Positions 1-64,000 of a DNA stretch of 64,000 nucleotides are shown in pieces. Position numbers and translations under genes: made by a program. The notes beneath the pieces were generated by a model. It was not told the DNA's origin. It saw nothing but the letters and a program-made list of their open reading frames with translations, and did no database searches. The DNA is taken from NCBI RefSeq assembly GCF_023006325.1, contig NZ_JAINDF010000005.1:124001-188000 (forward strand), in the 5' to 3' direction. This DNA is from Kordiimonas marina. Its GTDB lineage: Bacteria; Pseudomonadota; Alphaproteobacteria; Sphingomonadales; Kordiimonadaceae. How positions within the stretch are numbered: position 1 is the first letter of the stretch; each line of letters begins with the position of its first letter.

Positions 1-71
1 ACCGGCTGACTGCGGCGGCGATCGAACGGGCGACGGCGGCGCGGCAGAAAACTTTCGAGGGCATGGCCTGA
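1..71 (+). CDS. C-terminal end of an unidentified protein (partial)
   Basis: An open frame enters from the left edge and ends at a TGA at 69-71. The visible tail (RLTAAAIERATAARQKTFEG, then MA and stop) is alanine-rich and probably helical. It is too short to assign to a family. It converges on the next gene, which is on the minus strand, with 9 bases between the stops. Confidence 0.5.
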   Translation, partial: RLTAAAIERATAARQKTFEGMA

Positions 72-80
72 CCGAATGGC

Positions 81-860
81 CTAATAGGCGACATCTTCGG
101 GTGTCAGTGCCCTGAGGGTGCGCCAATCCCGGATACCATGGAAGGCGGTGGCTTTTGCGACCGCCTTTTTTATCGCCTTCTTGTCTCCTGAGCGGAGAGC
201 GGTAGCGAGCGCGGCGGCGCGGCTGTCCAGAATGGCGTTCAGCGGACCGTCAGCGGGCGGCAACGTCAGATACCGGCCGTAGGTTTCAAGCGCGGTGGCG
301 CGGTCCTGTTTACTGCCGCGGGCGAGGAATTTGATATATTCCAGCATCAGGGGCTTCTTCGGCGCACCAAGCGCAAAAGAGGCCTCGAACTCTTCATGGG
401 CCCGCCGTCTGCTGCCGCCAAGCGCCAGCCGCGCAAACAGCCCGGCCCGGGAAACATGGGCGTTCCACACGGCCAGGGCCGCATGGGGGAGCGGATCGTT
501 GGGGCGTTCCTCGATCAGCTTTTCAAACAGCTTTTTGGCAAGGCGGGCGAGCTCGGGCTTGTGGGTGCGCTTGCTTTCGAAGCTGAGCCCGATGCCATAG
601 CTGAGGCTGGCCTCCAGATGATCGGGCTTTATCTTCAGGGCCGCGCGGCAATCGTCGATCGCGAGATGGAGGCTGCGGACAGCGGGGTCGCCGGTTTCCA
701 TGAACCCGCCGAGCGTCAGCCCGGCTTCACAGGCCTTGGTATAGCCGTCAGCGGTGCGGGCCAAGCGGCCGGAGGTGATTTCGGCGGCATAATAGCTGCT
801 GAGGCCCGCGGCACGCGCAGGCAGGCTTAAGGCAATCAACATCAAAAGGATCAGGCGCAT
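81..860 (-). CDS. Secreted TPR-like protein of unknown function
   Basis: The protein begins with a clear Sec-type signal peptide (MRLILLMLIALSLPARA, cleavage near residue 18-20), so it is probably periplasmic. The rest is helical and alanine/leucine-rich. It has TPR-like spacing, for example the IDDCRAALKIKPDHLEA and EKLIEERPNDPLPHAALA stretches. No catalytic motif is visible. ATG at 860 is preferred over the GTG six bases upstream because it puts the basic Met-Arg directly at the signal peptide start. It is monocistronic as far as can be seen. Its role is unknown; TPR proteins usually act as protein-interaction scaffolds. Confidence 0.72.
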   Translation of the reverse strand: MRLILLMLIALSLPARAAGLSSYYAAEITSGRLARTADGYTKACEAGLTLGGFMETGDPAVRSLHLAIDDCRAALKIKPDHLEASLSYGIGLSFESKRTHKPELARLAKKLFEKLIEERPNDPLPHAALAVWNAHVSRAGLFARLALGGSRRRAHEEFEASFALGAPKKPLMLEYIKFLARGSKQDRATALETYGRYLTLPPADGPLNAILDSRAAALATALRSGDKKAIKKAVAKATAFHGIRDWRTLRALTPEDVAY

Positions 861-915
861 GGGCACAAGCTTAGCGCATTTTCCTGAACAAGGCTTAAAC
901 GGAGGGGGCTGACCA

Positions 916-1344
916 TCAATTGATGTTCATGGTCATGTGCGGGCTGTCGAGCGAAAAAGCCGGAACTTCCACCTCGAAATGGCTGCCGTCCTCGCGCACC
1001 ATGTCATAGCTGCCGCGCATGAAGCCTGTCGGCGTGTTCAGCGGCGTTCCGCTTGTGTAGACGAAGCTTTCGCCGGGCTGCAGCACCGGTTTTTCGCCAA
1101 TGACGCCGGGGCCGCGGACTTCCTTCACGTGGCCGTGGCCGTCGGTGATGACCCAGTGACGGTTCAGAAGCTGAGCCGTCTTATCGCCGTCGTTGGTGAT
1201 GCGGATCCGGTAAGCCCACAGATACTGCCCGGCGTCGGGGCGCGACTGTTCGTTGAGATAGAAGGACTGGACCTCAACATGGATGCCTTCCGTGACTGCG
1301 TCAAAGGTCAGCACACCATCGATAAGGTCGTCGTCATCCGTCAT
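916..1344 (-). CDS. apaG: ApaG domain protein
   Basis: This 142-residue protein matches the ApaG family along its length. Typical segments are VEVQSFYLNEQSRP, RHWVITDGHG, EVRGPGVIGEKPVLQPGE, YTSGTPLNTPTGFMRGSY and the C-terminal EVPAFSLD. ApaG folds as an immunoglobulin-like beta sandwich. It has been linked in enterobacteria to Co2+/Mg2+ handling and Ap4A levels, but its biochemical role is unclear. The start at 1344 has an AGGAA ribosome-binding site. It lies just downstream of metZ on the same strand with a 43-base gap, so the two may be co-transcribed. Confidence 0.9.
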   Translation of the reverse strand: MTDDDDLIDGVLTFDAVTEGIHVEVQSFYLNEQSRPDAGQYLWAYRIRITNDGDKTAQLLNRHWVITDGHGHVKEVRGPGVIGEKPVLQPGESFVYTSGTPLNTPTGFMRGSYDMVREDGSHFEVEVPAFSLDSPHMTMNIN

Positions 1345-1387
1345 AAAATTCCTGTCCGGGTTATGGCTGCGCCCAAAAAGGGACGCC

Positions 1388-2602
1388 TTATTTGACGCCC
1401 GCTTTATCGAGCGCCTGCATCACATCCTTGACCAGATCGTCGCCATCTTCAAGCCCAACCGAGAAACGGATCAGGCCCGGGGTAACCCCAACCTCAAGCC
1501 GTGCGTCTTCCGAAAGCGCCTTGTGGGTGGTGCTCCAGGGGTGGGTGGCGATCGAGCGGCTGTCCCCCAGGTTGTTGGAAATATCGACAATCTCCAGCGC
1601 ATTCATGAACTTGAACGCCTGGTCGCGGCCGCCCGGCAGCTCGAAAATCACCATGGTGCCGCCACGCTTCATCTGCTTTTTGGCAAGCGCGGCCTGCTTG
1701 AAGCCCGGCAGGCTGGGGTGACGCACATCATCAAGCCGCGGGGCGATGGCGGCGGCCAGCTTGTCGGCATTGTCGCACATGGCGTTCACACGGATGCCCA
1801 GCGTCTCCAGGCCCTTCAGCATCACCCAGGCGTTGAACGGCGACATGGCACAGCCGGTGTGGCGGTAGAAGGGATAGAGATGCTGTTCGTCGAACTCCTT
1901 GTCGCACAGCACGATGCCGCCGAGGCAGCGGCCCTGGCCATCGATATGCTTGGTGGTCGAATAGCAGACGATATCGGCACCCAGCTTCATCGGCTGCTGG
2001 AGCGCGGGGGTCGCGAACACATTGTCGACCGCCAGCTTGGCACCCGCGTCGTGGGCGATCTTGGCCACTTCTTCGATGTCGACGAAATCAAGCGTCGGGT
2101 TCGCGGGCGTTTCCAGGAAGAACATCTTGGTATTCGGCCGTACCGCGGCTTTCCAGGCGTCAAGGCTGGTGCCGTCGATCACCGTGGTCTCGATGCCGTA
2201 GCGCGGCAGCAGTTCGTCGAGCAGCCAGCGGCAGGAGCCGAAGGCCGCGCGCGCGCCGATGATATGGTCGCCCGCGCGCAGGTAACAGAGGAGCGCCGCG
2301 GTCATCGCCGCCATGCCGGTGCCGGTTGCCCGGCCGACGTCAGCGCCTTCGAGGAGCGCCATGCGTGCTTCGAACATGCTGGTCGTCGGGTTGGTCTGGC
2401 GCGAATAGGTGAAGCCTTCGGCGCGGCCGTCGAAGCGCGCTTCGGCTTCCTCGGCATTCTCATAGGCGAAGGCGGAGGTCAGGAACAGCGCCTCGCCCAT
2501 TTCATCGAAGTTGGAGCGCATCGATCCCGCACGCACCATCTGGGTCTGGCGGGCCCATGTGGAGGTAAGGCTTTTGTCGGTGCCTGTGCGGTTTTTCATC
2601 AT
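1388..2602 (-). CDS. metZ: O-succinylhomoserine sulfhydrylase
   Basis: A 404-residue PLP enzyme of the Cys/Met metabolism class. It should convert O-succinylhomoserine and sulfide to homocysteine in methionine synthesis, in the cytosol. The PLP lysine is Lys218 in CYSTTKHIDGQGR. Other landmarks are TYSRQTNPTT (Tyr66, Ser67, Arg68) and Asp193 in LAVDNVFATP. Cystathionine gamma-synthase and gamma-lyase share the fold; length, the HIDGQGRCLGG segment and the usual alphaproteobacterial pathway favour MetZ. The start has GGAGACAG just upstream. The leader holds a short GC hairpin (2629-2643), but I could not match it to a known SAM riboswitch. Confidence 0.9.
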   Translation of the reverse strand: MMKNRTGTDKSLTSTWARQTQMVRAGSMRSNFDEMGEALFLTSAFAYENAEEAEARFDGRAEGFTYSRQTNPTTSMFEARMALLEGADVGRATGTGMAAMTAALLCYLRAGDHIIGARAAFGSCRWLLDELLPRYGIETTVIDGTSLDAWKAAVRPNTKMFFLETPANPTLDFVDIEEVAKIAHDAGAKLAVDNVFATPALQQPMKLGADIVCYSTTKHIDGQGRCLGGIVLCDKEFDEQHLYPFYRHTGCAMSPFNAWVMLKGLETLGIRVNAMCDNADKLAAAIAPRLDDVRHPSLPGFKQAALAKKQMKRGGTMVIFELPGGRDQAFKFMNALEIVDISNNLGDSRSIATHPWSTTHKALSEDARLEVGVTPGLIRFSVGLEDGDDLVKDVMQALDKAGVK

Positions 2603-2713
2603 CTGTCTCCATTCATCTCGTGGGTAAGCCCCGAAAATTGGGGGCGGCGGACACGGTGCGGTGCGGCGCGCGGAAGGTCAAGCGCAAGATGCGTGATCGC
2701 GCGCTATCATTTC

Positions 2714-2741
2714 TTGCTTTTTTTGAAAGCTGTGGTTAATG
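2714..2741 (+). promoter_or_regulatory. Possible promoter of tRNA-Gly
   Basis: TTGCTT at 2714-2719 and TTAATG at 2736-2741 are spaced by 16 bases and would start transcription about 25-30 bases before the tRNA. Both hexamers are weak matches to the consensus, so this is only a candidate. Confidence 0.3.
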
Positions 2742-2775
2742 CTGTGCCGTCCAAGCGACATCAAAGGTCTTTCGG

Positions 2776-2849
2776 GCGGGTGTAGCTCAATGGTAGAGCA
2801 GAAGCTTCCCAAGCTTACGACGAGGGTTCGATTCCCTTCACCCGCTCCA
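2776..2849 (+). tRNA. tRNA-Gly (anticodon CCC)
   Basis: A complete cloverleaf can be drawn. The acceptor arms are GCGGGTG and CACCCGC, the D arm is GCTC/GAGC, the anticodon loop is TTCCCAA (anticodon CCC), and the T arm is GAGGG-TTCGATT-CCCTT. The discriminator base is T and the 3' CCA is encoded. The outermost anticodon-stem pair is a G-A mismatch. It reads GGG codons. Confidence 0.95.
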
Positions 2850-2944
2850 ACTTCTCCTTCCTTCCATATTGCCCCCTTTATCAAGAGTCGCTAAACCCGT
2901 CTCAAACGTGCAGACAGACTTTATTTTGGCAATGGGAGACGATC

Positions 2945-3289
2945 ATGAGCCTGACCATCTGGCACAATCCGCGCTGCAGCAAGTCCCGCCAGACGCTGGC
3001 GCTTCTTGAAGAAAAGGGCCTCACGCCTACCGTGCGGCTCTATCTGGAAGACGCGCCAAGCGAAGCGGAAATCAAAGACGCGCTCAGCCTTCTGGGGCTT
3101 GAGCCGCGCGGGCTCATGCGCACGAAAGAAGCCGAATATAAGGATCTGGGCCTTGAGGGTGTGACCGATGACGGTGCGCTGATTGCCGCCATGCATAAGA
3201 CCCCGAAGCTGATCGAGCGCCCGATTGTGTTTGCGAACGGCAAGGCGCGCGTCGGCCGTCCGCCCGAAAGCGTTCTCGAAATCGTTTAA
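2945..3289 (+). CDS. arsC: ArsC/Spx-family arsenate reductase (glutaredoxin type)
   Basis: This 114-residue thioredoxin-fold protein has the ArsC signature near its N-terminus (HNPRCSKSRQTL, redox Cys11). It also has the C-terminal ERPIVFANGKARVGRPPE segment that carries the arginines lining the active site. Enzymes of this type reduce arsenate to arsenite using glutathione and glutaredoxin. No arsR, arsB or acr3 is next to it, so a housekeeping paralogue role (YffB/ArsC-like) is possible. The start follows GGGAGACGATC. It converges on the MATE gene with 4 bases between the stops. Confidence 0.85.
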   Translation: MSLTIWHNPRCSKSRQTLALLEEKGLTPTVRLYLEDAPSEAEIKDALSLLGLEPRGLMRTKEAEYKDLGLEGVTDDGALIAAMHKTPKLIERPIVFANGKARVGRPPESVLEIV

Positions 3290-3293
3290 GGGG

Positions 3294-4646
3294 TCAGTTT
3301 TCCAGCGCGCGTTCGAGCCGGGGGTACCAGAGCGCCTGGCTTAGGCCGCGCATGACCATGAAAACCGTCACCGCGGACCAGAGCCCGGGAAGGCCATATT
3401 GGTTGGTGAGCGGGCCGACGGCGAGGACGAAGCTCGCCGCGGCGATGGCGGCTGTCCCCAGCATGGCGGCCCCTGCGGTCGCGCCGATATAGATGCCGTC
3501 GAACTGATAGGCCCAGACGGAAAGCACGGGCAGTGCCACAATGACCGGCAGGGCGGACAGGGCCGCCGTGCGCACGCTTTCAATATCCGTGAGGGTGCGG
3601 ATGAGCTCTCCCCCGAACAGCCAGAAGCCAAGGCTATAGAGCACGGCGGCAGCCCCCGCCCAGGCCATGCTGTCCATGACCCACGCCCGAAATTCGTGCC
3701 GCACACCTTTTCCGTAAGCCGCCCCTGTGAGCGCTTCGGCAGCATAGGCGAAGCCGTCAAGCCCGAGCGCGATCAGCATCAGGAAGGTCTGGAGCACATG
3801 GCTTGCGGCCAGCGGCACTTCGCCGAGCTGGGCGGCGTTGCGGGTAATGAGCGCGAAGACGAGGATCAGCAAGAGCGTGCGGACGAAGATATAGACATTG
3901 GTGCTCAGAAGCTTCTTCATCTTGGCGAGCGCAATGGTCTCGGGGTCCCGCACGGCGGCCAGAAGCGCATGGGCGCCGATCCCCCGAAGGATGAAGACGG
4001 CCCCGACACCAACGGCCAGCCATTCGGCGATCAGCGACCCGAGCGCGACCCCCGGCACCCCCATCTTGAGCCCAAGCACGAAGAAAAGGTTTAGGCAGCC
4101 GTTGGCGATATTGAGCACAAGCTGCACATAGAGCGTCTTTTTCGTCTGCGCCGTGCCGATCAGGTAGCCGTTGATGCCGTAGGTGATGAGGGCCGCAGGC
4201 ACGGCGTAAATGCGGATATCGAAATAGTCCCGGAACAGGGATACGGTATCGGCAGGGGGCGCCAGGAAGTGGAGCGCAAAGGCCTCCAGCTGGTTTTGGC
4301 CCAGCAGGATAAGCGCACCGATCAGGGCGGCGAGGATCAGCGAGCGGACGAGGGTTCGCGCGATCTGGCCGTCGTCGTCCCGGCCGTCGGCCTGGGCGAC
4401 AAGCCCGGTCGTGCTCATGCGCAGGAAGCCGAACGCCCAATAGAGATAGCTGAAGACCATGGCGCCGACACTGACGGCGGCGAGATAGCGCGCGCCGGGC
4501 AGGTGCCCGACGACCCAGGTGTCGACCAGCCCCACCAGCGGGGCGGAAGAGTTGGCGACGATAGCGGGACCCGCAATCGCCCAGATGCGCCGGTGCCTGT
4601 GGGCTGGGCGCGGGGCTGGGTCTATAGCGGGGCTCCCCTCCGTCAT
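3294..4646 (-). CDS. MATE family multidrug/Na+ efflux transporter (DinF-like)
   Basis: A polytopic membrane protein of about 450 residues with the MATE pattern: an N-terminal AGPAIVANSSAPLVGLVDTWVVG helix and repeated hydrophobic segments, about 12 in all. MATE proteins export cationic drugs or metabolites using Na+ or H+ gradients; the DinF branch fits the N-terminal sequence best. The frame stays open up to 4727, but that would overlap the end of ugd. The Met at 4646 (MTEGSPAIDPAPR) leaves a 7-base gap and keeps the conserved core intact. It probably follows ugd in one transcript. The substrate cannot be read from the sequence. Confidence 0.88.
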   Translation of the reverse strand: MTEGSPAIDPAPRPAHRHRRIWAIAGPAIVANSSAPLVGLVDTWVVGHLPGARYLAAVSVGAMVFSYLYWAFGFLRMSTTGLVAQADGRDDDGQIARTLVRSLILAALIGALILLGQNQLEAFALHFLAPPADTVSLFRDYFDIRIYAVPAALITYGINGYLIGTAQTKKTLYVQLVLNIANGCLNLFFVLGLKMGVPGVALGSLIAEWLAVGVGAVFILRGIGAHALLAAVRDPETIALAKMKKLLSTNVYIFVRTLLLILVFALITRNAAQLGEVPLAASHVLQTFLMLIALGLDGFAYAAEALTGAAYGKGVRHEFRAWVMDSMAWAGAAAVLYSLGFWLFGGELIRTLTDIESVRTAALSALPVIVALPVLSVWAYQFDGIYIGATAGAAMLGTAAIAAASFVLAVGPLTNQYGLPGLWSAVTVFMVMRGLSQALWYPRLERALEN

Positions 4647-4653
4647 GCGCGCA

Positions 4654-5955
4654 TCAGCGCCCGATGCCGGTATAGTCGAACCCGAGCGCGGCCAGGTCGG
4701 CGCGGCCATAGATGTTGCGGAGGTCAACGATCACCGGCGCGGCCAGAAGGTCCTTCACCCGCTCCATGTCGAGCGCGCGATACTGGTTCCATTCGGTGAC
4801 GATCACCAGCACATCGGCGCCTTTCATGGTGTCATACGGGTCATCATGGAAGGTGACGTTTTCAAGCAAGTGCTTGGCTTCTTCCATGCCTTTGGGGTCA
4901 TTGGCATGAATTTCGGCCCCGTCTTTCTGGAGCGCCGGGATGATATCGAGTGACGGGCTTTCGCGCATGTCGTCGGTGTTGGGCTTGAACGTCAGGCCAA
5001 GCACGGCGACGCGTTTGCCCTTGAGGTCCCCGCCGACAGCTTTCTTCACCTTGTCGGCCATGGCGAGCTTGCGGGCTTCGTTTACCTCAACGACCGAGCG
5101 GACGATGCGCATGGGCACACCGGCATCGTCGGCGGAATGGACGAGCGCGCGGGTATCCTTGGGGAAGCAGCTGCCGCCGAAACCGGGCCCTGCGTGCAGG
5201 AACTTGCCGCCAATCCGTTTGTCGAGACCGATGCCCTTGGCGACTTCCTGGACGTCGGCGCCAACCTTTTCGCACAGGTCAGCCATCTCGTTGATGAAGC
5301 TGATCTTGGTGGCGAGGAAGGCGTTGGCGGCATATTTGATGACTTCCGCGGTTTCGCGGTTGGTGAAGACGACCGGCGTTTCATTGAGGAACAGCGGGCG
5401 GTAAAGCTCCCGCAGCACGGCTTGAGCGCGCTCGGTCTCGGCGCCGACGACCACGCGGTCCGGGCGCATGAAATCCTCGATCGCCGCGCCTTCGCGCAGG
5501 AATTCCGGGTTGGAGCAGACGTCGAACATGTCCGCATCCAGCTTCTTGAGCAGGCGATCCTTGATCTGGGCGCCGGTACCGACGGGCACGGTCGATTTGG
5601 TCACGACCACGGTATAGTCGCGGATCAGGTCGCCAATTTCATCGGCGGCGGCGAAAACATACTGGAGGTCGGCGTGGCCGTCGCCCCGGCGGCTCGGGGT
5701 GCCGACGGCGATGAAGACGGCCTTGGCGCCGTCCATGGCGGTGGCGAGGTCGGTGGTGAAGCTCAGGCGGCCGGCTTCGGCGTTGCGGGCGACCATGCCG
5801 GCGAGGCCGGGCTCATAGATCGGCATCTTGCCGGCCTTGAGCGCGTCAATCTTGCCGGTGTCCTTGTCGACGCAGACGACTTCGTGCCCGAATTCCGAAA
5901 AACAGGTGCCGGAGACAAGCCCGACGTAGCCGCTACCAATGACCGCAATTTTCAT
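4654..5955 (-). CDS. ugd: UDP-glucose 6-dehydrogenase
   Basis: A 433-residue enzyme that oxidises UDP-glucose twice with NAD+ to UDP-glucuronate, a precursor of acidic polysaccharides. The N-terminal Rossmann motif is GSGYVGLVSG (residues 7-16). The middle domain has Lys207 in EVIKYAANAF, and the catalytic cysteine is Cys263 in GPGFGGSCFPKDTRAL. The C-terminal domain has LGLTFKPNTDDMRESPS. The length is normal for bacterial Ugd. It lies far from the polysaccharide genes at the right end of the window but could feed that pathway. Confidence 0.95.
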   Translation of the reverse strand: MKIAVIGSGYVGLVSGTCFSEFGHEVVCVDKDTGKIDALKAGKMPIYEPGLAGMVARNAEAGRLSFTTDLATAMDGAKAVFIAVGTPSRRGDGHADLQYVFAAADEIGDLIRDYTVVVTKSTVPVGTGAQIKDRLLKKLDADMFDVCSNPEFLREGAAIEDFMRPDRVVVGAETERAQAVLRELYRPLFLNETPVVFTNRETAEVIKYAANAFLATKISFINEMADLCEKVGADVQEVAKGIGLDKRIGGKFLHAGPGFGGSCFPKDTRALVHSADDAGVPMRIVRSVVEVNEARKLAMADKVKKAVGGDLKGKRVAVLGLTFKPNTDDMRESPSLDIIPALQKDGAEIHANDPKGMEEAKHLLENVTFHDDPYDTMKGADVLVIVTEWNQYRALDMERVKDLLAAPVIVDLRNIYGRADLAALGFDYTGIGR

Positions 5956-6201
5956 CTATCGTCCTCAACAGTATCGATTGGGAAATGCTCATTCAGCCGG
6001 ACGTATACCATGCCCCGTTTCCGTCTCGGCTCGCAAGACATGCTTGAGGTGGGGCTCTCGGCGTTCGGCCTAGCGTGTCTTTGTTACCAAAAGGTGATGG
6101 CGTCAAGCATCACGGCCCATTTTTAGGCAAAAAAGTCTCTCCTGCGGCGAAGGGCCGCCCCCTTCAGCCCCGTAAAAAGAGAAAGGTCGTCGGAGTAGAA
6201 T

Positions 6202-6801
6202 GTGCAGGCCCAAACAGCACAGCGTGCAAATGTCATGACGGAGGACCCCGCAGACGAAGCGCTCGTAAGGCGCGTCGCTGAGGGTGATCGGACGGCTTAT
6301 GCCATGCTTGTGCGCCGGCACGGGCTGCGGTTTCGGGCACTTGCCTATCGGATGCTCGGTGCGGTGGACCTGGCTGAAGATGCGGTCCAGGACTCGTTTG
6401 TGAAGCTCTGGACCCATGCGGCCCGGTTCGACCCCGAGAAAGCGCGCTTCACCACCTGGTTTCACCGTATCGTGGTGAACCGGTGCCTGGATGAAAAGCG
6501 CAAGGTGACACCGGTGGCGCTGCCGGAAGGCTATGATGCGCCGGACCCGGCAGCAGGTGCCGAGGCGGAGCTGGCTGATCAGGGTGACCAGGCTACGGTC
6601 CGCGCGGCGCTGCAGGCCTTGCCGGACAGGCAGCGTATGGCGGTGGCGCTCAGCTATTTCGACGGACTGTCGAACAAGGAGGCGGCTGAGGTGATGGACT
6701 TGAAGATGAAGGCCTTTGAATCGCTGCTCGTCAGGGCGCGGACGAATTTGAAACAACAGCTTATGGCCGAAAAGGATCGGCTGTTTACAGTTGTAGACTA
6801 G
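6202..6801 (+). CDS. ECF-type RNA polymerase sigma factor
   Basis: A 199-residue sigma-70 family protein with only regions 2 and 4. Region 2 (about residues 25-95) contains FRALAYRMLGAVDLAEDAVQDSFVKLW and the TTWFHRIVVNRCLD segment. Region 4 (about 130-185) contains ALPDRQRMAVALSYFDGLSNKEAAEVM. The GTG at 6202 is preferred because GGAG lies 6-7 bases upstream; an internal ATG at 6235 has no such site. The next two genes are a probable anti-sigma factor and a periplasmic metal-binding protein, so this factor is probably released by an envelope metal signal. The target promoter is not obvious in the 245-base upstream gap. Confidence 0.9.
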   Translation: MQAQTAQRANVMTEDPADEALVRRVAEGDRTAYAMLVRRHGLRFRALAYRMLGAVDLAEDAVQDSFVKLWTHAARFDPEKARFTTWFHRIVVNRCLDEKRKVTPVALPEGYDAPDPAAGAEAELADQGDQATVRAALQALPDRQRMAVALSYFDGLSNKEAAEVMDLKMKAFESLLVRARTNLKQQLMAEKDRLFTVVD

Positions 6802-6819
6802 TGTAAGGAGGGCAGGAAA

Positions 6820-7332
6820 ATGACGCCCGGAACGGATGGAAAGACAATGCAGAACGGCATGACGCGAGACGCGTTTGAAGCGCTTCTGGCCTGTCACGGC
6901 GCTGAGCTGGAGGCCTGGCCCGCGGCTGTGCGCACGGCGGCGGCCGACGCCTTTGCCCTGGGCGCTGAAGGCAAAAGCCTGATCGCGGCTGAACGGGCCT
7001 TCCGCCGCCAGCTTGAAAGCGCGCCTGTGCCTGAGGCCGGCTCAGCGGCTTTCCTGGGCTGCCTTATGGATATCCCGGCAAACCATGCTCAGGCTGGGGC
7101 CCAGAATACACAGAATGTCATTGTCCGTGGGCTTGGCGCGTTCGCTGACCTGCTGCTCGACGGCCACAAGCTTTTCTCCCGCACGGGGATCGCGGCCCAG
7201 GTCGCGGCCTCGGTGATGATCCTTGTCGTCGGGGTGATGATCGGCATGGGTAACCCCACCCAGGATTCCGCGGAACTGGACCTGAGCTCCAGCCTGTTCG
7301 CCAGCAGCGACCTTAATTTAGGAGGCCAGTAA
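6820..7332 (+). CDS. Probable one-TM anti-sigma factor
   Basis: A 170-residue protein starting 18 bases after the sigma gene behind a strong AAGGAGGG site. The N-terminal cytoplasmic part (residues 15-70) has a helical region with a Trp-Pro motif (GAELEAWPAAVRTAAADAFA). This type of segment recurs in small proteins encoded next to ECF sigma factors in alphaproteobacteria. One membrane helix spans about residues 124-143 (IAAQVAASVMILVVGVMIG), leaving a short periplasmic tail. The assignment rests on position and topology; no zinc-binding HxxxCxxC motif is seen. It is probably held or released by the downstream sensor. Confidence 0.65.
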   Translation: MTPGTDGKTMQNGMTRDAFEALLACHGAELEAWPAAVRTAAADAFALGAEGKSLIAAERAFRRQLESAPVPEAGSAAFLGCLMDIPANHAQAGAQNTQNVIVRGLGAFADLLLDGHKLFSRTGIAAQVAASVMILVVGVMIGMGNPTQDSAELDLSSSLFASSDLNLGGQ

Positions 7333-7334
7333 GC

Positions 7335-7913
7335 ATGAACGGTAAACTCAAACTGATTGTTGTCCTTCTGGTCGTGTCAGTGGCTGCCAACCTCCTGACC
7401 GCCGGGGTCTGGATTGGCCGCGAACTTAGCTGGCATCCGCGCCATCAGGAGCCGCGTCCGCACCGGGTCGACTTCTCCTTGCGCGAACTTGGCCGCTATC
7501 TGCCTGAAGACAAGCGTGCTGAGGTGCGGGCGCTTCTCATGGATCACCGCAAAACGCTGATGAGCCACTTCCAAGCCATGCGGGCCAATGAAAACCGCAT
7601 ACGGGCGCTGATTGCCGCCGATGTGGTTGACCGCGATGCGCTTATCAAGGCGTTGGACGAGCATGAGGCCCTGATGCGGGATCTGCATTCGCCTGTCCGC
7701 GATATTCTCCTCAATGTTATCGCCAAGCTCGACCATGATACGCGGGTGAAACTGGCGGAAAACATGTTCCGGCGCCGGATTCCGATGGGGCCGCCGCGGG
7801 ATGGGGGCCGTGATGGCAAGTTTGATCCTGACCGCCGCCTGCCGGATATGCCGCCGCCACCGCCGGAAGGCGACAATGACGATGCGGACGGGGGTGGCAC
7901 AGGCCGCTTCTAA
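7335..7913 (+). CDS. Periplasmic heavy-metal sensor/resistance protein (Spy/CnrX-like)
   Basis: A 192-residue protein with an N-terminal membrane anchor (residues 5-27) and a periplasmic all-helical domain. The region from FSLRELGRYLPEDKRAEVRA to LDHDTRVKLAENMF has the shape of the metal-resistance/LTXXQ class. These proteins form helical hairpins that bind metals or unfolded proteins. The tail is Pro/Asp/Gly-rich and could be flexible. It starts 2 bases after the anti-sigma gene with an AGGAGG site, so the three genes form one operon. By analogy with CnrX-CnrY-CnrH it would sense a periplasmic metal and act on the anti-sigma factor. The metal is unknown. Confidence 0.75.
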   Translation: MNGKLKLIVVLLVVSVAANLLTAGVWIGRELSWHPRHQEPRPHRVDFSLRELGRYLPEDKRAEVRALLMDHRKTLMSHFQAMRANENRIRALIAADVVDRDALIKALDEHEALMRDLHSPVRDILLNVIAKLDHDTRVKLAENMFRRRIPMGPPRDGGRDGKFDPDRRLPDMPPPPPEGDNDDADGGGTGRF

Positions 7914-7931
7914 ATTGTCTAAGGGAAGCGC

Positions 7932-9005
7932 TTATTTTTTGACGCCGGTGCCGACAGCGTCAGCCACGCTGGCGAAGCCGTGCGCTTTCAAAAGGGCGGC
8001 CAGCTCCTGCTTGACGCGGGTTACAAGCCCGGGCCCTTCATAAACCAGCATCGAATAAAGTTGCACCAGTGATGCGCCCGCGCGGATTTTTGCGAAGGCA
8101 TCCGCACCGGAAGCGATACCGCCGACCCCAATGAGCGGAACCTCGCCTTCGGTCGCCTTATAAACGGCTTCGAGAACGCGGGTCGACGGGTCCATGAGCG
8201 GTGCGCCCGACAGGCCGCCCATCTCATCCCGATAGCGGGAGGTAAGCGCGCTTGGCCGTGTGATCGTGGTGTTGCTGACAATCAGCCCGTCGATATCGGT
8301 CGCGCGGGCGACGGCGGCAATATCTTCAATGTCAGTGGCAGTCAGGTCCGGCGCGATCTTGACCAGGATCGGGATACGCTTCATGCCGCCCTTCATCTTG
8401 GCCGCGCGGGCGTCCAGCACCCGGCCGATGAGGTCCTCAAGCGCCGCGCGCGATTGCAGGGCGCGCAGACCCGGCGTGTTGGGGCTTGAGATATTGACGG
8501 TGAAATAGTCGCTGAGGCCATACAGCCGCTCGATACCGGTGACATAATCGGCCGTGCGGTCTTCGGAATCCTTGTTGGCACCGACGTTGGCACCCACGGG
8601 GCCGGATAGCCCTTTCAGGCCTTCGAGCCGGGCGGCGAAATAGTCGAGGCCCTTGTTGTTGAAGCCGAAGCGGTTGATGACCGCGCGGTCTTCCGAAAGC
8701 CGGAACAGCCGGGGCCTGGCGTTGCCGGGCTGGGGCCGGGGCGTCACGGTGCCGGCCTCGACAAAGCCGAAACCGATGCCGAGCGCGCCTTTGATGGCTT
8801 CAGCGTTCTTGTCGAAGCCTGCAGCAAGCCCAACCGGGTTTTTGAAGCGGAGGCCGAAGGCCTCGGTTTCAAGGACAGGGTCGTCGCCCGTGTCGCCAAA
8901 GCGCCCGCTGACACCCGCCGCCAGGAAGCGGATGGTCAGGGTATGCGCGGTTTCAGGGTCGAGCGCGTGGATGACGGGCCGGATCAGGGGGAACAGGTCA
9001 ATCAT
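7932..9005 (-). CDS. pyrD: Dihydroorotate dehydrogenase (quinone), class 2
   Basis: This 357-residue flavoprotein oxidises dihydroorotate to orotate with quinone as acceptor, the fourth step of pyrimidine synthesis. The N-terminal helical extension (MIDLFPLIRPVIHALDPETA), which anchors class 2 enzymes to the membrane, is present. The core has NPVGLAAGFDKNAEA, the catalytic serine loop NISSPNTPGLRALQ, and the FMN phosphate-binding IGVGGIASGADA. It overlaps the upstream DUF952 gene by 8 bases, so the two are probably translationally coupled. Confidence 0.95.
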   Translation of the reverse strand: MIDLFPLIRPVIHALDPETAHTLTIRFLAAGVSGRFGDTGDDPVLETEAFGLRFKNPVGLAAGFDKNAEAIKGALGIGFGFVEAGTVTPRPQPGNARPRLFRLSEDRAVINRFGFNNKGLDYFAARLEGLKGLSGPVGANVGANKDSEDRTADYVTGIERLYGLSDYFTVNISSPNTPGLRALQSRAALEDLIGRVLDARAAKMKGGMKRIPILVKIAPDLTATDIEDIAAVARATDIDGLIVSNTTITRPSALTSRYRDEMGGLSGAPLMDPSTRVLEAVYKATEGEVPLIGVGGIASGADAFAKIRAGASLVQLYSMLVYEGPGLVTRVKQELAALLKAHGFASVADAVGTGVKK

Positions 9006-9363
9006 CGGCTTCTGCCTCCTCTATCATAACAAAATCCACGTTGCCGTTCGCGTCCGGTTCCAGCGCCCACGTGTGCGCGACAGCGGCCATCGGCAGCGGG
9101 CCATAGAGGTGCGGGAAGTCCTCCCCGCCGCGCGATGCTTCCCACTTGAGCTGGCCTACAGGCAGCTTCCAGGGGTCCACCGCCAGCACATGCAGGGGCG
9201 CCACACCGGCGAAATGCAGCCGGGCGGTCTCCGCCACCTGGGCGGCCGTCGAAAAATGGATGAAGCCGTCGGCATGGTCGACCGGCGCGCCCTCGAAAAA
9301 GGCCGCGCTTTTCGCTTCCTGCCATTCTTGGGCACGCAAGAGTTTATAAATGTATCGAGGCAT
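8998..9363 (-). CDS. DUF952 family protein
   Basis: A roughly 121-residue protein beginning MPRYIYKLLRAQEW. It has the DUF952 pattern: the DGFIHFSTAAQVAETA segment, then LHVLAVDP and the FPHLYGPLP segment near the end. DUF952 proteins resemble the glutathione S-transferase-associated or ADP-ribosyl-transferase-like fold; their reaction is unknown. The frame is open to 9399, but the Met at 9363 aligns with the family start. Being directly upstream of pyrD with an 8-base overlap is a common alphaproteobacterial arrangement. Confidence 0.85.
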   Translation of the reverse strand: MPRYIYKLLRAQEWQEAKSAAFFEGAPVDHADGFIHFSTAAQVAETARLHFAGVAPLHVLAVDPWKLPVGQLKWEASRGGEDFPHLYGPLPMAAVAHTWALEPDANGNVDFVMIEEAEADD

Positions 9364-9449
9364 GAGGGAAGCAATAGGGGCGACTGCGCCCGAAGGCAAG
9401 CGGCTTCTATGCTTTACGGGCGTTCAGGCGCGGGAGAAGAGCAGGCGTC

Positions 9450-9863
9450 CTACTTCTTCTTGTTCTTCGCGGGCGCGTTCTCGTCAGTGCCTTTCGGGGT
9501 CGGGGCACCACGGGGGATTTCGGTCAGCGTGCCGATCCGGCAGGGCAGGCCGGTGCGGGTGACGATATCGTCCATTCTGGCGCACAGCTGACCATTGACC
9601 GGCGTGTAGGCGATATAGTTGTTATAATGCAGTTGCGGGCAGTTGCGGCGCAGCTTCATGATAACGTCTTTCTTGCCCATCATCATCAGGCGCACCGTGT
9701 CGTCCGATTCAACGCTGTAGGACATGATGCGATCGGTCGTGATGCAGCGGAGCGGTTTACCGGTGGTCTCGGCGCTCGCCTTTTCTGGGGCTTTGGGTGT
9801 GTCGGCCGCCTGAACGTTGAGGCCGATGGCGGCGGTGAGGAGGAGGGCTGCGGCGATCTTCAT
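9450..9863 (-). CDS. Secreted DUF6491-like protein
   Basis: A 137-residue exported protein with signal peptide MKIAAALLLTAAIGLNVQAA. Two pairs of cysteines follow (RCITTDRI, RRNCPQL, NGQLCARMDD, GLPCRIG), in a spacing that fits two disulfides. The layout (CI..I, VRLMMMG, CPQL, LC..D) resembles the DUF6491 family of unknown function. The tail is Lys/Pro-rich. The Met at 9863 has a GGAAG site six bases upstream and starts the signal peptide, so it is preferred to the frame start at 9890. Confidence 0.7.
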   Translation of the reverse strand: MKIAAALLLTAAIGLNVQAADTPKAPEKASAETTGKPLRCITTDRIMSYSVESDDTVRLMMMGKKDVIMKLRRNCPQLHYNNYIAYTPVNGQLCARMDDIVTRTGLPCRIGTLTEIPRGAPTPKGTDENAPAKNKKK

Positions 9864-10004
9864 CTTTTTGCTTCCGGTCTCATCTGTCATGTCTAAACTC
9901 AGTCTGTCGCCTTATGGCTGAACCTTTGCTGAACGGCGTCTTGGGCCCCGGTCATTGGGGCGTGCGATGCCCGGCCCGATCATAGCCCCTTGTTTTAGCC
10001 GCAT

Positions 10005-10020
10005 TTAATGACGACATTAA
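10005..10020. repeat. Short inverted repeat upstream of the DUF2333 gene
   Basis: TTAATG and CATTAA form perfect 6-base arms around ACGA, about 24 bases before the DUF2333 start. It could be an operator half-site pair; nothing else supports it. Confidence 0.35.
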
Positions 10021-10043
10021 GGGAAACGCGAGGAGACCCCAAG

Positions 10044-11066
10044 ATGGCAGCGGAAATCTGGTTATGGATTCGCGAACAGGTGGCACGCCTGTTCGGCAGC
10101 ATCGGGCGCCTGTTCGTAAAACTGTGGCGCTGGTTCACGGGCTGGCTTGGCTCCATCTCCGGCAGCACCTGGCGCCGGGTCGTGCTCGCGGTGCCCGCGC
10201 TTTTCGCGCTTTATATCCTGATCGGGATGCCGCTGACCAACCGGATCGATGACACGCTGCCCCTGGATGTGCAGACGCCGTCCGGCGGGTCGCGCACGGT
10301 GGCGGACCTCTCCTACCTTGTGAAGCGGGAAACGCTCTATCATGCCTGGGTCGCCAACGACCCGGCCTTCATGCCCGGCTGGTGGATCGACAATACGCCC
10401 AATTTCCAGCGCGGCATGATCGGCGCCCTGTCACGCTTCGCCTTCGAGCTTCGGGATCAGATCGGCCGCTCGCGCGGCTCCAGCTCGGTCGACAAGGACC
10501 TGGAATCGGCCGCGGGCAACCTCGCGAAGGAGCCGGACCGCTGGCTGATCGACTTTTCCACCTCGATGATGCCGACCCGGACCTCGGATTCCTATTACCG
10601 GGAAGCTGCGCGCTCGCTCGATGCCTATAACGCCCGTCTCGCCAAGGGCGACGCGGTATTCGAACGCCGCTCGGACAATCTTCTCGCCACCATCGACCGG
10701 ATCGCGCTCGACCTCGGGGCGTCCTCGGCGGCGATCGAACGCTATATCGGCGAACATGCCGGCGGGGTGCTGCCTGACTTCGGCGCCGACGATCTCTTCT
10801 ATCAGGTCAAGGGCCAGGTTTATGCCTACACGGTGATCCTGACCGCGCTTCGGGAGGATTTCGCGTCTGTGATCAAGGACAAGGAGCTTTCCTCCATCTA
10901 TGACGAACTGCTCCGCTCGCTGAGTGCGGCGGCCCGGCTGGAGCCCCTGGTCGTCACCAATGGCGCGCGGGACGGCGTTTTGGCCAACCACTTGTCAATG
11001 CAGGGTTTTTACCTTCTTCGGGCGCGGACGCAGCTCCGGGAAGTCAGCAGTATTCTGGCCAAATAG
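10044..11066 (+). CDS. DUF2333 family membrane-anchored protein
   Basis: A 340-residue protein. An N-terminal amphipathic region is followed by one membrane helix near residues 45-65 (VVLAVPALFALYILIGMPL), then a large domain on the far side. The core matches DUF2333: the TLYHAWVANDPAFMPGWWIDNTPNFQRGM stretch, FELRDQIGRSRGSSSVDKDL and YYREAARSLDAYN. The function is unknown. The start at 10044 has GAGGAGAC upstream; the in-frame Met at 10008 has no such site. It is followed by a universal stress protein gene 52 bases later. Confidence 0.85.
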   Translation: MAAEIWLWIREQVARLFGSIGRLFVKLWRWFTGWLGSISGSTWRRVVLAVPALFALYILIGMPLTNRIDDTLPLDVQTPSGGSRTVADLSYLVKRETLYHAWVANDPAFMPGWWIDNTPNFQRGMIGALSRFAFELRDQIGRSRGSSSVDKDLESAAGNLAKEPDRWLIDFSTSMMPTRTSDSYYREAARSLDAYNARLAKGDAVFERRSDNLLATIDRIALDLGASSAAIERYIGEHAGGVLPDFGADDLFYQVKGQVYAYTVILTALREDFASVIKDKELSSIYDELLRSLSAAARLEPLVVTNGARDGVLANHLSMQGFYLLRARTQLREVSSILAK

Positions 11067-11118
11067 GCGGCGAATAATGCGCTTGCATGCCTGCTGCACT
11101 GCTGTCAGTCTATAGCCC

Positions 11119-11643
11119 ATGACAGGGGAAACATCAGTCGATATCGAAGAGATACGGGGCCCGATACGGTCTGTCCCGAAACGGCGGCGCAAGCTCCTCG
11201 TCGTCGTGGACGGCTCACCGGAATCGAAAGTGGCGATCCGTTTCGCGGCGGCGCGTGCCTCGCACCTCACCGGTGGCGGGCTGATCCTGTTCCACTGTAT
11301 CCGTCCGGGTGAGTTCCAGCACTGGATGGCGGTGGCTGACCGGATGCGCGAAGAATCCTATGACGAGGCCCATGCGCTCCTCGATGAAATGGCCGAACGC
11401 CTGCACGCCTACAGCGGCGTGATGCCGGATATCGTCATCGTCGAAGGCGAACCCAAGGATGAGCTGGTGAAATTCCTGGAGACCCAGCCGGACATTTTCG
11501 GGCTGGTGCTCGGCGCCGGGGCCGAAGGCGGACCGGGGCCGCTTGTGGACTATTTCGCAAGCTCGATGGTGTCGGACCTGCCGTGCCCGCTGATCCTCAT
11601 TCCCGGTAACATGACCTATGAACAGGTCGATGCCATGGCCTGA
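11119..11643 (+). CDS. Universal stress protein (UspA) family
   Basis: A 174-residue cytosolic protein with the Usp fold. It has the N-terminal strand KLLVVVDGSPESKVAIRFA with the conserved Asp, and a long central helix (YDEAHALLDEMAERLHAY). The C-terminal ATP-site region is LVLGAGAEGGPGPLVDYF, followed by CPLILIPG. The usual nucleotide motif (GxxGxxxxxxxGSxS) is partly altered, so ATP binding is uncertain. Usp proteins respond to starvation and stress. Confidence 0.85.
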   Translation: MTGETSVDIEEIRGPIRSVPKRRRKLLVVVDGSPESKVAIRFAAARASHLTGGGLILFHCIRPGEFQHWMAVADRMREESYDEAHALLDEMAERLHAYSGVMPDIVIVEGEPKDELVKFLETQPDIFGLVLGAGAEGGPGPLVDYFASSMVSDLPCPLILIPGNMTYEQVDAMA

Positions 11644-11658
11644 CCGGGCCTTATCCCC

Positions 11659-12549
11659 TCAGCCGATCTTCTGTTCGTACGCCGCCAGTTCCTTGAGCGC
11701 GGTCCGGTAATCCGGATATTTCAGGCTATAGCCGAGCCGGGTTTTGACCCGGTCGTTCCGCACCCTTTTGCTTTCGGCGTAAAAGCTGCGTGCCATCGGG
11801 CTCATCTCCGCCGTTTCAAAGTCTTCGGTGGGTGGCGGCGCCATGCCGATCAGCCGGGCGGCTTCGGTGATGACATCCTGCGGTGGGGCAGGCATATCGT
11901 CGGCTAGGTTGAAAATGTCGCTCGCGTGGCTCGAGGTCATGGCGCGCCAGACAGCGCCGCCGATGTCGGCGACATGGATGCGGCTGAAAAGCTGGCCTTC
12001 CTTGACGATCCGCCGCGCGCGGCCATCCATGAGGCTGCGGACCGCGTTGCGCCCGGGGCCGTAAATCCCGGCGAGGCGGAAGATATGAAGGGAGGCGCCG
12101 AGGGTGCCTGCCATCTCTGCCCATGCCTGTTCCGCCGCCACCCTGCGTTTGCCGCGCTCAAGGCTCGGGCTTGGCGGCGTGTCTTCATCGACCCAGGCAC
12201 CGCCATGATCGCCATACACATTGGTGCTGGAGAGATAGCCAGCCCACTGCAAGGTCTTTTGTTGTTCCAGCCAACTACCTGCAATTTCAAGGATAGGGTC
12301 GCCGCTCTCGTTGGGCGCGACGCTTGTCAGGGTATGGCTGACGAAGGGAAGGCCACGCATGGCATCTTCGAAGCTGGCCTGATCCGTGATCTCCACAGGG
12401 GTAACCCCGATGGCCTCAAGCGCCTTGGCTTTTTCAGGCTGCCTGACCGTGGCGGAGACGGTCCAGCCCGCATCCAGCGCATGGGTCATGACCGCCCGGG
12501 CGCTATAGCCGGGGCCGAAAACCAGAAGGTGGGGACGAAAATCTGTCAT
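11659..12549 (-). CDS. NAD(P)-dependent SDR/epimerase family protein (YeeZ-like)
   Basis: A 296-residue extended-SDR protein. The N-terminal dinucleotide loop is FGPGYSARAVM. A later stretch, LSSTNVYGDHGGAWVDE, carries the catalytic-type serine and tyrosine. IFRLAGIYGPGRNAVRSL is typical of nucleotide-sugar epimerase relatives. It is near in length and pattern to E. coli YeeZ, whose substrate is unknown. The start at 12549 avoids overlap with the divergent gene; a Met 30 bases upstream is possible. Confidence 0.8.
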   Translation of the reverse strand: MTDFRPHLLVFGPGYSARAVMTHALDAGWTVSATVRQPEKAKALEAIGVTPVEITDQASFEDAMRGLPFVSHTLTSVAPNESGDPILEIAGSWLEQQKTLQWAGYLSSTNVYGDHGGAWVDEDTPPSPSLERGKRRVAAEQAWAEMAGTLGASLHIFRLAGIYGPGRNAVRSLMDGRARRIVKEGQLFSRIHVADIGGAVWRAMTSSHASDIFNLADDMPAPPQDVITEAARLIGMAPPPTEDFETAEMSPMARSFYAESKRVRNDRVKTRLGYSLKYPDYRTALKELAAYEQKIG

Positions 12550-12602
12550 ACCGGTCGATATCTGCCTTGAATTTGCCACGGGTCTTGGTCACTGTCGCGC
12601 CC

Positions 12603-13460
12603 ATGATGACACGATCCAGCATAGCCGTAATTCTCGTCGCCGCCAGTCTGCAGTTTAGCCTGCCTGCCGTGGCGGCTCCGTCCCCCAAGGATGCCACCGC
12701 GCTTCTTTCGTCCCTGAAGTCGGATGAAGAGCGCTACAGCAAGTGCATGAGCCTGGCCGAGCAGTCACCCGATGCCGGGATCAACATGGCGCTTGTCTGG
12801 CAGGGGCAGGGCGGCGGCGTTCCCGCGCGGCACTGTGAGGCCATCGGCCTGTTCCATGAAGGCGAATATGGCGAAGCCGCGGCCCGGCTGATGCTGATTG
12901 CCGAAGACATGCGCACCGGCAAGGATATGCCGGTGCAGGATGACAAGCGCGTGGTGGCGGACGCCAGTATGCTGGCGGATATGTATGATCAGGCTGCCAA
13001 TGCCTGGCTTCTCGCCAAGGAAACCATGCGCGCGGAAAACGCCATCGACATGGCGCTCGCGGTTGTTGAGAAAGGCACATCGCAGCAACAGGAACTGAAG
13101 ATCGACCGGGCCCGCATCGCGGCGGCCGATCATGATTATGATCTCGCGCTTCGTGACCTGCGGGATGTGCAGAAAGCTGACCCGGGCCGGGATGATATCC
13201 TCATCCTGATCGCATCAGCCGCGCGCGGGCTTGGCAAATATGATCAGGCAAAAGTCGCGCTAGACAACTATATGAAAACCCATCCCGACAATTCGACCGC
13301 CTATCTGGAAAAAGGCAACCTTGCCTATGCCCTGGGCGATAAGGACGGCGCCCGCCAGGCTTGGGTCAAAGTGCTGCTGCTGACCCAAAAAGGGCCGGAC
13401 GCCAAAGCGGCGCGTGACAATATCGAAAAGATGGACCTGGAGGTAAAGCCCGGCAAATAA
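12603..13460 (+). CDS. Exported tetratricopeptide-repeat protein
   Basis: A 285-residue protein with signal peptide MMTRSSIAVILVAASLQFSL and cleavage after AVAA, so it should be periplasmic. The mature part is made of TPR-like helical pairs, for example ARIAAADHDYDLALRDLRDV, LGKYDQAKVALDNYMKT and DNSTAYLEKGNLAYALGD. The function is unknown; periplasmic TPR proteins often help assemble envelope complexes. It converges on the MurF-like operon. Confidence 0.8.
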   Translation: MMTRSSIAVILVAASLQFSLPAVAAPSPKDATALLSSLKSDEERYSKCMSLAEQSPDAGINMALVWQGQGGGVPARHCEAIGLFHEGEYGEAAARLMLIAEDMRTGKDMPVQDDKRVVADASMLADMYDQAANAWLLAKETMRAENAIDMALAVVEKGTSQQQELKIDRARIAAADHDYDLALRDLRDVQKADPGRDDILILIASAARGLGKYDQAKVALDNYMKTHPDNSTAYLEKGNLAYALGDKDGARQAWVKVLLLTQKGPDAKAARDNIEKMDLEVKPGK

Positions 13461-13469
13461 GCCGGGCTT
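13446..13469. terminator. Hairpin between convergent genes
   Basis: AAGCCCGGC and GCCGGGCTT form a perfect 9-base stem around AAATAA, which contains the stop codon of the TPR gene. The T-rich tract after it is weak. It could end transcription from the left. Confidence 0.5.
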
Positions 13470-13484
13470 GCCTGTTTGGACGGC

Positions 13485-15215
13485 TTAGAAGCTGACGCGG
13501 GATTCGTATAGGTCGGGCAGGTTGTTTTCAAACAGCACCGCGTCGCCCGCGCGCCAGTTCGCCTTGACCCAGGCTTCGGCTTCTTCCTGTTTCGCGAAAG
13601 TCATCACCGTTGTGCTGCCGTCATTGGCGGCATTCAGGGCGGAGACAAAGCTCGGGATACGGTCGGGCGTGACCACCAGCACAATGTCGGCATGTTTCGC
13701 GGCGAGCGCGCCCAAGGCGGCGTGCTCTTCCTCATGCTTTTCACCAAGCTCGACCATGCCTGGGGTGACGAGGATGCGCCTGCCGCCGTCGGTCACCAGT
13801 ACGTCCAGGCATTCAAGCGCGGCGGCAAAGCCGACCGGGTTCGAATTATAGGCATCGTTGATCAGCGTCGGGCCGTCGGTGCCGAGGCTGACTTCCAGCC
13901 GGTGGCGGATCTGCGGCATGGACGCCAGCGCGCCTTTGATCGCGGCCCAGGGCAGGCCGATTGCGCGCGCGGCGGCGGCGGCGAGCACAATATTGCCCGC
14001 CTGGTGCCTGCCATAAAGCGGCGCCTTGAGGATATGCTCTTCCGTGCCGTCCATCACCTTGAGCGTCAGGCCATCGCGGGTCATTGTGCTGTCCTTGAGG
14101 GCGATATCGCCTGTGCGCCCCGCGCTGATATAGCGGCCGGGCACGGCTTTCATGCGTTCAGCCAGAAGTTCTGGCGGGATACCGTCGGTGCTGACGACCA
14201 CCTCGCCGTCTTTCTTGAAGGTGGCTTCAGCCAGCTCGAACTTGGCGCGCGCCACCGTCTCCAGCGATTTGAAGCGCTCGTAATGCGCGGCGCCAACCGC
14301 CGTGATCATCCCGACATCGGGCGGGGTCAGCGTGCACAACCGCGCGATCGAGCCGGGGCCGTATGCGCCCATCTCGACGATGAAATAGTCATGCTCGGGC
14401 GTCAGCTGCTCACGGATCACGCGGGTGATACCCATGTCGGTGTTAACCGAGCCGGGGGTCGCCAACGTGGGCGCGGCAGTGGACAGAATATGCTGCAGGA
14501 TATGCTTGGTCGAGGTTTTGCCGAACGAGCCGGTGATGGCGATGACCCGGGGCTGGAGCTTGTTAAACTTCTCCACAGCCTCAGCGCGGAAGCGTGCCTT
14601 GACCCGCTCTTCCGCCGGTTCCAGGAACTTGTTGCCGAAAACCAGCAGCGCCGGAAGGGCCTGCACGAAAGCGATCAGTAACAGGGCGACTGTTACCACC
14701 CGCCAGTCATACTGGAGCGTGAGCCAGCTGAAGCCGCTCATGTCAACCTGCACGGCATATTGTTCGCCCTTGGGGGCAAGCCCGCCGGCGACGAGGATGA
14801 AGAACAGGGTTGCCGCGGACAGCGCCATATAGACCATGAAAATGCGTTTGGCGCGTGCGGTCATCACCAGCGGCTTCTTCGATGTCTTGCGCATGGCGCG
14901 CGACCGGAAAGCACCATGGATGAAGGCGAGGGTCATCAAAGGCCAGGTCAGGTATTTTGCACCCGCGAGCACATTGCCGACACTGCCTGACAGCAGGGTC
15001 TGCGACAGGGTTCCGACCAGGGCGGCAGCCAGAAGCCACAGGCTCGCGCGCCGGTCATAAGCTTTTATGTCCTTGACCCAGGCGATGAAGCGGACGCCGT
15101 CATATTCCTCCTGCTGGAAGAATTTCATCAGGGCCATGCCGCGCTCGAACGTGAACCACAGAATGAGCGGGATACCGATGATAAGGGCGATGAGATTGAA
15201 GGAAATCTCAGGCAT
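13485..15215 (-). CDS. Membrane-anchored MurF-like Mur ligase
   Basis: A 576-residue protein in two parts. Residues 1-200 hold about five membrane helices (near 7-23, 58-85, 86-104, 123-146 and 172-194). Residues 222-576 are Mur ligase central and C-terminal domains. These carry the P-loop GSFGKTST (229-236), EMGAYGPGSI (281-290), the carbamylated-lysine region VARAKFELAE (Lys325), the MurF-type INDAYNSNP (452-460) and TPGMVELG (484-491). MurF adds D-Ala-D-Ala to UDP-MurNAc-tripeptide, but the MurF N-terminal domain that binds the UDP-sugar is absent here and replaced by the membrane part. The substrate may therefore be lipid-linked, or not peptidoglycan. It overlaps the alpha/beta hydrolase gene by 8 bases. 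Confidence 0.85.
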   Translation of the reverse strand: MPEISFNLIALIIGIPLILWFTFERGMALMKFFQQEEYDGVRFIAWVKDIKAYDRRASLWLLAAALVGTLSQTLLSGSVGNVLAGAKYLTWPLMTLAFIHGAFRSRAMRKTSKKPLVMTARAKRIFMVYMALSAATLFFILVAGGLAPKGEQYAVQVDMSGFSWLTLQYDWRVVTVALLLIAFVQALPALLVFGNKFLEPAEERVKARFRAEAVEKFNKLQPRVIAITGSFGKTSTKHILQHILSTAAPTLATPGSVNTDMGITRVIREQLTPEHDYFIVEMGAYGPGSIARLCTLTPPDVGMITAVGAAHYERFKSLETVARAKFELAEATFKKDGEVVVSTDGIPPELLAERMKAVPGRYISAGRTGDIALKDSTMTRDGLTLKVMDGTEEHILKAPLYGRHQAGNIVLAAAAARAIGLPWAAIKGALASMPQIRHRLEVSLGTDGPTLINDAYNSNPVGFAAALECLDVLVTDGGRRILVTPGMVELGEKHEEEHAALGALAAKHADIVLVVTPDRIPSFVSALNAANDGSTTVMTFAKQEEAEAWVKANWRAGDAVLFENNLPDLYESRVSF

Positions 15216-15990
15216 TTTTGAGGTCCTCCAGGAAGGTGCGCATCAGCGCCTCGCACTGGTAGGCGCCGCGCGTCAGGATATCCAGATGGCCGAAGCCGGG
15301 GACTAGTTCGAAGCGCGCGATCGGGATCAGCTGCTCATACCGACGGCCGATCTCCGGCGGGGTTTCGGTGTCTTCGGAGCCATAGATCAGAAGCGCAGGC
15401 GCCCGGCCCGCTTTGGCGGCGGCGGTCAGGTTTTCATTGACCGCCCGCACGAAGGTGCCGCGGAGGACACCGGCGTTCCTGTAATCCGCACTGCCGAACT
15501 TCTGGGTATAGGCCTCGCGGAAGTGCGTACCGAAAAGCTTGTCAGAGAGGCGGGCCATCCGGCCGACCAGCTTGAGCCAAAAGGCGCGCAGGCGGAAGGC
15601 AAGCGAGCGGCGGCGCTTGAGCCCTGCCCCGCCAATAATGATGATCGCACGGACAAGATCCGGGTGGCGGGCAGCCATCTGCACCGCCATGCGGCCGCCG
15701 AAGCTGTGGCCGACGATGACGGCGGGGCCAAGCCCTGAGGCTTTCATTTCAGCCGCAAGCGCGTCGGCATAATCCTCGGTTCCGGCGCCTTCCTGAAGCG
15801 GGGCGGTCTCGCCGAAGCCGGGCAGGTCATACAGTGTGTGCTGGCCGTCAGCTTTGAAAAGGTCGGCGAGGCGCGCCATCGAGGCTCCGGTCTGGCCCCA
15901 GCCGTGCAGCCACACGAACGGCGCTTTGCCGTCGGTGCCGACCGTCTGCTTGTGCCAGCGTTTCTCCATGCTGCTGCCCTTGTCCGCCAC
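15208..15990 (-). CDS. Alpha/beta hydrolase
   Basis: A 260-residue hydrolase with an intact catalytic triad: Ser96 in VGHSFGG, Asp207 in YGSEDTETPP and His235 in GFGHLD. The oxyanion loop is WLHGWGQTG. No signal peptide is seen, so it is probably cytosolic. Its gene lies 8 bases after the Ddl-like gene and overlaps the Mur-ligase gene, which ties it to a cell-wall or peptide-ligation task. It could be an esterase or amidase that trims the ligase product. GTG at 15990 (GAGGA upstream) and ATG at 15969 are both plausible starts. Confidence 0.85.
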   Translation of the reverse strand: MADKGSSMEKRWHKQTVGTDGKAPFVWLHGWGQTGASMARLADLFKADGQHTLYDLPGFGETAPLQEGAGTEDYADALAAEMKASGLGPAVIVGHSFGGRMAVQMAARHPDLVRAIIIIGGAGLKRRRSLAFRLRAFWLKLVGRMARLSDKLFGTHFREAYTQKFGSADYRNAGVLRGTFVRAVNENLTAAAKAGRAPALLIYGSEDTETPPEIGRRYEQLIPIARFELVPGFGHLDILTRGAYQCEALMRTFLEDLKNA

Positions 15991-15998
15991 GTGTGTCC

Positions 15999-17222
15999 TC
16001 AGCCCCGCCGGAAGATGGTGGCGCCGCTTGAGCCTGCGTCGGTTTGGCCGAGCCGGTTGGCGGACAGGCGGAAGCCTTCATCGACCATCGCGCTGGTGAG
16101 CTTCAGGAAGCTGACCGGCTCTTTTGCTGCTTCCCACAGGAAATAGGCGAAGGAGCCGGGGATGGTGTTGACTTCGTTGAACCACAGCGCGCCCGTCTCG
16201 CTGTTGCATAGGAAATCGACGCGCACGCTGCCCGCAAGGGCGAGTTCATCGAAGATTTTTGAGGCGCTGCCCCGAATGAAGCTTTCCTGCGCGTCCGTCA
16301 GTTCGTCAGGGTTAAGGACGCGGTTGAGGGACGCCATGCCTTCGCTCGGGCCGGTGTCCAGCTTTGGGCCGCCGGGTTCGCCACCCGCCAGATATTTGTT
16401 CTTGAAGTCAAGAAGCTCGGCGTCCCGCTTCGGCCGTTCGATGGCTGAGGTTAGGGTGGTGCCGTCGGCACCGCGGCGGACGGCGATGTTGTATTCGGTA
16501 AGGTTGGACACGAAGGGTTCGACGATGACGTCGCTATCGAGCCGGAACGCGGTCATGAGCGCGGCGATCAGGCCGTCCATGTCATCCGCCTTGCCGACAC
16601 CGACGCTGGAGCCCAGGTTGGCGGGCTTGACGATATAGGGGAAGTCCATGCCTTCCATGGCCTTGAGCGCGGGTGCCACCGTGTCGGCGTCCAGGAACTT
16701 GCCCTTGGGCGGGCGCTTGAAGGTAACTTCCGGCAACACTTTGATGCCGTGCGTGCGCGCCACCGCCTTGGTGAAGACCTTGTTCATGGTCGCGGCAGAG
16801 CCGAGCGTGCGGCAGCCGGCATAGGGAATACCGGCGAAATCCAGCATGCCCTGAAGGGTGCCGTCTTCGCCGTTGGAGCCGTGGATCGCCGGGACCATCA
16901 GGTCGAACGGCAGGCTGACGCGCTTTTCACCCATCAGGCCTTTCTGGAAGGCAATGAGCTGCGGACGGCCGGTCGCGGGTGCGGCAAGGTCCAGCATGAC
17001 CTGGCTCAGGTCCTTGGTTTCGCTGCCTTCAAGCGGATAGCGGCTGCGCTTCTTGAGCGCCGCGCCGGTCCACCACTGGCCGAGCGGGTCGACATAGATG
17101 GGGAGGCCTTCGAAACGGCCGGGGTCCAGCGCTTCCAGGAACTGTAGCCCGCTGAGCACGCTGACATCATGCTCGACGCTTCTTCCTCCGAAAATGACGG
17201 CGATGACCTGTTTGTCGGCCAT
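15999..17222 (-). CDS. D-alanine-D-alanine ligase family protein (ATP-grasp)
   Basis: A 407-residue ligase with the Ddl signatures: IFGGRSVEHDVS (Glu17), IHGSNGEDGTLQG (113-125), VKPANLGSSVGVGK (198-211) and FNEVNTIPGS (348-357). The omega loop keeps Lys276-Tyr277 (DFKNKY). The equivalent Lys-Tyr pair in E. coli DdlB favours D-Ala-D-Ala over D-Ala-D-lactate. It is longer than DdlB, about 306 residues, with a Ser/Gly-rich tail. The segment after NTIPG (SFAYFLWEAAKEPVSFLKL) differs from the DdlA/DdlB form. It is first in an operon with an alpha/beta hydrolase and the membrane Mur ligase. The main ddl of the cell may lie elsewhere, in the division cluster. A short GCCCT/AGGGC dyad lies 21 bases before the start. 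Confidence 0.9.
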   Translation of the reverse strand: MADKQVIAVIFGGRSVEHDVSVLSGLQFLEALDPGRFEGLPIYVDPLGQWWTGAALKKRSRYPLEGSETKDLSQVMLDLAAPATGRPQLIAFQKGLMGEKRVSLPFDLMVPAIHGSNGEDGTLQGMLDFAGIPYAGCRTLGSAATMNKVFTKAVARTHGIKVLPEVTFKRPPKGKFLDADTVAPALKAMEGMDFPYIVKPANLGSSVGVGKADDMDGLIAALMTAFRLDSDVIVEPFVSNLTEYNIAVRRGADGTTLTSAIERPKRDAELLDFKNKYLAGGEPGGPKLDTGPSEGMASLNRVLNPDELTDAQESFIRGSASKIFDELALAGSVRVDFLCNSETGALWFNEVNTIPGSFAYFLWEAAKEPVSFLKLTSAMVDEGFRLSANRLGQTDAGSSGATIFRRG

Positions 17223-17452
17223 GGGTCCCCCTTATTTGCTGAGCCCTCAAGGGCGTGTTTCCTTCATGTAGCCAATTCGCGGCCAAACGGCAAAGCCAAA
17301 TAGAGCAAAAACCGTAAGGATGGCGCTTTCTGGGCGCCCCCAAGGCGTCCCCAAGGCCACCTGCACGGATTTGGTCACTCGCTTGTCATTTGACGGCGGC
17401 GCGCTCTCGGGTAAAGTCAGGCATCAGGAGCCAGGATCAGGGAGTGGCAACC

Positions 17453-18367
17453 ATGAAACGGATACGGTTGGGCCGTTTGGCCAGTGTGGTAACCAGTGTT
17501 GTGGCGAGTATGTGCATGGCCGCGTCAGCGCACGCGGCAACGGACTGGAGCAAGGTCGAGATCAAGACCTTCCATCTGCGCGGGCCGATTTACGCGCTCT
17601 ATGGCGCGGGCGGCAATATCGGCGTGTCGGCCGGTAAGGACGGCGTCTATATCATCGATGACGACTATGCCCCCTTGAGCGACAAACTGAAGGCGGCGAT
17701 CAAAGCGATTTCCGACAAGCCGGTCCGCTATGTCATCAACACCCATTATCATGAGGACCATACCGGCGGGAACGAAGCCATGGGCGAAGCCGGTGCCGTG
17801 ATCGTGGCGCAGGACAATGTGCGGCTGAGGCTTTCCAAAGGCTCCTTCATCAAGGTGTTCGGCATGAAGATGGCGCCGAAAACCGGTGTCGCGCTGCCGA
17901 CCATCACTTTCAGTGACCAGATTTCCTTCCATATGAACGGCGAAGAAGCCCGGGTGATCCATGTGGACAATGCCCACACCGACGGCGACAGTATTGTCTG
18001 GTTCAGGGGCTCGAACGTCATCCATATGGGCGATACCTATTTCAGCGCCCGGCTGCCCTTCATCGACGTGCCGGGCGGCGGCGATATCGACGGCATGATC
18101 AGCGCCACCGAAATGGTGCTGTCGGTCGCCGATGACCAGACCAAGATCATCCCCGGCCACGGCCCGCTGTCGGATAAGGCTGGCCTGCAGCGTTACCACG
18201 ATATGCTGGTGAAGGCGCGAGGGCTGATCGCCGACTTGAAAGCCAAGGGCATGAGCCTCGAGGACATCCGCGCCGCCAAGCCTCTCGAAGCCCTGGACCC
18301 TTACTGGCTGCAGAAAGGCCAGGACTGGACCGACAAGTTCATCGGCTTCGTTTACGATAGCCTCTAA
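17453..18367 (+). CDS. Exported MBL-fold metallohydrolase
   Basis: A 304-residue protein with a signal peptide ending near AASAHAA (residues 23-29). The metallo-beta-lactamase zinc motif is NTHYHEDHTGGN, with His98, His100, Asp102 and His103. Further metal ligands are likely in VDNAHTDGDS and IPGHGP. The fold is shared by beta-lactamases, glyoxalase II and lactonases; the sequence does not tell which substrate is used. The start at 17453 begins the signal peptide behind AGGGAGTGGCAACC. The earlier in-frame Met at 17390 adds a stretch unlike a signal sequence. Confidence 0.85.
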   Translation: MKRIRLGRLASVVTSVVASMCMAASAHAATDWSKVEIKTFHLRGPIYALYGAGGNIGVSAGKDGVYIIDDDYAPLSDKLKAAIKAISDKPVRYVINTHYHEDHTGGNEAMGEAGAVIVAQDNVRLRLSKGSFIKVFGMKMAPKTGVALPTITFSDQISFHMNGEEARVIHVDNAHTDGDSIVWFRGSNVIHMGDTYFSARLPFIDVPGGGDIDGMISATEMVLSVADDQTKIIPGHGPLSDKAGLQRYHDMLVKARGLIADLKAKGMSLEDIRAAKPLEALDPYWLQKGQDWTDKFIGFVYDSL

Positions 18368-18374
18368 GAGCAAA

Positions 18375-18412
18375 CAGCCGGCGGAATGTGCGGCGGCTTA
18401 TTCCGCCGGCTG
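18375..18412. terminator. Long hairpin between convergent genes
   Basis: CAGCCGGCGGAA and TTCCGCCGGCTG form a perfect 12-base stem with a 14-base loop, spanning the stop of the DUF2306 gene. No T-run follows, so it may act as a barrier or an mRNA 3' end stabiliser rather than a simple terminator. Confidence 0.45.
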
Positions 18413-18895
18413 TACGCGCGCCCCGAACCAGGGGGCGAAGCGCCCGTAGAAGACTTTCTGGATTAGCCTGTTCGCGACCGTGATGACGATGAGATACACC
18501 ACCCCGAGCGCGGTCAGATAATTCACACCCCCCTCAAGGGGTGCGTAGCGAAGCGCTTGCCCAAGCCCGGCCAGATTGAGCCCCATGAAACTGTAGGCCA
18601 TGTTGAAATAATGGTGGCGCAGGTACGTCCTGTCCCGGGTCTGCCGGAATTTGACGATCGCCCACCAGGCGCGCCCGATCGTCAGTAGCGTGATGGCTGA
18701 AAAGACGTGGAATACCGACGGCCTGCCGCTCGTATAGATGAAAAAGCCGGCAAGGGCAGTGGTGAGCATGGCGACGGCATAGACGATACCGACCATACGG
18801 TGCTGGCGGCTCCCCACCTTGCGGGTAAAGATTCCGAAAGCGCTGAGGTATGAAAGCGTCGCGGCGGCTATATGGATATAGCTGAAGGTGTTCAT
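18398..18895 (-). CDS. DUF2306 family membrane protein
   Basis: A 165-residue protein with four hydrophobic segments and the family motif around SRQHRMVGIVYAVAM and YLRHHYFNMAYSFMGLNLAGLG. Several histidines lie in or near the membrane (HIAAA, RQHR, HVFSA, RHHYF), as in heme- or quinone-handling membrane proteins, but the role is unknown. It is 113 bases downstream of the HTH_34 regulator on the same strand and may belong to that transcript. Confidence 0.8.
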   Translation of the reverse strand: MNTFSYIHIAAATLSYLSAFGIFTRKVGSRQHRMVGIVYAVAMLTTALAGFFIYTSGRPSVFHVFSAITLLTIGRAWWAIVKFRQTRDRTYLRHHYFNMAYSFMGLNLAGLGQALRYAPLEGGVNYLTALGVVYLIVITVANRLIQKVFYGRFAPWFGARVQPAE

Positions 18896-19008
18896 GGGTC
18901 TATCCTCGTCTGTCGTGGCCCGGGTCTTTGCCTCTTGGCCTGGCCTTTGGGGCCGGATTGCTGTCGTCGAACGCCCGGTTTGGGCGCGGTATCTTATTTG
19001 GTCTGGTC

Positions 19009-19314
19009 TTATGTCGCCTGGGGGCCAAGCATGGCGGCCACCCCCTCGACGTAGGTTTTGAAGGCGGTATCGCCTGTCTCCGTGATCGCCACGGTGGTCT
19101 GCGGCTTGCGACCGGCGAAGCCCTTGGTCACGCTGACATACGCATGGTCCTCAAGCTTCCTGAGGTGGGTACTGAGGTTGCCGTCCGTGAGCTTCAGTTC
19201 CTTCTTGAGGGCGCTGAAGTCGGCTTCGCGTGCGGTCATCAGGTAGGACATGATCGCGAGCCGCACCCGTGAATGGATCACGTCATCGAGTGTGCGGTAA
19301 TCATACTCGGTCAT
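19009..19314 (-). CDS. Small winged-helix regulator (HTH_34 type)
   Basis: A 101-residue single-domain DNA-binding protein. Its core is DDVIHSRVRLAIMSYLM, then DFSALKKELKLTDGNLSTHLRKLEDHAYV (recognition helix) and the wing KGFAGRKPQTTVAIT. It matches the MarR/ArsR-like HTH_34 group, which lacks a separate ligand domain. It starts 4 bases after the preceding membrane protein gene. The palindrome upstream of that gene is a likely operator for autoregulation. Confidence 0.88.
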   Translation of the reverse strand: MTEYDYRTLDDVIHSRVRLAIMSYLMTAREADFSALKKELKLTDGNLSTHLRKLEDHAYVSVTKGFAGRKPQTTVAITETGDTAFKTYVEGVAAMLGPQAT

Positions 19315-19318
19315 GGTC

Positions 19319-19948
19319 TTAGGCCCCGTGCCCAGCCAGCCGTGTCATCAACTGTCCGGGCAGCAAGAGGAGCAGCCCGCTTGCGCCCGCGAGCAGCAGC
19401 AGCATTTCGTCGTCATAAACAGGGACGGCGCTTGTGAAGGCAAGCACAAGGCCCCAGCCCGCCGTTGGCCCGTACAGCCATTTCACCCCGGTCACCCGTG
19501 CGGTTACCAGAAAGGCGCCGCCGATCGTGGCGGAGGACAGGACCGAAATGGTGCGCGGGTCAAAGGTGCCCATGGCGATTGAGGTGGCGAAATAGATGAG
19601 CACGGTAAGGCCGACCACACGCCAGGCGGCGCTATAGCCGACCAGGGTGATATTGTTGCTGCAGGCCTCTGACTTGGGCCTGCTGCGCCTGAGCCAGAAT
19701 TCCGTTCCCCAACCGATTGCCATCATCGGTACCCAGATGCCAAGGATGGTCGGTGGCAGATAATGATGCACCGATAGATACTGCGCGAAGAAGGACAGCA
19801 TCAGGAGGGCCCCCCACAGGACGAAGTGGCGGCCATCTACGGCTGCGCGTTTGCGGCCGGCTTCCATCATGCCCCGGATCAGTGCCAGGTCGTCCGCCGG
19901 GTTGCGGCCCGAAGCGCTTGCTGTCTGAATGTCATGTGTGTCGGTCAT
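19319..19948 (-). CDS. Polytopic membrane protein co-transcribed with HTH_34 regulator
   Basis: A 209-residue protein with a soluble N-terminus (about 40 residues), then about six hydrophobic helices. These include VLWGALLMLSFFAQYLSV, ILGIWVPMMAIGWG, VVGLTVLIYFATSIAMG and MLLLLAGASGLLLLLPG. No known family motif was recognised. Membrane proteins encoded directly before HTH_34 regulators are frequent, and the regulator may respond to, or control, this protein. It is the first gene behind the CAAAGTACTTTG operator-like site. Confidence 0.75.
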   Translation of the reverse strand: MTDTHDIQTASASGRNPADDLALIRGMMEAGRKRAAVDGRHFVLWGALLMLSFFAQYLSVHHYLPPTILGIWVPMMAIGWGTEFWLRRSRPKSEACSNNITLVGYSAAWRVVGLTVLIYFATSIAMGTFDPRTISVLSSATIGGAFLVTARVTGVKWLYGPTAGWGLVLAFTSAVPVYDDEMLLLLAGASGLLLLLPGQLMTRLAGHGA

Positions 19949-19968
19949 TGTATCTGTCCGTTTTGTTT

Positions 19969-19997
19969 ATAACAAAGTACTTTGAATTACAAAGTAA
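19969..19997 (-). promoter_or_regulatory. Operator/promoter region of the HTH_34 operon
   Basis: CAAAGTACTTTG at 19973-19984 is a perfect 12-base palindrome, and ACAAAGTA recurs 17 bases away at 19989-19996. On the minus strand TATAAA lies about 16 bases after TTTGTA, so the palindrome would sit between the -35 and -10 elements. That fits repression by the regulator encoded in this operon. Confidence 0.6.
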
Positions 19998-20120
19998 GGA
20001 AAAATACGGATATGTCAAGAGGGGGGAGGGAAGGATGAGAGCGGGACATAGAGGGAAGCCTCGACGCTGGGGCAAGGGAAGCTTGCCGCTGGCAGACGGT
20101 GAAGAAGGTGCTGGATATGA

Positions 20121-20146
20121 AAAAGGCGCCTTGTGGGGCGCCTTTT
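20121..20146 (-). terminator. Rho-independent terminator of the DUF4136 lipoprotein gene
   Basis: AAAAGGCGCC and GGCGCCTTTT form a perfect 10-base stem with a 6-base loop, 28 bases beyond the lipoprotein stop. The stem itself has a T-run at its end in either direction. Confidence 0.8.
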
Positions 20147-20173
20147 CCTTGGGGGTTTCAGCGTTCAGCTGAC

Positions 20174-20785
20174 TTATTTTTTCTTGTCGAGGTCGATGAC
20201 GACGCGTTTGGTTTTGCCGTTTTCGCCCGGGAAGTCCTTGAACAGGGCTTCGGCCAGTTTGGGCACCAGCTCCGGCAGCACGCGGGAGCGAACTTCCGAC
20301 TCGGCACGGCCTTCATAGATCAGGTCGCCGTTCGGCTTGCGCACTTCCATCTTCAGCATGACGTTATAGACCGTACGGGCAACAAGGTCGGTGTCATGCC
20401 AGAAGGGGTCAGCTGGATACGGGCCCCAGAAACGGCCCCAGTACCAGCCACTGGTCCAGTAGAAGGAGGCGTGCGCGGTCGGGCGGGTTTCAATCTTTTC
20501 CCGGCCGTCGTTGATCAGAACATCGAAACCGACGATCAGGTCCGGCTTGTCGTTGCCGGCCTGGGTATAGCCCAGCGTGGCAAGCTTGCTGCCGATGATG
20601 GCGGCATAGTCGCGGTACTCGAGGCTGTCGCGCTTCTTCTCATCCATCGGGATCACCGCCACCTTGCCAGCGGTCGGAACGGGTTCGGAGATGAAGGTGG
20701 TCACATCGCTTCGGAAGGTGCTCGCGCAGGCGCTCAGCATGGTGAGGGCTGCGATCAGCACGATACGGTTCAAAAGTTTCGGCAT
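20174..20785 (-). CDS. DUF4136 family lipoprotein
   Basis: A 203-residue protein with a lipoprotein signal peptide and lipobox LSAC (Cys20). The mature domain has the DUF4136 layout: KVAVIPMDE, YAAIIGSKLATLGYTQAG, PDLIVGFDV and an aromatic central stretch (SGWYWGRFWGPYPADPFW). The C-terminus is Lys-rich. It is probably anchored in the outer membrane facing the periplasm. The function is unknown. The start follows GAGAGGAC. It has its own terminator and seems monocistronic. Confidence 0.87.
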   Translation of the reverse strand: MPKLLNRIVLIAALTMLSACASTFRSDVTTFISEPVPTAGKVAVIPMDEKKRDSLEYRDYAAIIGSKLATLGYTQAGNDKPDLIVGFDVLINDGREKIETRPTAHASFYWTSGWYWGRFWGPYPADPFWHDTDLVARTVYNVMLKMEVRKPNGDLIYEGRAESEVRSRVLPELVPKLAEALFKDFPGENGKTKRVVIDLDKKK

Positions 20786-20847
20786 AGTGTCCTCTCACGA
20801 TCACACGGCCCGCTGGCATATCCTTGCCGCAAGGTCCGGGAAGAGCC

Positions 20848-20870
20848 GGGGAAGGCTTTGGGCCTTCCCC
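20848..20870. terminator. Hairpin downstream of trpS
   Basis: GGGGAAGGC and GCCTTCCCC form a 9-base stem around TTTGG between trpS and the lipoprotein gene. It lacks a T-run, so termination is uncertain. Confidence 0.4.
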
Positions 20871-20919
20871 CATTTCTGTATCAGGCTAACGCTATCAGCC
20901 TGAACGCAGTCTGAACACC

Positions 20920-21918
20920 TTAAGACAAAAAGCCGACCACTTGTTTGACTTCGCTCAAGATCGGTTCGGCGATGGCGTTCGCACGTTCGCCGCCTTCCTT
21001 GAGGACGCTGTCGATATAGGCCGGGTCTTTTTCAAGCCGTGCCATTTCCTCGGTGATCGGTGCCAGATTGGCGACCGCGAGGTCGGTAAGCGCTTTCTTG
21101 AAATCGCCAAAGCCCTTGCCTTCGAACTCGGCACAAACGGCGTCACGGCTCATGTCCGCAAGCGCGGCATAGATACCGACAAGGTTCTTGGCTTCAGCCC
21201 GGTCACCAAGGTCTGCGGCCTTGCCGGGCAGCGGTTCCGGGTCGGTCTTGGCTTTGCGGATCTTGAGCGCGATGGTGTCGGCGTCGTCATTGAGGTTGAT
21301 GCGGCTATATTCCGACGGATCGGACTTGGACATTTTCTGGTTGCCGTTCCTCAGGCTCATCACCCGGGCGCCTTCACCCAGGATCAGCGGCTCCGTCAAC
21401 GGGAACAGCTCAACACCATAGTCGTTGTTGAACTTCTGCGCGATGTCACGGGTGAGTTCCAGATGCTGTTTCTGGTCCTCGCCCACCGGCACATGCGTGG
21501 CCTTGTAAAGGAGGATGTCCGCCGCCATCAGGTCCGGATAGACATAGAGGCCCACGGAGGCGTTCTCGCGGTTCTTGCCGACCTTGTCCTTGAACTGGGT
21601 CATGCGATTGAGCCAGCCCAAGCGGGCAACGCAGTTGAAAATCCAGGCCAGTTCGGCATGGCCCGGGACCCGGCTCTGGTTGAACAGGATCGATTTCTTC
21701 GGGTCGACGCCGGCGGCGATATAGGCGGCGGTGGCTTCACGGGTCTGATTGATGAGATCCTGGGGGCTTTGCCAGACGGTAATCGCGTGCATGTCGACGA
21801 CGCAATAAATGCACTCGTAATCGTCCTGCAACCGGGCCCAGTTCCGGAACGCACCGAGATAGTTCCCAAGATGCATGTTCCCTGAGGGCTGGGCGCCCGA
21901 AAATACGCGATTAGTCAC
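20920..21918 (-). CDS. trpS: Tryptophanyl-tRNA synthetase
   Basis: A class I aminoacyl-tRNA synthetase of about 332 residues that charges tRNA-Trp. The HIGH-type motif is [12 protein letters not shown] near the N-terminus and KMSKSDPSE lies at about residues 195-203. The GTG at 21918 is chosen because GGAG lies upstream and the protein then begins directly with the conserved [12 protein letters not shown] strand. The longer frame to 21954 adds an unconserved stretch. The order murJ-trpS here, with glnD and mutS beyond, is common in alphaproteobacteria. Confidence 0.95.
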
Positions 21919-22017
21919 CCAAATTCTCCATTCGATAAAAGTGATGAAGGGCATTATTGCCCTGCCGCGTTATGACAAGCGGAAAGGAGCCGGTCAAGCC
22001 CGCATGAAACCTCGGCT

Positions 22018-23583
22018 TCACGCGCGTTTGCGGCTGATGAAACCCCGAAGGTCGGAGAGCGGCATGGCGCGCAGGAGGAGAAGGAGGATGAAATAGATCC
22101 CGGCGCCGAAAACCACAAGCGCCGCCAAGGCCATCAGGCGGGTGGGGCCATCAGCCAAGAACGCAGCGCTGAAGTGCCGGGCGGCAAGCCCGACCGCGAC
22201 CGCCATGACCACCGTCGACGCCAGGAATTTCAGCACCCGGACAACGGTACGGCGCTCGAGCGCAATATGGCCGCGAACCCTGAGGCCACGGTACAGCAGG
22301 AAGACATTGACCCAGGCGGCAATCGCGGTGGCCGCTGCCAGGCCCACATGCGCCATGGTACGGATCAGGATCAGGTTGAGCGTGGTGTTGAGGATGAGCG
22401 ATACGGTCGCGAACTTGACCGGCGTGACCGTGTCCTTGCGGGCGAAATAGCCTGGCGCGAGTGCTTTTGCGATCACGTAAGCCGGTAGGCCGAGCGCATA
22501 GGCGGATAGCGCGGCGGCGGTCGCGATACTGTCGCTGTGCGCGAAGGCGGCGCGTTCGAAAATGCTGGAAATGATCGGCAGCGATACGGCGGCAAGCGCC
22601 CCCGCGGCAGGCAGGGTCAGCAGAAGCGAAAACTCAAGCGCACGGTTTTGCTGGCGGTTGGCGCCGGCTGCGTCTCCCCCTGCCAGCAGGCGGGAGATGC
22701 TGGGCAGCAGCACGGTCCCGACCGCGACACCAATCACACCGAGCGGCAGCTGGTTCAGCCGGTCGGCATAGAAAAGCCAGGATACCGAGCCTTCAGGCAA
22801 CATGCGCGCGGCGATCAGCGTGTCGATCAGCAGGTTGATCTGCATCACGCCCGCGCCGATGGCAGCCGGGCCGATCACGCGCAACAGGTCCTTCACGTCG
22901 TCAGTCAGCTTCGGGAACGGTAGCCGGAGGCTCACACCCGCGCGGCGAACGGCGACATAGAGCCACAGGAACTGCGCGAGACCGGACAGCGACACGGCGG
23001 CCGCGAGGTAGCGCGCGACCCGGAGCGTGTCCCCTGCGCCGAGAAGCATGGCGCTGATCAGGAAAATATTGAGAAGCACGGGCACGAAGGCCGCGGCAGA
23101 AAAGCGTTCATAGGCGTTGAGTATGCCGCCAAGGAAGGCGGCGAGCGAGATCAGCACCAGATAGGGGAAGGTGTAGCGCCCCAGCTCCACCGCCAGGCTG
23201 AATTTGACAGCGTCGCCCTCGAACCCGCCGGTGAGGCCGAGCATCACAGGCACCATCGCCGCTTCCATGATCAGAAGGAAGATCAAAAGAACGGGCAGGA
23301 ACCAGGCCAGTACCCGGGCGGCGAAGGCTTCTGCCGCAGCCTGGCTTTCGGGCGTGATGTCCTTGCCGAGCGCGCGGGCGAACAGCGGCACGAAGCCGAC
23401 CGTGAAAGCGCCTTCCGCGAACAGGCGGCGGAAAAAATTCGGCAGCTTGAAGGCGATGAAGAAGGCGTCGGCGGCCATGCCGGCGCCGAGGAAGCGGGCG
23501 ATGAGCAAATCGCGGGTCAGGCCGAGCACGCGGCTCAGCATGGTGAGCCCGCCGACGGCGGACAGGCGTTTCGCGAGGCTCAC
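22018..23583 (-). CDS. murJ: Lipid II flippase MurJ (MviN)
   Basis: A 521-residue inner-membrane protein with about 14 helices, starting MSLAKRLSAVGGLTMLSRVLGLTRD, the typical MurJ N-terminus. Family landmarks include ADAFFIAFKLPNFFRRLFAEGAF and FARKDTVTPVKFA. It moves lipid II to the periplasmic face for peptidoglycan synthesis. Its start overlaps the glnD stop by 4 bases, so translation is probably coupled. Confidence 0.95.
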   Translation of the reverse strand: MSLAKRLSAVGGLTMLSRVLGLTRDLLIARFLGAGMAADAFFIAFKLPNFFRRLFAEGAFTVGFVPLFARALGKDITPESQAAAEAFAARVLAWFLPVLLIFLLIMEAAMVPVMLGLTGGFEGDAVKFSLAVELGRYTFPYLVLISLAAFLGGILNAYERFSAAAFVPVLLNIFLISAMLLGAGDTLRVARYLAAAVSLSGLAQFLWLYVAVRRAGVSLRLPFPKLTDDVKDLLRVIGPAAIGAGVMQINLLIDTLIAARMLPEGSVSWLFYADRLNQLPLGVIGVAVGTVLLPSISRLLAGGDAAGANRQQNRALEFSLLLTLPAAGALAAVSLPIISSIFERAAFAHSDSIATAAALSAYALGLPAYVIAKALAPGYFARKDTVTPVKFATVSLILNTTLNLILIRTMAHVGLAAATAIAAWVNVFLLYRGLRVRGHIALERRTVVRVLKFLASTVVMAVAVGLAARHFSAAFLADGPTRLMALAALVVFGAGIYFILLLLLRAMPLSDLRGFISRKRA

Positions 23584-26345
23584 TCGGTTGTCTCCACGTG
23601 GCGGTTCTGTTTCGAGAAGATCGGCTCGCCCTTGGCGGCTTTCAAAAGCTTGTCCTCGATATTCCTCAGGCGCACCTTGTTGCTCACTTTCTGCCCCACC
23701 AGGTCACGGACGTAAAAGACGTCGATGGCGCGTTCGCCGAAGGTGGCAACATGCGCCGAGAAGATGGACAGTTTAAGGCGGTACAGCGCATAGGCCATGT
23801 CATACAGGAGGCCGGGCCGGTCCTTGGCGTTCACCTCGATAACGGTTGAGCGGTTCGAGGCCTTGTTGTCGATGAGCACGACCGGTTCCACCTCGAACGC
23901 GGCGTCCTTGTTGCCGAAGATACGCTTTTCCTTCAGCCGTTCCTTGGGGCGCACGTTGCCCATCAGGGTCTCGAGGATCGTGTGTTCGAGCTTGTCGAGC
24001 GCGCGGCGGCTGTCGAACGCCTGGCCGTCCATGTCCTGCACGGTGAAGTTATCCATCGCCATGCCGTCGGATGACGTGTGGATCTTGGCTTCCATGATCG
24101 AGGCCCCCGCGACCCCGAGCGCGCCGACGATGCGGGCAAACAGGCCTGGGTGGTCCCCGGTATAGACGGCAACCTTGGTCATGGACTGGAACTGTTCGAC
24201 CCGGGCCGCAACGCCCAAGGGGTCTCCCGCCTCGTCGGTCTTGTACATCAGCTCGGCATTCTGCTTCAGCGTGTCGGCCGATTCCGCGATCCAGTAGGCA
24301 TCATTCATGCGCGCCACATGTTTCTGGAACGCCTTGTCGTTCCATTTGGGCAGCACCTTCCTGAGCGCGTCCTGCTTGGCGCGCACGCGCTCGTTGCGGC
24401 CGACGCTGGCGTGGCCGACCAGCAGTACCTCCTCGGCGGCGTAATAAAGCTCTCTGAGGAGCTGGCCTTTCCAGCCGTTCCAGATGCCGGGGCCGACCGC
24501 GCGGATATCCACTACTGTCAGCATCAGCAGGAGGCGCAGGCGTTCCGGGCTTTTGACCAGCTCGCAGAAGTCCAGGATGGTTTTATGGTCCGAAAGGTCA
24601 CGCTTGAAGGCGGTGTTGCTCATCAAAAGATGCCAGCGCACAAGCCAGGCCACGGTTTCTGTCTCCGCGGGCTTCAGGCCGAAGCGCGGACACAGCGTAT
24701 GCGCGACCTCGGCCCCGAGGACCGAATGGTCACCGCCGCGGCCTTTGGCGATATCGTGCAACAGCACAGCGACATAGAGGACCCGGCGCGATACGACCTT
24801 CTGGATGATGTCGGTCGACAGCGGGTGGTCCGCCGCCAGTTCCCCGGCTTCGATTTTCGCCAGGAGGCCGATGGCGTGGATGGTGTGCTCGTCCACCGTA
24901 TAATGGTGGTACATGTCATACTGCATCTGGGCGACGACGCGGCCGAAATCGGGTACGAAGCGACCGAAAACTCCGGCCTCATTCATGCGGCGGAGGTTGA
25001 TCTCGGCTTCGTTCGTGGAACAGAGGACGGCGAGGAAATCCTCGTTGGCCTGTTCGTCGCGCCGCACCTTATCGGTGATGCGGGACAGGTTGTGCTTAAT
25101 CAGGCGCAGCGCATCGGGGTGAATATCGAGCCCCCGTTCGTCGGCCACCCGGAAGATGCGCACCATCAGGGCCGGGTTTTCCTTCACGTCGGTTTCGGCC
25201 ATGAAGGTCAGCCGATTGCTTTCAAGCGCAAATTCCTGCAGCTTTTTCGTGCGGCGGAAGCGGGCGATGAAGCCGGTCTTTTTCTGCCGTGCTTCGAGGA
25301 CCGCGCAGAAGATGCGCGTGAGGTCCCCCACCTGTTTGGCGACGAGGAAATAGTGCTTCATGAAGCGCTCGACCCCGCTGGCGCCCGGATGGTCCTTATA
25401 GTGCAGCAATTCTGCCAATTGGCGCTGGGCGTCGAAGGTCAGGCGTTCCTCGGCGCGGCCGGAGATAAAGTGCAGCGCCACCCGCACGGTCCAGAGGAAG
25501 CTTTGGGCTTTCTTGAACTGACGGTTCTCCGCCGGGGTCAGGATGTCCTGTTCAACGGCCTGGTCGCGGTCCATGCTGGTGCCATACAGATAGCGGGCGA
25601 TCCACCACATGGTCTGCAGGTCCCGGAGGCCACCTTTGCCTTCCTTGATGTTGGGTTCGACCACATAACGGCTGTCGCCCAGTTTCTGGTGGCGGTTGTC
25701 GCGTTCCTCAAGTTTCAGGTCGACGAATTCCGGGCCGGTGGTGGCGACCACGCGGCGGACGAAGCGCTTGGCCGCCTTGTCAAAGAGGGCTTCATCGCCC
25801 CACAGGTAGCGGGCTTCCAGAAGCGCGGTGCGGATGGTGAGGTCTTCTTTCGCCAGGCGGGTGCATTCTTCCGGTGTCCGGGTGGCGTGGCCGACCTTCA
25901 GCCCCAGGTCCCACAGGACATACAGCATATATTCGACGACATTCTCAGCCCAGGGCGTCGACTTGTAGGGGATGAGGAACAGGAGGTCGACGTCGGAAAA
26001 AGGTGCCAGTTCGCCGCGGCCGTACCCGCCTGTGGCCACCACGCACAGCCTTTCTGAGGCGGTCGGGTTCGCCAGCGGATAGACATGTCCGGTGACGAAA
26101 TCATACAGCGTGCGCAGAAGCTGATCCATCAGGAAGCAGATCGACCGTGCGGCGGTGCGGCCGTTCTCCGCCTCGTCCATGAAGCGGCGTTTCACTTCGT
26201 TCCAGCCGTGCTGGTGCGCTTCCTTGAGAAGCACAACAAGCCCCTGTCGCCATTCGCTTTCCGGCTTTTCCGCCACCATGGCCTCGAGCGCGACCACAAG
26301 CTTCTTGCGGTTGATAATGTCACGGCGGTTGCGGATGGTGCTCAT
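23580..26345 (-). CDS. glnD: [Protein-PII] uridylyltransferase/uridylyl-removing enzyme
   Basis: A 921-residue bifunctional nitrogen sensor that adds UMP to, or removes it from, PII proteins according to glutamine. The nucleotidyltransferase motif GGYGRGELAPFSDVDLLFL lies near residue 105-125. The HD hydrolase motif LLHDIAKGRGGDHS is near 525. Two ACT domains lie near 723 (YTGDHPGLFARIVGALG) and 835 (NAKDRPGLLYDMAYALY). All four domains appear intact. It sits between mutS (20-base gap) and murJ (4-base overlap) in a single direction. Confidence 0.96.
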   Translation of the reverse strand: MSTIRNRRDIINRKKLVVALEAMVAEKPESEWRQGLVVLLKEAHQHGWNEVKRRFMDEAENGRTAARSICFLMDQLLRTLYDFVTGHVYPLANPTASERLCVVATGGYGRGELAPFSDVDLLFLIPYKSTPWAENVVEYMLYVLWDLGLKVGHATRTPEECTRLAKEDLTIRTALLEARYLWGDEALFDKAAKRFVRRVVATTGPEFVDLKLEERDNRHQKLGDSRYVVEPNIKEGKGGLRDLQTMWWIARYLYGTSMDRDQAVEQDILTPAENRQFKKAQSFLWTVRVALHFISGRAEERLTFDAQRQLAELLHYKDHPGASGVERFMKHYFLVAKQVGDLTRIFCAVLEARQKKTGFIARFRRTKKLQEFALESNRLTFMAETDVKENPALMVRIFRVADERGLDIHPDALRLIKHNLSRITDKVRRDEQANEDFLAVLCSTNEAEINLRRMNEAGVFGRFVPDFGRVVAQMQYDMYHHYTVDEHTIHAIGLLAKIEAGELAADHPLSTDIIQKVVSRRVLYVAVLLHDIAKGRGGDHSVLGAEVAHTLCPRFGLKPAETETVAWLVRWHLLMSNTAFKRDLSDHKTILDFCELVKSPERLRLLLMLTVVDIRAVGPGIWNGWKGQLLRELYYAAEEVLLVGHASVGRNERVRAKQDALRKVLPKWNDKAFQKHVARMNDAYWIAESADTLKQNAELMYKTDEAGDPLGVAARVEQFQSMTKVAVYTGDHPGLFARIVGALGVAGASIMEAKIHTSSDGMAMDNFTVQDMDGQAFDSRRALDKLEHTILETLMGNVRPKERLKEKRIFGNKDAAFEVEPVVLIDNKASNRSTVIEVNAKDRPGLLYDMAYALYRLKLSIFSAHVATFGERAIDVFYVRDLVGQKVSNKVRLRNIEDKLLKAAKGEPIFSKQNRHVETTE

Positions 26346-26365
26346 CTGGGGCTCATGCTCCTGCG

Positions 26366-29128
26366 TTAGCTATTGTCGGCCAGCGTCTGTTTGAGCGCAT
26401 AAAGTATATCGAGCGCTTCCCTCGGGGTCAGTTCGTCAGGGTTGATGGCGCCCAGCTCCTCCTCCACCGCGGATGGCCCTGTGGGCTCATGCCAGGCGGG
26501 ACTTGCTTCTGAAACTGGGGTGGTCTGGAAAAGCGGCAAGTCGTCGATCAGGCCTTGCGCCTTACCCCCTTTGTCGCTGGTCTCCAGATGGTCGAGCACC
26601 GCGCGCGCCCTGCGGATCACCGGCGTGGGCAGGCCCGCGAGCTTGGCGACCTGGATGCCGTAGGACCGGTCCGCGGCCCCGGCGGCAACTTCATGCAGGA
26701 ACACGACGTCACCCTTCCATTCGCGCACTTTCATCGAGCGCAGCGATACGGACTCGAGCGTCTCCCGAAGGGCGGTCAGCTCATGATAGTGGGTGGCAAA
26801 CAGCGCGCGTGACTGGTTGATATTATGGAGATGCTCCACCGCCGCCCAGGCGATAGACAGGCCGTCATAGGTCGCGGTGCCGCGGCCGATCTCATCGAGG
26901 ATCACCAGGGACTTGGGCCCCGCCTGGTTGAGGATCGCGGCGGTTTCGACCATCTCGACCATGAAGGTGGAGCGGCCGTGCGCCAGGTCGTCGGAGGCGC
27001 CAACACGGCTGAACAAACGGTCGACCACGCCGATATGCGCCTCATCCGCAGGCACGAAGCTGCCCATCTGGGCGAGGACGGCGATCAGGGCGTTTTGCCT
27101 GAGGAACGTACTTTTACCCGCCATGTTGGGGCCGGTGATCAGCCACAGGCGGTCGTCGGGGCCGAGGTCGCAATCGTTGGCGACGAAGGCACCGTCGCTT
27201 TCGGCCTGCAGGGCTTTCTCCACCACCGGGTGGCGGCCAGCTTTGATATCAAACCCGAGGCTGTCGTCCACTTCGGGGCGGCAGTAGCGGTCGCTTTCGG
27301 CGAGTGTCGCAAGCGAGGTGGCGACATCGAGCGCGGCCAGCGCTTCGGCGGCCAGCGAAATGGCTTCCGACTGGGCTAGAACCCGCCCGGCCAGCATGGT
27401 GAACAGTTCCTGCTCAAGCGCGAGCGCCCGGTCGGCCGCTTCGGAGATTTTACCGGCGAGCTTCGACAGTTCCGAGGTTGAGAAACGCACGGAGTTAGCC
27501 AGCGTCTGGCGGTGGATGAAGGTTTCATTCATCGGCGGCGCCATCAGCTTGTCCGCCTGCTTGGCCGACACGTCGACATGATAGCCGATGACATTATTGT
27601 GCCGGATCTTGAGCGCACCAATCCCCGTTTGGGTCTGATAGTTGCCTTCAAGACCAGCGATCAGGCGGCGGCTTTCGTCCCGGAGCATGCGGAATTCATC
27701 AAGCGCGGCATGATAGCCCTGCGCGATAAACCCGCCATCGCGCGTCAGCAGCGGCGGTTCCTCGGTGAGGGCCGCGGTCAGCTCACCGATCAGTTCGGCA
27801 TGGTCGCCCAGGTCTTCGGCGGCGTCCGACACCTGCATCGGCATGTCTTCAAACGTGCCCTGTGGCGTGGAGAGAAACCGCCGGACTGTGGTGGCGGCTT
27901 CAAGCCCGAGCCGGATGGCGGCTAGGTCCCGGGGCCCGCCGCGGCCGAGCACAAGCCGCGCCAGCGCGCGCTCCATGTCTGGCGCGGCCTTGAGCGCGGC
28001 GCGGATATCGGCGCGGAGGTGTGGGGTCTCCAGCATGAAGCCGACAGCGTCCAGCCGTTCGTTGATGCGCACGGGGTCGGTGAGCGGGGCGGCGAGCCGT
28101 TTGGCCAGAAGCCGGGCGCCCGCGCCGGTGACCGTGCGGTCGATGACGGACAGGAGCGTGCCCGCAGCTTCCCCGCGCTGGGTGCGCGTCAGTTCCAGGC
28201 TGCGGCGCGTGGCGGCATCGATCATCATGGTGCCGCCCTCGGCCTGACGGCGCGGCGGATACAGCCGGGGCAGCTTGCCCTTCTGCGTGTCTTCAAGATA
28301 GTCGACCAGCGCGCCCGCAGCGGCCAGGTCGGCGCGGCTGAAATTGGCGAAGCCGTCCAGCGTGGCGACATCGAACAGCTCTTCAAGCCGACGCGTACCC
28401 GCGCCACTGTCGAACCGGTGGCTTTCCATCGGGCTGGTGACCGAGCGCCAGTCGAACAGGGCGCTGGCGACTGTCTCGTCATTCAGGAGGTCGGTGGGGA
28501 CCAGAAGCTCCCCTGGGCTCAGGCGGGCGAGGTCGGCATCCAGCCTGCCTGCCTTGGTCGGCAGGATGAAAAACTCGCCTGTCGACATTTCGGCGACCGC
28601 GAGCGATAGGTCGTTCTGTGCACGGCCGAGGGCGACCAGATAGTTGTGGCTTCTGGCATCCAGCAGGTTTTCTTCGGTGATGGTGCCGGGGGTGACAAGC
28701 CGGATCACCTCACGCCGGACGACGGATTTGGAGCCGCGTTTCTTGGCTTCGGCCGGGTCTTCCGTCTGTTCGCACACCGCGACCTTGAAGCTTTTGCGGA
28801 TCAGGCGCGACAGATACATTTCCGAGGCATGGACCGGCACGCCGCACATGGGGATATCGTCGCCCGCGTGCTTGCCGCGTTTGGTGAGCGTGATGTCGAG
28901 CGCTTCGGAGGCCTTTTCCGCGTCCTCGAAGAACATCTCGTAAAAATCGCCCATGCGGTAGAACAGCAGGCAATCGGGATAGTCGGCTTTGATTTCCAGA
29001 TATTGCACCATCATGGGCGTGACGCCGGGGTCGCGGGCGGCCAGCGCCCACTTATTCTCGGCCTGAACCGGACGGTCGTCGCCGCAATTTTCTTGCTTCT
29101 TCGCGCCTGAAACCGTACTGCCTTCCAT
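26366..29128 (-). CDS. mutS: DNA mismatch repair protein MutS
   Basis: A 920-residue protein. The mismatch-reading motif [11 protein letters not shown] lies near residue 55. The connector and clamp domains follow. The ATPase has the Walker [14 protein letters not shown] near 664, then Walker [17 protein letters not shown] and FATHYHELT. It binds base mismatches and recruits MutL. The N-terminus is some 30 residues longer than E. coli MutS; an internal start is possible but AGGG precedes the one chosen. Confidence 0.96.
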
Positions 29129-29150
29129 GAATGAACCCTAATCCTTACTA

Positions 29151-29198
29151 TTGACCGATTTAATTTGTCTGCCATTTTATGCCATCATAAAAAGTGGC
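29151..29198 (+). promoter_or_regulatory. Candidate maeB promoter overlapping an inverted repeat
   Basis: TTGACC at 29151-29156 and TTTTAT at 29175-29180 are spaced by 18 bases. The -10 element lies in an inverted repeat in which TTTTATG (29175-29181) pairs with CATAAAA (29186-29192), flanked by GCCA and TGGC. The site lies between the divergent mutS and maeB genes. Confidence 0.4.
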
Positions 29199-29276
29199 GA
29201 TAGAAACAGGCAGGAATGTCTCAGCTTTTAGAGCATTCTATCCGTCATCGCCAGACCAAGAACACAGGAATCCCCC

Positions 29277-31580
29277 ATGTCGACCAAATCCACCAAGTTC
29301 ACGGATGCCGAGGCCCTGCGGTTCCATTCCTCCGGGCGCCCCGGGAAGCTGGAAATCGTGCCGTCCAAGCCGATGGCAACGCAGCGCGACCTCAGCCTTG
29401 CCTACAGCCCGGGCGTGGCAGTGCCGGTCCGTGAAATTGCGGCGGACCCGGACACGGCCTACGACTATACGACCAAGGGCAACCTGGTGGGGGTTATCTC
29501 GAACGGGACAGCGATCCTGGGTCTCGGGAACCTGGGTGCGGCGGCCGCGAAGCCGGTGATGGAGGGCAAGTCGGTCCTGTTCAAGCGCTTCGCCGATGTG
29601 GATTCGATCGACCTTGAGGTCGATACCGAGGACATCGACGAATTCGTCAACTGCGTCAAATATCTCGGCCCCAGCTTCGGCGGCATCAACCTGGAAGACA
29701 TCGGTGCCCCGGCCTGCTTCATTATCGAGCAGCGCCTGCGTGAGCTGATGGATATTCCGGTGTTCCATGATGACCAGCACGGCACCGCGATCATTTCCGC
29801 TGCCGGCTTCATCAACGCGCTCGACCTCACGGGCCGCGACATCAAAACCACCAAGATGGTGGCGCTCGGTGCGGGCGCTGCCTGCATCGCCTGTGTCGAG
29901 CTGATGAAAGCCATGGGCCTGCCGCATGAGAATGTCACCATGGTCGACCGCACCGGTGTTATCTATACCGGCCGCGAAGAAGGTATGAACCAGTGGAAGT
30001 CGGCCCACGCCATCAATACCGATGCGCGGACGCTTGAAGAAGCCATGAAGGGTGCAGACATCGTACTTGGCCTTGCAGCCGCCGGTGCGATCACCAAGGA
30101 AATGGTTGCCTCGATGGCGCCGAAGCCGATCATCTTCGCCATGGCCAATCCTGACCCGGAAATCACCCCGGAGGACGTTCTTGAGGTGCGCTCCGACGCC
30201 ATCATCGCCACCGGCCGGTCGGACTATCCGAACCAGGTCAACAACGTGCTTGGCTTTCCCTATATCTTCCGCGGGGCCCTGGACGTCCGCGCCCGCACCA
30301 TCAATGAAGAGATGAAGATCGCCGCCGCCCGCGCGCTCGCCGAGCTGGCGCGCGAAGACGTGCCGGAGGAAGTGGCGGTTGCCTATGGTGGCGCTCATCC
30401 GCATTACGGCCCGGACTATATCATCCCGGCACCGTTCGACCCGCGCCTCATTCGCCGTATCCCGATGGCGGTGGCCAAGGCGGCGATGGAAACCGGCGTC
30501 GCACGCAAGCCGATCGCCGACATGGAAGCCTATGAAACCGAACTCGCCAGCCGGCTGGACCCGACCGCTGACACGCTGAGCGTCATGTTCGAGGAACTGA
30601 AGCGCCGCCCGGCCAAGCGCGTGGTGTTTGCCGAAGCCGAGGAAGAAAAGGTCCTGCGCGCTGCGGTCAGCTTCCAGAACGCCGGCTACGGCATTCCGGT
30701 GCTGGTCGGCTATGAAGCGCCGATCCGTGAAAAGCTGCGTGAAATGGGGGTCGATGATAGCCTGTTCGAAATCAAGAACGCTGCTAATACCGAAAGCACC
30801 AGCGCTTATGTTGACTATCTCTATGAACGCCTGAATCGCCGTGGTTTCCTGCTTCGGGATGTGCAGCGTCTGGTCAAACGGGACCGGAACGTCTTCTCGG
30901 CCTGTATGGTCGCGACCGGCGAGGCCGATGCCATGGTCACCGGTGTCACCCGTCACTATTGGCGCGCACTTAAAAACATCCGCCGGGTGGTAGACCCGCT
31001 GCCGGGCCACCGCCCGTTCGGCATGTCGATCGTGGTCACCAAGGCGCGGACGGTGTTCATCGCCGATACCACGGTCAATGAACGCCCGTCGGCTGACGAC
31101 TTGGCGGCGATCGCCGAAAGCGCAGCGCATTTTGTCAAGCGGCTCGGCCATGACCCGCGCGTGGCCTTCCTGTCTTTCTCGAACTTCGGCAACCCGCCGT
31201 CGGACCTGACCAAACATGTTCAGGATGCGGTGTCGATCCTCGATGAACGCGGCGTCGATTTCGAATTCGACGGTGAAATGCAGGCCGATGTGGCCTTGAA
31301 CCGGGACCTGATGAGCCTCTATCCGTTCATGCGGCTTTCAGGCCCGGCGAACGTGCTGGTTATGCCCGCGCTCCACAGCGCCAACATCAGCTACAAGTTG
31401 CTGGCCGAGCTGGGCGGCGGCCGGGTGATCGGCCCAATGCTTCTGGGCATGAGCCATTCGATCCAGGTGGCGCGCATGACGGCAACGGCGTCCGACCTCG
31501 TCAACATGGCGGGCCTGGCGGCAGCCACCGCCTTCGCGCTTGAGCAGGACCGCAACGACGGCGCCAAAGCCAAGAAATAA
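29277..31580 (+). CDS. maeB: NADP-dependent malic enzyme with phosphotransacetylase-like domain
   Basis: A 767-residue fusion. Residues 1 to about 430 form malic enzyme, with RPGKLEIVPSKPMATQRDLSLAYSPG, the metal site FHDDQHGTA and the nucleotide loop LGAGAACIAC. It decarboxylates malate to pyruvate. From about 435 the protein is a phosphotransacetylase-like domain (RVVFAEAEEEKVLRAA, ADAMVTGVTRHYW), which in MaeB proteins is regulatory and senses acetyl-CoA rather than catalysing. The ATG at 29277 has AGGAA upstream. It is divergent from mutS, as in other alphaproteobacteria. Confidence 0.95.
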   Translation: MSTKSTKFTDAEALRFHSSGRPGKLEIVPSKPMATQRDLSLAYSPGVAVPVREIAADPDTAYDYTTKGNLVGVISNGTAILGLGNLGAAAAKPVMEGKSVLFKRFADVDSIDLEVDTEDIDEFVNCVKYLGPSFGGINLEDIGAPACFIIEQRLRELMDIPVFHDDQHGTAIISAAGFINALDLTGRDIKTTKMVALGAGAACIACVELMKAMGLPHENVTMVDRTGVIYTGREEGMNQWKSAHAINTDARTLEEAMKGADIVLGLAAAGAITKEMVASMAPKPIIFAMANPDPEITPEDVLEVRSDAIIATGRSDYPNQVNNVLGFPYIFRGALDVRARTINEEMKIAAARALAELAREDVPEEVAVAYGGAHPHYGPDYIIPAPFDPRLIRRIPMAVAKAAMETGVARKPIADMEAYETELASRLDPTADTLSVMFEELKRRPAKRVVFAEAEEEKVLRAAVSFQNAGYGIPVLVGYEAPIREKLREMGVDDSLFEIKNAANTESTSAYVDYLYERLNRRGFLLRDVQRLVKRDRNVFSACMVATGEADAMVTGVTRHYWRALKNIRRVVDPLPGHRPFGMSIVVTKARTVFIADTTVNERPSADDLAAIAESAAHFVKRLGHDPRVAFLSFSNFGNPPSDLTKHVQDAVSILDERGVDFEFDGEMQADVALNRDLMSLYPFMRLSGPANVLVMPALHSANISYKLLAELGGGRVIGPMLLGMSHSIQVARMTATASDLVNMAGLAAATAFALEQDRNDGAKAKK

Positions 31581-31609
31581 CCGATTCTGTTTCAGGAATA
31601 TTCGTCCGG

Positions 31610-33040
31610 TCAGCCTTCGGGCTGGTCGGACCAGTTTTTCATTTTCCGGTAGAGCGTGGACGCATTAACGCCGAGTTTCTCGGCGGCGAGTCGCACCTTG
31701 CCGCCCGAGAGCCGCACCGCGCGTTCGATCAGCTTGCGTTCGGCAAGCTCCAGCGGTTCGATCGTCCCATCTTCGAGGGGCGGCGCTTCGGTGGGGGCCG
31801 GAGTACCTGCCGGGAGGGGGGCGCCATTTGCCATGGTGGTGCCAAGCCGCCGGTTGCGCACGGGGCCGATAAGCGCCTGCAGCATTTCCGTCGTCAGCAC
31901 CGGCCCGTCATTGAGAACCACGGCGCTCTGGATCACGTTGCCGAGTTCCCGCACGTTGCCGGGCCAGCTGTGGGCCAGAAGCCGCTCCTCCGCCTCCGGC
32001 GCGATGGTGTCGAAGGTTTTCTCCTCTTCCTCGGCATAATGCTTCAGAAGCTCACGGGCGATCAGCAGCACGTCGGTGCCGCGGTCCTTGAGGGGCGGCA
32101 CATGGATCGGCACCACATGCAGGCGGTAATATAGGTCTTCGCGGAAACGGCCGGCTTCCACCTCTTCCCACGGGATACGGTTGGTGGCGCAGACGAAGCG
32201 CACATCCACATGCCGGGCTTCGTTGCTGCCCACGGGTACCACATGGCCTGTCTGGATGAAGCGCAGGAGCTTGGCCTGCAAGTCAAGCGGCATTTCGCAG
32301 ATTTCATCGAGGAACAGCGTGCCGCCGTCGGCGGTGACCGCGGCGCCGTCCCGGTCCGAAGTGGCGCCGGTGAAGGCGCCTTTCTTGTGGCCGAAAATCT
32401 CGCTTTCCATCAGGTTCGCCGGGATCGCGGCGCAGTTGATGGCGACGAATCGCTTGCTCCGGCGTGGGCTCAGCTGATGGAGCGCCTCCGCGCATAGTTC
32501 CTTACCGGTGCCCGATGGCCCCATGATGAAAACCGATGCCCGTGAAGCGGCGCTGTCCTCGATCATGCGGTAGACCGCCTGCATGGCCGGGCTGTCGCCG
32601 ATGAAGCGGCCGAATTTTTTGGCTTTCCGCCCGGCAAACTGTTCGACGATGCTTTCAAGCCGGAAAATCTCCAGCGCGTTTTTGACCGTGGTGGTCAGCC
32701 GTTCGGCGGTGAAGGGCTTGAGGAGGAAGTCGGCCGCGCCCTCACGCATGGCGTCAACCGCGGTTTTAACCGAGCCGTGCGCGGTGATGACGATCACCCG
32801 CGCGCGGTGATGGTCGCCTGACAGTTTCTTGAGAATTTCAAGCCCGTCCATGTCAGGGAGTTTGAGATCAAGCAGGATAACCGCGGGGTTGAGGGCCTCG
32901 ATAGCCTCAAGCGCCGCCATGCCGGTTTCGGCGATATGGACGTCATAGCCGGCGGGGCGCAGATATTCACGGTAGGTCAGCGCCATGGTCGGGCTGTCCT
33001 CCACGATCAGGATGTTTGCCTCTTCTTCGGCCATCGTCAC
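31610..33040 (-). CDS. LuxO-like sigma-54-dependent response regulator
   Basis: A 476-residue NtrC-class activator. The receiver domain (about 8-125) has Asp58 in ILLDLKLPDMDG. The AAA+ domain has Walker A GPSGTGKE (174-181), the sigma-54 contact loop GAFTGA (221-226) and Walker B TLFLDEI (241-247). The Fis-type HTH is near 430-470 (GGKVRLAAEKLGVNASTLYRKM). The stretches GGTLFLDEICEMPLDLQAKL and VRFVCATNR...W are very close to Vibrio LuxO. No histidine kinase or LuxU gene is adjacent, so the phosphodonor is unknown. A 16-base palindrome lies 41-56 bases upstream of the start and is a candidate autoregulatory site. Confidence 0.9.
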   Translation of the reverse strand: MTMAEEEANILIVEDSPTMALTYREYLRPAGYDVHIAETGMAALEAIEALNPAVILLDLKLPDMDGLEILKKLSGDHHRARVIVITAHGSVKTAVDAMREGAADFLLKPFTAERLTTTVKNALEIFRLESIVEQFAGRKAKKFGRFIGDSPAMQAVYRMIEDSAASRASVFIMGPSGTGKELCAEALHQLSPRRSKRFVAINCAAIPANLMESEIFGHKKGAFTGATSDRDGAAVTADGGTLFLDEICEMPLDLQAKLLRFIQTGHVVPVGSNEARHVDVRFVCATNRIPWEEVEAGRFREDLYYRLHVVPIHVPPLKDRGTDVLLIARELLKHYAEEEEKTFDTIAPEAEERLLAHSWPGNVRELGNVIQSAVVLNDGPVLTTEMLQALIGPVRNRRLGTTMANGAPLPAGTPAPTEAPPLEDGTIEPLELAERKLIERAVRLSGGKVRLAAEKLGVNASTLYRKMKNWSDQPEG

Positions 33041-33080
33041 CCCCTCTTACCCCTCCATAGGTACCGAAAATTACCAAGTA

Positions 33081-33096
33081 TCACAAGCGCTTGTGA
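33081..33096. promoter_or_regulatory. 16-base perfect palindrome between LuxO-like and PilZ genes
   Basis: TCACAAGCGCTTGTGA is fully self-complementary and lies in the 145-base divergent gap. It could be bound by the Fis-type HTH of the LuxO-like protein and control both genes. No -24/-12 sigma-54 promoter was found with confidence. Confidence 0.55.
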
Positions 33097-33185
33097 TTTT
33101 AAGAAAATTCTAGAAGTTTACTCATGATTGATTTACCGGGATCGTCTATGATCAAAGTCAAACAACCTCTAGCGTGGATTAAGCC

Positions 33186-33560
33186 ATGGCACAGGGCGAA
33201 CAAATGACCGCGGCCGAAAAAGACCCGGCACAATCAGGCGAAAGCCAACAGTCTGGCGAAGAAAACCGGACCCATCGCCGTCGCAGCGTCCTATGGCCTG
33301 CGGTTCTGACGGTAGGCCGGCATGAATTCAATTGCCAGATCTGGAATATGTCCTTGGGCGGCGCGCGCATCCGGGTGGACTTGCCGCTTGAGCATGGCTC
33401 CAGCGTGACCCTGTCGATCGCCGGGCGCGATGCCGTACCGGCTGAAGTGGTCTGGCACCGGGGCGATGCGCTTGGGGTTGCCTTCCGGGTCCCACCGCAT
33501 ACGATCAAGCGCATGTTCGCCGACCGGCTGCATGTGCTTGGGCTTGACGATGAAGTCTAA
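33186..33560 (+). CDS. PilZ domain protein (predicted c-di-GMP binder)
   Basis: A 124-residue protein made mainly of one PilZ domain. The arginine motif is HRRRSVLWPA, about 20 residues before the strand with IWNMSLGGARIRV (the D/N-x-S-x-x-G motif, here Asn). These residues bind cyclic di-GMP in the family. A later VVWHRGDALGVAFRV strand closes the barrel. The start may be 33186 or the Met at 33204, which has AGGGCG upstream. It is divergent from the LuxO-like regulator, suggesting a link to surface or biofilm behaviour. Confidence 0.85.
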   Translation: MAQGEQMTAAEKDPAQSGESQQSGEENRTHRRRSVLWPAVLTVGRHEFNCQIWNMSLGGARIRVDLPLEHGSSVTLSIAGRDAVPAEVVWHRGDALGVAFRVPPHTIKRMFADRLHVLGLDDEV

Positions 33561-33578
33561 GCGCCGTCTTATCCTCCC

Positions 33579-33920
33579 ATGGAACAAAGACTGACAACCC
33601 GCCTGTGGGTGGATGCTCACGTGCGCACCTGCTTTTTGTCCGACATGCCCGCCTTCATTGTCGCCAAGGGCGATGCGGCGCGTGGCGGCGTGCTCCTCAA
33701 GGTCAACCGTTTTGCGGCCGGCGTGCTTCTCTTTGAACAATCGCTGGACTTTGACGGCGCCAGAATATGGCGGCGCCTGGGGCCGGAGGCTGGCATGGAT
33801 GAGGCGGAAGCCGACAGCCGGATCGCCAAAAAACGCGCGTTCGATAGCGACTTGTGGGTGATTGAAATTGAGGATCGGCTGGCGCAGTATCAGCCGGATG
33901 CCCCAGTTTCTGCGCTTTGA
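33579..33920 (+). CDS. DUF1491 family protein
   Basis: A 113-residue protein matching DUF1491, a family largely confined to alphaproteobacteria. Landmarks are TRLWVDAHVRTC, GDAARGGVLLKVNR, the central RIWRRLGPE and the end FDSDLWVIEIEDR. The function is unknown. It follows the PilZ gene with an 18-base gap and may be co-transcribed with it. Confidence 0.88.
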   Translation: MEQRLTTRLWVDAHVRTCFLSDMPAFIVAKGDAARGGVLLKVNRFAAGVLLFEQSLDFDGARIWRRLGPEAGMDEAEADSRIAKKRAFDSDLWVIEIEDRLAQYQPDAPVSAL

Positions 33921-33934
33921 CGCACCGGAAAGGC

Positions 33935-33963
33935 TTGACGTGGGGCCCGCGCATTCATAGGTA
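33935..33963 (+). promoter_or_regulatory. Candidate promoter of the def-fmt-truA operon
   Basis: TTGACG at 33935-33940 is followed after 17 bases by TAGGTA at 33958-33963, 39 bases before the def start. The -35 is good and the -10 weak. Confidence 0.4.
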
Positions 33964-34001
33964 AGGCGCGAACGAGACCCTAAACCGGACGGAATGCCCG
34001 C

Positions 34002-34520
34002 ATGGCCAAACTAGAAATCATCAATGTGCCTGACCCGCTTCTCAAGACCATCTCCGAGCCTATCGGCCAGGTGGATGACGACCTCAGGCGCCTGATGGAC
34101 AATATGCTGGAGACCATGTACGACGCGCCCGGTATTGGCCTGGCCGCCATTCAGGTCGCGATCCCCAAGCGCGTAATCGTGGTCGATGCTGAAGGCGATG
34201 ACGAGGTCAAGAAGCCGAAATTCCTGGTGAACCCGCAGGTGACCTGGGAATCGGAAGAGCTGAATGTCTATAACGAAGGCTGCCTGTCGGTGCCTGAGCA
34301 TTATGCCGAGGTCGAGCGTCCGGCGTCGGTGAAGGTCAAGTATCTGGACTATAACGGCAAGGAGCAGGAAGAGCAGATGGACGGCCTTCTCGCCACCTGT
34401 GTCCAGCATGAGATCGACCATCTGAACGGCATCGTTTTTATCGACTATCTGTCGCGGCTGCGCCGTAACATGATCATCAAGAAGGTCCAGAAGGCGACCA
34501 AGGACATGGCTGTCCTTTAG
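34002..34520 (+). CDS. def: Peptide deformylase
   Basis: A 172-residue Fe2+ enzyme that removes the formyl group from new proteins. All three motifs are present: GIGLAAIQ (44-51), EGCLSVPE (metal ligand Cys94) and QHEIDHLNG (His136, Glu137, His140). It is a normal-length type 1 deformylase. It is followed 45 bases later by fmt, whose product adds the formyl group. Confidence 0.97.
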   Translation: MAKLEIINVPDPLLKTISEPIGQVDDDLRRLMDNMLETMYDAPGIGLAAIQVAIPKRVIVVDAEGDDEVKKPKFLVNPQVTWESEELNVYNEGCLSVPEHYAEVERPASVKVKYLDYNGKEQEEQMDGLLATCVQHEIDHLNGIVFIDYLSRLRRNMIIKKVQKATKDMAVL

Positions 34521-34565
34521 GCCCCATGGTTCCCGGCACCGCCTGATTAGGGGGAGTTCCCGCCA

Positions 34566-35492
34566 ATGCGTATCGCTTTCATGGGCACGCCCGACTTTGC
34601 GCTGCCGACCCTGGATGCCCTCATCGCCGGTGGCCACGATATCGCTGCGGTCTACACCCAGCCGCCGAGGCCTGCAGGCCGGGGCAAGCGCGAACAGAAA
34701 AGCCCGGTTCACCGCCGGGCCGAAGAGGCAGGGCTCACCGTTTTCACGCCAATCAGCATGAAGGCCGAGGAAGAGATCGAGCGGTTTGCCGCGCTGGAGC
34801 TCGACTGCGCTGTCGTCGTCGCTTTCGGCCAGATCCTGCCGGTGGCGGTTTTGGACGCGCCGACATACGGCTGTGTGAATGTGCATGCGAGCCTGTTGCC
34901 GCGCTGGCGCGGTGCCGCCCCCATTCACCGCGCGCTGATGGCTGGCGACCGGGCGACCGGGGTATGCATCATGCAGATGGAAGCCGGGCTCGATACCGGG
35001 CCGGTGTTGATGCGCGCCACCACGCCGATTGCCGCGGAGGACACCACCGAAAGCCTGCATGACCGGCTGGCGCAGATGGGCGGTGACCTGATCAATGACG
35101 CGCTTGAGGGCCTCGCGGCCGGGACGCTGACGCCGGAGATACAGCCGGAAGAGGGCGTGACCTACGCCAAGAAGATCGACAAGGCCGAAGCCCGTATCGA
35201 CTGGACCCGCCCGGCGGCGGAGATCGGCCGCATGGTGCGCGGGCTATACCCGTTCCCGGGCGCCTGGACCGAGGTCGATGGCGAACGGCTTAAAATTCTG
35301 GCTGGGCACGTCGACGAAAAAGCCAGCGGCAGCGCCGGCGTATTGCTTGACGATGAGCTGTTGATCGCGTGTGGCGACGGGGCTTACCGTATCGACCGGG
35401 CCCAGCGCGCGGGGAAAGCTGCGATGGACCGGGAAGTCCTCCTCCGTGGGTTCAGCATTCCGGCGGGAACAAAATTGTCTAGTGCAACTTAA
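34566..35492 (+). CDS. fmt: Methionyl-tRNA formyltransferase
   Basis: A 308-residue enzyme that formylates initiator Met-tRNA using 10-formyl-tetrahydrofolate. It starts [19 protein letters not shown]. The folate-binding and catalytic region is [20 protein letters not shown], with the later [10 protein letters not shown]. The C-terminal tRNA-binding domain includes [30 protein letters not shown] lies upstream of the start. It is the middle gene of def-fmt-truA. Confidence 0.96.
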
Positions 35493-35503
35493 TTTGGGAC
35501 CTG

Positions 35504-36271
35504 TTGTCGGTGCAACGTTTCAAACTAACCATAGAATATGACGGCAGGCCCTTCTTCGGCTGGCAGAAGCAGGACAATGGCCCGACCGTTCAGGCGGCGC
35601 TTGAGGCTGCCTGCCGCTGCTTCGCGCCTGACGAGGACATCACCGTCACAGGTTCGGGCCGCACCGACGCGCGCGTCCATGCGCTTGGCCAGGTCGCGCA
35701 CATAAATCTTGAACGGGAGATGACCATTGATGCGCTTCAGGGGGCGCTCAACTATCACCTCCGGCCGAACCCGGTATCGGTGCTCAAGGTCGAAGCGGTG
35801 GATGATGATTTCCATGCCCGCTTCTCCGCGACCAAGCGGCACTACACCTACCGTATCCGCAACCGGCGTGCGCCGCTGACGTTCGAGCGCGGGCTGGTGT
35901 GGCAGGTTACGCGCCCGCTGGACGCCGAGGCGATGCATGAGGCGGCGCAGGTCCTTGTCGGCACGCACGATTTCACCACCTTCCGTCACACCGCATGCCA
36001 GGCCAAAAGCCCGGTGAAGACCATCGACTATCTGACGGTCGAGCGCGAGGGCGATGAAATCCGCCTTCACGCCGGGGCGCGGTCTTTCCTGCATCATCAG
36101 ATTCGCTCGATCACCGGCACGCTTAAGCTGGTTGGTGAAGGAACCTGGACCAAGGACGATGTGCAGGCCTCCCTTGAGGCCAAAGCCCGCACCGCGCTGG
36201 GCCTCAATGCGCCGCCCGACGGGCTTTATTTCCGCGCGGTCGAGTATGGCGATATCGCCCCCAAGGCGTAG
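35504..36271 (+). CDS. truA: tRNA pseudouridine(38-40) synthase
   Basis: A 255-residue enzyme that makes pseudouridine at tRNA positions 38-40. The catalytic aspartate is Asp55 in [29 protein letters not shown] and [15 protein letters not shown] are typical TruA segments. The start must be non-ATG: TTG at 35504, or GTG at 35510, which is better placed after GGGAC. Both lie within 18 bases of the fmt stop. It ends the def-fmt-truA operon. Confidence 0.95.
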
Positions 36272-36317
36272 ATTCCTAAAAATCGTTCTATTTTTTAACG
36301 AGTTGATTAACTTCTTG

Positions 36318-36338
36318 CCGTACCGTCGTGGAGTACGG
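36318..36338. repeat. Small inverted repeat after truA
   Basis: CCGTAC and GTACGG flank a 9-base spacer in the gap between truA and the methyltransferase-like gene. No T-run follows, so it is not a clear terminator. Confidence 0.3.
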
Positions 36339-36396
36339 ACACCTGATACCGATTGGGTGCCCGTCTTTTATGTAAACGCGTCGACGAGGGGTCGGA

Positions 36397-37119
36397 ATGA
36401 AGGAAAACATAGCCTATTCGATGGCTCTGGATCTGTTGTTCAACGGTCAGAATGTTGACTATTGTGAGCGACCCATGAGCCTTTCGGCTGTTTTCACCAT
36501 GTCGCTTTTTGTCGAACTTCCGGAACGGGCCCATGTTGCCGTCGTGGCACCGGGCGGCGGCCGGTTGGTCAAGAACCTCACCGACCGCGGCTATATGGTT
36601 GATGCTTTTGAGGGTCGCGATGAATGTATCGGCCACCTGGAGCGGATGTTCCAGAATGATTCGAACGTCAAAATCCTGCCGGTCCGCCATTTGGACGACC
36701 CGACCCGCCGCGACCGCATGAATTTCGACGCGCTTTTCTGCATGGATGACCTGCGCTCATTCCGTGAACAGCAGGAATGGACCGAAGACGTCCAGAAAAT
36801 GATCAAACCCGGTGGGTATTTTGTCTATTCGCAGGTCTCAGACCGGTTACCCGCGAAGAGGAACACGCTCGATAAGCATTTCAACCTCGTCGGCAACTAT
36901 AATGTCAGCGAGGAAACCGCCGCCCACATCAAGCACAGCTACCTGGGGCTTGAGGATTGGTCCCCGGCCGATGACCAGCTCAAGACCGCGGTCAAGACGC
37001 TGGGCATGGTGGAAACCGCGTCAGGGCTTCGCCGCAGCATCCTCACCAAGGGGGTTGAGGTGCGCTACGTCGCCTGGCGGAAGAAGGTGCCGCAGCGGCG
37101 TACCTCAAACGAGGATTAA
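36397..37119 (+). CDS. SAM-dependent methyltransferase-like protein
   Basis: A 240-residue protein with a Rossmann-like core. VAVVAPGGGRLVKNLTDRG resembles motif I of class I methyltransferases, VDAFEGRDECIGHLE fits motif II, and FDALFCMDDLRSF with IKPGGYFVYSQV fits later motifs. No specific family was recognised and the substrate is unknown. It stands alone between truA and the convergent DUF1289 gene, whose stop it overlaps by 4 bases. GGGGTCGGA precedes the start. Confidence 0.6.
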   Translation: MKENIAYSMALDLLFNGQNVDYCERPMSLSAVFTMSLFVELPERAHVAVVAPGGGRLVKNLTDRGYMVDAFEGRDECIGHLERMFQNDSNVKILPVRHLDDPTRRDRMNFDALFCMDDLRSFREQQEWTEDVQKMIKPGGYFVYSQVSDRLPAKRNTLDKHFNLVGNYNVSEETAAHIKHSYLGLEDWSPADDQLKTAVKTLGMVETASGLRRSILTKGVEVRYVAWRKKVPQRRTSNED

Positions 37120-37307
37120 TCCTCGGTTTTTCCTGAAACCTGATTTTTCCGGCGCGCCGCTCTTATGAGAATGGCGCGCTTTTCATCTGGGCTTGCCGCC
37201 GCCCATTGACCGATTTCTGAGAGATTCCGGAAACAGCCCACGCATACCTCGCCTGCGGCATCCAGCCGGCAGACATCGATGCAGGGGCTCGGGATCTCCG
37301 TCGTCAT
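37116..37307 (-). CDS. DUF1289 family small protein
   Basis: A 63-residue protein with the DUF1289 cysteine pattern: PSPCIDVCRLD, then GEVCVGCFRNLSEI. The four cysteines (CxxxC and CxxC) suggest a metal or iron-sulfur site. The function is unknown. The start overlaps the acyl-CoA synthetase stop by 4 bases (ATGA), so the two are probably translated together. Confidence 0.88.
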   Translation of the reverse strand: MTTEIPSPCIDVCRLDAAGEVCVGCFRNLSEIGQWAAASPDEKRAILIRAARRKNQVSGKTED

Positions 37308-39094
37308 CCGCGCTTGTAGAGGCCCTCAAGCGCCTCGCCGTAAACCTCTTTCACCACATGACGGCGCAGCTTCAAGGTCGGCGTCATCTGCTCATTCTCG
37401 ATGGTGAAGCTTTCGGGGGCGATGATGAATTGCCGGATTTTCTCAAGGTTCGATAGCCGGTGGTTGACCCGCGCGACGGCGGTATCGAGCGCTTTCCTGA
37501 GGTCAGGGTCGGAGGCCAGGTCTTTGAGGCCGCCTTCCTTGCCGTTTTCCTTGGCCCAGCCCGCCAGCCACTCGACGTCCGGCACGATCAGGCCGACAAG
37601 GTGCGGGCGCCTGTCGCCGTAAACCATCGCCTGGGCGATTTCGTCCTCAAGCGCCAGCATGCCTTCGATGCGCTGGGGGGAGACATTGTCGCCCTTGTCG
37701 TTGACGATGATGTCTTTCTTGCGGTCGGTGATCTCCAGATAGCCATCTTCGTCGAAGCGGCCGATATCACCCGTGTGCAGCCAGCCGTTGACGATGGTGC
37801 GCTCGGTGGTGCGTTCGTCGCGCCAATAGCCCTTCATTACCTGTTCGCCGCGCACGAGGATTTCCCCGTCTTCGGCGATCATGACTTCGGACTGCTCGAA
37901 TATCTTGCCGACGGTATGCAGCTTGGGGGCTGAGGGCGGGTTCACCGAAATCACCGGTCCGGCTTCTGTCTGGCCGTAGCCCTGCAGGAGCGGCAGGCCG
38001 AGGGCGGCGAAGAAATAGCCGACATCGGGTGCGAGCGGGGCGCCGCCGGAGACAAGCGCCTTGAGCCGGCCGCCGAACTGGCCTTTGACCTTGCGCCGGA
38101 CGACGAGGCTGAGCACGGCGTTTTCGATTTTCTCCTTCACCGAAAGCTTCTCGCCCTTGGAGATACGGGTGCCAAGCTCGATACAGCGTTCGAACAGCCG
38201 GGCCTTGGCGCCGCCGCCCTTGAGGACGGAGCGGCTGATCCGGGTCCGGAGCATCTCAAACAGGCGCGGCACCACCACCATGATGGTGGGTTTGGTCTCG
38301 GCCATGTTGGCGGCCAGCTTGTCCAGGCTTTCGGCGTACCAGATTTCTGCACCCAGGCTGAGGGGCAGGCACTGGCCGGCGGTATGTTCGTAAGCGTGGC
38401 TGAGCGGCAGGAACGACAGGAAACTGTTGCCCTTGAGGCCCAGTTCTTTGATCACGGTGGCCGCGCCTTCGCAGTTATGCAGGATGGCGCCGTGGTGGAT
38501 CATCACGCCCTTGGGCGCGCCGCCGGTGCCGCTGGTGTAGATGAGACAGGCGATATCGTCGCGGCTGGTTGTAGCAACGCGGGCCTGGCAATTGCCAATG
38601 TCGGCGTCTTCCGTGGACAGGACCGTATCCCAGTCATGCAGCGCGACATTGAGGCTTTGCTCGATCTTGGTCGGCTCGATGACGATGGTGTGCTCCAGAT
38701 CGTCGGACTGGTGCGCGGCCTTGAGGAAGGTGCGGGCGAGCGACTTGGTGGAAACAACCGCCGCCTTGGCGCCGCTGTTTTCCAGGATATGGAGATAGTC
38801 GCGCGCGGTATAGGTGGTGTAGGCGGGAACGGTGATGGCCCCAAGGGTCATGATGGCCAAATCGGCGATGAACCATTCCGGCCGGTTTTCGCTGACGATG
38901 ACGACCCTATCGCCAGCCCCGACCCCAAGGCGTTCAAGCCCTGCCGCGAGTTTGGCGACCTTTTCGGCGGTTTCGCGCCAGCTGAGGGTCTTCCAGGCCC
39001 CGTCTGATTTTGCGTGCAGAAACGGCTTGTTCGCGAATGTTGCCGCCTGCTCATAGAACATTGCAGTCAGGCTCGGCCAGCGCTTGATCGGCAT
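37304..39094 (-). CDS. Long-chain acyl-CoA synthetase (AMP-forming)
   Basis: A 596-residue member of the FadD15/long-chain ACS group that activates fatty acids to acyl-CoA through acyl-AMP. The AMP-binding motif is YTSGTGGAPKGVMIHHG. GYGQTEAGP and TGDIGRFDEDGYLEITDRKK are the later adenylation motifs. The Met at 39094 has GGGAGGAAAGG upstream; the frame to 39196 adds unconserved sequence. Its exact fatty acid range is not visible. Confidence 0.9.
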   Translation of the reverse strand: MPIKRWPSLTAMFYEQAATFANKPFLHAKSDGAWKTLSWRETAEKVAKLAAGLERLGVGAGDRVVIVSENRPEWFIADLAIMTLGAITVPAYTTYTARDYLHILENSGAKAAVVSTKSLARTFLKAAHQSDDLEHTIVIEPTKIEQSLNVALHDWDTVLSTEDADIGNCQARVATTSRDDIACLIYTSGTGGAPKGVMIHHGAILHNCEGAATVIKELGLKGNSFLSFLPLSHAYEHTAGQCLPLSLGAEIWYAESLDKLAANMAETKPTIMVVVPRLFEMLRTRISRSVLKGGGAKARLFERCIELGTRISKGEKLSVKEKIENAVLSLVVRRKVKGQFGGRLKALVSGGAPLAPDVGYFFAALGLPLLQGYGQTEAGPVISVNPPSAPKLHTVGKIFEQSEVMIAEDGEILVRGEQVMKGYWRDERTTERTIVNGWLHTGDIGRFDEDGYLEITDRKKDIIVNDKGDNVSPQRIEGMLALEDEIAQAMVYGDRRPHLVGLIVPDVEWLAGWAKENGKEGGLKDLASDPDLRKALDTAVARVNHRLSNLEKIRQFIIAPESFTIENEQMTPTLKLRRHVVKEVYGEALEGLYKRG

Positions 39095-39394
39095 TGGACC
39101 TTTCCTCCCATCCCTTCCCAGTGATTGCTGCTTTTGTGGCCTAAAAAATGCTCGGCGGCAAGTCCGCTTCGCGTGCCGCCCAGCGGATTGAGGCAAGCCC
39201 CGGGTGTTACATGGGAAGCACAGGCGTGCGCGGGGCTGAAAAAAAGTCGTCCGGTTTGACCGATGGCCCTTGCCAGCAAGCGGACAGGGTGCGATACCGT
39301 AACGGAAAGCGCGCCGGGCCGGCTGTTGTTTTGCCGGGGGTTTCCTTGGGAATCAGGCTGGTGCGCACAAGTCTTAAGAATGCGGTTGGTGGCC

Positions 39395-40561
39395 ATGGCT
39401 GGCACACACGAAGACATCGAAGACGCACCCCTGCCGGAAGATCCTGTCCGGGACGACTTTTCTTCTGCGGAGAAGGGTGCCTCCAATCTTCCAGAAGATG
39501 TATCCACCGATATTTCCGCTGACATTGCCGATGAAAAACGTCTGCATTTGAAGGCTTTCGATTATTGGCTTGGCCTCAAGGGCGACAGGCCGTTGCCGCT
39601 GTTCGGGGAACTGACGCCCGGCGGTCTCGCGCCCTACAGGACCAACGCCCTGCTGTTGGAATTTTCCGATGCCGGACCCGTGGTGCGTTTCATCGGAGAC
39701 AAGGTCAGCATCCTGATCGATGCGCCGATCATGGCCGGCACCAACCTCAGCGATTTTCCAAACTCCACCTTCGCCCAGGCGCTCATTGGTCAGCTGGCCG
39801 ACGAGGTCGGGCGGGCGACGGCGACCGAATTCGAATTTGTCGAGGATTTGCTGGATTGCCGCGGGATCATGCTGCCCTTCAGCCGGGATGGCGCCCACGC
39901 CAATTTCGTCATGGTGGTGACCAATTTCCGCCGCCGCGAAGGCTTAGAGCACGGCGAAAGCTTTGTGCTGGATGACCTGCGCATGGCTTGTGAACGTGCG
40001 GCGCGCGATGTGGTGCATCTGGACGGTGGTAGCCGGGACAGCCTTTATGAAGCCCTTTCCCGGGCGCTCGCCCTCTATGAAGAGGGCCGGAACAATCCGG
40101 CGGCCTATCAGGCCATGTTGGCGGCTGAAGGGCTGAAGGTCCAGGCGCGGGCGCCGTTTACCCCCGCGCTCAAGCTCACCTTCGGCAAGGATTATGACAA
40201 GACCCGGCTGACCGAATATGCCGCGGCTCTATCCTGTGCTGCGCGTGCGGGCAAAAGCGCCGCCACCCTGGTCGCCTTCCTGAAGGCGGTTCCGGGCGGC
40301 ATCAAGGGCTGCGTCCAGCAGGAACGCGCGGAACGCCGCAAGGCCAAGGGCACGGCGCTTCATGCCCGCGAAGAAGCCATGCTGCAGGCGGCCCGGACGG
40401 CCAAGCCGGTCAAACTGCAGGATATCAAAACCGAAGATGAATTTTGCCTGATCCTCGGGCGCCGAAACAAGGACGGCGCAATCGAGCTTCTGGGTACTGC
40501 CGACGCCGGCGATGGCACCACTGAAAGAGTGTTGCGCCGGTTTATACAACAAAAACCATAA
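39395..40561 (+). CDS. PAS_5-type (DUF1488-like fold) PAS domain protein
   Basis: A roughly 388-residue protein. An acidic N-terminal tail (residues 1-45) leads into a PAS domain of the PAS_5 type common in alphaproteobacteria (AFDYWLGLKGDRPLPLFGEL, FSDAGPVVRFIG, LPFSRDGAHANFVMVV). The C-terminal half has a conserved helical stretch (ALSCAARAGKSAATLVAFLKAVPG) and no enzymatic motif. The Met at 39380 is an alternative start; neither has a clear ribosome-binding site. It lies 42 bases upstream of the glutamate dehydrogenase gene on the same strand. Confidence 0.65.
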   Translation: MAGTHEDIEDAPLPEDPVRDDFSSAEKGASNLPEDVSTDISADIADEKRLHLKAFDYWLGLKGDRPLPLFGELTPGGLAPYRTNALLLEFSDAGPVVRFIGDKVSILIDAPIMAGTNLSDFPNSTFAQALIGQLADEVGRATATEFEFVEDLLDCRGIMLPFSRDGAHANFVMVVTNFRRREGLEHGESFVLDDLRMACERAARDVVHLDGGSRDSLYEALSRALALYEEGRNNPAAYQAMLAAEGLKVQARAPFTPALKLTFGKDYDKTRLTEYAAALSCAARAGKSAATLVAFLKAVPGGIKGCVQQERAERRKAKGTALHAREEAMLQAARTAKPVKLQDIKTEDEFCLILGRRNKDGAIELLGTADAGDGTTERVLRRFIQQKP

Positions 40562-40603
40562 CAGATATTTCCACGGGTAACGGGTTACAGAGGGACAAGT
40601 AAG

Positions 40604-43600
40604 GTGACCACGGACGAACAACGAAAACAGATCATGGCCGAAGTCAGCCGGTTGGCAATTGAGGCAATGTCCGGTGAAGCTTTTGAAGAGTTTGAGGCTT
40701 TTCTGAACGAATTTTACGGCTCCAAGGGTCCTGACGACCTGATGGACCAGCCGCCCGCAACGCTGTTTGCCATTGCGCACAGCATGTGGGAGGGCGGCGC
40801 GACCCGCAAGGCGGGCAAGCCGGTCATCCGGCTCCTCAATCCGCGCACCAAAGCCTGGAATACCCACCATACGGTTATCGAAATCGTCAATGACGACATG
40901 CCGTTCCTGGTTGATTCGATCACTGGCTGCCTGGCGGTTACACACCACCACCGCGTCCATATGATGCACCACCCGATCGTTACCGCGAACCGGGACGACA
41001 AGGGCAAGCGCGTCGGCAAGGACGCGGGCAAGCCGGTCTCCGAAAGCTATATGTATATCGAGATCGACGCCCAGTCGGACAAGGCTGTGCTCGCCGATAT
41101 CAAAGCGGCGCTCGAAGACACGCTGGAAGATGTCCGCTCGGCGGTGGCTGACTGGAAGGCCATGCTCGCCAAGATCGATGAGACGGTTGCGTCCCTCACG
41201 GTCAACCCGCCGCCCATCGACCAGGAAGAGGTGGACGAAACCATCCGTTTCCTGCGCTGGCTTGGCGCCGACCATTTCACCTTCCTCGGGTTCCGGGAAT
41301 ATCGTTTCGATGGCGACCCGGCGACCTTCGATTTCAACCGGGTTGAAGGCTCGGGCCTCGGTATCCTCCGTAACCCTGAACGGAACGTGCTTCGGGACAA
41401 GGATGGCCTGACACCCATGTCGCCGGAAATCCGTCACTTCCTGATCCAGCCGGACCCGCTGATCATCACCAAGGCCAACGTGAAGTCGACCGTGCACCGG
41501 CCGTCGCATCTGGACTATATCGGCGTCAAAATCTTTGATGCTGATGGCCATGTGATCGGTGAGCGGCGCTTTGTCGGCCTCTTTACCTCGCTGTCCTACA
41601 GCCAGTTCGCGCATGATGTGCCGGTGCTCCGGGGTAAGGTCAACAATGTGCAGAAGCGCGCGCACTTCTTCAGTCCGCGCTCCTATGCCGCTAAGGCGAT
41701 CTCGCACATTATGGAAACCTTCCCGCGGGATGAGCTGTTCCAGATCAGCGAAGACCGGCTCTATGAAACCGTCATGGGCGTGCTGCAGCTGACCGAACGC
41801 CCGCGTCCGCGCGCCTTCGTGCGGCCGGACCGGTTTGGGCGCTTTGTGTCCGCCATCGTCTATGTTCCACGTGAAAACTATCATTCGGGGCTGCGCTCGG
41901 CGATCGCCGACATCCTGTGCAAAAGCTTCAACGGCGAAGTGTCGGTCTATTACGCCATGCTGAGCGAAGAAGCGCTCGCCCGCTGGCACTTCATCATCCG
42001 GACCCGTCCGGGCGAAGTGGGTCACCCGAGCGAGGAAGAGATCAACCGCCAGATCGCCGAAGCCGCCCAGGGCTGGACAGACCGACTTCACCAGGAGCTG
42101 GTCAGCCACCATGGTGAGGAAGTCGGCAACCGGCTGCATCATGAATATAAGAACCGCTTTACGGTGGCGTACCGTGAAGCTTTCACGCCGTCGCAGGCCG
42201 CGTACGATGTGGCCAAGCTGGAGGAGGTCGCGGGCCGGGATGATATCCGGGTCGATTTCTACCGGCATCTCAGCGACGGGGAAGACCGTTTCCGCCTGAA
42301 GATCTATCACGGGACCCAGCTGATCGCGCTGTCGAGCTGTATGCCGATCCTGGAGAATATGGGCTTCCGCGTACTGTCCGAGCATAGCTATGAAATGCGG
42401 GAAGGCGCGCCTGGTTATATCCATGATTTCGCGCTCGGCCGCCCGGAAGGCACGCCGTTCTCCCTCGACCGGCTCAAGCCGCTGGTTGAAGAGCTCTATA
42501 TGAAGATCTGCCAGGGCGCGTCGGAAAACGACGGCTTCAACGAACTGGTGCTGACCTCTGCCATGGGCTGGGACGAAATCATCATCCTGCGCGCCTACGG
42601 CAAATACCTGCGCCAGCTCGGCATGGGCTATACGCCGGATTATATCGCCGACAGCATGGTCGAACATTCCACCTTCTCGGCACAGCTTGTGGCGCTCTTC
42701 AAGGTACAGTTCGACCCGCACTATGCCTCGGCCAACCGGGACCAGCTCGCGGGTAACATTATCAGCGACCTCAGGAACCAGCTTGAGGGTGTGACCAGCC
42801 TCGACCATGACCGCATCCTGCGTGCCTACATGAATGTCATCAAGGCGACGCTCAGGACAAACTTCTACCAGCCGGGTGTTCTGGAAGGCGACGACGAACG
42901 CGCGCTTGCCTTCAAGATCCGCTCCCGCCAGGTGGATGAAGCGCCGCTGCCGAAGCCTTTCGCCGAGATCTGGGTCTACAGCCCACGGGTCGAAGGCGTG
43001 CACCTGCGCTCCGGCCCTGTGGCCCGTGGTGGCCTGCGCTGGTCCGACCGGCGCGAGGATTTCCGCACCGAGGTGCTCGGCCTTGTGAAGGCGCAGCAGG
43101 TCAAGAACGCCGTGATCGTGCCGCAGGGTGCGAAAGGTGGCTTCTTCCCGAAAATGCTGCCGACCTCGGGTGACCGTGAAGCCTTCCTCGCTGAAGGCGT
43201 GGCGGCGTACCGGTCGTTCGTGCGCAGCCTGCTGTCGCTGACCGACAACCTCAAGGGCGGCAAGGTCATTGCGCCTTCGGATGTGGTGCGCCGGGACGAT
43301 GACGACCCCTATCTGGTCGTCGCGGCCGACAAGGGCACGGCGACCTTCTCGGATATCGCCAACAGCCTGTCGGAAGGCCAGAAATTCTGGCTCGGGGATG
43401 CGTTCGCGTCCGGCGGCTCCCACGGCTATGACCACAAGAAGATGGGCATCACCGCGAAAGGGGCCTGGGTCAGTGTCCAGCGTCACTTCCGCGAGATGGG
43501 TATCAATGTCCAGAAGGACCCGATTGATGTGATCGGTGTTGGCGACATGGCGGGCGACGTGTTCGGGAACGGCATGCTGCTCTCGAAAACCATTCGCCTC

Positions 43601-45418
43601 AAGGCCGCCTTCAACCATATGCACATCTTCCTGGACCCGAACCCCGGGGACACCCAGGCAAACTGGAAGGAGCGCAAGCGTCTCTTCGATTTGCCGCGTT
43701 CGAGCTGGGATGACTATAACCGGGACCTGATCTCCAAGGGCGGCGGCATCTATCCGCGCTCGATGAAGTCGATCCCGCTGACCGATGAGGTCAAGGCGTG
43801 GCTCGATGTCGACGCTGACGCCATGACCCCGAACGACCTGATGCACCGTATCCTGAAGGCCGAAGCCGACCTTCTGTGGTTCGGCGGGATCGGGACGTAC
43901 GTCCGCGCGAGCGACGAGACCAACGCCCAGGCCGGCGACCGCGCCAACGACGCGATCCGCGTGACGGCGAGCCAGCTTCGGGTCAAGGCGGTGGGTGAAG
44001 GCGCCAACCTGGGCATGACCCAGCGCGCCCGCATCGAATATGGCCGCAAGGGTGGCCGGTCCAACACCGACTTTATCGACAACTCGGCCGGTGTGGATTG
44101 CTCGGACAAGGAGGTCAACATCAAGATCCTTCTGACCGATGCCATCGCCAAGAAGAAGCTGACGCGCGAAGACCGGGATGACCTTCTGGTGTCGATGACC
44201 GATGAGGTCTCCTCGATCGTACTCAGCGACAACTATCTGCAGACGCAGGCGATCTCGCTTGCTGAAGCGCAGGCGGTCAGCTCGCGTGAATATCACCTCG
44301 GCCTTATCCGGGCGCTGGAGCGTGACGGCGGCCTGAACCGCGAAATCGAGAACCTGCCGTCGGACGAAGGCTTCGCTGAACTGGCGTCCAATGAAAGCGG
44401 GCTCTCGCGGCCGGAAATCTCGACTCTGATGGCCTATGCCAAGATGTCGCTCCTCGATATCCTGGTTGCCAGCCACCTGGTGGATGACCCGGTTCTTAAG
44501 CCGGAGCTCGAATGGGGCTTCCCGTCCGTGCTTAGGGAGCGTTTCGCCGACGAGCTTCAGACACACCAGCTGAAGCGTGAGATCATCGCCACCGTTCTTG
44601 CCAACGAAGTGGTGAACTGGGCGGGCCTGACCTTTGTCTATGAAGTGAAGGAAGAAACAGGCCTCGGCGTTGAGGACATCATCGCCGCCTTCGTCATCGT
44701 GCGGGAAATCTTCGGTCTCCAGCACCAGTGGGAGGCGATCAACGCGCTCGACTATAAGGTCGATGCGAGCGTGCAGTATGACATGCACCAGTCGGTGTCC
44801 GACTCGCTCAAGATCCAGGTTATGTGGATGCTCCGCCACCTGCCGCGGCCGTTCGATGTCAGCGCGCTGGTGGACCGCTTCAAGGACCCTGTCGCCAAAC
44901 TGTTCGGCATCAAGCAGGAAATCCTGTCGGAACCTGCACAGGAAGCCTTCCTCGCCCGCCGCGATGGCCTGAAGGACCTGGGTGTCGGGCATGACCTCGC
45001 CACCTTCGTCGCGGCCTTCGAGGTTCTGGCCTCGGGCCCGGACATCATCACGGTGGCCGAAGAAGCGGGCAAACCGGTCGATTATGTCGCCGCGGTTCAC
45101 TTCGCACTCGGCGATATGCTCGGGTTCGACTGGCTGCGCCAGCGGGCCGACCGTATCCTGCCGGACGACCATTGGGAAGTGCTGGCGATCCGCTCGCTCC
45201 TTGAGGACCTGGCCGACCAGCAGCGCAGCCTGGTGGAAGACGTGTGCAAGGGTGCGGGTGACAAGACGGCCAAGAAGGCGACCAAGGAATGGCAGGAAGC
45301 CCAGCAGACGCGCATTATCCGCGCTGAGCGCTTGATTGACGACCTGTCATCCTCCGGTACGCTTTCGGTCGCCAAGATGAGCTTCGCGGCGCGTCACCTC
45401 CGGTCGATCCTGCGCTAG
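40604..45418 (+). CDS. gdhB: NAD-specific glutamate dehydrogenase, 180-kDa class
   Basis: A 1604-residue enzyme of the large L-GDH class, which converts glutamate to 2-oxoglutarate and ammonia with NAD+. A long N-terminal regulatory part carries ACT-like modules (near residues 90-500). The catalytic domain is at about 730-1230, with [22 protein letters not shown] and [11 protein letters not shown]. The C-terminal helical domain follows. The GTG start at 40604 has AGTAAG upstream. The symbol follows usual naming for this class; in Caulobacter the homologue is called GdhZ. It ends in a clear terminator. Confidence 0.93.
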   Translation: [1604 protein letters not shown]

Positions 45419-45444
45419 GGCACACGGCTAAAGAAACTAAAAAG

Positions 45445-45472
45445 AAGGGGCGGCCATCTGGTCGCCCTTTTA
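45445..45472 (+). terminator. Rho-independent terminator of the glutamate dehydrogenase gene
   Basis: AAGGGGCGGCC and GGTCGCCCTTT form a stem with one bulge around ATCT, followed by TTTTAGTTT, 27 bases after the stop. Confidence 0.75.
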
Positions 45473-45483
45473 GTTTGCGAGGG

Positions 45484-45543
45484 CCCCGGCCCAGGGCGTC
45501 ATATCCGCGGGCGGATATGGGGGAGAAGCCCAGGTGGCCGGGG
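45484..45543. repeat. Nested inverted repeat in the convergent gap
   Basis: Three arms nest on one centre. CCCCGGCC (45484-45491) pairs with GGCCGGGG (45536-45543). GGGC (45494-45497) pairs with GCCC (45528-45531). CATATCCGC (45500-45508) pairs with GCGGATATG (45511-45519) across GG. It lies after the GDH terminator and 31 bases before the pirin gene stop. A role is unknown. Confidence 0.65.
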
Positions 45544-45573
45544 GTAGGAAGTTTTGGGGGTATCGTCTCGCAC

Positions 45574-46410
45574 TCAGGCCTGGGTCAGAAACGTGCCGCG
45601 GTTCCAGTCGTCAAGCGTGGCCATGATCTCTTCCCGCGTGGTCATCACGAACGGACCATAACGGGCGACAGGTTCACCGATCGGGGCGCCAGCGACCATC
45701 AGGAAGCGGCTGTCTTCCTCACCCGCCACCTCAACCGTGTCACCGTCCGTCAGGATGATGAGCGTGCGCGGGGGCACCGCTTGCCCTGCCACCGTCAGCG
45801 TGCCCTCGATGCCATAGAGGAACACCGTATGGCCCGGGGTGACCGGCAGCGTGGCAGGTCCGCCCCCTGTCAGCGTTACGTCGGCGAATAGCGGTCTGAC
45901 GGCAATGTCCGTGACCGGCCCCTCCTGGCCAGCGAGCACGCCCGCGACCAGCCGGGCCGTATAGCCTTCACCTTCGACCGTGGGGATGGTGTCAGCCATC
46001 ACGTCCTGGTAGCGCGGCGCGATCATTTTCTTGGCCGATGGCAGGTTGACCCACAGCTGGAAGCCGCGGATGGCCTCACCCTTCGTCGTTGGCATTTCCG
46101 AATGGACAATACCGCGGCCCGCCGTCATCCACTGGGCGTCACCGGGGCCGATTTCACCCTTGTTGCCGGCGGTGTCGCCGTGTTCCATCCGGCCGGACAG
46201 CATGTAGGTGACGGTCTCGAACCCCCGGTGCGGGTGTTCGGGGAAGCCGAAGCTGCCGGGCGCACCCGCGGGCATGTCCATCTCATCCAGCAGCAGGAAC
46301 GGGTCCAGGTTCATCAGGCCCTTGAGGCCTATGGAGCGGTGGACGGTAACGCCGTCGCCTTCGGGGATGGTCAGGGCCGGGTAAAGCCTGGCAATTTTAC
46401 GCGTGGTCAT
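45574..46410 (-). CDS. Pirin family protein
   Basis: A 278-residue bicupin protein. The N-terminal cupin has the metal site PEHPHRGFETVTYML and GRGIVHSEMP. The C-terminal cupin is more divergent. Pirins bind iron; the E. coli homologue YhhW breaks down quercetin. The start overlaps the stop of the glutathionyl-hydroquinone reductase gene by 4 bases and has GGAGGAAGAG upstream, so both are made from one transcript. Together they suggest handling of quinone or aromatic compounds. Confidence 0.9.
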   Translation of the reverse strand: MTTRKIARLYPALTIPEGDGVTVHRSIGLKGLMNLDPFLLLDEMDMPAGAPGSFGFPEHPHRGFETVTYMLSGRMEHGDTAGNKGEIGPGDAQWMTAGRGIVHSEMPTTKGEAIRGFQLWVNLPSAKKMIAPRYQDVMADTIPTVEGEGYTARLVAGVLAGQEGPVTDIAVRPLFADVTLTGGGPATLPVTPGHTVFLYGIEGTLTVAGQAVPPRTLIILTDGDTVEVAGEEDSRFLMVAGAPIGEPVARYGPFVMTTREEIMATLDDWNRGTFLTQA

Positions 46411-47402
46411 TGCTCTTCCTCCGTCTGGAGCCAGTCGCGGCCGTGGGGGCTTGTGAAATCAAGCACAGGGCCTACGGGGATAATGCCGGCCGGGTTGATG
46501 GTCCGGTGGCTCCGATAATAGTGGGTTTTGATATGGTCGATATTGACGGTCTCCGCCACGCCGGGCAGGGCGTAGATATCGCGCACATAGGCGGACAGCT
46601 CGGCATAGTCGGCGAGGCGGCGGATATTGCATTTGAAATGCCCGACATAAACGGCATCGAACCGCACCAGCGTGGTGAAAAGCCGGATGTCGGCTTCGGT
46701 GAGCCTGTCGCCCATCAGGTAGCGGTTTTCCGACAGATGGCCTTCGAGCCAGTCGAGCGTCTCAAAGAGCGGGCCGATAGCTTCCTCGTACGCCGCCTGT
46801 GTGGTTGCGAACCCGGCCTTGTAGACGCCGTTGTTGACCGTGTCATAGATGCGGCTGTTGAAGGCTTCAATCTCGCTGTGCAAGCTTTCGGGCCAGTAAT
46901 CACCCGCGCGGGCGCCCAAGGCGTCGAACGCGCTGTTCATCATGCGGATGATGTCCGCGCTTTCGTTACTGACGATTGTTTCGCGCTTTTTGTCCCACAG
47001 AACCGGCACGGTCACGCGGCCGCTGTAAGTGGGGTCCGCTCGGGTATAAAGCTCATGCAGGAACCGGTGGCCATAAAGCGCGTCACCGCTTGAGCCGCCT
47101 TTCTCATCGAATGTCCAGCCGTCCTCCAGCATGGTGGGGGCCACCACGGAGACGTCGATCATCTCCTCGAGCCCCTTGAGCGCGCGCATCACCAGCGTGC
47201 GGTGCGCCCACGGGCAGGCGTAGGAGACATAGAGGTGATAGCGGCCCGGCTCGGCCTCAAACCCACCGTTCCCGGTGGGGCCCGGTGTGCCGTCGCGCGT
47301 GACCCAGTTCCTGAACCGGCTGTCTTGGCGGACGAAACGGCCGCCGGTCGATTTGGTATCGTACCAGCTATCCTGCCATTCACCGTCAATCAGCCTGCCC
47401 AT
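46407..47402 (-). CDS. Glutathionyl-hydroquinone reductase (YqjG/ECM4 type GST)
   Basis: A 331-residue Xi-class glutathione transferase. The catalytic cysteine is Cys63 in SYACPWAHRT. VPVLWDKKRETIVSNESADI provides the glutathione site. The C-terminal helical domain has GVYKAGFATTQAAYE and TEADIRLFTTLVRFD. The length matches E. coli YqjG (328). The enzyme removes glutathione from hydroquinones. TAGGAGG precedes the start. Confidence 0.93.
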   Translation of the reverse strand: MGRLIDGEWQDSWYDTKSTGGRFVRQDSRFRNWVTRDGTPGPTGNGGFEAEPGRYHLYVSYACPWAHRTLVMRALKGLEEMIDVSVVAPTMLEDGWTFDEKGGSSGDALYGHRFLHELYTRADPTYSGRVTVPVLWDKKRETIVSNESADIIRMMNSAFDALGARAGDYWPESLHSEIEAFNSRIYDTVNNGVYKAGFATTQAAYEEAIGPLFETLDWLEGHLSENRYLMGDRLTEADIRLFTTLVRFDAVYVGHFKCNIRRLADYAELSAYVRDIYALPGVAETVNIDHIKTHYYRSHRTINPAGIIPVGPVLDFTSPHGRDWLQTEEEQ

Positions 47403-47516
47403 CTGAGCCTCCTATATCGTTGCTGTCGTTCCCTGAAAGATGCGACCGATCATCCGGTTTGTGTAGCGCCGCAATCCGCAAGCCGGTGTTGCGTGAAAGC
47501 GAACACTTCGGAAGGC

Positions 47517-48422
47517 TTAGAGGCAGCCAGCGTTTTCGGGGGTGTCGAACCAGGCGGCAAGATGGTCGATAAAGGCGCGGACCTTGGTGGGCAGCAGGCG
47601 TTTTTCCGGGTAGAGCGCATAAAGGTGGCTGTTGGGCGGGCAATAGTCCTCCAGAATCGGCACGACAGCACCGCTTGTGATAGCTTCATGCAGGTAAAAG
47701 CGCGGGATGGCGGCAATGCCGAGGCCCTGGCGCGCGGCCTCAAGCTGCATTTCGCCCGAATTGGTGCTGAGTGTGCCGCCTACGCGCACCGTGCGGTCCT
47801 CGCCGTCCTCGATGAAGCGCCACTGGTTACCCACGGGCAGGTTGGAATAGAGGATGCAGCGGTGATCCTTCAGGTCCTCCGGCACCTTCGGGGTGCCGTG
47901 TTCGGCGAGATAAGCGGGGCTTGCCACCATATGGCTGTGGATGGTGGTGATCTTGCGGGCGATCAGGCTGGTATCGTCGAGCGCGCGGCTGATCCTGAGG
48001 CCGAGGTCATAGCCGCCGCCGATGATATCGACCCGCTCGTCGGTCAGGTTCATGTCCATGCCAAGGTCGGGGTGCAGTTTCATGAACTCGGTGATCGGGT
48101 GGGCGAGGCGCTTGTCGGTGAAGCTGCGGGGCGCGGTGAGGCGGAGCGTGCCGATGAGGTTTTCATCCGCGCATTTGACCGATTGGCGCGCGTCTTCGAG
48201 GTCATCGAGGATACGCAGCACCCGCTCATAAAAGGCCGTACCCGCATCCGTGGGGGTCACCCCCTTGGTGTTGCGCGCCAAAAGCCGGGCACCGACCTCG
48301 TCTTCGAGCGCCTGGATACGCCGGCTCGCCACCGATTTGGTGATATGCAGCGCCCGCGCCGCCGCCGTGAGGTTACCGGCCTCCACCGCCCGGCAGAAGG
48401 TTTTTATGGCTTGAAGATCCAT
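47517..48422 (-). CDS. LysR family transcriptional regulator
   Basis: A 301-residue regulator. The N-terminal winged HTH spans residues 1-60 (MDLQAIKTFCRAVEAGNLTA, then ITKSVASRRIQALE). The rest is a two-lobed effector domain (GTLRLTAPRSF, GYDLGLRISRALDD, LGIAAIPRFYLHEAI). It resembles the aromatic/quinone-responsive LysR group near many GST genes. It lies 114 bases upstream of the GST-pirin pair on the same strand and is a likely regulator of it. The Met at 48422 starts the HTH; the longer frame would overlap the neighbour. Confidence 0.9.
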   Translation of the reverse strand: MDLQAIKTFCRAVEAGNLTAAARALHITKSVASRRIQALEDEVGARLLARNTKGVTPTDAGTAFYERVLRILDDLEDARQSVKCADENLIGTLRLTAPRSFTDKRLAHPITEFMKLHPDLGMDMNLTDERVDIIGGGYDLGLRISRALDDTSLIARKITTIHSHMVASPAYLAEHGTPKVPEDLKDHRCILYSNLPVGNQWRFIEDGEDRTVRVGGTLSTNSGEMQLEAARQGLGIAAIPRFYLHEAITSGAVVPILEDYCPPNSHLYALYPEKRLLPTKVRAFIDHLAAWFDTPENAGCL

Positions 48423-48469
48423 GGGTGATGTGCTCCCAGCGTTGCCAATTTTGCACCAAAGATAGCAGG

Positions 48470-49582
48470 TCAGGCTTTCTCTGTCGCGATCCATTCAACA
48501 CGAAGGTCGGCGAGTTCGGCTTTGATCTCCTCAAGGCTGACCAGCCCCATACAGGGTATGGCGCCGCGGGTTTTGCAGCTATCCGTGGCCAGCTTCTTGA
48601 TCAGGATTACCGCAGGGGTGATCGGGATGTTCAGGCCGTCGCCTTTTCGGGCGGTCACCTGGAAGCGGATTTTACGGGGCTGTCCGTCAGTGCCTTTGCC
48701 GCTGAGGGTCATGAACAGCAGGCTGTCATCCCCGCCGAAGTGGTCGAACCAGCGGGACATGCCGAGCAGCGGTCGGGCAAGCCGCTTCAGGTTCGGCAGA
48801 AGCCTAAGCCTGTGCCCCCAGCTCATGAGCCAAAGTCCAACCTGCATGATCTTGACCTCAAGCCCAGCATAGAAACGCACGGTCTGAAGGCTTGGGTAGC
48901 GCGCAGGCAGTAGGCTCAGGTCCGGGATGTCACAATTGGCGAAGCCGCGCCAGCCGAGGCCGGGCAACTTGCGGAAATGAAAATCCTGCCAGCCGTAAAC
49001 CGGCTGCATATGGCCGTCTTTCAGCGTCTCGAACGGTTCCCCGGCGTAGGATAGAACCGCTTCGGTGGTGGCCAGTCCCCGGCTGGTGCGCTGGGCCGTG
49101 CCGATGCCATATTCGACGGAGGTCAGTTCCTGAAAGCCGGGCAGATACTGGTCGATGATGGCGGAGGACAGCCCGGGGACCGAGCTTGCACCACTGATCA
49201 CCAGTAGGTCATTCGCGCGGGCTTCCTCATCAAGCGCGGTGATGCCGGGCACGAAAGCGCGGGCGTCGGCGAGGTCGAGATAATGGCAGCCAGCGGCAAT
49301 GCAGGCTTTGGCGACCGCATAGTCCTGCCCTTGAAATGGGCCGGAAGTGTGGAGGACGATGTCAGGCTGGTGCTGTTCAAGCGCTGCTTCAAGGCCGCTT
49401 CTATAGTCGAAGATTGCGATCCCAACCGAGCGGGCGGCTTTCAGGTTTTTCGCAAGGGCTTCGGCTTTCTCGGCTGAGCGCCCGGCAATGATCAGCTGGA
49501 TATTGGGGTCCATAGCCAACCGTTCAGCGGCCAGCGCGCCGAAGTTGCCATAGCCGCCGATGATCAGGACACGCTTAGCCAT
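48470..49582 (-). CDS. Saccharopine dehydrogenase-like NAD(P)-binding protein
   Basis: A 370-residue protein with an N-terminal Rossmann fold (RVLIIGGYGNFGALAAERL) and the following IIAGRSAEKAEAL. The middle has VLHTSGPFQGQDYAVAKACI and GASSVPGLSSAIID, as in saccharopine dehydrogenase-like oxidoreductases. The C-terminal half is less conserved. True lysine-pathway activity is not implied. The Met at 49582 has GGGGGAAAGG upstream and overlaps the DUF4166 stop by 8 bases. It is the last gene of a three-gene operon. Confidence 0.82.
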   Translation of the reverse strand: MAKRVLIIGGYGNFGALAAERLAMDPNIQLIIAGRSAEKAEALAKNLKAARSVGIAIFDYRSGLEAALEQHQPDIVLHTSGPFQGQDYAVAKACIAAGCHYLDLADARAFVPGITALDEEARANDLLVISGASSVPGLSSAIIDQYLPGFQELTSVEYGIGTAQRTSRGLATTEAVLSYAGEPFETLKDGHMQPVYGWQDFHFRKLPGLGWRGFANCDIPDLSLLPARYPSLQTVRFYAGLEVKIMQVGLWLMSWGHRLRLLPNLKRLARPLLGMSRWFDHFGGDDSLLFMTLSGKGTDGQPRKIRFQVTARKGDGLNIPITPAVILIKKLATDSCKTRGAIPCMGLVSLEEIKAELADLRVEWIATEKA

Positions 49583-50240
49583 CAGCCTTTCCCCCTTCCG
49601 CATCGTTTAAAGGAATCGCCGCGGTCGAGAAGCTGCCACGATACTCGTAAATCTTGCCGAACAGCGGATGCTGGATATCGACATACATGTCGAACTGGTC
49701 GTCGCCCGTGGCCCATTCCTTGGCATTCACATGTCCAATCAGCCATCCCAGTGGCAGCGGGATGAAAAACCCGAACAGGCACAGGGCGTAGCCGTCATGT
49801 TTCAGCTTCACCCGCCCGTCCTCGAACCGGAAGCGCACGCGCCAGCCCAGGCGGAATTTCATTACCTCGACCACGCGGTCCCCGCCCCTCGGTACCATGC
49901 GGGAATGGAAGCGGTAGGGTTTCCCACTGCCAAGGTGGAACAGCCTGTCGAAATGGAAGGCCCTTGATGTCGGCTCGCTTCTGAAATCCACGGTGACCGG
50001 GACGTCGTGCGCATTCACAAGCGGGATACCGCCAAACAGGCGCGAGATCGGCGCAAACAAGCGCAGGATCGGCGCTGTTTCTACTGCCATGGTGCCGGAA
50101 ACCCGGGAGCTATCCTCCGAATAGGGGCGGTTTCTATAGTGCTTCAGCATTGTGGGCGGAAGTTTGTCCCAGTTGGCACCAAAAATAGCCTTGAAGGTGG
50201 GTGCTTTGCGGTCGGCGAGGTTGTCGGTCATCTGTGTCAT
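49575..50240 (-). CDS. DUF4166 domain protein
   Basis: A 221-residue protein matching DUF4166: FKAIFGANWDKLPPTMLKHYRNRP, then NAHDVPVTVDFRS, MVPRGGDRVVEVMKF and GFFIPLPLGWLIGHVNAKE. The domain is often found beside, or fused to, saccharopine dehydrogenase-like proteins. Its function is unknown. ATG at 50240 overlaps the preceding stop by 4 bases (ATGA) and fits the family start; the frame beyond it lies inside the neighbour. Confidence 0.85.
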   Translation of the reverse strand: MTQMTDNLADRKAPTFKAIFGANWDKLPPTMLKHYRNRPYSEDSSRVSGTMAVETAPILRLFAPISRLFGGIPLVNAHDVPVTVDFRSEPTSRAFHFDRLFHLGSGKPYRFHSRMVPRGGDRVVEVMKFRLGWRVRFRFEDGRVKLKHDGYALCLFGFFIPLPLGWLIGHVNAKEWATGDDQFDMYVDIQHPLFGKIYEYRGSFSTAAIPLNDAEGGKADG

Positions 50241-50704
50241 GCCGGTTTCGCCACCATCAGGTAAAAGACCAGAATAAGGCTGATGAAGGCGGGCCAGCCC
50301 AGCAGGAACCACAGCCTGAAATAACGCTGGAAGGTTTCCGGCAGGGGCGTGTCTGCTGCGTGGGCTTCTGTCAGCATCTGTTTCATTTTGATCTGCAGCC
50401 ACACCACGGGCAGCCAGCAGGCTCCTGCGATCAGATAGAGGATATAGACCGCAACCAGCCAGGGTTCGCCAAGGCCATAGCCGCCCAAGTGGATCAACCA
50501 GAATCCGGTGAGCGGTTGCAGGATTACGGCGGGGGCGGTGAAGATATAGTCAGCACGCACCGTCCAGCGAGCAGCAAAGACCCGCGCGGCCATATCAGGG
50601 GCACGCTGGCCCATGAACATGAAAAAGGCGATGCCGAGCCCGGTGCCGAACAGAACGGTCGAACCAATGACATGGATCGCCTTGATAAGGCTGTATGTAT
50701 CCAC
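50237..50704 (-). CDS. DUF2269 family membrane protein
   Basis: A 155-residue inner-membrane protein with four helices, beginning DTYSLIKAIHVIGSTVLFGTGLG. The family motif includes RWTVRADYIFTAPAVILQP and WLPVVWLQIKMKQM. The start is a GTG at 50704. The only Shine-Dalgarno-like sequence is a run of nine G residues (minus strand), ending six bases before it. It is first in the DUF2269-DUF4166-saccharopine dehydrogenase-like operon, with 4- and 8-base overlaps. The function is unknown. Confidence 0.85.
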   Translation of the reverse strand: MDTYSLIKAIHVIGSTVLFGTGLGIAFFMFMGQRAPDMAARVFAARWTVRADYIFTAPAVILQPLTGFWLIHLGGYGLGEPWLVAVYILYLIAGACWLPVVWLQIKMKQMLTEAHAADTPLPETFQRYFRLWFLLGWPAFISLILVFYLMVAKPA

Positions 50705-50710
50705 AGGCTA

Positions 50711-50719
50711 CCCCCCCCC
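50711..50719. repeat. Nine-base C/G tract at the DUF2269 ribosome-binding site
   Basis: Nine C residues on the plus strand read as G9 before the GTG start of the DUF2269 gene. Slippage here would change the spacing between ribosome-binding site and start codon. Confidence 0.7.
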
Positions 50720-50788
50720 AAGTGCTTGAAAACACTGTGGCATGGCTGCCTTTAGGGGTCCAGCCGTGAAACTGTCGCAGGGGTAGAA

Positions 50789-50813
50789 AAACCGACGGTC
50801 GGTCCGCCGGTTT
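50789..50813 (-). terminator. Rho-independent terminator of the XRE regulator gene
   Basis: On the minus strand AAACCGGCGG and CCGTCGGTTT pair with one mismatch around ACCGA and are followed by TTTTT. It lies 15 bases after the XRE stop. Confidence 0.7.
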
Positions 50814-50827
50814 GTCTGTGTTCCATG

Positions 50828-51532
50828 TCAACGCCAGCGGCGGCTGATGTAGAAGGAGGCGAGGCCGCCGGTCATCAGCATGGCGCCGAGGGCGATGATC
50901 CATTGGTTGCGCGGTGTGTTATCGGCGAAGCCGCCTGATATCATTGTGTAAAGGCGCACGCCGCCTTCGACCTTTTTGACGAAGGCCTCGCCACGGTTTT
51001 CAGGCAGGGTGAGAAAGTCATAATCCAGCCGTCCGACGAGGCTTTGGGCGTCGCCTTTTCCGTCCTTATCGTCCGGGCTTGGCATCCCGGCTGCCATGAA
51101 ATCGAAAATATGCAGCGGTTCCCCGGCATGGATGACGCCGGGGGAGCGGTAACTGTAAATCGGCATTTCATTATCGGACACAAAGGCCTCATGGCCAAGC
51201 AGGCCGCCGCCGGTCATCAACATGATGAGCCCAGCGATGAGCCAGCCGCGCATGGTGCGGGCCTGTTTCTGTTCCCGCATCAGGAGGAGCGAGCGGACCT
51301 GGGCGATTTCCTTGAGCTTGTCGAGCTCGGACCAGGTGACCTCCCGGCACAGGTCATCCAGTTTGATGCCGAAGGTTTTCATCAGCTTGTCGAACACCTC
51401 TTCGGACGGATAGCTTTTACCGGTTTCGAGTTTCGAGAGATAGGATTGTTCGATCCCGACCTTTGCTGCGGCTTCGGGCTGGGTCCAACCGGCGTGTTCC
51501 CGCTGTTTCTTGAGATAGTCACCAAATTTCAT
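50828..51532 (-). CDS. Membrane-anchored XRE-type regulator
   Basis: A 234-residue protein. Residues 1-62 form a Cro/C1-type HTH (FGDYLKKQREHAGWTQPEAA, IEQSYLSKLETGKSYPSEEV). A helical linker follows. TM1 is at 96-113 and TM2 at 210-229, leaving about 95 residues between them, probably periplasmic. The extracytoplasmic part has no known motif. The layout suggests a one-component sensor that changes DNA binding after an envelope signal. AGGAGA precedes the start. Direct and inverted CTGTCGTG repeats upstream could be its operator. Confidence 0.8.
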   Translation of the reverse strand: MKFGDYLKKQREHAGWTQPEAAAKVGIEQSYLSKLETGKSYPSEEVFDKLMKTFGIKLDDLCREVTWSELDKLKEIAQVRSLLLMREQKQARTMRGWLIAGLIMLMTGGGLLGHEAFVSDNEMPIYSYRSPGVIHAGEPLHIFDFMAAGMPSPDDKDGKGDAQSLVGRLDYDFLTLPENRGEAFVKKVEGGVRLYTMISGGFADNTPRNQWIIALGAMLMTGGLASFYISRRWR

Positions 51533-51562
51533 TTTGTGTCTCCTGCAGCTTTTCGCTGACTA

Positions 51563-51588
51563 CTGTCGTGTTGTTGCTGTCGTGACAG
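51563..51588. promoter_or_regulatory. CTGTCGTG repeats upstream of the XRE regulator
   Basis: CTGTCGTG occurs at 51563-51570 and 51577-51584. The second copy also forms CTGTC-GT-GACAG, an inverted repeat ending at 51588. They lie 31-56 bases upstream of the XRE start and are a candidate operator. Confidence 0.45.
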
Positions 51589-51653
51589 GGCATTGAAAAC
51601 ACAAAACATTCTTCGGAAGTCCCCATGGGAATACTAGGTGAATAGGCTGGAAT

Positions 51654-51737
51654 ATGGCCAGGAAACCAGTGAATAAAGCGCTGGAGGTGGAGAATATCAG
51701 GCAAAGCCGCGGCCTCAGTCTTTCGCGCCTGGCTTGA
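51654..51737 (+). pseudogene. 27-codon open frame resembling the start of an XRE HTH
   Basis: The frame runs from ATG at 51654 to TGA at 51737 in an otherwise empty gap. Its end (ENIRQSRGLSLSRLA) looks like the first helix of a Cro/C1 domain and stops there. It may be a decayed regulator fragment or chance; no ribosome-binding site is obvious. Confidence 0.25.
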
Positions 51738-51747
51738 CCGCGAGCAT

Positions 51748-52530
51748 CTAAGTCTCGGTATGCGGTGTCCGGTCGCGGTCACCCCGTACCAGGGTCTTCA
51801 TGGTATCGACAAAGCGCGTCAGGATCACCTCAACGGCGTCGGCCGAAAAACCGCCCAGCATGGCCAGAAGCGGTTTCGAGAAATTGTGGGTATTGATGGG
51901 GATGATCTCCGCGAGGACGTAGCCCGCGACGACGCCCAGCAGGATGCGCATGGCATAGGAAGACCCATAAGCGACATCAAACTTGTTGGTGATCAGATAC
52001 TTGTACATTTTCACGAGATTATAGAAGCAGGCGCCAATACCCGCCGCGGAGAGATAGAAACTCGCTACGATCAGCTGGATGGTGCCGTCCCGGTCCATGA
52101 AGGTTTTGTCAATATAGTCTTTGCTGATTTCCGTGAAGGTGGAAAGGGACAGGAAGCCCAGCAGAAAGACCAGGGTTGCGCCCCACATGGCCCAGATGAT
52201 GACTTTCTTCTTTTCCTCATAATGATGCCCGCGCAGGCTGCCGGGGGTGATAGGTGCAATGACCTTTCCCAATTGTTGGTGGTTTGCCGCGAGCCGTTCC
52301 AGAAAGCGGTCATCGTACTCAAAACCAGCCTCTGTTGCCTGTTGCAGGATGCTGATTGTGCCGGCCACGGTTTCCGGGGGACAAGGCAGCCCCAGGCCTG
52401 CGATCCGGTCCAGCATACAATCAAGGTCGGTCAACAGGCGCTGAACACTTTCGGGCAGGTCTTGCTGTTCTTGTCCATTATCTTCATGGCCACCCCTTCT
52501 CCGGGCAGCTGGATTGCGGCGGTATGCCAA
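51748..52530 (-). CDS. Membrane protein of unknown function
   Basis: A 260-residue protein with a charged, glutamine-rich N-terminus and a helical stretch with CPPETVAGTISILQQA (residues 50-65). At least three membrane helices follow (near 109-130, 150-172 and 193-211). The C-terminus has a helix-forming MLGGFSADAVEVILTRF. No family was recognised. The start is a TTG at 52530 with GGAGG eight bases upstream; no ATG lies near the N-terminus in this frame. It stands alone between infC and the XRE gene. Confidence 0.7.
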   Translation of the reverse strand: MAYRRNPAARRRGGHEDNGQEQQDLPESVQRLLTDLDCMLDRIAGLGLPCPPETVAGTISILQQATEAGFEYDDRFLERLAANHQQLGKVIAPITPGSLRGHHYEEKKKVIIWAMWGATLVFLLGFLSLSTFTEISKDYIDKTFMDRDGTIQLIVASFYLSAAGIGACFYNLVKMYKYLITNKFDVAYGSSYAMRILLGVVAGYVLAEIIPINTHNFSKPLLAMLGGFSADAVEVILTRFVDTMKTLVRGDRDRTPHTET

Positions 52531-52640
52531 TAGTCCATCCTCCAGCGTCTAATGTTGGGCTTTTGGCCCATGGGGTTAACGCTTTTGGTTGGAACCATGT
52601 GATTGATGGTGCGAGGCAAGCCTTACGGGTTGGGGACAAA

Positions 52641-52665
52641 AAAACCGGCCAGAGCGGCCGGTTTT
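52641..52665 (-). terminator. Rho-independent terminator of infC
   Basis: AAAACCGGCC and GGCCGGTTTT form a perfect 10-base stem around a 5-base loop. On the minus strand it ends in seven or more T residues, 22 bases after the infC stop. Confidence 0.9.
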
Positions 52666-52686
52666 CGTTGTGTCTCATGAAGACGC

Positions 52687-53229
52687 TTATTTGGGGGCGA
52701 TGACCATGATCATCTGGCGGCCTTCCATCTTGGGCCGGGCCTCGATCTTGGCGGCTTCCTCCATCTCGGAGGTGACGCGCTGGAGGACTTCCATACCCAG
52801 GTCCTGGTGGGCCATCTCGCGGCCCCGGAAACGGATGGTTACCTTGACCTTGTCACCGCTTTCGATGAACTGATGAATCTTCTTCATCTTGGTCTGGTAA
52901 TCATGGACGTCGATACCGGGACGCATCTTGATTTCTTTGACTTCCTGCGTCTTCTGGTTCTTACGCGCAAGGTTAGCCTTTTTCTGCTGTTCGTACTTGA
53001 ACTTTCCGTAGTCGAGAACCTTGCATACGGGTGGCTCAGCGTTCGGTGAAATTTCAACGAGGTCCAGCCCGGACTCGGCGGCAATATCCATCGCCTGCTG
53101 GGTCGAGACAACACCGTGGTTTTCACCTTCCGCTCCGATCAGTCGTACCTCTTTAACACGGATTTGATCGTTGACGCGCGGCCCTTCCTGTTTGGGTGGG
53201 CCGGCAAATTGCCCTTTACGTATGTTCAT
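52687..53229 (-). CDS. infC: Translation initiation factor IF-3
   Basis: IF-3 keeps 30S subunits free and checks the initiator codon. The protein has the N-terminal [16 protein letters not shown], the linker [29 protein letters not shown] region and the C-terminal [10 protein letters not shown] and [11 protein letters not shown]. The ATG at 53229 has AGGAG only one base upstream. The ATA two codons later (53221-53223) is seven bases from AGGAG and matches the usual family N-terminus (IRR/IRK-type), giving 178 residues. An AUA start would fit the known use of rare initiators by infC for autoregulation. A hairpin precedes it. Confidence 0.95.
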
Positions 53230-53248
53230 TCTCCTATTGAACGTTGCT

Positions 53249-53277
53249 GGCGGACCGATCCTGAGAACCGGTCCGCC
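53249..53277 (-). promoter_or_regulatory. Hairpin in the infC leader
   Basis: GGCGGACCG and CGGTCCGCC form a perfect 9-base stem with an 11-base loop, 19 bases upstream of the infC start region in the thrS-infC gap. No T-run follows on the minus strand, so it is a leader structure rather than a terminator. Confidence 0.65.
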
Positions 53278-53348
53278 TTCCATTTGTCAGTATAGCCGTT
53301 CTCGCGGCATATGCAAAGCCTTGAAAGCGGTGGGTTTCTTCATCTTCT

Positions 53349-55349
53349 TCACGCGCCTGTGGGCACTTTGGCCTCTTCGGTCACGGTCGTGACGAGGGCA
53401 TCCAGATCCATCACCGTCTGGTCGTTGCTGCCGAGACGGCGAACGCTGACCTTGCGGCTTTCGGCTTCGCGCGCGCCGACAACGAGAATGAGCGGCACCT
53501 TGGCATGGCTATGCTCGCGGATCTTATAGTTGATCTTCTCGTTCCGAAGGTCGGTGCTGACGCGCAGGCCCGCGGCCTTCAGCGTTTCTGCGACTTCGGT
53601 GGCGTAGGCGTCGGCTTCCGACGTGATCGGCGTCACCACGGCCTGGGTGGGGGCGAGCCACAAGGGCAACTTGCCGGCATAATGCTCGATCAGGATACCG
53701 ATGAAACGTTCGAACGTACCCAAGATGGCCCGGTGCAGCATGACCGGGCGGTGCTTGGCGCCGTCTTCACCGACATAGGAGGCATCGAGGCGTTCAGGCA
53801 GCACCGTGTCCGCCTGGATGGTGCCAACCTGCCAGGTGCGGCCGATGGCATCGGTCAGGTGGAATTCCAGCTTCGGCGCATAGAAGGCGCCTTCGCCCTC
53901 CAGCTCTTCCCAGCCATATTCCTCGGATGCACGGCCAGCCTTGGCAACGGCATCGCGCAGGATCTGCTCAGCTCGGTCCCATTCTGCATCAGTGCCGAAT
54001 CGCTTCTCCGGGCGCAGGGCCAGCTTGATCTCATATTTGTCGAAGCCCAGATCCTGATAGACGCTGTCGAGCAGGTCGCAGAACTGGACGATTTCGTCGA
54101 TTAACTGGTCTTCGCGGCAGAAGATATGGGCATCGTCCTGGGTGAACTGGCGCACGCGCATAATGCCATGCAGCGCGCCGTGCGGCTCGTTCCTATGGCA
54201 GCAGCCGAACTCGGCCATGCGGATCGGCAGGTCGCGGTAGGACTTGATGCCCTGCTTGAACACCAGGATGTGCGCCGGGCAGTTCATCGGCTTCATCGCC
54301 ATCATGGCGCCGTCGCCCTTGAACACCGGGCCGTCGCCCTCGCCCTGCGGCACTTCGTCCGGGACAGCGAACATGTTCTCGCTATATTTGCCCCAGTGGC
54401 CGGAGCGCTCCCACTGGTTTACGTCCATCAGCTGCGGTGTCTTGACCTCGACATACCCTGCGGCATCCAGACGGCGACGCATATAGGCTTCCAGTTGGCG
54501 CCAGATGATATAGCCTTTCGGATGCCAGAAGACCGAGCCCTGCGCTTCTGGCTGTAGGTGGAACAGGTCCATCTCCTGGCCGAGCTTGCGGTGGTCGCGC
54601 TTGGCGGCTTCCTCAAGGCGGGTGATATAGGCCTTCAGGTCTTTCTTGTCGGTCCAGGCGGTGCCGTAGATACGGGTCAGCATGGCATTCTTGCTGTCAC
54701 CGCGCCAGTAAGCGCCTGCCACCTTCATCAGCTTGAAGGCGTTGCCGAGTTTGCCGGTCGAGGGCAGGTGCGGGCCGCGGCAGAGGTCGAGCCAGGTACC
54801 CTGCTTATAGATGGAGACGTCTTCACCCGCCGGGATCGCTTCAATCAGTTCGGCTTTATAATGCTCGCCGATCTTCTTGAAGTAAGCGATGGCCTCGTCG
54901 CGGTCCCAGACTTCGCGGATGATTTCCTCGTCGCGTTCGACGATCTCGTTCATGCGCTTTTCGATGACCGCGAGGTCATCTTCGGTGAAAGGCTTGTCGC
55001 GGGCGAAATCATAGAAGAAGCCGTCCTCGATAACCGGGCCGATGGTGACCTGGGTGCCGGGGAACAGTTCCTGCACGGCTTCCGCCATGATGTGGGCGGC
55101 GTCGTGGCGGATGATTTCCAGCCCTTCCGCGTCGCGCTTGGTGATGATGGCGACATCGGAGTCCTCGCTGATTTCCCTGGAAAGGTCCATCAGCTCACCA
55201 TTTACCTTGATCGCAAGCGCGGCTTTGAGGAGGCCAGGGCCGATGTCAGCCGCGAGGGTAGTGCCGGTCACCGGGCCATCAAACGTGCGCACGCTGCCGT
55301 CGGGCAGGCGCAGGTTGACCGGGTGTTTAGCACTTTGCAGCTCGTTCAT
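53349..55349 (-). CDS. thrS: Threonyl-tRNA synthetase
   Basis: A 666-residue class II synthetase. The N-terminal TGS domain ([17 protein letters not shown]) is followed by an editing domain with [12 protein letters not shown], then the catalytic core ([42 protein letters not shown]) and motif 3 near [15 protein letters not shown]. The C-terminal anticodon-binding domain ends the protein. Met at 55349 has AGGAACG upstream; the frame extends to 55418 without conservation. It lies upstream of infC on the same strand. Confidence 0.97.
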
Positions 55350-55512
55350 CGTTCCTGTTTCCTGTTTGATGAAAAATAAGGTGTTCTGTGCGTTAGCCCC
55401 GGCAGGGGAGGAAGTCAAGAAAACTCAAGGCTTAGGGGCGTTGAGCATTCGATTCTTATGGGATAGGGTCGCACCTCGGACACAGGATGCGAATGAAGGA
55501 CAGGCCAAAGCG

Positions 55513-56265
55513 ATGACAGCCCCTCAATTTTTGGATACAGACCATGGCACCAAGGTTGCCTTTCACCAAACGCCGGGGCGTGGGCCCGGGGTGGTGTTTC
55601 TAGGCGGTTTCATGAGCGACATGGAAGGCTCCAAGGCGCTGGCGCTTGAGGAAGCCTGCAGGGCTGAGGGTCGGGCTTTCGTACGCTTTGACTATGCCGG
55701 GCACGGCCAGTCCTCTGGCGCGTTCGAGGACGGCACCATCGGGCAGTGGAAAGATGACGCGCTCGCGGTTCTCGATCGGCTTACCCAAGGCCCGCAAATC
55801 CTCGTCGGCTCATCGATGGGCGGCTGGATCGCTATGCTGGTGGCGCGTGTGCGGCCCGGCCGGGTGAAAGGCCTTGTCGGTGTGGCGGCGGCACCCGACT
55901 TTACCGTGCGTATGTGGAATAACGAGCTGACGGCGGCCCAGCGCGCCGAAATCTCGGACCGTGGTTTCGTGAAAATCCCGACCGAGTATGGCGATCAGCC
56001 CTACACCATCACCAAGGCGCTGATCGAGGACGGCTGGAACAACCGGGTGATCGCCGCGCCGCTCTATCTCGATATTCCGGTCCGGCTCATTCAGGGTATG
56101 GCGGACGCTGACGTACCGTGGCAGACGGCCCTGGAGATCACCAAGAAAATGACCGGTGACGATGTCGAGCTCACGCTCGTGCCCCATGGGGACCACCGGC
56201 TGTCGACACCGAATGACCTTAAGCGCCTGTGCCTGACGGTCAAACAGCTGGCGGAGCAGATCTGA
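55513..56265 (+). CDS. Alpha/beta hydrolase (ABHD10-like)
   Basis: A 250-residue hydrolase with nucleophile motif LVGSSMGGWIAM, the preceding FLGGFMSDMEGSKA loop and FDYAGHGQSSG. The acid is in GMADADVPW and the histidine in PHGDHRLS. The GSSMGGW form is typical of ABHD10-type esterases or thioesterases. The frame extends far upstream over thrS antisense, but the Met at 55513 is the first that begins the domain. The stop overlaps the nth start by one base (TGATG). Confidence 0.88.
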   Translation: MTAPQFLDTDHGTKVAFHQTPGRGPGVVFLGGFMSDMEGSKALALEEACRAEGRAFVRFDYAGHGQSSGAFEDGTIGQWKDDALAVLDRLTQGPQILVGSSMGGWIAMLVARVRPGRVKGLVGVAAAPDFTVRMWNNELTAAQRAEISDRGFVKIPTEYGDQPYTITKALIEDGWNNRVIAAPLYLDIPVRLIQGMADADVPWQTALEITKKMTGDDVELTLVPHGDHRLSTPNDLKRLCLTVKQLAEQI

Positions 56266-56918
56266 TGGCGGGCAAATATTCCAAACTGAACCGGGACCAG
56301 ATTTTCGAATTCTTCCGCATCCTCGCCGAAGACAACCCGAACCCGGAGGGCGAGCTTGAATATGTGAACCCCTATACGCTGCTGGTCGCCGTGGTGCTAT
56401 CGGCCCAGGCGACCGACGTGGGGGTCAATAAGGCGACGCGGTCGCTGTGGCCGGTGGCGGACACGCCGGAGAAGATGGTCGCGCTCGGGGAAGATGGCCT
56501 CAAGGAGCATATCAAGACCATTGGGCTTTTTAACTCCAAGGCCAAGAATGTCATTCAGCTTTCGAAAGACCTGATCGCGCATCATGGCTCCAAAGTGCCG
56601 GAGACGCGGGAAGAGCTGGAAGCGCTGCCCGGTGTCGGCCGGAAGACCGCGAATGTGGTGCTCAATATCGCCTTCCACCAGCCAACGTGTGCGGTGGACA
56701 CCCACATTTTTCGGGTGTCGAACCGCACCGGCCTCGCGCCCGGCAAGGATGTGCTGAAGGTGGAACTGGCGCTTGAGAAGGTAATCCCGGAGCCTTTCAA
56801 GCTCCATGCCCATCACTGGCTCATCCTCCATGGCCGCTATATCTGCAAGGCGCGCAAGCCCGACTGCCAAAAATGCAAGGTCAGCCACATCTGCCGCTTC
56901 AAGGACAAGACGGCGTGA
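56265..56918 (+). CDS. nth: Endonuclease III (DNA glycosylase/AP lyase)
   Basis: A 217-residue base-excision repair enzyme for oxidised pyrimidines. The helix-hairpin-helix is LEALPGVGRKTANVVLN with the catalytic lysine; the catalytic aspartate is in AVDTHIFRVSNR. The C-terminal 4Fe-4S cluster has the C-x6-C-x2-C-x5-C pattern (CKARKPDCQKCKVSHIC). The start is fused to the preceding stop, so translation is coupled to the hydrolase gene. Confidence 0.96.
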   Translation: MAGKYSKLNRDQIFEFFRILAEDNPNPEGELEYVNPYTLLVAVVLSAQATDVGVNKATRSLWPVADTPEKMVALGEDGLKEHIKTIGLFNSKAKNVIQLSKDLIAHHGSKVPETREELEALPGVGRKTANVVLNIAFHQPTCAVDTHIFRVSNRTGLAPGKDVLKVELALEKVIPEPFKLHAHHWLILHGRYICKARKPDCQKCKVSHICRFKDKTA

Positions 56919-57003
56919 GTGGATCGCCAGACGTTCTATAATACTGGACTTGCCGGTCTAGAAGGTTACCTTAGCTTCAAACTGTCTCTAGGGGAGCGTG
57001 TCG

Positions 57004-58473
57004 ATGAAGCGGCTTTTGAAACTGTTGGTGTTGGGTGTGGTGGCGCTCGTGGTCTTTATGGTGGCGCGCACGGTCATGGTGTTGCCGGCGGGGACGGCCA
57101 AAAGCATCCATACCGAAAGCCATGACCCGGCCGAGGTGCGCGAGATGGCCGAGCATCTGGCGGCGGCGATCCGCTTCAAGACTATCTCCTACTCTTACGA
57201 TGTCGCGCCTGATGATGCGGCCTTCACTGGGTTCCATGAATTCCTGAAGAAGACCTACCCCTATGCCTTCCAGGCGATGGAGCTGACGCCGGTCGGCAAA
57301 TATTCGATGATGCTGCGCTGGCCCGGCACGGACGGCGGCAAGCAGAAGCCGATCGCCTTCCTCGCCCACCAGGATGTGGTGCCGGTGCCAGAGGAAGGCC
57401 TGAAGGAATGGAAGCATCCGCCGTTTGATGGTGTGATCGATGACAAGGGCGTTATCTGGGGCCGTGGGGCGATGGATGACAAGGGCATCCTGATCAGCCT
57501 GATGGAGGCAGCCAACCGTTTGGCGCGCACCGGCTTTAAACCGAGCCGGGATATTTACTTCCTGTTTGGCCATGATGAAGAGCTCGGCGGCCGCGACGGT
57601 GCCGCCCAAATGGCAGCCATGCTGAAGGCGAAGGGCGTCCGTTTTTCCTGGATCGTGGATGAAGGCTCGGCCATTGCGCAGGGGATTATCCCGGGCGTGA
57701 AGTCCCCCGTGGCGTTGATCTCCCTCGGGGAAAAAGGTTCGGTGACGCTGAAGTTCTCAGCCACGGATGAAGGCGGCCATTCCTCCGCGCCCAAGGCCTA
57801 TACGGCCGCGAGCCTGGCCGCGCGCGCGGGCTATCTGGTGATGGACCACCCCTATCCGCTGGTGCTGGACGAACACTTGGAAAGCTTCCTCAAGGCCGTG
57901 GCGCCGGAGATGGATTTCGGCCGCCGCGTGGCCATCGCCAACATGTGGCTGACCCGGCCGCTCATGGCTCGGATGCTCGCGAAAAGCCCGACGGTGGCCG
58001 CTTTCATGCACACCACGACCGCTTTCACCATGATGAAAGGTGGCACCAAGTTCAACGTGCTGCCCCAGTATGCCGAGGCCGTGGTGAATTACCGTGTCCA
58101 CCCGCGCGATACCGTGGCCGGCGTGATCGCCCGGGCCAAGAAGATCGTTGGGGACGACCGGGTGAAAATCACCTCGATGGGCGGGGCTGAAGCAACCAGC
58201 ATGTCCGACCCGAAGGCGGAGGGTTACAAGGAGATCGCCGCGTCCGTGCGCGCGATTTTCGGTGATATTCCGATCGCGCCCACGCTGACCGTGCAAGGCA
58301 CTGACGCCCGCCATTATGATGACGTCACAGACAACAGCTACCGCTTCATGCCCATGGTCTTCCACCCAGAAGACCTACACCATATCCACGGCAACAATGA
58401 AGCGCTCGGTTCTGAAGCCTTAGCGAACCAAGTCGATTTCTTTGTAACGTTGATGGAGAAGGGGGGGGGCTAG
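57004..58473 (+). CDS. M20 family metallopeptidase with N-terminal membrane anchor
   Basis: A 489-residue protein. An N-terminal helix (LLKLLVLGVVALVVFMVART) anchors or exports it. The M20 zinc sites are present: FLAHQDVVPVP, GRGAMDDKG, FGHDEELGG with the catalytic Glu, and the later DARHYDDVTD and HGNNE. It is probably a carboxypeptidase or dipeptidase in the periplasm. ATG at 57004 is favoured over GTG at 56998 because AGGGGAG is then seven bases away. The gene ends in a run of nine G residues just before the stop. Confidence 0.87.
   Translation: MKRLLKLLVLGVVALVVFMVARTVMVLPAGTAKSIHTESHDPAEVREMAEHLAAAIRFKTISYSYDVAPDDAAFTGFHEFLKKTYPYAFQAMELTPVGKYSMMLRWPGTDGGKQKPIAFLAHQDVVPVPEEGLKEWKHPPFDGVIDDKGVIWGRGAMDDKGILISLMEAANRLARTGFKPSRDIYFLFGHDEELGGRDGAAQMAAMLKAKGVRFSWIVDEGSAIAQGIIPGVKSPVALISLGEKGSVTLKFSATDEGGHSSAPKAYTAASLAARAGYLVMDHPYPLVLDEHLESFLKAVAPEMDFGRRVAIANMWLTRPLMARMLAKSPTVAAFMHTTTAFTMMKGGTKFNVLPQYAEAVVNYRVHPRDTVAGVIARAKKIVGDDRVKITSMGGAEATSMSDPKAEGYKEIAASVRAIFGDIPIAPTLTVQGTDARHYDDVTDNSYRFMPMVFHPEDLHHIHGNNEALGSEALANQVDFFVTLMEKGGG
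58461..58469. repeat. Nine-base G tract at the 3' end of the M20 peptidase gene
   Basis: G9 encodes the last glycines before the TAG stop. A slip would only alter or extend the C-terminus. Confidence 0.6.
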
Positions 58474-58528
58474 AGGAGAGCCCTTCCTTGAGGCATTGGG
58501 CCTTTATTTAGTCGGGGAGGCGAAAGGC

Positions 58529-59215
58529 TCAGTGTTTTTTCAAAAAGGCGCTGATGTCGCTGTCAGGGCCACTCAAGTATGTAACCCATGAGGTAAGGTG
58601 GTACGTTCGAACATAGTGTCTCATGATCCAACGTTGCCAATGAAAGGCCATTTTGATCTGTTGTTTTAGAAGTCTTATATCGTTGCTGCTCAGATGCTGA
58701 TAAAGAATTATACCTATATGGATACGCTGCATCAGAAGAAAAGGCTCAAAAGATGCGATTCTACTCGAAGAGCGCCATGCCCTGATGGCATCGTCATAAT
58801 GGCCTAGAATTATTTGAGCTACGGATATCCTTTCCCATGCGAAAGGATTTAGGGGTGCTTTGTCTAGACTGATTTGGGATTCTTCGATAGCCATTTTGGC
58901 AAATTCAAGACGCTTCTGCCGATCATTTGTGTGCTGGGCTTGAACCAAATAGCTAGTGCCTAGCTCGGCATGGAATTGTGGCAAATCTGCAAAAGAGATG
59001 GCCGAAAGGAATGATTGTTCGAGAGTCGATAGGTCTTTTGCCGAAACTTGAGTGTTGGCACGCACTTTCTCTAGGATAGGACGCCCAGGTACTATCATGA
59101 CCTCGGCTAAGAAGCGTGGGACGCCAGTCCACAAGATATACAGAGCTGACACCATCATAAGGCCAGAGAGAAGCCGCCTGCCGTTCTTGCCAAGTATAGA
59201 TGCGCGAAGTGTCAT
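58529..59215 (-). CDS. TPR-like membrane protein of the polysaccharide region
   Basis: A 228-residue protein with one N-terminal membrane helix (LLSGLMMVSALYILWTGVP), then helical repeats that look like degenerate TPRs (SFADLPQFHAELGTSYLVQA, NPFAWERISVAQIILGHYDDAI). It has no known enzymatic motif. The gene is AT-richer than its left neighbours and lies 76 bases downstream of the sugar transferase gene, on the same strand, so it probably belongs to the polysaccharide locus. A GTG three bases upstream is an alternative start. Confidence 0.65.
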   Translation of the reverse strand: MTLRASILGKNGRRLLSGLMMVSALYILWTGVPRFLAEVMIVPGRPILEKVRANTQVSAKDLSTLEQSFLSAISFADLPQFHAELGTSYLVQAQHTNDRQKRLEFAKMAIEESQISLDKAPLNPFAWERISVAQIILGHYDDAIRAWRSSSRIASFEPFLLMQRIHIGIILYQHLSSNDIRLLKQQIKMAFHWQRWIMRHYVRTYHLTSWVTYLSGPDSDISAFLKKH

Positions 59216-59291
59216 CACTCTTTTCAGTCCAATTCTTATAGCTGTAGATGGCCACAGTGAGGTGAAGGCTGTTACGTGTGATTATTGAGCT

Positions 59292-60752
59292 TTAATAAGC
59301 CTCGCTTGTTTTAAAAAGAACCACATAGACCGTTTTTATGAGGATGAAGATGTCTAAGGTCAAACTCCAGTTGCGAATATAATACATATCATATTCAACC
59401 CGCTTCCTGATCTTGTCCTCTGTATCGGTTTCGCCGCGCCAGCCGTTGACCTGCGCCCAGCCGGTGACGCCAGGCCTGACCCTATGGCGAACGGCATAAT
59501 TGTCGACGACGTCTTCAAACAGACGACCGGCCGCCTTGGTTTCCTTCGCATGGGGGCGGGGCCCAACAAGCGACATGGAGCCCATCAACACGTTGAAGAG
59601 CTGGGGGAGCTCGTCGATGCTGGTTTTGCGGATGAAACGCCCGACCCGGGTAACACGAGGATCATGCTCCGTGGTTTGCTGCGCTGCGTGCTGGTCGCTC
59701 ATGTCTGTATACATGGATCGGAACTTGAGGATATTGATCAGCTCGTTGTTGAAGCCATAGCGGGGCTGGACAAATAGCACAGGCCCTTTCGATTCGAGCT
59801 TGATCAGGATCGCGGTGATCAGCATTATCGGCCAAATGGCCGCCAAGGTCCCGAGCGTCAGCACGATATCCTCCAACCGCTTGAGTAACGCCTGCCAACG
59901 TTCGATCGGCTTTCTGTCAATTTCCATCAGCGACAAGGTCCCCAGGGTTTTCTGCGCGCCTGTGCCTGCGATGGGTGCCTGATGTTCCGGGGCCAGATAG
60001 ATATTGACGGCCTTGCGGGATGCCCGTTTCACCACTTCGGCAATGAGGTCCTTGCTGGACCAGGGCGCGGCGATGATCACGTCGTCGATATCGTAGCGTC
60101 CGATGGTCTTTTCGATATCACCAAGGCCGCCGAGGCAGCGGATACCGCTTTCAGGCGGAAAATTGTCGCCTAGGGCGCCGACGATATCCAACTCATAAGA
60201 CTTACCGCTTGAAAGCGACGCACATGTTGAACTGATGGTATTGGCGTCGCCGACAAGGATCGCCCGTGAAATCTTGATCCCGCGTGTTGCCAGCTTGCGC
60301 ATGAGCCGGGCGACATAAAACCTGCTCAGCGCGATATAGGAGCTGAAAAGCAGGAACCATGTCACCCCCCAGATCCGGGAAAAATTGGAGGTTATCTTCA
60401 GCAGGAAGGCAAGAACCAGCAAGCTCCCGAAAGTCAGGATCGTATATTTGAATGACTGATACAGTGAGGTACGCGGGTGCCAGAAATTGCTTTCGCGGTA
60501 GGCATTCTCGGAAAAAGACAAAAAGAAAAAAATAATCAGGAACAATGCTATAGCAAGTGGGTATTGTAGCGAGTCTGCGTTATTGTAGAGGCCAATCCTG
60601 TAGAACCAGGGAATGAAAAAGCTGAGGATTGCCGCGATAAAATCAAAACTGGCAAGAAGGGCAACATAGCTGAACAGCCGGCTCCGCTCGCTGTATGAAC
60701 TAGCACCCTTATTGGGATCCCGCTCTTTTATTAACAACCGTCTGGAAATCAT
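59292..60752 (-). CDS. Polyprenyl-phosphate glycosyl-1-phosphate transferase (WcaJ-like)
   Basis: A 486-residue membrane enzyme that starts polysaccharide repeat units by moving a sugar phosphate to undecaprenyl phosphate. Four N-terminal helices are followed by a nucleotide-binding-like domain ([23 protein letters not shown]). The C-terminal catalytic domain has [39 protein letters not shown] and GPRPHA. Its sugar is probably glucose, by family resemblance only. The Met at 60752 starts the domain; the frame to 60848 is not conserved. Confidence 0.9.
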
Positions 60753-60859
60753 GCTAGATCCTTGAAATTGACAGCTGTCAGTTTGACAAAATAGAATCCA
60801 GTTTAACAAAAAGCATTTTGTAATAATTCTCCACATGAAATAGAGCACAGGCGTTAGAA

Positions 60860-62173
60860 ATGCAATTTATTATCTTTTTCCTGTTGCTGGCGGCACCTTT
60901 ACCGTTTGCTAGCGCTCGCCCAATCTGGCAATGGTTTTGGGTGTGCCTGATAGCGTTGTCCACACTCCTTTCATTTAGCCGGATCACTTTAAAAAATACG
61001 TGGCCTTCAGGTTGGGCTCTTATATGGCCGGTTATAGGGCTTGGCGGCGTTGCCTTTATTGGGCTGCTGCAGGCTTGGGGCAATTGGGGAATGCATTCGG
61101 TTAATGCTGGAGCAACCGTTGCGGTTTCTATTTATTTCTTAGCCCATCTAGTTTGGTTCTTTCTTGTTGTGGCTACTTTCTCTTCCCGTCATAAGGTGAA
61201 GCTCTTGGTGCGTTGGTTGACGGTTACAGCGTCACTTTATGCTGCTTATGGCCTTATTGTCTATTTTACAGGTAATAAGACTATTCTGTGGTATGACAAA
61301 TGGATTTATCCGGAATCCTTAACAGCAACTTTTGTCAATCGTAACAGCTACGCTGCATATTGTGGGGTTGGACTGCAGTGCTTATTGGCCGATCTACTCT
61401 ACCTCCATGGACCATTGTTTGTTTCATTTGATCGACTCAGGCTCAGTTGGCGGGACTTTATCTCAAGGAATATAGTCTCTGTATTATGGCAAACTGTATC
61501 GTTTGTCATTCTGTTGACAGCACTTCTGCTGACAGGGTCACGAGCGGGAGTCTTCACGGTTCTGGTTGGCTGCGTAATTTTAGTTGTTGTGGGGCATGTT
61601 CGAAGCGAGGCTCATGAAAATCAGGTTAGACGTACGTTCAGTATATATTTGGTTTTGGGGATTGGAGCACTTTTAATTGCCGGAATTTTCGGTTTAAGCG
61701 GTGGACTACTTGAAGGCAGGCTGTGGGGACATGGTTTTCTTGATAACAGCCGATTTCATGTCTATCCGCTTGTATTGAAAGCAATACTTGAGGGACCTGT
61801 AATGGGGTACGGCCTAGGTACTTTTGAGGAGGTGTTTAGGCAATTCAGAACTGAAGACGTTAACGTCCTTTTTGACCGGGCGCATAACGATTATTTAGAA
61901 TTGGCAATGACTGCTGGAGTGCCGACGACTTTGGTTTTTTTGATATCTATTGGTGCCGTAATGACCATTCTTCTGAAGTCAGTCAAGGCCAGTGGTGTTT
62001 ATAGGAGTTACGTTGTTTTAGGTGTAACTTTATCGGTGCAATTTGCACTACACTCATTAATTGATTTTTCTTTGCAGATGCCTGCCGTTTCTTACAGTTA
62101 TGTCGCGATTTTAGCGGCTAGCATAGCTGTGGTGAGAAAAAAGACTGTACTACATAGCGGCCCTAATAAGTAA
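60860..62173 (+). CDS. O-antigen ligase/polymerase family membrane protein (Wzy_C)
   Basis: A 437-residue protein with about 10-12 membrane helices and the Wzy_C signature: LLLTGSRAGVFTVLVGCVIL, then YGLGTFEEVFRQF and FDRAHNDYLELAMTAGVP. Such proteins polymerise or ligate polysaccharide chains on the periplasmic side. Codon use and base content are clearly AT-richer than the GC-rich genes to the left, a sign of recent transfer or a variable locus. It is divergent from the sugar transferase gene with a 107-base gap. The ribosome-binding site is weak. Confidence 0.85.
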   Translation: MQFIIFFLLLAAPLPFASARPIWQWFWVCLIALSTLLSFSRITLKNTWPSGWALIWPVIGLGGVAFIGLLQAWGNWGMHSVNAGATVAVSIYFLAHLVWFFLVVATFSSRHKVKLLVRWLTVTASLYAAYGLIVYFTGNKTILWYDKWIYPESLTATFVNRNSYAAYCGVGLQCLLADLLYLHGPLFVSFDRLRLSWRDFISRNIVSVLWQTVSFVILLTALLLTGSRAGVFTVLVGCVILVVVGHVRSEAHENQVRRTFSIYLVLGIGALLIAGIFGLSGGLLEGRLWGHGFLDNSRFHVYPLVLKAILEGPVMGYGLGTFEEVFRQFRTEDVNVLFDRAHNDYLELAMTAGVPTTLVFLISIGAVMTILLKSVKASGVYRSYVVLGVTLSVQFALHSLIDFSLQMPAVSYSYVAILAASIAVVRKKTVLHSGPNK

Positions 62174-62400
62174 TAAATAGCCTTGATCTCAGGATAACCC
62201 TCGGGGGTATTCGAAATGATTATAGAAAGATCCAGTGATGTTGCACCTGCTAACCTAACCATAGATAAAACCAGAAGGTTATTTGTATTTCTTGGCGGCG
62301 AGCATCCTAGATTTTAAGATAAGTAAAGTTTCATTCTTGAAGATATTATATGATCACAGGGAGCAGAAAAGAACCCCTATTTGCATAATGCTAATAGAAG

Positions 62401-64000
62401 TCAATTACTGTAATAACTGCTCTTTGTTCCGTAATAATAGCCTTGATCACCATAGCCGTACCCTTGGTGGCGTTTGATATCGACTTGCGTTAGGATTACA
62501 CCAGCAATATGACGTTCAGTTTGTTGGAGCGTTTTTAGGGCGCTCTTTACAAGGCTTTTTGGGGTTTTATGCCATTGCACAACAAATATAAGCGCATCAA
62601 GTTTTCTAGAGATTACTAATACGTCTGATACCGCTAATGCAGGAGGCGTATCAATAATAATGAAGTCGTATTCCACCCGGGCTTCGCGGAGGAATAGGTC
62701 AAAGGCGGAGCTCTCAAAGAGGTGCTGAGGGTCTGTGTCTTTGTCTGTCCAGAGAATATGAATGTTGGAAATTGGATCTTCGTAGAGTTTACTGCTGTTT
62801 TCCGAGATTTTTCCATCCAAAACATCATTGAGGCGAATAAAACTTTCATTAAGACCGAGCCGGTTTTTCATGACGGGTCGACGCATATCCGCCTCAACTA
62901 CCAATACTTTACGGCCAGATCGCCCCAACGTATGAGCCAGGCAGAGTGCTGCGGTCGACTTTCCTTCCCCTGGCACGGAAGAAGTAAGGCCGATTACTTG
63001 CGGGGCATTGCCAGAGGGGGCGGAAAACATAAGTGATGCATGAATATTGCGGTGCGCTTCCGCGAAAGAAGATGTTGGTTTTGAGAGCAAGTAGGCTTCT
63101 GGGCCAGCCTCTTTGAGTTTTGATTTTCCAATCAATGGTATCATGCCAAGGCCCCGTAGGCCAAAGTCGCGGTGGAGTTGATCGAAATTCCGATAGCCGT
63201 TATCTAGGGCCTCAAGGAGGAATGTGAAGCCAATCCCAAGACCGACCCCTGTAAATGCAAACAAAATTACAATTAAACGGGTTTTTGGGAAAGAAGGGTG
63301 GGTGGGAACGTCCGCGCGGGAAACTATACGGGCATCAGCTTGTTGCAAGCCGTCTTGGCTGGAAGTTTCTTTGAAGCGCGTTAAGAAAGTTTTCAGAAGG
63401 AGTTGGTTGGCGGCTACTTCGCGTTCGAGTTCACGCATTTTTACTTGTGCGCGGCCTACTTGGAAGCTCTCTTTTTTAAGGCTATCAAGATTCTCTTCCA
63501 GCGTCTTAACGCGTATGGCAGCCACTTCGGCTTCTGACCGGATGCTGGCTACGATCTTGTCGATCTCTAGCTTGATCTTGGCCTTAATGTTGTTGAGTTC
63601 AGCTTCGACGTTGAGCATCTTTGGGTGCTTGGGGCCATAGCGGGTGGCGAGTTCGGCCCGTTTCCGCTGAACTTCGGATTCCTGTTCTTTCAGTTTCTGT
63701 ATGAGCGGTGACTGGATTACCTCCAATACACCGGTTTCATCATCATCCCCTTTGGAGATGTTCTTTTCAATCTGCTGTTCACGGGCTTTGGCACGCGCGT
63801 AGTCGGTGCGAGCGGTGATGAGTTGGCTGTTGAGCTGTGCAATTTGTTGCTCATTGACGGAGCCTTGCGAATGTGTTTGGACCAGTTGGTGCTCTTCCCG
63901 GAACCTTTCAGCAGCTTCCTCCGACGTTCTCACTTTTTCGCGAAGTTCGAAGACCCGGCTGTTCAGCCACTCATTGGCCCGTTCCGTTGCTTCAAATTTA
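62401..64000 (-). CDS. Polysaccharide co-polymerase/BY tyrosine kinase (Wzc-like), 5' end cut
   Basis: The frame is open to the right edge, so the N-terminus is missing. The visible part begins with a periplasmic coiled coil (ATERANEWLNSRVFELREK and onward), then a second membrane helix near TRLIVILFAFTGVGLGIGFTF. The cytoplasmic kinase follows with Walker A SVPGEGKSTAALCLA, VVEADMRRP (Walker A') and DFIIIDTPPAL (Walker B). A C-terminal tyrosine cluster (GYGYGDQGYYYGTKSSYYSN) is the autophosphorylation site typical of BY-kinases. It controls chain length and export of exopolysaccharide. A matching phosphatase and Wza are not in the window. Confidence 0.92.
   Translation of the reverse strand, partial: KFEATERANEWLNSRVFELREKVRTSEEAAERFREEHQLVQTHSQGSVNEQQIAQLNSQLITARTDYARAKAREQQIEKNISKGDDDETGVLEVIQSPLIQKLKEQESEVQRKRAELATRYGPKHPKMLNVEAELNNIKAKIKLEIDKIVASIRSEAEVAAIRVKTLEENLDSLKKESFQVGRAQVKMRELEREVAANQLLLKTFLTRFKETSSQDGLQQADARIVSRADVPTHPSFPKTRLIVILFAFTGVGLGIGFTFLLEALDNGYRNFDQLHRDFGLRGLGMIPLIGKSKLKEAGPEAYLLSKPTSSFAEAHRNIHASLMFSAPSGNAPQVIGLTSSVPGEGKSTAALCLAHTLGRSGRKVLVVEADMRRPVMKNRLGLNESFIRLNDVLDGKISENSSKLYEDPISNIHILWTDKDTDPQHLFESSAFDLFLREARVEYDFIIIDTPPALAVSDVLVISRKLDALIFVVQWHKTPKSLVKSALKTLQQTERHIAGVILTQVDIKRHQGYGYGDQGYYYGTKSSYYSN

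Follow-up and report, generated by a model that had tools for sequence, protein, structure and literature searches.

A membrane-anchored sister of MurF, linked to a Ddl-type ligase and a hydrolase, appears to have replaced cytosolic MurF

MurF is considered both conserved and essential, a cytosolic enzyme that is also treated as a drug target. In the window, the 64,000-nucleotide stretch of the Kordiimonas marina genome analyzed here, a MurF-like ligase with a predicted membrane domain (mMurF) is encoded beside a Ddl-type ligase and an alpha/beta hydrolase. The locus raises the question of whether the trio is a second route beside the normal ddl and murF, as the first-pass annotation had proposed, or the pathway itself. 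The features are as follows.

15999 to 17222, minus strand: Ddl-type ATP-grasp ligase, 407 aa (ORF and Pfam), the only Ddl of the genome
16131 to 16154, minus strand: Ddl residues 357-364 (SFAYFLWE), aligned with M277-P284 of E. coli DdlB, the second D-Ala pocket
15208 to 15990, minus strand: alpha/beta hydrolase, 260 aa (ORF and Pfam)
13485 to 15215, minus strand: mMurF, membrane-anchored MurF-like ligase, 576 aa (ORF and Pfam), the only intact MurF of the genome
14550 to 15215, minus strand: N-terminal part of mMurF, residues 1-222 (hydropathy and AlphaFold2 model)
13488 to 14549, minus strand: mMurF residues 223-576, the Mur ligase core (middle and C-terminal domains), MurF catalytic residues present

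The three reading frames were found as first annotated, on one strand, with a gap of 8 bases between the Ddl and hydrolase genes and of -8 bases, an overlap, between the hydrolase and mMurF genes. Pfam searches gave the N- and C-terminal Dala_Dala_lig domains, Abhydrolase_1, and Mur_ligase_M with Mur_ligase_C, the last two without the Mur_ligase N domain. A look for promoter and terminator patterns at the trio gave nothing convincing, so co-transcription is suggested by the spacing only. Among 80 loci collected via mMurF, the hydrolase gene is directly upstream of mMurF in 72 of the 75 where this position is visible, and a Ddl gene is nearby in 68; the distance matrices of the three proteins correlate with r = 0.90-0.94. 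The association of the trio exceeds chance. A search of other genomes, as the first-pass annotation had suggested, located the trio in Alphaproteobacteria, Desulfovibrio, Omnitrophota, Chloroflexota, and Actinomycetota, and in several genomes mMurF lies inside the division (dcw) cluster between murB and ftsQ. Conservation and co-location bear out the earlier idea of a real module for making and attaching the terminal dipeptide. A literature search, mostly without subscription journals and bioRxiv, found no published description of the trio, and for a membrane, second, missing, or pseudogene murF it returned nothing beyond the muscle protein MuRF and papers on unrelated subjects.

No second Ddl was found in the genome of the window, the other PF07478 matches being biotin carboxylases, RimK, and PurK. 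Nor was a second intact MurF found among its Mur_ligase_C proteins, which are MurE, MurC, MurD, FolC, and mMurF. The murF slot of the dcw cluster holds a 329-aa relic without the P-loop and the C-terminal domain, so mMurF is the only intact MurF encoded. A sequencing or assembly artefact is disfavored for this relic, since genome G001 has a related 333-aa form, 43% identical and with an intact frame, in the same place. MraY, MurG, and the remaining dcw genes are intact and ordinary. Given that neither a further Ddl nor a further intact MurF is encoded, the trio is the main pathway, the reading that the first-pass annotation had itself tied to such a gene content, and its parallel second route is ruled out for this genome.

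In a sample of 389 near-complete alphaproteobacterial genomes, partly drafts and MAGs, with absence called by homology searches, no recognizable intact canonical MurF was found in 13 of the 16 genomes with mMurF versus 13 of the 373 without it (Fisher p ~9e-15). Most trio genomes elsewhere lack both another Ddl and an intact canonical MurF. Of 48 further trio genomes, at least nine encode a canonical MurF scoring above the curated cut-off, so mMurF and MurF can coexist. Membrane-bound mMurF appears to have replaced cytosolic MurF many times in evolution, across several alphaproteobacterial families and, it seems, other phyla. MurF would then repeatedly have given way to a membrane-bound sister that is linked to a Ddl and a hydrolase.

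mMurF is a sister clade of MurF. The two group together in the tree with MurE apart (bootstrap/SH-aLRT of the mMurF clade 99/96), and a fold search with mMurF ranked MurF first (Z 36). Like MurF (TIGR01143; PDB 1gg4, 4cvm, 3zl8, 4qf5), mMurF has the middle and C-terminal Mur ligase domains, the P-loop, the catalytic Glu and His, a lysine at the carbamylation position, and the DxYNxN motif. Across 90 mMurFs the ligase-core residues (P-loop, E158, H188, K202, R316, D331, N334, and N336 in E. coli numbering) are 90-100% conserved. Unlike MurF, it lacks the UDP-MurNAc-binding N-domain, in whose place stands a membrane domain of five predicted helices and a stalk (hydropathy; AlphaFold2 model, mean pLDDT 92.8), and three motifs are swapped (NLNN to GSxNT, GDMxELG to PGMVELG, and KGSRS to ENxLPD). 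The predicted helices cover residues 6-35, 55-76, 80-111, and 120-145, followed by a hairpin (149-170) and by TM5 with the stalk (171-220); the cytosolic loops are basic and conserved, with the motifs FQQEEYD..RF and KKxLVxTxRxxR. Against the MurF model TIGR01143, mMurF scores 232.9 bits, below the curated NCBIfam cut-off of 288.6, as do all mMurFs (186-238 bits), and its match begins at profile position 63 of 418, leaving the N-domain unmatched. The putative activity, judged from sequence, is the ligation of D-Ala-D-Ala onto MurNAc-tripeptide with ATP.

We consider it likely that the trio is the main and sole route by which the final amino acids are added to the peptidoglycan precursor, with mMurF having displaced cytosolic MurF and acting at the membrane. 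Ddl would make the terminal dipeptide (D-Ala-D-Ala or something closely related), and mMurF, an old membrane-anchored MurF sister, would ligate it to the MurNAc-tripeptide with ATP, functionally displacing the cytosolic enzyme. Because the UDP-holding domain is lost and its place is taken by five membrane helices whose basic cytosolic loops are conserved, mMurF probably works at the inner membrane face. Its acceptor there is most likely a MurNAc-tripeptide linked to lipid, downstream of MraY, or else UDP-MurNAc-tripeptide held beside MraY. The membrane-bound acceptor proposed by the first-pass annotation is plausible. This reading draws on gene content, conservation, the replacement pattern, and the catalytic residues, all at the sequence level; the acceptor, the membrane-stage chemistry, and the scaffold and hydrolase roles discussed below we infer. 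In its most specific form, MraY would use UDP-MurNAc-tripeptide and mMurF would finish the pentapeptide on the lipid-linked precursor, with a remodeled Ddl, a dedicated hydrolase, and the old MurF kept as a dead scaffold or lost. We propose this lipid-stage model tentatively, at somewhat less than an even chance. If true, completion of the stem peptide at the lipid stage would be a new order of peptidoglycan synthesis steps.

Alternatively, mMurF may use soluble UDP-MurNAc-tripeptide, its membrane domain being a tether beside MraY for channelling, which would leave the core replacement unchanged. The conserved MurF catalytic residues, the ordinary MraY, MurG, and dcw genes, and the interaction of MurE-MurF with the membrane-associated MurG (PMC6420597) are consistent with such a tether. 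However, the domain that binds UDP-MurNAc is missing from mMurF, and species without any relic (G003, G013, and others) have no MurF N-domain at all. A soluble acceptor is possible but, in our judgement, doubtful.

The trio Ddl resembles known Ddl (TIGR01205; E. coli DdlB, S. aureus Ddl 3n8d) in its ATP-grasp fold and catalytic residues. It keeps the ATP-grasp and first D-Ala residues including omega-loop Tyr216, with equivalents of E15, S150, K215, Y216, R255, D257, E270, and N272. Unlike known Ddl, it has a FAYFLWE-type second-substrate loop instead of TSHSLVP, and Y216 is followed by an insert of about 20 residues. Its TIGR01205 score is 231.8 bits, below the curated NCBIfam cut-off of 245.65, which is reached by none of the 30 Kordiimonadaceae trio Ddls but by a few distant ones. 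In the DdlB M277-P284 region, nearly all trio Ddls carry the signature S-[FY]-[AG]-[YF]-[FY]-L-W-E, and S357 and W363 are nearly invariant. There is also a loop insertion after Y277. The position of DdlB S281, which contacts the second D-Ala, is occupied by Phe or Tyr in each of the 75 trio Ddls having a residue there; S281 and its neighbors, the second D-Ala pocket of Ddl, are not preserved. A glycopeptide-resistance-type cluster was rejected: the best Van model score was 167 bits, where the cut-off is 495, and the operon has no vanH/vanX-type partners, only the hydrolase and mMurF.

The changes in this pocket and in the three mMurF motifs could indicate another dipeptide or acceptor. The Ddl and mMurF pockets may have changed jointly for a non-standard dipeptide, D-Ala-X, with the hydrolase clearing the normal or wrong dipeptide, and this would be compatible with the replacement. 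Yet E15, S150, R255, and the omega-loop pair K215/Y216 are retained; in relatives such as Kordiimonas gwangyangensis this one Ddl has to serve canonical MurF as well; and the altered residues may hold the identical ligand in a different manner. We consider D-Ala-X unlikely. The hydrolase itself shares its fold and Ser-Asp-His triad with the esterase-type alpha/beta hydrolases BioH, YbfF, RutD, and ABHD6 (best Z 27.5), but at about 20% identity and without reaching any curated NCBIfam equivalog. The triad (S96/D207/H235) is invariant in 83 homologues, no signal peptide or membrane segment was seen, and the structure search returned generic esterases with no substrate hint. Under the replacement reading, its probable substrates are the donor dipeptide or misloaded products, which it would edit or clear.

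All 30 Kordiimonadaceae genomes have mMurF together with the Ddl of the trio. Their canonical murF is cleanly deleted in seven, truncated in two, and dead in two, K. aquimaris being one species with the gene deleted, and the tree gives three independent losses by deletion, truncation, or catalytic death. Canonical MurF coexists with the trio in about 17 of the 30. K. gwangyangensis, among other relatives, has an intact MurF, but the trio Ddl is its only Ddl. A parallel route for recycling or a modified wall would fit this coexistence, here and in the at least 9 of 48 genomes above, but it is very improbable given the missing Ddl and MurF in the window's genome and in most trio genomes elsewhere. 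Closely related Kordiimonas species, whose murF ranges from intact through dead and truncated to deleted, are natural knockouts for probing mMurF function, and they bear on whether the last stem-peptide addition can occur at the lipid stage.

In Kordiimonas and Croceicoccus, the murF relics retain the N-domain region while the catalytic parts are gone. A split MurF, in which the dcw relic gives the UDP-MurNAc-binding N-domain and mMurF the catalytic domains, would account for this and for purifying selection on dead MurF, but it is weakened because most relics have lost the DSR motif of the N-domain (AGQ, SAS, SPA) and a relic is absent altogether from seven Kordiimonadaceae genomes; we give it little probability. 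A role of mMurF unrelated to the pentapeptide, with MurF activity dispensable or supplied by another enzyme, would suit a function predicted from sequence and a generic operon hydrolase but is highly unlikely in view of the near mutual exclusion with canonical MurF, the sister-clade relationship, the link to the only Ddl, and the murB-ftsQ position in several genomes.

The dead full-length MurF of G022 and G029 has a dN/dS of 0.053, similar to functional neighbors. This purifying selection suggests that the dead protein probably has a structural role, and where retained it is probably a scaffold in a Mur complex; it offers a handle on the idea of structural Mur-enzyme complexes. Membership of MurF in a scaffolded complex that also contains MurE and MurG, as in the MurE-MurF fusion and Mur complexes of Bordetella (PMC6420597, PDB 8f5d), would be a reason to retain it. 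In Bordetella, however, MurF is active and soluble and has no membrane paralogue.

The trio of the window consists of three minus-strand genes, separated by +8 (Ddl/hydrolase) and -8 (hydrolase/MurF-like) bases, and the shared strand, positions and spacings given in the first-pass annotation were confirmed exactly.

15999-17222, minus strand: Ddl-type ligase, open reading frame with both Ddl domains by Pfam
15208-15990, minus strand: alpha/beta hydrolase, open reading frame with Abhydrolase_1 by Pfam
13485-15215, minus strand: membrane-anchored MurF-like ligase (mMurF), open reading frame with the middle and C-terminal Mur ligase domains by Pfam

The Mur ligase N-domain is absent from mMurF in the Pfam search. 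Residues 1-222 form a membrane domain by hydropathy and in the AlphaFold2 model (mean pLDDT 92.8), which places helices at 6-35, 55-76, 80-111, 120-145, and 171-220. Upstream of the trio, a divergent plus-strand gene (17390-18367) encodes a metallo-beta-lactamase-superfamily protein with a signal-like N-terminus, whose homologues also flank some Kordiimonas trios.

We inspected the rest of the genome (G000, from a relative of Kordiimonas) for other Ddl and MurF proteins; it spans 3.68 Mb, with a recorded completeness of 100% and contamination of 0.08. No second Ddl was found, the other PF07478 matches being biotin carboxylases, RimK, and PurK, and the Mur_ligase_C proteins are MurE, MurC, MurD, FolC, and mMurF. 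The division cluster (rsmH, ftsI, murE, [relic], mraY, murD, ftsW, murG, murC, murB, ftsQ, ftsA, ftsZ) has no ddl, and its murF slot holds a MurF derivative without the P-loop and the C-terminal domain.

13500-14489 of the division-cluster locus L006, minus strand: MurF relic (G000:C20, 329 aa) between murE and mraY

Since the genome carries no further Ddl or intact MurF, the trio is the main pathway by the criterion set in the first-pass annotation, and the earlier proposal of a second route beside a normal ddl and murF is not supported here.

Of 389 alphaproteobacterial genomes with a completeness of 95% or more, 16 carry mMurF (called at E < 1e-120; next match 7e-52), and 13 of these have no recognisable intact canonical (ordinary cytosolic) MurF, compared with 13 of the 373 without mMurF (Fisher p about 9e-15; the genomes are not independent, and a family-level count points in the same direction). 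The remaining three are G144 and G342, with canonical MurF, and G223, whose MurF has lost the DxYNxN motif. In a set of 48 trio genomes from several phyla, only 9 contain a MurF that passes the curated cut-off, and 43 have just one Ddl. Full-length canonical MurF was not found at E <= 1e-28 in, as examples rather than a whole list, isolates of Blastochloris sulfoviridis, Azospirillum halopraeferens, Pelagimonas phthalicica, Pacificibacter marinus, Actibacterium atlanticum, and Croceicoccus species (draft genomes, completeness unstated). That the membrane-bound variant has displaced canonical MurF is a well-supported reading of the genome comparisons.

In Kordiimonadaceae, all 30 genomes keep mMurF and one trio-type Ddl (G019 has one extra fragment at a contig edge), and murF is found at various stages of decay. 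G004, G009, and G027 have a weakened murF. In G022 and G029 the gene is full-length, but its product is dead (P-loop GARGNRTL; DDSYNAN changed to DHSAG). G000 and G001 have a truncated form. Clean deletions, which leave murE touching mraY, are seen in G003, G006, G013, G014, G015, G017 (Kordiimonas aquimaris), and G018; in most others the slot is intact. Strongly supported branches in the tree of concatenated division-cluster proteins force three independent losses.

Strong purifying selection acts on the dead MurF of G022 and G029, whose dN/dS (0.053) is like that of functional neighbours (0.016-0.095), which argues that it is kept for a non-catalytic purpose. A scaffold role is plausible, since MurG is a binding partner of MurE-MurF in Bordetella (PMC6420597). 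Selection on the G000/G001 relic is less strict (dN/dS 0.35, dS near saturation). Related dead or truncated MurFs occupy the murE/mraY position in many mMurF genomes, and further dead or reduced forms outside the family occur in Croceicoccus, Pseudooceanicola, Micavibrio-like genomes, and G093, which has a fusion.

8157-10565 of L162 (G093), minus strand: in-frame fusion of MurE with a catalytically dead MurF that has no C-terminal domain

A conserved domain of ~150 aa (IDxGxGRQTAxLxN ... VIAPGDFxVF) stands alone between murE and mraY in the Micavibrio-like loci L153, L154, and L155, and is fused as the C-terminal part of a pseudo-MurF in the relatives L167 and L171.

A search with the family alignment found mMurF relatives in many alphaproteobacterial orders, Desulfovibrio, Omnitrophota, Chloroflexota, and Actinomycetota, and the trio, for which the first-pass annotation had suggested a search in other genomes, is conserved across several phyla. 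At 72 of the 75 loci that are informative, the gene directly upstream of mMurF is the hydrolase; at 68 of 80, a Ddl is nearby, co-directional, divergent or downstream. The distance matrices of Ddl, hydrolase, and mMurF are correlated with one another (r = 0.90-0.94, against <=0.15 in label shuffles), in part through common ancestry of the hosts. Several alphaproteobacteria have the trio within the division cluster, in the murB/ftsQ interval that is the usual ddlB slot. At L115, L119, and L142 (termite-gut Rickettsiales MAGs), mMurF has no adjoining hydrolase and no Ddl nearby, as seen at the locus only. No published description of the trio or the membrane MurF variant was found in the literature searched.

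In the tree, mMurF is a supported clade that has MurF as its sister and is separate from MurE, and its best fold matches are MurF structures (Z 36). Since the P-loop, the catalytic Glu, His, and Lys, and DxYNxN of MurF are retained, mMurF is taken to be an active ligase. Unlike MurF, it has membrane helices in place of the UDP-holding domain, and the cytosolic loops of this membrane domain are conserved (FQQEEYD..RF, KKxLVxTxRxxR). From this replacement and these loops we propose a membrane-stage reaction, in which the acceptor would be lipid-linked MurNAc-tripeptide or UDP-MurNAc-tripeptide beside MraY; the basic loop residues could hold the pyrophosphate at the membrane face. The trio Ddl keeps its catalytic residues, but its second-substrate loop differs from that of usual Ddl in all members. 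This is matched by three family-specific motif changes in mMurF, so that a different dipeptide may possibly be made and attached. The hydrolase has an invariant triad in a generic esterase fold, and any part in editing or clearing is speculative.

At the far end of the window (58500-64000), G+C drops from about 62% to 47%. Judged by sequence, the genes there resemble those for exopolysaccharide (sugar transferase, O-antigen ligase-like, Wzc-like tyrosine kinase), and the region was possibly acquired.
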